Below, piece after piece: positions 1 to 10,000 of a stretch of DNA of 10,000 bases (position 1 is its first letter; every line of letters begins with the position of its first letter). The translations under genes and the position numbers were made by a program. The stretch is from positions 1-10,000 of the forward strand of contig NZ_JAIWNS010000060.1 in the NCBI RefSeq assembly GCF_020216685.1. Direction: 5' to 3'. The DNA comes from Methanospirillum hungatei (GTDB lineage Archaea; Halobacteriota; Methanomicrobia; Methanomicrobiales; Methanospirillaceae). Under the pieces are notes generated by a model that saw only the letters and a program-made list of their open reading frames with translations, did no database searches and was not told the DNA's origin.

Positions 1-1
1 T

Positions 2-430
2 CCTGGACCCCGAACCATGATCCCATATGAAGGAAACATTATACTTGCCAGCCATGACCAGGTGGCAATCGATGCCATTAGTGCAAAAATCATGGGCTTT
101 GATCCTATGCAAATACCGTTCATTAAAATGGCACATGATGAAGGGCTCGGATGTGGTGACCCGGACCAGATAAAGATCCTGGGTGATGATATTTCTCAAC
201 TCAATTTCAAATTTTTTACCGGGAAGAGTCCTGTTGTTGCAGGAGATCAACTCTTTCGAAAAGGAAAGTTATCTTTTTTTGAGCCATTGATCTTTAAAAC
301 ATCTCTATTCATGTTTGCGGTCTTTGGATCAGCTTTTTATCATGATTATTTATGGTACAACCTGATTGGAAGAAGCAGGATACGGAAATTCTCTAAAACA
401 CCCTGGGGCAGACTCTTTGATCAGTATTAA
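2..430 (+). CDS. DUF362 family protein, C-terminal part (5' end outside window)
   Basis: The reading frame is open from the left edge (base 2) to TAA at 428-430, so only the C-terminal ~142 residues are visible. The edge reads PGPRTMIPYEGN, followed by an ILASHDQVAIDAISAKIMGF stretch, an AHDEGLGCGDPDQIKILGDD stretch and a hydrophobic tail. The order GPRTM / DQVAIDA / GLGxGDP is the usual C-terminal signature of DUF362 proteins, a family of unsettled function often found with iron-sulfur domains in methanogens. The Met at 17 is internal to that conserved block, so I treat the gene as truncated by the window and not as starting there. The last ~50 residues contain a hydrophobic segment (roughly LIFKTSLFMFAVFGSAF) and a basic end, suggesting membrane contact. 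The next gene begins inside its 3' end, so it is probably the same transcript. Confidence 0.8.
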   Translation, partial: PGPRTMIPYEGNIILASHDQVAIDAISAKIMGFDPMQIPFIKMAHDEGLGCGDPDQIKILGDDISQLNFKFFTGKSPVVAGDQLFRKGKLSFFEPLIFKTSLFMFAVFGSAFYHDYLWYNLIGRSRIRKFSKTPWGRLFDQY

Positions 431-1268
431 ACCAGCCTTACAACTCATCAGGGTGAAACAGTGGTACAAGAATCTTCTCGTTCTGACACCGCTTCTCTTT
501 GGAAATCTTCTGTTCTCACCGGATGCTTTGTTATCAGTGATTGATGCAACCCTGGTTTTTTGTGCAGTATCTGGTATTATATATATTCTCAACGATATCA
601 GGGATAAGGATCGGGATTCTCACCACCTGAAAAAAAAGAATAGACCACTACCATCCGGTGCGGTATCAGTAAATGAAGCATGGATTATTGCAATTATTTT
701 TCTCATCTTTACAATAATCGCAATGATCCCAATGAATCTCCTTTTTATTGGTATTATTGGATTCTATGTGATTCAGAACCTCGCGTACACATTCTGGCTC
801 AAGAATCTGGTTATTGTCGATGTAATTATCATCGGTGTCGGTTTTGTTCTTCGCGTTCTTGCAGGTTGTATTGCAGCAGATCTATACCTCTCTCCATGGT
901 TATTTACGGCAACTTTTCTCATAGCGTTAATGCTTGGTTTTTCAAAACGGTATTCAGAAATGATAACCACAGAATCTGCCATAACTCATCGCCCGGTCCT
1001 TGGTGAGTATAATAGTACAGTACTTCAGGGATACCTGATTTTATCATCTACTGCAGCACTGATTGTATACCTCATTTATGCCATTACCGGAGCACATACC
1101 CATTATTTTGTCCTTACGATTCCGTTTGCAGTATATGGTATTTTTTCATTCCTGGCAAAATCCCTCATTTCAGGTCTTGATCCAGATGATCTTCTGAAAG
1201 ATTATGCATTTCTAACAAATCTTATTCTTTGGTTTGCAGTGGTGGTGCTGGTTCTGTATGGACTCTGA
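417..1268 (+). CDS. UbiA-superfamily prenyltransferase, DPPR synthase-like (polyprenyl-phosphate phosphoribosyltransferase)
   Basis: Integral membrane enzyme, predicted to join a polyprenyl phosphate to an activated phosphosugar (PRPP in the mycobacterial relative Rv3806c). From the TTG at 417 it has 283 residues and about eight or nine hydrophobic segments. Visible motifs: RVKQWYKNLLVLTPL near residues 12-26; the Mg-binding NDxxDxxxD motif (N59, D60, D63, D67) followed by KKKNRPLPSG; VDVIIIGVGFVLRVLAG near 134-150; SKRYSEM near 176-182; and a late PDDLLKDYAFL block. The RP-K-QW-KN start, the LR-LAG motif, the KRY motif and the acidic late block are features of DPPR synthases, not of heme O or menaquinone UbiA enzymes. 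Start: no ATG is available; TTG 417 lies 8 nt after GGGG and fits the family N-terminus. TTG 366 would add 17 residues and overlap the upstream gene by 65 bp. The substrate is inferred. Confidence 0.82.
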   Translation: MISIKPALQLIRVKQWYKNLLVLTPLLFGNLLFSPDALLSVIDATLVFCAVSGIIYILNDIRDKDRDSHHLKKKNRPLPSGAVSVNEAWIIAIIFLIFTIIAMIPMNLLFIGIIGFYVIQNLAYTFWLKNLVIVDVIIIGVGFVLRVLAGCIAADLYLSPWLFTATFLIALMLGFSKRYSEMITTESAITHRPVLGEYNSTVLQGYLILSSTAALIVYLIYAITGAHTHYFVLTIPFAVYGIFSFLAKSLISGLDPDDLLKDYAFLTNLILWFAVVVLVLYGL

Positions 1269-1923
1269 TAATATCATCCTGGATATGCATATACACTCAC
1301 ATTATTCCCGGGATAGTATTCTCTCTCTCAAAGAAATTAGTTCATATGCGAGAAGAGAAGGTGTAACGCCTGTAATCTGCGATCATAATTCCATTCAGGG
1401 ATCCCTGAAGTATAACCAGTTGGATTATTTTCATGATGACCATGTCCCCTCAATAATTTCCGCAGAGATAAAAACAACAAAAGGAGAGATTATCGGCCTT
1501 TTTATAAATGAGGAGATCCCCCCTTATCTTTCTCCTGAAGAAACACTGGATATTATTATGGATCAGGGTGGGATTGCCGTTATTCCACATCCTGGAGACA
1601 GGTACCGGAAGAGTGCAATGAAGTATGAAATAATATCTTCTCTTTTGCCCAAGATCCATACAATAGAGGTTTATAATTCACGGACATTATCACCAGGAGA
1701 TATTATTTCAGCAAAAAAATATGCAACAGAACACGGTTTGTTAGTGACCGGGGGTTCTGATGCTCATTGCCGGTGGGAACTTTTTCGAACAACGGTTCGC
1801 ATAGCACCTTTTGACAGTCCAAAAGAATTTCTCAAAAACCTTCGTTATGCAGATATCAGGTATAAAAGGAGTCTCCCTATGTATCATCTCATATCAATAA
1901 TGTCCAGGAGATTGAGAAAATGA
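1258..1923 (+). CDS. PHP-domain metallophosphoesterase
   Basis: Predicted cytosolic metal-dependent phosphoesterase of the PHP (polymerase and histidinol phosphatase) superfamily, 221 residues. All expected metal ligands are visible: HxH in DMHIHSHYS (H11, H13), the CDHN block (D42, H43), E70 in the ISAEI strand, the IPHPGD block (H111), the TIEVYN strand (E137) and the GSDAH motif (D168, H170). No polymerase or other domain is attached, as in the small stand-alone PHP enzymes that hydrolyse phosphomonoesters or nucleotides. I chose ATG 1258 because GGTGGTG at 1241-1247 is a good ribosome-binding site 10 nt upstream; ATG 1234 lies in frame but adds a Trp/Cys-rich stretch unlike the family. 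It overlaps the UbiA-type gene by 11 bp and the next gene by 4 bp, so coupled translation is likely. One idea is that it removes the 5-phosphate from the UbiA product; that is inference. Confidence 0.85.
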   Translation: MDSDNIILDMHIHSHYSRDSILSLKEISSYARREGVTPVICDHNSIQGSLKYNQLDYFHDDHVPSIISAEIKTTKGEIIGLFINEEIPPYLSPEETLDIIMDQGGIAVIPHPGDRYRKSAMKYEIISSLLPKIHTIEVYNSRTLSPGDIISAKKYATEHGLLVTGGSDAHCRWELFRTTVRIAPFDSPKEFLKNLRYADIRYKRSLPMYHLISIMSRRLRK

Positions 1924-2858
1924 AAAAATTTCCCATTCATCGATATATCTGGATGATTATATTCGCTGTAGCTCTTTATGCCATTTTTATCATCTATTCC
2001 AGTTTTGATCAGACGGTACAAATTATTTCTTCTTTTCCATTCGTTTTGTTTATTATAATGCTTTTTTTTGCGTTTGTTAATTATCTTGTACGGTTTGTAA
2101 AATGGGAATACTTACTGAGAAGGATTGATGTTCGGATTACCTTTCTTACGAGTTTTTTATGTTTTTTCTCAGGGTTTTCTATGACTCTGACACCGGCGAA
2201 AAGTGGAGAACTCATCAAACCATGGCTGCTCACGAGGCTCGGTTATGATCCCGGCCATATTGCTCCCGTGGTCCTCATCGAGAGGGTGACTGATCTTTTT
2301 GGTATGATTTTTCTCCTGTTAGTGAGCGCTGCATTTCTTGGAATTGGAATAGTTCCCGGGATACTATTGTGTATCACTCTCATTTTATTGGTCTTTCTTA
2401 TTCAAAATGACAGATTTGTAGGGTGGTTACGAGATCGGATCTCGAAATCGAATCACGTGAGTAGATTTCTGCCGATTTTTGATACATTAATGTACTCCAC
2501 CAGGATTCTTTCCGGTCCCGGGCCTCTGCTGGCAGGTGTTCTGCTCTCAAGTGTTTCATGGTTTTTTGAATGCCTTTGTCTCTCACTTGCACTTGAAGGT
2601 CTCGGATATCCGGTACATATTATGGTTTCAGTTTTCGTCTTTGCAAGTTCAACCTTAGCGGGATTATTGGTCATGATTCCGGGAGGTCTTGGAGCAACTG
2701 AGGGACTTATGACCGTTCTGATTACTGCTGAAAAAGTTCCCCTGGATGCAGCAGTTTCTGCAACATTACTTACCCGGGTTGCAACGCTCTGGTTTGCTGT
2801 GGGTTTGGGTATGCTGGCATTATTTATTTTTAATTTCATATTTCCGGAGACAGAGTGA
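1920..2858 (+). CDS. YbhN/AglD/MprF-type membrane protein (lysylphosphatidylglycerol synthase TM family, UPF0104)
   Basis: Multispanning membrane protein of 312 residues with about seven or eight hydrophobic segments. Family signatures are visible: SGFSMTLTPAKSGELIKPWL around residues 84-103 (the TPxKxGE motif), VVLIERVTDLFG around 117-128, and IPGGLGATEG at 253-262. These three blocks, in this order, mark the lysylphosphatidylglycerol-synthase transmembrane family (PF03706), which includes the flippase part of MprF and archaeal AglD. The catalytic aminoacyl-transferase domain of MprF is absent, as is a glycosyltransferase-2 domain, so this is the membrane module alone. ATG 1920 overlaps the preceding TGA (ATGA), a classical coupled start, preceded by GGAGATTGAG. 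Proposed roles in the family are lipid or lipid-linked sugar translocation; next to a polyprenyl-phosphate enzyme, a flippase role is attractive but inferred. Confidence 0.83.
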   Translation: MKKFPIHRYIWMIIFAVALYAIFIIYSSFDQTVQIISSFPFVLFIIMLFFAFVNYLVRFVKWEYLLRRIDVRITFLTSFLCFFSGFSMTLTPAKSGELIKPWLLTRLGYDPGHIAPVVLIERVTDLFGMIFLLLVSAAFLGIGIVPGILLCITLILLVFLIQNDRFVGWLRDRISKSNHVSRFLPIFDTLMYSTRILSGPGPLLAGVLLSSVSWFFECLCLSLALEGLGYPVHIMVSVFVFASSTLAGLLVMIPGGLGATEGLMTVLITAEKVPLDAAVSATLLTRVATLWFAVGLGMLALFIFNFIFPETE

Positions 2859-2965
2859 GTATGGTAGAGAAAAAATTCACCCATTTTTTCATAATATAAT
2901 TATCTCCCTTCAGATGAAAAACGAACAGATAATGCAATACGTATTGAGAAAAAGATGAAAATGGG
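2859..2965 (+). promoter_or_regulatory. Intergenic gap with weak box A-like element
   Basis: The 107-bp gap contains an AT-rich element CATAATATAATTAT (2890-2903), preceded by a T6 run (2884-2889). It could be a TATA box with transcription starting near 2920, or the T-run could be a partial terminator of the upstream unit. Two tiny ORFs here (12 and 14 codons, ATG 2861 and ATG 2914) have no coding support. No Shine-Dalgarno stronger than a GGG is seen before ATG 2966. Confidence 0.35.
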
Positions 2966-4315
2966 ATGTTGAGTCACAATAAATTCTTCCAAAAAGATTC
3001 AAAAATTGCGTTATTGCTACTTTTGATTGTTTTTACCGTGTATTTACTTTGTCCGGTGATTACTTCGTATGATTCGAAATATTCAATCCCCCTTGCGAAA
3101 AGTATTCTAAATGAGGGAAATTTCAACTTAGATGAGTTTATATCACCAGATAATGAACAGGATTATCGAATAATCAAGATTCATGAACATTATTTTTCTT
3201 ATTTCCCATATGGGAGTTCGATAATCGCGGTTCCCTTTGTTTATTTTCTGGATCTCATCCTGCATTCTTCCAAACATCATATTGAAAATATGATGGTATT
3301 TATTTGGGAAGGGATTGGATTAAACCCAAATCTCATTTTAAACGTGACTCAGAATGATACATTGTTTGATTTGTTATATGAAAAGATCATTGCATCATGT
3401 ATTGCTGCACTCTGTGTTGTTATTTTCTATTTTATTGCCAGAAAATATTTGGATAATAATTATGCTATTTTTCTATCCCTGATTTTTGCTTTTGCAACAT
3501 CATTATGGTCCGTTGCAAGTAGAGGATTCTGGATGCATGGTCCGTCGATTCTATTCCTGGAATTGGCATTTCTAGGAATGTTATATGCAAAAGAAAAACC
3601 ACATCTCTCAATTTATATCGGGGTTCCACTCAGTATCGCATACATTATCCGCCCCACAAATGCCATTGCTCTGGTTCTTTTTTCGTTATACTTGCTCTAT
3701 TGCAGTCGAGACAATTATAAAAGAATTTTCAAGTATTGCATTCTTACAATACTGCCGCTTTTACTATTTGCAGCTCTAAATCTATCTATTTACCATGCAT
3801 TTTTACCGCAATATTTTTTTGCCGAAAGAGTCGCACACATTTCACCCCTTTTTTTTGAGGCCCTGATAGGGAACATTCTCTCTCCTGCAAGGGGTCTCCT
3901 AATTTTTTCTCCGATTTTTTTGTTAAGTATCTATGGTATATATTTAAAAATAAAAACCAAGACATTTGAGACGCTTGATCTTATCATTATTGCTACAATA
4001 TTTTCCCATTGGATGGTAATATCCATGTACCCTCATTGGTGGGCTGGTCATTCATATGGATCACGGTTTTTCCTGGATGTCAATCCATTTCTTCTCTATT
4101 TTATAATCCCCGTTTTTTCAAAAATATCTATAGCAAAATCTTCTTCAAAGTATGGTATGATTTCAGTGCTGATCCTTTTACTTGGTATCAGTTTTTTTAT
4201 TCATTTAAAGGGGGCTGTAACATATGGAGTATGGGAGTGGAATAGTATGCCGCTGAATGTTGATGATAATCCCTGGAGAATCTGGAATATACATGATATT
4301 CAATTTTTAAGGTAG
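2966..4315 (+). CDS. GT-C-like membrane protein, putative polyprenyl-phosphate-sugar-dependent glycosyltransferase
   Basis: A 449-residue integral membrane protein with about ten hydrophobic segments, the first at residues 14-32. It is followed by an outside-facing loop with acidic residues (TSYDSKYS near 33-40, NFNLDEF near 52-58), the position where GT-C glycosyltransferases carry their catalytic Asp/Glu. Other recognisable blocks are SRGFWMHGPS (185-194), IIRPTNA (227-233), LSPARGLLIFSP (305-316) and PHWWAGHSYGSRFFLD (356-371). I know these from uncharacterised archaeal and bacterial membrane proteins resembling PMT/ArnT (GT39-like) enzymes, but cannot name donor or acceptor. ATG 2966 is the first start after an in-frame stop at 2945. 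Very AT-rich with long T-runs; its 107-bp separation from the preceding overlapping set leaves its membership of that transcript open. TAG ends it at 4313-4315. Confidence 0.62.
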   Translation: MLSHNKFFQKDSKIALLLLLIVFTVYLLCPVITSYDSKYSIPLAKSILNEGNFNLDEFISPDNEQDYRIIKIHEHYFSYFPYGSSIIAVPFVYFLDLILHSSKHHIENMMVFIWEGIGLNPNLILNVTQNDTLFDLLYEKIIASCIAALCVVIFYFIARKYLDNNYAIFLSLIFAFATSLWSVASRGFWMHGPSILFLELAFLGMLYAKEKPHLSIYIGVPLSIAYIIRPTNAIALVLFSLYLLYCSRDNYKRIFKYCILTILPLLLFAALNLSIYHAFLPQYFFAERVAHISPLFFEALIGNILSPARGLLIFSPIFLLSIYGIYLKIKTKTFETLDLIIIATIFSHWMVISMYPHWWAGHSYGSRFFLDVNPFLLYFIIPVFSKISIAKSSSKYGMISVLILLLGISFFIHLKGAVTYGVWEWNSMPLNVDDNPWRIWNIHDIQFLR

Positions 4316-4331
4316 TATCTTTAAATATGGG

Positions 4332-4408
4332 TGGGATATCCCATTCTCTCGATTTTGAAGCAGGCAAAGCTTGATCAGGATATTTTTGAGACTTGAAATA
4401 ATTTTTTT
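4332..4408 (+). terminator. Oligo-T region after the membrane gene set (possible archaeal terminator)
   Basis: After the stop at 4315 there is a perfect 12-bp palindrome TGGGATATCCCA (4332-4343), then T5 at 4383-4387 and T7 at 4402-4408. Archaeal RNA polymerase terminates at oligo-T tracts, so the T7 run just before the pheS promoter is the likeliest end of the upstream transcript. The palindrome can form only a short stem and may be unrelated. Confidence 0.4.
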
Positions 4409-4429
4409 ACTCTCATCCCGATCCCCATC

Positions 4430-4438
4430 CTATAAATA
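4430..4438 (+). promoter_or_regulatory. Box A (TATA) promoter of the pheS-pheT unit
   Basis: CTATAAATA at 4430-4438 is a close match to the archaeal TATA consensus and stands out in a stretch ending in a C-rich ATCCCCATC block. The usual 25-27 nt spacing puts the transcription start near 4460. That leaves only about 10 nt before the leader ORF at 4470 and about 210 nt before pheS, so the pheS transcript would have a long leader. No competing TATA-like element lies closer to pheS. Confidence 0.6.
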
Positions 4439-4469
4439 CTAATCACAGGAAACACTATATCAGACTTTC

Positions 4470-4529
4470 ATGAGCACTATCGGATCATTCTCTCCATTCT
4501 TTTCCTGCTCATTCTTTCCGTTTAGATAG
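4470..4529 (+). CDS. Putative Phe-rich leader peptide of the pheST operon (19 aa)
   Basis: ATG at 4470 opens a 19-codon ORF ending in TAG at 4527-4529: MSTIGSFSPFFSCSFFPFR. Six of 19 residues are Phe (codons at 4488, 4497, 4500, 4512, 4515 and 4521; three TTC and three TTT). It begins about 10 nt after the transcription start predicted from the TATA box at 4430, so it would be the first thing translated, with little or no Shine-Dalgarno (short-leader initiation). It lies 143 bp upstream of the gene for the Phe-tRNA synthetase alpha subunit, and its stop codon is in the base of a strong hairpin. In E. coli the Phe-rich pheM leader peptide controls pheST by attenuation. The same logic here is inference, and the pyrimidine-rich tract could give Phe/Ser/Pro codons by chance. 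Confidence 0.5.
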   Translation: MSTIGSFSPFFSCSFFPFR

Positions 4530-4555
4530 GGGTCTGGACTAAACCGGGCCCCTGT
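4526..4555 (+). promoter_or_regulatory. GC-rich leader hairpin directly after the Phe-rich ORF (attenuator candidate)
   Basis: Arm AGGGGTCTGG (4528-4537), loop ACTAAA (4538-4543), arm CCGGGCCCCT (4544-4553): ten continuous pairs with two G-U wobbles, extendable by U4527-G4554 and A4526-U4555. It contains the leader stop codon in its 5' arm, so a ribosome at the stop would block it and one stalled at early Phe codons would leave it free. No U-tract follows (next bases GTAATAATCGATTAC, which can form a weak 5-bp hairpin at 4554-4568), so it is not a standard intrinsic terminator. Confidence 0.5.
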
Positions 4556-4598
4556 AATAATCGATTACTGTTACCGTAGGTTATCTGGAGACATATTC

Positions 4599-4682
4599 AT
4601 GCAGCACATACAAAAAACGCAAAACCCAATCCATACGCAGAAACTGACATTTGGATTACATGTGGAGATATCATGCAATTAA
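4599..4682 (+). CDS. Putative 27-aa upstream mini-ORF overlapping the pheS start
   Basis: ATG 4599 is preceded by TGGAGA (4586-4591) at good Shine-Dalgarno spacing and opens 27 codons (MQHIQKTQNPIHTQ...) to TAA at 4680-4682, overlapping the pheS ATG (4673) by 10 bp in another frame. The peptide has no recognisable features and only one Phe. Its value, if real, would be translational coupling to pheS. The pheS frame itself is open up to a TAG at 4577 but has no upstream start codon, so this is not a pheS extension. Weakly supported: it could be chance. Confidence 0.25.
   Translation: MQHIQKTQNPIHTQKLTFGLHVEISCN
4662..4667 (+). promoter_or_regulatory. Shine-Dalgarno of pheS
   Basis: GTGGAG lies 5 nt upstream of ATG 4673 and fixes that start. 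Six bases of it (TGGAGA, 4663-4668) are complementary to TCTCCA at 4491-4496 in the leader ORF. Confidence 0.6.
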
Positions 4683-6109
4683 CCCTGAATGAGAAACGTC
4701 TGCTTCTAGAGCTCGTAAAAACTGAAACCACGACTCCGGAAGAGATGGGAATAATCCTTGACCGGCCTGCTGATTCAGTCGTTCAGTATGGAGGACTCCT
4801 CTCACAGAAAGGGCTTGCAACCGTTGATCGCTCGGTAACAACCACCCTCTCCCTGACAACCGAAGGAGAACAGTACCTGGCAGAAGGAGTTCCTGAGCGG
4901 CAACTCTACAACAGTTTTGAGGAGTCAGCCTCTATTGCTGATCTGAATCGACATCCTCATGCAAAGATTGGGCTTGGGTGGATGAAGCGGCTTGGCTGGG
5001 TAAAAATAGAAGCCGGAAATGTCATCAAGACCGGTGATGCCGCTCCGTCTCCGATTGAGATCGCTCTGAAGAACCCGGATGCTGCTCCCGCTGACATCAG
5101 AAAAGATCTTCTCAAACGTGGCCTTGTTACCGAAGAAGAGTCAGTCAGGTATACAATCACTATCACCGATGAAGGGAAAAAACTCGCCGCTGCCGGGATC
5201 ACGCTTACTGAAGAGACCGGGACACTGACTGCCGACCAGATCAGTTCTGGGGCCTGGAGAGATCTCTCCCTTCGCCGGTATGACATCACCAAACACCCCC
5301 GTCCGGTCTGGCCCGGGAAGATCCATCCCTATCAGCGGATGATCGATGAGATGCGGCGGATCCTCCTTGATATGGGTTTTACCGAGCTTCATGGAAGTAT
5401 CATTCAGGGAGCTTTCTGGAATTTTGATGCCCTGTTCCAGCCACAGGACCACCCGGCCAGGGAGATGCAGGACACCTTCCACCTTGCCGGAAAGCAGGAA
5501 CTCCCGGTCGGCTGGGAGAAAGTCCGTGATATGCATGAATCAGGAGGTGACACCTCGTCAACCGGATGGGGCGGGAAGTGGGATCCTGAAAAGGCAAAAG
5601 CAACCGTGCTCCGGACTCATACAACCAGTCTTTCCATCCAGCACCTGGCTGCACACCCGGAGCCACCGGTCAAGGCTTTCTGTATCGGCCGGGTATACCG
5701 CCGGGAAGCAATCGATCCAACCCATCTTCCGGAGTTTGAACAACTGGAGGGAATCGTCATGGATACTCATGTAAACTTCCGGAACCTTCTTGGATACCTG
5801 AAAGAGTTTTACGGGAGAATGGGATTTGAATCGGTCCGGTTCAGACCCGGATACTTCCCCTACACGGAGCCCAGCGTTGAACCAGAGGTATATATAGAAG
5901 GCCTTGGCTGGGTTGAGCTTGGAGGAGCCGGTATCTTCCGGGAAGAAGTCACCGCACCCTGGGGGATCACCTGTCCGGTTCTGGCCTGGGGTCTTGGTGT
6001 CTCACGGGTTGCCATGCTGAGAATGGGGCTTACTGACCTTCGTGAACTCTACCAGAGTGATATCGACTGGGTCAGAAATATGCCGGTCGTTCAAGGGGGT
6101 CGGTGCTGA
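4673..6109 (+). CDS. pheS: Phenylalanyl-tRNA synthetase alpha subunit
   Basis: Catalytic subunit of the alpha2-beta2 class IIc synthetase that charges tRNA-Phe in the cytosol. At 478 residues it has the archaeal/eukaryotic length: an N-terminal ~200 residues of winged-helix-like repeats (two LTxEGExxLAEG-like / ITDEGKKLAAAG elements near 60-72 and 164-175) replaces the bacterial coiled coil. Catalytic region: motif 1 around PGKIHPYQRMIDEMRRILLD (214-233), the DHPAREMQDTFH block (259-270), motif 2 CIGRVYRREAIDPTHLPEFE (337-356), and motif 3 LAWGLGVSRVAMLRMGL (437-453). GGAGIFREEV (417-426) has Glu where many relatives have Pro. All essential blocks are present. ATG 4673 is the first start codon after an in-frame stop and has GTGGAG 5 nt upstream. 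The stop overlaps the pheT start. GC-rich compared with the genes before it, and preceded by a ~210-nt leader with a Phe-rich ORF. Confidence 0.97.
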   Translation: MQLTLNEKRLLLELVKTETTTPEEMGIILDRPADSVVQYGGLLSQKGLATVDRSVTTTLSLTTEGEQYLAEGVPERQLYNSFEESASIADLNRHPHAKIGLGWMKRLGWVKIEAGNVIKTGDAAPSPIEIALKNPDAAPADIRKDLLKRGLVTEEESVRYTITITDEGKKLAAAGITLTEETGTLTADQISSGAWRDLSLRRYDITKHPRPVWPGKIHPYQRMIDEMRRILLDMGFTELHGSIIQGAFWNFDALFQPQDHPAREMQDTFHLAGKQELPVGWEKVRDMHESGGDTSSTGWGGKWDPEKAKATVLRTHTTSLSIQHLAAHPEPPVKAFCIGRVYRREAIDPTHLPEFEQLEGIVMDTHVNFRNLLGYLKEFYGRMGFESVRFRPGYFPYTEPSVEPEVYIEGLGWVELGGAGIFREEVTAPWGITCPVLAWGLGVSRVAMLRMGLTDLRELYQSDIDWVRNMPVVQGGRC

Positions 6110-7746
6110 TGCCGGTTGTTTCACTCCCATACAACTATCTTGAACGCCTGTGTGGCACGGATCGGAAGACCATCATTGACCATCTTCCCATGATCGGTTC
6201 AGATATTGAACGCATCCTTGAAGACCAGGTGGATGTTGAGTTCTTCCCGTCACGGGTGGATCTCTACTCAACCGAAGGGGTAGCCCGTGCCATGCGGGGA
6301 TTCCTTGAACTTGAGACCGGGGAAGAGGTCTATCCGGTCAGTCCTTCATCTATTACGTTCTCTGTTGATGAGAACCTGAAGGAAGTCAGGCCATACATTG
6401 GTTCAGCGGTTATCAGGGACATTCAGCTTGACAATGAAGCGATCATCAGTCTCATGGGTGTGCAGGAAGCTCTGCACTGGGTCGTTGGTCGTGGAAGGGC
6501 AAAAGTTGCCATCGGTGTGCATGACCTTGACAAGGTGACCCCTCCATTCCGGTATTATGGTGCCCCGGTATCCCGATCGTTCATCCCCCTGGATTATGAC
6601 CGGGAGATGACCCTGACCGAGATCATGGAAGAGCACCCGAAAGGCCGTGATTACTCTCATATCGTGAAGGACAAGCCGGTCATGCCCCTTATTGAGGATG
6701 CAAACGGCAACGTACTCTCATTCCCGCCGATCATCAACGGAGAGTTAACCCGGGTTACCGAATCCTCGAAAAACCTCCTCCTTGATGTGACCGGGACTGA
6801 TGAGCGTGCGGTTATGACGGCTCTTAAAGTGCTCTGTACCACCCTTATCACCGCCGGAGGAAGATGTGAAAGCGTCACGGTGAACGGCGTTGTCATGCCC
6901 GACCTCTCTCCGACCCTTCGAAATATCGATGTGACATCCTGTAACAAACTTCTCGGGACCTCGTTCTCCGCAGATGAGATCGCGACCATCCTAAAGAAGA
7001 TGCGATACGGAGCAGAAAAAACTGGTGATACTACGGTCTCGGTCCGGATACCCTGCTACCGGGCAGATATCATGCATGAGTGGGATGTGTATGAGGATGT
7101 TGCCATCGGTGCCGGCTTTGGTACCCTTGAGGCAGAGCTTCCGGCAACCTTCGCAACCGGATGTGAACACCCGATTATCGCCCTTGCATCAGCAGTCCGG
7201 GATATCTGCTCCGGGCTCGGGTATCTTGAGGTCATGCCATTCACATTATCAAATGAGGAGGTCATGTATACCCGGATGCAGCGGGAGCCTGATCCGAAGG
7301 CACTTCATGTACTGCATCCGATATCTGAAGAGCAGACGCTGGTAAGGACCGATCTCCTTCCGCTCCTTCTGGATCTGCTTCGGATGAACAAGCGGCGAGA
7401 ACTGCCCCAGCGGATATTCCACACCGGAGATGTCGTCTCTTCCATGCAGACATACCAAAAACTTGCCCTTGCCTCAACTCATCCCGGAGCAGACTTCTCT
7501 GAGGCCTATGCAACGACAGATGCTTTAATGAGAGAACTCGGGATCTCCTATATTCCGGCGGAGAGTGCTGATCCGGCATTCATCCCCGGCCGTGCTGTTG
7601 ATATCATGGTTGACGGGAAGAAGATGGGTGTCTTTGGCGAGATCCACCCCGGCGTATTAAATCAGTTTGATATTGATCAGCCGGTTATCGGGATTGAGAT
7701 AGATCTCCACCTCCTCTTTCCAGGACAAAAGGAAACGAAATCTTAA
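6109..7746 (+). CDS. pheT: Phenylalanyl-tRNA synthetase beta subunit
   Basis: Partner of PheS; binds tRNA and edits mischarged Tyr-tRNA-Phe. 545 residues, the shorter archaeal/eukaryotic type without the N-terminal OB-fold (tRNA-binding) and C-terminal anticodon domains of bacterial PheT. Regions: N-terminal domain (PYNYLERLCG start, FFPSRVDLYSTEGVARAMRG near 45-64), B3/B4 editing domain about 105-225 with PPIINGELTRVTE, B5 domain about 265-340 with PCYRADIMHEWDVYEDVAIG acidic metal-site residues, and a catalytic-like core about 355-540 (LHPISEEQTLVRTDLLPLLL; PQRIFHTGDVV; VFGEIHPGVL). ATG 6109 overlaps the pheS TGA by one base, with GGGGGT and GGTG just upstream; an in-frame GTG at 6103 would add only two residues. 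Same operon as pheS, as expected for a 1:1 complex. Confidence 0.96.
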   Translation: MPVVSLPYNYLERLCGTDRKTIIDHLPMIGSDIERILEDQVDVEFFPSRVDLYSTEGVARAMRGFLELETGEEVYPVSPSSITFSVDENLKEVRPYIGSAVIRDIQLDNEAIISLMGVQEALHWVVGRGRAKVAIGVHDLDKVTPPFRYYGAPVSRSFIPLDYDREMTLTEIMEEHPKGRDYSHIVKDKPVMPLIEDANGNVLSFPPIINGELTRVTESSKNLLLDVTGTDERAVMTALKVLCTTLITAGGRCESVTVNGVVMPDLSPTLRNIDVTSCNKLLGTSFSADEIATILKKMRYGAEKTGDTTVSVRIPCYRADIMHEWDVYEDVAIGAGFGTLEAELPATFATGCEHPIIALASAVRDICSGLGYLEVMPFTLSNEEVMYTRMQREPDPKALHVLHPISEEQTLVRTDLLPLLLDLLRMNKRRELPQRIFHTGDVVSSMQTYQKLALASTHPGADFSEAYATTDALMRELGISYIPAESADPAFIPGRAVDIMVDGKKMGVFGEIHPGVLNQFDIDQPVIGIEIDLHLLFPGQKETKS

Positions 7747-7763
7747 ACCCGTTTCCCGTCTCA

Positions 7764-7787
7764 GCATAGGACAATCACAGCCTATGC
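7764..7787 (+). promoter_or_regulatory. Perfect inverted repeat enclosing the acylphosphatase start codon
   Basis: GCATAGG (7764-7770) and CCTATGC (7781-7787) form a perfect 7-bp stem with a 10-nt loop (ACAATCACAG); the ATG 7784-7786 lies in the 3' arm. The 37-bp gap between pheT and this gene has no good Shine-Dalgarno. The stem could lower translation of the downstream gene or mark an RNA end; this is inference. Confidence 0.4.
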
Positions 7788-8260
7788 AGAGACGATATAC
7801 TATTCTGGTAACCGGCCGGGTACAACGGGTGGGTTTCAGAGGATTTGCCAGACTGATAGCGAACCGGCACGGGGTTTTTGGGTACGCCGAGAACCTCTCC
7901 GATGGATCGGTCAGGATTGTTGCTGAGGGTGAAGAAGAAGGGCTAGCCCGCTTTTGTGAGGATCTTAAAGCAGAGGATGAGCCCCTCATCCGGATTGATT
8001 CTCTCAGCGTCACGGAGTCAGCCAGTGAAGGAACATTCGATCACTTTGAACCCCATTTTGGTGACTTTCAAAAAGAGATGTTTCACCGGTCAGAACTGGG
8101 GCTTGAGTATCTGAAAGAGATGATTAAGCTCCAGAAGCGGAGTCTGAAGATGCAGGAAGAGATGGTCTCCGCTCTCCGTGATATGAAAAAAGAGTCCAAA
8201 AAACGTCGTGAAGTTCTGGAACGGGTAATAGAAGCGATTCATACCCAGGGAGTCGGATAA
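7784..8260 (+). CDS. Acylphosphatase-domain protein with helical C-terminal extension
   Basis: Residues 1-~90 form an acylphosphatase domain: TGRVQRVGFRGFA (10-22) carries the catalytic Arg (R19) and the VQxVGFR phosphate-binding loop, and GYAENLSDGSVRIVAEG (33-49) carries the catalytic Asn (N37). Both key residues are present, so hydrolysis of acyl phosphates (carboxyl-phosphate anhydrides) is likely. Typical acylphosphatases end at ~90-100 residues; this one has 158. Residues ~92-152 are charged and probably helical, with Leu/Met heptad-like spacing (LEYLKEMIKLQKRSLKMQEE, LRDMKKESKKRREVLERVIE), suggesting a coiled coil that could mediate oligomers. ATG 7784 fits the family N-terminus, but no strong Shine-Dalgarno precedes it. 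The TAA shares its last A with the ATG of the next gene. It sits 37 bp after pheT on the same strand, probably in the same operon; a functional link with PheRS is not known to me. Confidence 0.85.
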   Translation: MQRRYTILVTGRVQRVGFRGFARLIANRHGVFGYAENLSDGSVRIVAEGEEEGLARFCEDLKAEDEPLIRIDSLSVTESASEGTFDHFEPHFGDFQKEMFHRSELGLEYLKEMIKLQKRSLKMQEEMVSALRDMKKESKKRREVLERVIEAIHTQGVG

Positions 8261-8631
8261 TGAAAGACAAAATACCCGCTTTCCCTGTTGTCCTATCCAG
8301 CCTGAGTACTGGTATGGTAGCAGATATCAGGGCCTTGGAGCAGATATCAGTCCGGGAACCGTGTGAAATAATTGTTTATTTTGAGAAAGACCTGGCATAT
8401 AACTCAACCTATGAGAAGGATTTAAGAGAGTATGGGAAATTTGAGGAACATGAACGCCCATTTATTCCGCTCCCGCTTTTTCTTGAGATTCAACGGGAGA
8501 TGAATCCTTCATTCAATGATGCTCTCAGCTCAATCCCCCTGGGAGTGACCATTGTAAGGATTGAACAGGCCGGAGATAAACCACGGGTTATCGGACTCCT
8601 TCCATTCCTTGATGAGATGGATATGTCCTGA
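8260..8631 (+). CDS. Unrecognised 123-aa protein translationally coupled to the acylphosphatase-domain gene
   Basis: I do not recognise the family. The start ATG 8260 shares its A with the preceding TAA, which strongly supports a real, coupled gene; codon use and base composition match the pheT-acylphosphatase block. The protein is soluble by appearance, with no signal peptide or membrane segment. It begins MKDKIPAFPVVLSSL, has an acidic middle (IIVYFEKDLAYNSTYEKDLR) and ends in IVRIEQAGDKPRVIGLLPFL and an acidic tail. The alternation of hydrophobic strands and charged helices suggests a small alpha/beta fold. Given the coupling, it may act with the acylphosphatase-domain protein (for example as its partner through the coiled coil), but nothing in the sequence gives a function. 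Confidence 0.75.
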   Translation: MKDKIPAFPVVLSSLSTGMVADIRALEQISVREPCEIIVYFEKDLAYNSTYEKDLREYGKFEEHERPFIPLPLFLEIQREMNPSFNDALSSIPLGVTIVRIEQAGDKPRVIGLLPFLDEMDMS

Positions 8632-8640
8632 GCTCTGGTA

Positions 8641-8665
8641 CCTTCTTTCTAATAAACCCATTTTT
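8641..8665 (+). terminator. Pyrimidine/oligo-T stretch after the pheST unit (possible terminator)
   Basis: CCTTCTTTCT (8641-8650) and T5 (8661-8665) follow the TGA at 8631. No GC-rich hairpin is present; archaeal termination at T-rich stretches would fit. Weak evidence. Confidence 0.3.
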
Positions 8666-8712
8666 CAGAGGGTCTCTATTTCTGGTTCAATGTTTTCGAT
8701 TTCGTGCGTTGC

Positions 8713-8760
8713 TTTAAATATTAAACTCTATGCTGCTATATATCTGACTCTAAATTATAT
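8713..8760 (+). promoter_or_regulatory. Candidate box A promoter(s) for the downstream 192-aa gene
   Basis: The 187-bp gap 8632-8818 holds three TATA-like elements: TTTAAATA (8713-8720, the best consensus match, inside the dyad TTTAAATATTAAA), CTATATATC (8736-8744) and TAAATTATAT (8751-8760). The first would start RNA near 8743, the last near 8780. Which is used cannot be told from sequence. Confidence 0.45.
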
Positions 8761-8818
8761 TCCACATTTTATGATCCGATGCTAATATCTTTTATGAAGG
8801 AAGAAATATCTCTGCAGT

Positions 8819-9397
8819 ATGGCAGTCAACATGGGCCGAACCGCCGGGTCAACACTTCGGGAACAGTTCCTGACACTGAAGGTTATGGCCAATACTATCA
8901 GGTCACAGGAGCAGTTTCTCATGATGATCGACCGGGAACAGATCATTCCTGACATGGCCCGCCGTCTCTCAAAAGAAGCCATCTCATCAGATCTCATCTC
9001 GAATAAACGGGTTCTTCTGGATTTTTTATATAATATGCTGGCACGAACCGGTCCGTATGAACCTGAACTTGATATCGAGTTTCATTACATTATAATCGGG
9101 AAAGAGTTCTTTGAGGTTGACAAGAGCATTCTCTGGTTGGAGGAGTATGAGATCGCAATTCCCTTTGAAATAGGAGATAAACTTGGAAAGATCATCGTCG
9201 GTGAGGATGTGACCGACGCGGTCAAAAAAATCATGACCTTTTACAAGGCTGCTGAGACAAAGTTCGACCGTGAACACTTTGGTAATCTGGACCGGTGTTC
9301 ACTTCTTATTCTTGAGGAGCATTATCCCCAGTCCTCATGGCATATCAGGATGAGACTGCCGGCCAAGATCCTCAATGATTATCCGGTCAGTATCTGA
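8819..9397 (+). CDS. Unrecognised 192-aa soluble protein
   Basis: I do not recognise a family. The frame is open from ATG 8819 to TGA 9395-9397 with typical codon use. The N-terminal ~75 residues look helical and charged (STLREQFLTLKVMANTIRSQ, QFLMMIDREQIIPDMARRLS); from ~80 on, the sequence alternates strands and acidic stretches (EPELDIEFHYIIIGKEFFEV, KLGKIIVGEDVTDAVKKIMT) and ends in SSWHIRMRLPAKILNDYPVSI. No signal peptide, membrane segment or Cys/His metal cluster is seen. GGAAG at 8799-8803 is 15 nt upstream of ATG 8819, farther than usual; ATG 8831 (four codons later) is an alternative start. Own promoter region upstream; its 3' end overlaps the convergent PAS-protein gene by 19 bp. 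Confidence 0.7.
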   Translation: MAVNMGRTAGSTLREQFLTLKVMANTIRSQEQFLMMIDREQIIPDMARRLSKEAISSDLISNKRVLLDFLYNMLARTGPYEPELDIEFHYIIIGKEFFEVDKSILWLEEYEIAIPFEIGDKLGKIIVGEDVTDAVKKIMTFYKAAETKFDREHFGNLDRCSLLILEEHYPQSSWHIRMRLPAKILNDYPVSI

Positions 9398-10000
9398 CCA
9401 CTTTTCTTCTCGGTCTGTCCTGGATACGAGATCTGTTTTATCTCGCCCAGGTTTTTCAACACATTATCTGCCCGTGCCACGATCTGATGAAGCCGGTAGG
9501 TCTCCTCAGATGAGGCAAGAAATCTGATATCTTTAATAGTATCAATCACCTCTTCGAGGAGGTTTCCTGAGGAGTCTGAAAGACCAGGCCCGGTCCCGGT
9601 GCTGTTCTCACCTGGCAGGATGATAGCAACGATAAAATGAAGTACTCCTTTTTCAACAATCGGAAGCATATCGACGCGGTACCGGCGTGGCGTCCCTTTC
9701 ACCTGAACCGGTCCGGTGATTGAAAATCCCTTCCCCTCTTTGAACCGGTCCTTTCCAGATATCCAGATCTTTTTACAGAGGTCAGGCAGGTCCTCTATAC
9801 TTGATGCAGTCGAATCATAACTTCCCGATACCATCCGGAAAAAATTCCTGAATGCCGTATTGGTAAAGGCAATAGTCCCATTCGTGTTCAGCAGGATGAT
9901 CGGATGGGGAATTGCCTGGACGGCAAGGATGCCCAGCCGTAAATCAGGTGGTCGCTGGGGTGCAGCTGCTGAAGCTGATGCTGGAGGCGTTCTCTCTTCC
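9379..10000 (-). CDS. PAS-domain protein, C-terminal part (5' end outside window)
   Basis: Read on the minus strand, the frame is open from the right edge (first full codon 9999-9997) to TAA at 9381-9379: 206 residues visible. The Met at 9834 lies inside a domain, so the real start is beyond the window. Order seen: an Ala/Pro/Ser-rich linker (TPPASASAAAPQRPPD), then a PAS-like domain starting LGILAVQAIPHPIILLNTNG and continuing TIAFTNTAFRNFF, through a strand-rich half with GFSITGPVQVKGTPRRYRVD and GVLHFIVAIIL; then a Gly/Ser-rich linker and a helical C-terminus (NLLEEVIDTIKDIRFLASSE, TYRLHQIVARADNVLKNLGE). No histidine kinase, GGDEF or methyl-accepting module follows the PAS domain, so any output domain is upstream or the helices signal to a partner. 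Ligand unknown. Convergent with the 192-aa gene. Confidence 0.72.
   Translation of the reverse strand, partial: EERTPPASASAAAPQRPPDLRLGILAVQAIPHPIILLNTNGTIAFTNTAFRNFFRMVSGSYDSTASSIEDLPDLCKKIWISGKDRFKEGKGFSITGPVQVKGTPRRYRVDMLPIVEKGVLHFIVAIILPGENSTGTGPGLSDSSGNLLEEVIDTIKDIRFLASSEETYRLHQIVARADNVLKNLGEIKQISYPGQTEKKSGQILTG

Follow-up and report, generated by a model that had tools for sequence, protein, structure and literature searches.

Why would a short, Phe-rich ORF stand between a TATA-like box and the phenylalanyl-tRNA synthetase genes of an archaeon? We analysed the window, a stretch of 10,000 nt from a Methanospirillum-like genome (G000, 300 contigs), and compared the ORF and its surroundings across the order Methanomicrobiales, with genomes surveyed at one per species, many of them incomplete. 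Judged from sequence, the ORF would probably serve ribosome-mediated attenuation that responds to Phe-tRNA, with induction on shortage.

A Phe-rich ORF precedes pheST

The initial annotation had described a 19-codon ORF with six Phe codons lying 143 bases 5′ of the pheS ATG (4673), and the sequence bears this out: the ORF runs from ATG to AGA TAG, and six of its 19 codons are TTT or TTC. The features of the locus are listed below.

4431–4438, plus strand: TATA box TATAAATA of the putative leader promoter (sequence)
4470–4529, plus strand: Phe-rich leader ORF, 19 codons, MSTIGSFSPFFSCSFFPFR, stop TAG (sequence, genus comparison)
4526–4555, plus strand: hairpin P1, arms 4526–4537 and 4544–4555, 12 bp, loop ACTAAA (RNA folding)
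4553–4568, plus strand: conserved non-coding block TGTAATAATCGATTAC 3′ of P1 (genus comparison)
4587–4590, plus strand: Shine-Dalgarno-like GGAG of the second small ORF (genus comparison)
4599–4682, plus strand: second small ORF, 27 codons, its stop overlapping the pheS start (ATGCAATTAA)
4673–6109, plus strand: pheS, phenylalanine--tRNA ligase subunit alpha (NCBIfam NF003210, E 3.6e-185)
6103–7746, plus strand: pheT, phenylalanine--tRNA ligase subunit beta, archaeal (NCBIfam TIGR00471, E 2.5e-179)

Archaeal transcription starts about 22–25 nt past the TATA box; from this spacing and the position of the box, the predicted transcription start would fall about 8–10 nt 5′ of the leader ATG. An ATG-initiated ORF of 12–35 codons with at least six Phe arose in 2 of 5000 dinucleotide shuffles of 4439–4672. 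The whole leader stretch (4460–4672) folded no better than its dinucleotide shuffles (z −0.91). The folding signal of the window resides in the hairpin, not in that whole stretch, and P1 starts one base before TAG, overlapping the leader stop codon.

Between the end of a DUF362-like gene and the leader, window positions 17–4315 hold membrane and sugar-transfer type genes, presumably UbiA-like, PHP, flippase-like and glycosyltransferase (labels given by eye), which occupy the place of the usual pheS upstream neighbour in relatives. A second complete leader element lies in the window’s genome, from position 3976 of contig C21 (L042, L048); the leader L042 is followed by about 144 pheS codons running in frame into what we take, from the sequence, to be the end of trpS. 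What look like pieces of a single DUF362-type gene stand at the opposite end of contig C21 and where the window begins, so the two contigs may be neighbours, and the leader may have been duplicated along with an inserted gene cluster. Elsewhere, the pheS match of G006 (C1:13820-15253, L003) carries one in-frame TAA, either an error or real.

Conservation of the locus in Methanospirillum

The Methanospirillum set comprised 12 genomes and, with the second copy in G000 (L042), 13 copies of the element; PheS identity to that of the window was 88% in Methanospirillum stamsii (L031) and 96% in G003. The initial annotation had proposed that a genuine leader should persist, with synonymous changes, upstream of pheS in other Methanomicrobiales. 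Within the genus it did: 12/12 genomes retain the ATG, a length of 19 codons and the run of Phe; TTT and TTC replace each other synonymously, and the frame is never broken. The leader was exactly 19 codons long with 5–7 Phe in all 13 copies, other leaders of the genus reading MSSLGYAPLFFFGSFFSFR and that of the most divergent genome MTITGKNSRSFFAFFFLFR, and a TATA-like box stood at a similar distance 5′ of the ATG in each. By the Nei–Gojobori method, pN/pS over the 13 copies was 0.42 in frame and 1.13 and 0.84 in the other frames (0.41 against 0.89 and 0.90 without L012), values indicating that purifying selection is acting on the leader reading frame. The reading of the ORF as a putative Phe leader is supported by this comparison.

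The segment between leader and pheS was also conserved. The block TGTAATAATCGATTAC was identical in 11/13 copies, differing in its last base in L003 and diverged in L012. The GGAG 5′ of the second ORF was found in 12/13 copies and was absent in L012, which was also the one exception to a second ORF of 25–27 codons that ends 10 nt inside pheS. Such an end, exactly 10 nt into pheS in 12/13 copies, points to translational coupling.

Distribution across Methanomicrobiales

A pattern scan of 55 fetched pheS upstream regions found the leader in eight, six from Methanospirillum and two from genus g11. The leader of G006 (L102), with just two Phe within its last eight codons, escaped the scan. In the remaining 46/55 regions, all outside Methanospirillum and g11, the scan found no leader, so the expected persistence upstream of pheS did not extend to the wider order, and a general leader before Methanomicrobiales pheS is rejected. 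Where inspected, leaderless pheS has another gene directly upstream, which we take, from its C-terminal sequence, to be trpS. In g11 (G021, G032, G216), a leader ending in VDFFCFFR and a matching hairpin lie 5′ of pheS.

The pattern TAGGGG-N8-28-CCCCTGTA occurred at 60 places in 46/232 genomes of the order. Many genomes were matched by its reversed version as well, which makes the pattern unspecific when used alone. Fourteen places were known pheS leaders, 29 were fetched, chosen by eye for a hairpin, and 17 were left as lacking one by eye. Of the 29 fetched places, 27 have a leader ORF that closes with Phe-containing codons, an Arg or Ser codon and TAG; the other two (L147, L148) were chance matches inside a gene and were dropped. 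Most fetched elements lie 5′ of a sodium:solute symporter (TIGR00813 and PF00474 in the one scanned), with a small ORF between leader and symporter that matches ‘symporter small accessory protein’ (NF045580) in L258, the locus tested. Others lie 5′ of a LivK-like binding protein (PF13458 in the one scanned), whose best solved relative is a probable Leu/Ile/Val-binding protein, and one (L159) lies 5′ of pheS.

A covariance model, R1, built from 27 sequences and including the motif TTTMGNTAG, gave 144 matches at E 0.01 in 126/232 Methanomicrobiales genomes and 28/40 genera. The window leader was matched at 4512–4559 (E 8.6e-11), a match that is not independent, since the window’s own copy went into the model. 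A class-level search drew on the 232 genomes already searched for the order and yielded nothing further. Of 392 genomes drawn from the phylum, R1 matched 41, all of them listed at the level of the order or closer (own, genus, family).

The sodium:solute symporter had 144 matches in 142 genomes, of which 112 carried an R1 match 136–614 nt upstream. The element had been annotated as a leader of the pheST operon; with 112 of the 144 R1 matches upstream of a symporter match, it is not mainly a pheST device. By our reading, the other 32 R1 matches comprised 13 at Methanospirillum pheS, three at g11 pheS, eight at LivK-like genes and eight others, which were mostly symporter fragments and included L233 and a match in G062. 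PheRS, a solute symporter and an amino-acid-type binding protein as downstream genes fit an amino-acid response. In Methanospirillum and g11 the downstream pheST genes are cognate to the leader codons; the symporter and the LivK-like protein may be.

At L233 (G187:C19, 517–846), a Phe-rich leader and hairpin (MISPWAYRTGFFTCPCFPFTFR) are followed by a gene resembling 4a-hydroxytetrahydrobiopterin dehydratase, below the curated cut-off. In bacteria this enzyme is a partner of phenylalanine hydroxylase. The gene may be a fourth target, or a remnant left after loss of a symporter.

The check least affected by selection through pattern or model came from symporters lacking an R1 match. There were 32 of these; upstream DNA was fetched for 18, one of which (L271) was too short. 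A Phe-rich ORF followed by hairpin-forming sequence, in some cases with TAA, was present at 15/17 loci, the hairpin being computed for 11 of the 15, and no Phe-rich ORF was found at L267 and L270.

Selection for Phe codons

Across 102 collected elements, codon −2 was Phe in 102/102, codon −4 in 95 and codon −5 in 71, and the last codon was Arg in 92 and Ser in 10; the collection was made with a TAG-demanding pattern, Methanospirillum pheS homology and R1 with TTTMGNTAG, and this way of collecting accounts in part for TAG, TTT and Arg being almost invariant. The last-codon Arg is spelled AGA, AGG, CGA, CGG, CGT and CGC. Asn and Pro were also found as last residue, and TAA as stop.

The initial annotation had cautioned that its Phe codons might simply reflect a pyrimidine-rich tract. 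This concern was answered with 55 non-redundant elements. At codons −3 to −8, 169/186 all-pyrimidine codons were TTT or TTC; a pyrimidine tract would also yield CTY, TCY and CCY. Between codons −3 and −12, the true frame had Phe at 209/550 codons and the two shifted frames at 59 and 67, and codon positions 1 and 2 were mostly T and position 3 mostly C.

Leader statistics were taken from 119 of 124 elements, those without a usable start being dropped. The leaders had a median of 5 Phe (range 2–12) in a median of 22 codons, and the best TATA-like match ended 27–36 nt 5′ of the ATG in 95/119, by a simple score run without a shuffled control. Distances from the leader stop to the next start clustered at 66–73 nt. 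Five Methanospirillum symporter leaders (L145, L194–L197) have no in-frame ATG, and a TTG beside GGTAAA may be their start.

A second model, R2, was built from the stop codon onward, without the Phe codons. In 100 genomes of the family it found 79 places, 77 of which coincided with R1 loci; one of the two R2-only places was a decayed Phe leader (ending FAFFFR, with its stop changed) and the other looked like chance. No element for another amino acid was found by R2 at E 0.01 in these 100 genomes, R2 being derived from Phe-leader loci, so that distant forms could escape it. At G212:C1:2409463 (L277) lies a decayed second copy, with a Phe-rich leader whose TAG reads AAG and a degraded-looking small ORF downstream.

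Two covarying helices, P1 and P0

P1 was tested in 70 non-redundant elements out of 124, and in 70/70 its pairing began between positions −2 and +3 relative to the stop codon. The folding z averaged −2.90 and was below −2 in 53/70 elements, compared with −0.40 and 7/70 for a control window, in mononucleotide shuffles that keep base but not dinucleotide content. The stems differ widely (GGGGACC/GGTCCCC, GGAGACCGA/TCGGTCTCC, GGACTATCGG/CCGATAGTCC) and covary, with z 10.8 (n = 70) in a permutation of cognate against non-cognate arms. A T-run of at least 5 followed P1 in 6/70 elements, so that a conserved intrinsic terminator, hairpin plus U-run, is not supported. In genus g29 (L258, L259, L261, L262), leaders end in Asn with TAA stops, and the hairpins are directly followed by T-runs of 5–6, which may be stem or a true terminator form. 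A known RNA family was rejected: the Rfam scan of window 4300–4800 gave a sole match, sroC, whose 18.5 bits fall short of its gathering score of 45, and no family, T-box included, matched at the gathering score in L138, L134, L258, L252 or L196.

A second, long-range helix, P0, joins the ribosome-binding region of the leader (often GGTAAACTC 5′ of the ATG) to a strand that lies +36 to +64 relative to the stop, immediately 5′ of the following Shine-Dalgarno sequence (GAGTTTACC). Its covariation z was 6.0 (n = 69 of 70 elements, those without a usable start being dropped; L012 had been left out of an earlier P0 test), and two control segments gave 0.5 and −0.3. Covarying versions include GGTATTCAG/CTGAATACC and GGTAACGGA/TCCGTTACC. 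A P0 score of 17 was reached by 35/69 cognate pairs and by 18% of non-cognate pairs, and P0 is perhaps a feature of about half of the elements. It was not seen in the window copy, which scored 10.5, below 17, and whose would-be 5′ strand, about 10 nt after the TATA box, is probably untranscribed; the Methanospirillum pheS copy L006 has a perfect 10-base P0 match.

Ribosome position and a proposed mechanism

Folding with part of the leader masked, as by a ribosome, was computed for 51/55 elements, those without a usable start being dropped. A mask at the stop codon abolished P1, and one with the A site two codons before the stop removed most of it; masks four or six codons before left P1 in place. 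A ribosome slowed in the Phe run would thus stand where P1 begins, and a fast-moving one would clear it. P1 and P0 are structurally compatible, and no mutually exclusive antiterminator was seen. Accessibility of the downstream Shine-Dalgarno sequence was unchanged by the masks (mean of 0.31–0.35 whatever the state, over 51 elements), which gives no support to a simple switch by Shine-Dalgarno release. Pairing between leader and downstream Shine-Dalgarno sequence, visible by eye in some Methanospirillum sequences, was not kept in others and was dropped.

We infer that transcription begins just 5′ of the short ORF with its Phe-rich end, and that this ORF is translated. When Phe-tRNA is scarce, the ribosome would slow on the Phe run and its leading edge would come to rest against P1; when Phe-tRNA is ample, the ribosome would terminate and leave, and the leader RNA would close (P1, and P0 at about half of the loci). 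Ribosome position would set RNA structure, which would in turn govern how the genes that follow are expressed: pheST in Methanospirillum and its sister genus, and elsewhere the sodium:solute symporter or the LivK-like ABC transporter protein. Factor-dependent termination by FttA upon loss of coupling is a reasonable candidate for the last step; such FttA quality control is offered as a hypothesis in a passage of PMC11616081.

On balance, the comparisons favour seeing here the first archaeal leader-peptide attenuator, a Phe regulon of Methanomicrobiales in which stalling on Phe codons beside a hairpin at the stop codon controls genes. The same reading, with like reserve, would include a helix at the 5′ end in many elements, generally no T-run terminator, and as targets uptake genes, plus PheRS in Methanospirillum and the sister genus.

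Four other readings were weighed. The strongest is nascent-peptide arrest, in which the Phe-rich C-terminus ending in Phe-Arg would stall the terminating ribosome and codons would matter only as residues, the trigger possibly being binding of free Phe, as TnaC responds to Trp. Phe at codon −2 and Arg or Ser at the last codon, constant in a collection partly selected on them, would suit it, as would the six different spellings of that Arg and a P1 that abuts the stop codon. Against it, the last residue can also be Ser, Asn or Pro and the stop TAA, by eye no residue is common upstream of the Phe run while the number and position of Phe vary, and for uptake and charging genes sensing shortage makes more sense than sensing excess. 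We consider arrest unlikely.

Less probable still is a constitutive translational aid, in which leader and second ORF load or pass on ribosomes by reinitiation and coupling and no Phe is sensed. The overlap of the second ORF with pheS in 12/13 copies and the clustered distance of 66–73 nt agree with such a role, which leaves the repeated selection of Phe codons and the stop-abutting hairpin unexplained.

A functional microprotein encoded by the leader, with no regulation, would account for purifying selection on the ORF, but by eye the first half of the peptide is not conserved from genus to genus, and a hairpin is retained at the stop of the ORF, which makes this very improbable. The same low standing falls to an untranslated chance ORF in pyrimidine-rich DNA or within an RNA element such as a protein-binding or termination site: the T-rich tract and the near-invariant TTT at codon −2 and TAG, on which the collection was partly selected, speak for it, and it is rejected on frame-specific pN/pS, the codon-position bias (T, T, then C/T) and the shuffles (2/5000), alongside the constant 19 codons in Methanospirillum. 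Attenuation by ribosome slowing on Phe codons remains our preferred reading.

Comparison with known systems

Enteric pheM–pheST and the bacterial trp, his and phe leader-peptide attenuators are the obvious comparison. The elements described here share with them a short ORF near the predicted 5′ end of the transcript, cognate codons near the end of that ORF and a hairpin directly after. The likeness to pheM–pheST drawn by the initial annotation stands as far as a short ORF, a terminal Phe cluster, a hairpin after it and pheST downstream in the window are concerned; it fails for the hairpin-plus-U-run mechanism, given T-runs in 6/70. In contrast to the bacterial attenuators, the host is an archaeon, the promoter is of TATA type, a T-run after the hairpin is rare, P0 covaries in about half of the elements, and most elements stand before a symporter rather than pheST.

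The T-box riboswitch reads the charging state of tRNA to regulate genes for aminoacyl-tRNA synthetases and transporters. Sensing of tRNA charging, as we infer it here, and synthetase and transporter targets would be common to both; however, here the short ORF carries the specificity, and no Rfam match was found in the tested stretches.

As in TnaC-type arrest leaders (PMC8429421), the last codons and stop would be the site of action and C-terminal residues look conserved; here, though, nothing beyond the Phe run and a Phe-Arg/Ser end recurs, and uptake or charging genes lie downstream. Translational attenuation of the ermC type is described in a section of PMC10219788, where the position of a ribosome on a short upstream ORF alters mRNA structure before the gene, as proposed here. 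Unlike in that system, the signal here would be Phe-tRNA supply, and Shine-Dalgarno release was absent in folding.

According to a passage of PMC8448881 (2021), no transcription attenuation or antitermination mechanism was known in archaea. The introduction of PMC10219788 names archaea, along with bacteria and other organisms, among the groups in which upstream ORFs act through attenuation; the passage says so in general terms, with no archaeal example beside it. In Methanosarcina mazei, 10% of unannotated small ORFs lie in 5′ UTRs, as reported in one part of PMC11456600. No archaeal leader-peptide attenuator was found among the matches listed in a search of open PMC papers, a body that does not cover most subscription papers or preprints.

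The significance of the element rests on its presence in 28/40 genera by model search, on codon-level selection for one amino acid and on two covarying helices. If the proposed mechanism is true, it would extend ribosome-based amino-acid sensing to archaea and would provide a natural reporter for archaeal transcription–translation coupling. It would also point to Phe supply as a physiological signal acting on a symporter that many Methanomicrobiales carry and that is so far uncharacterised.
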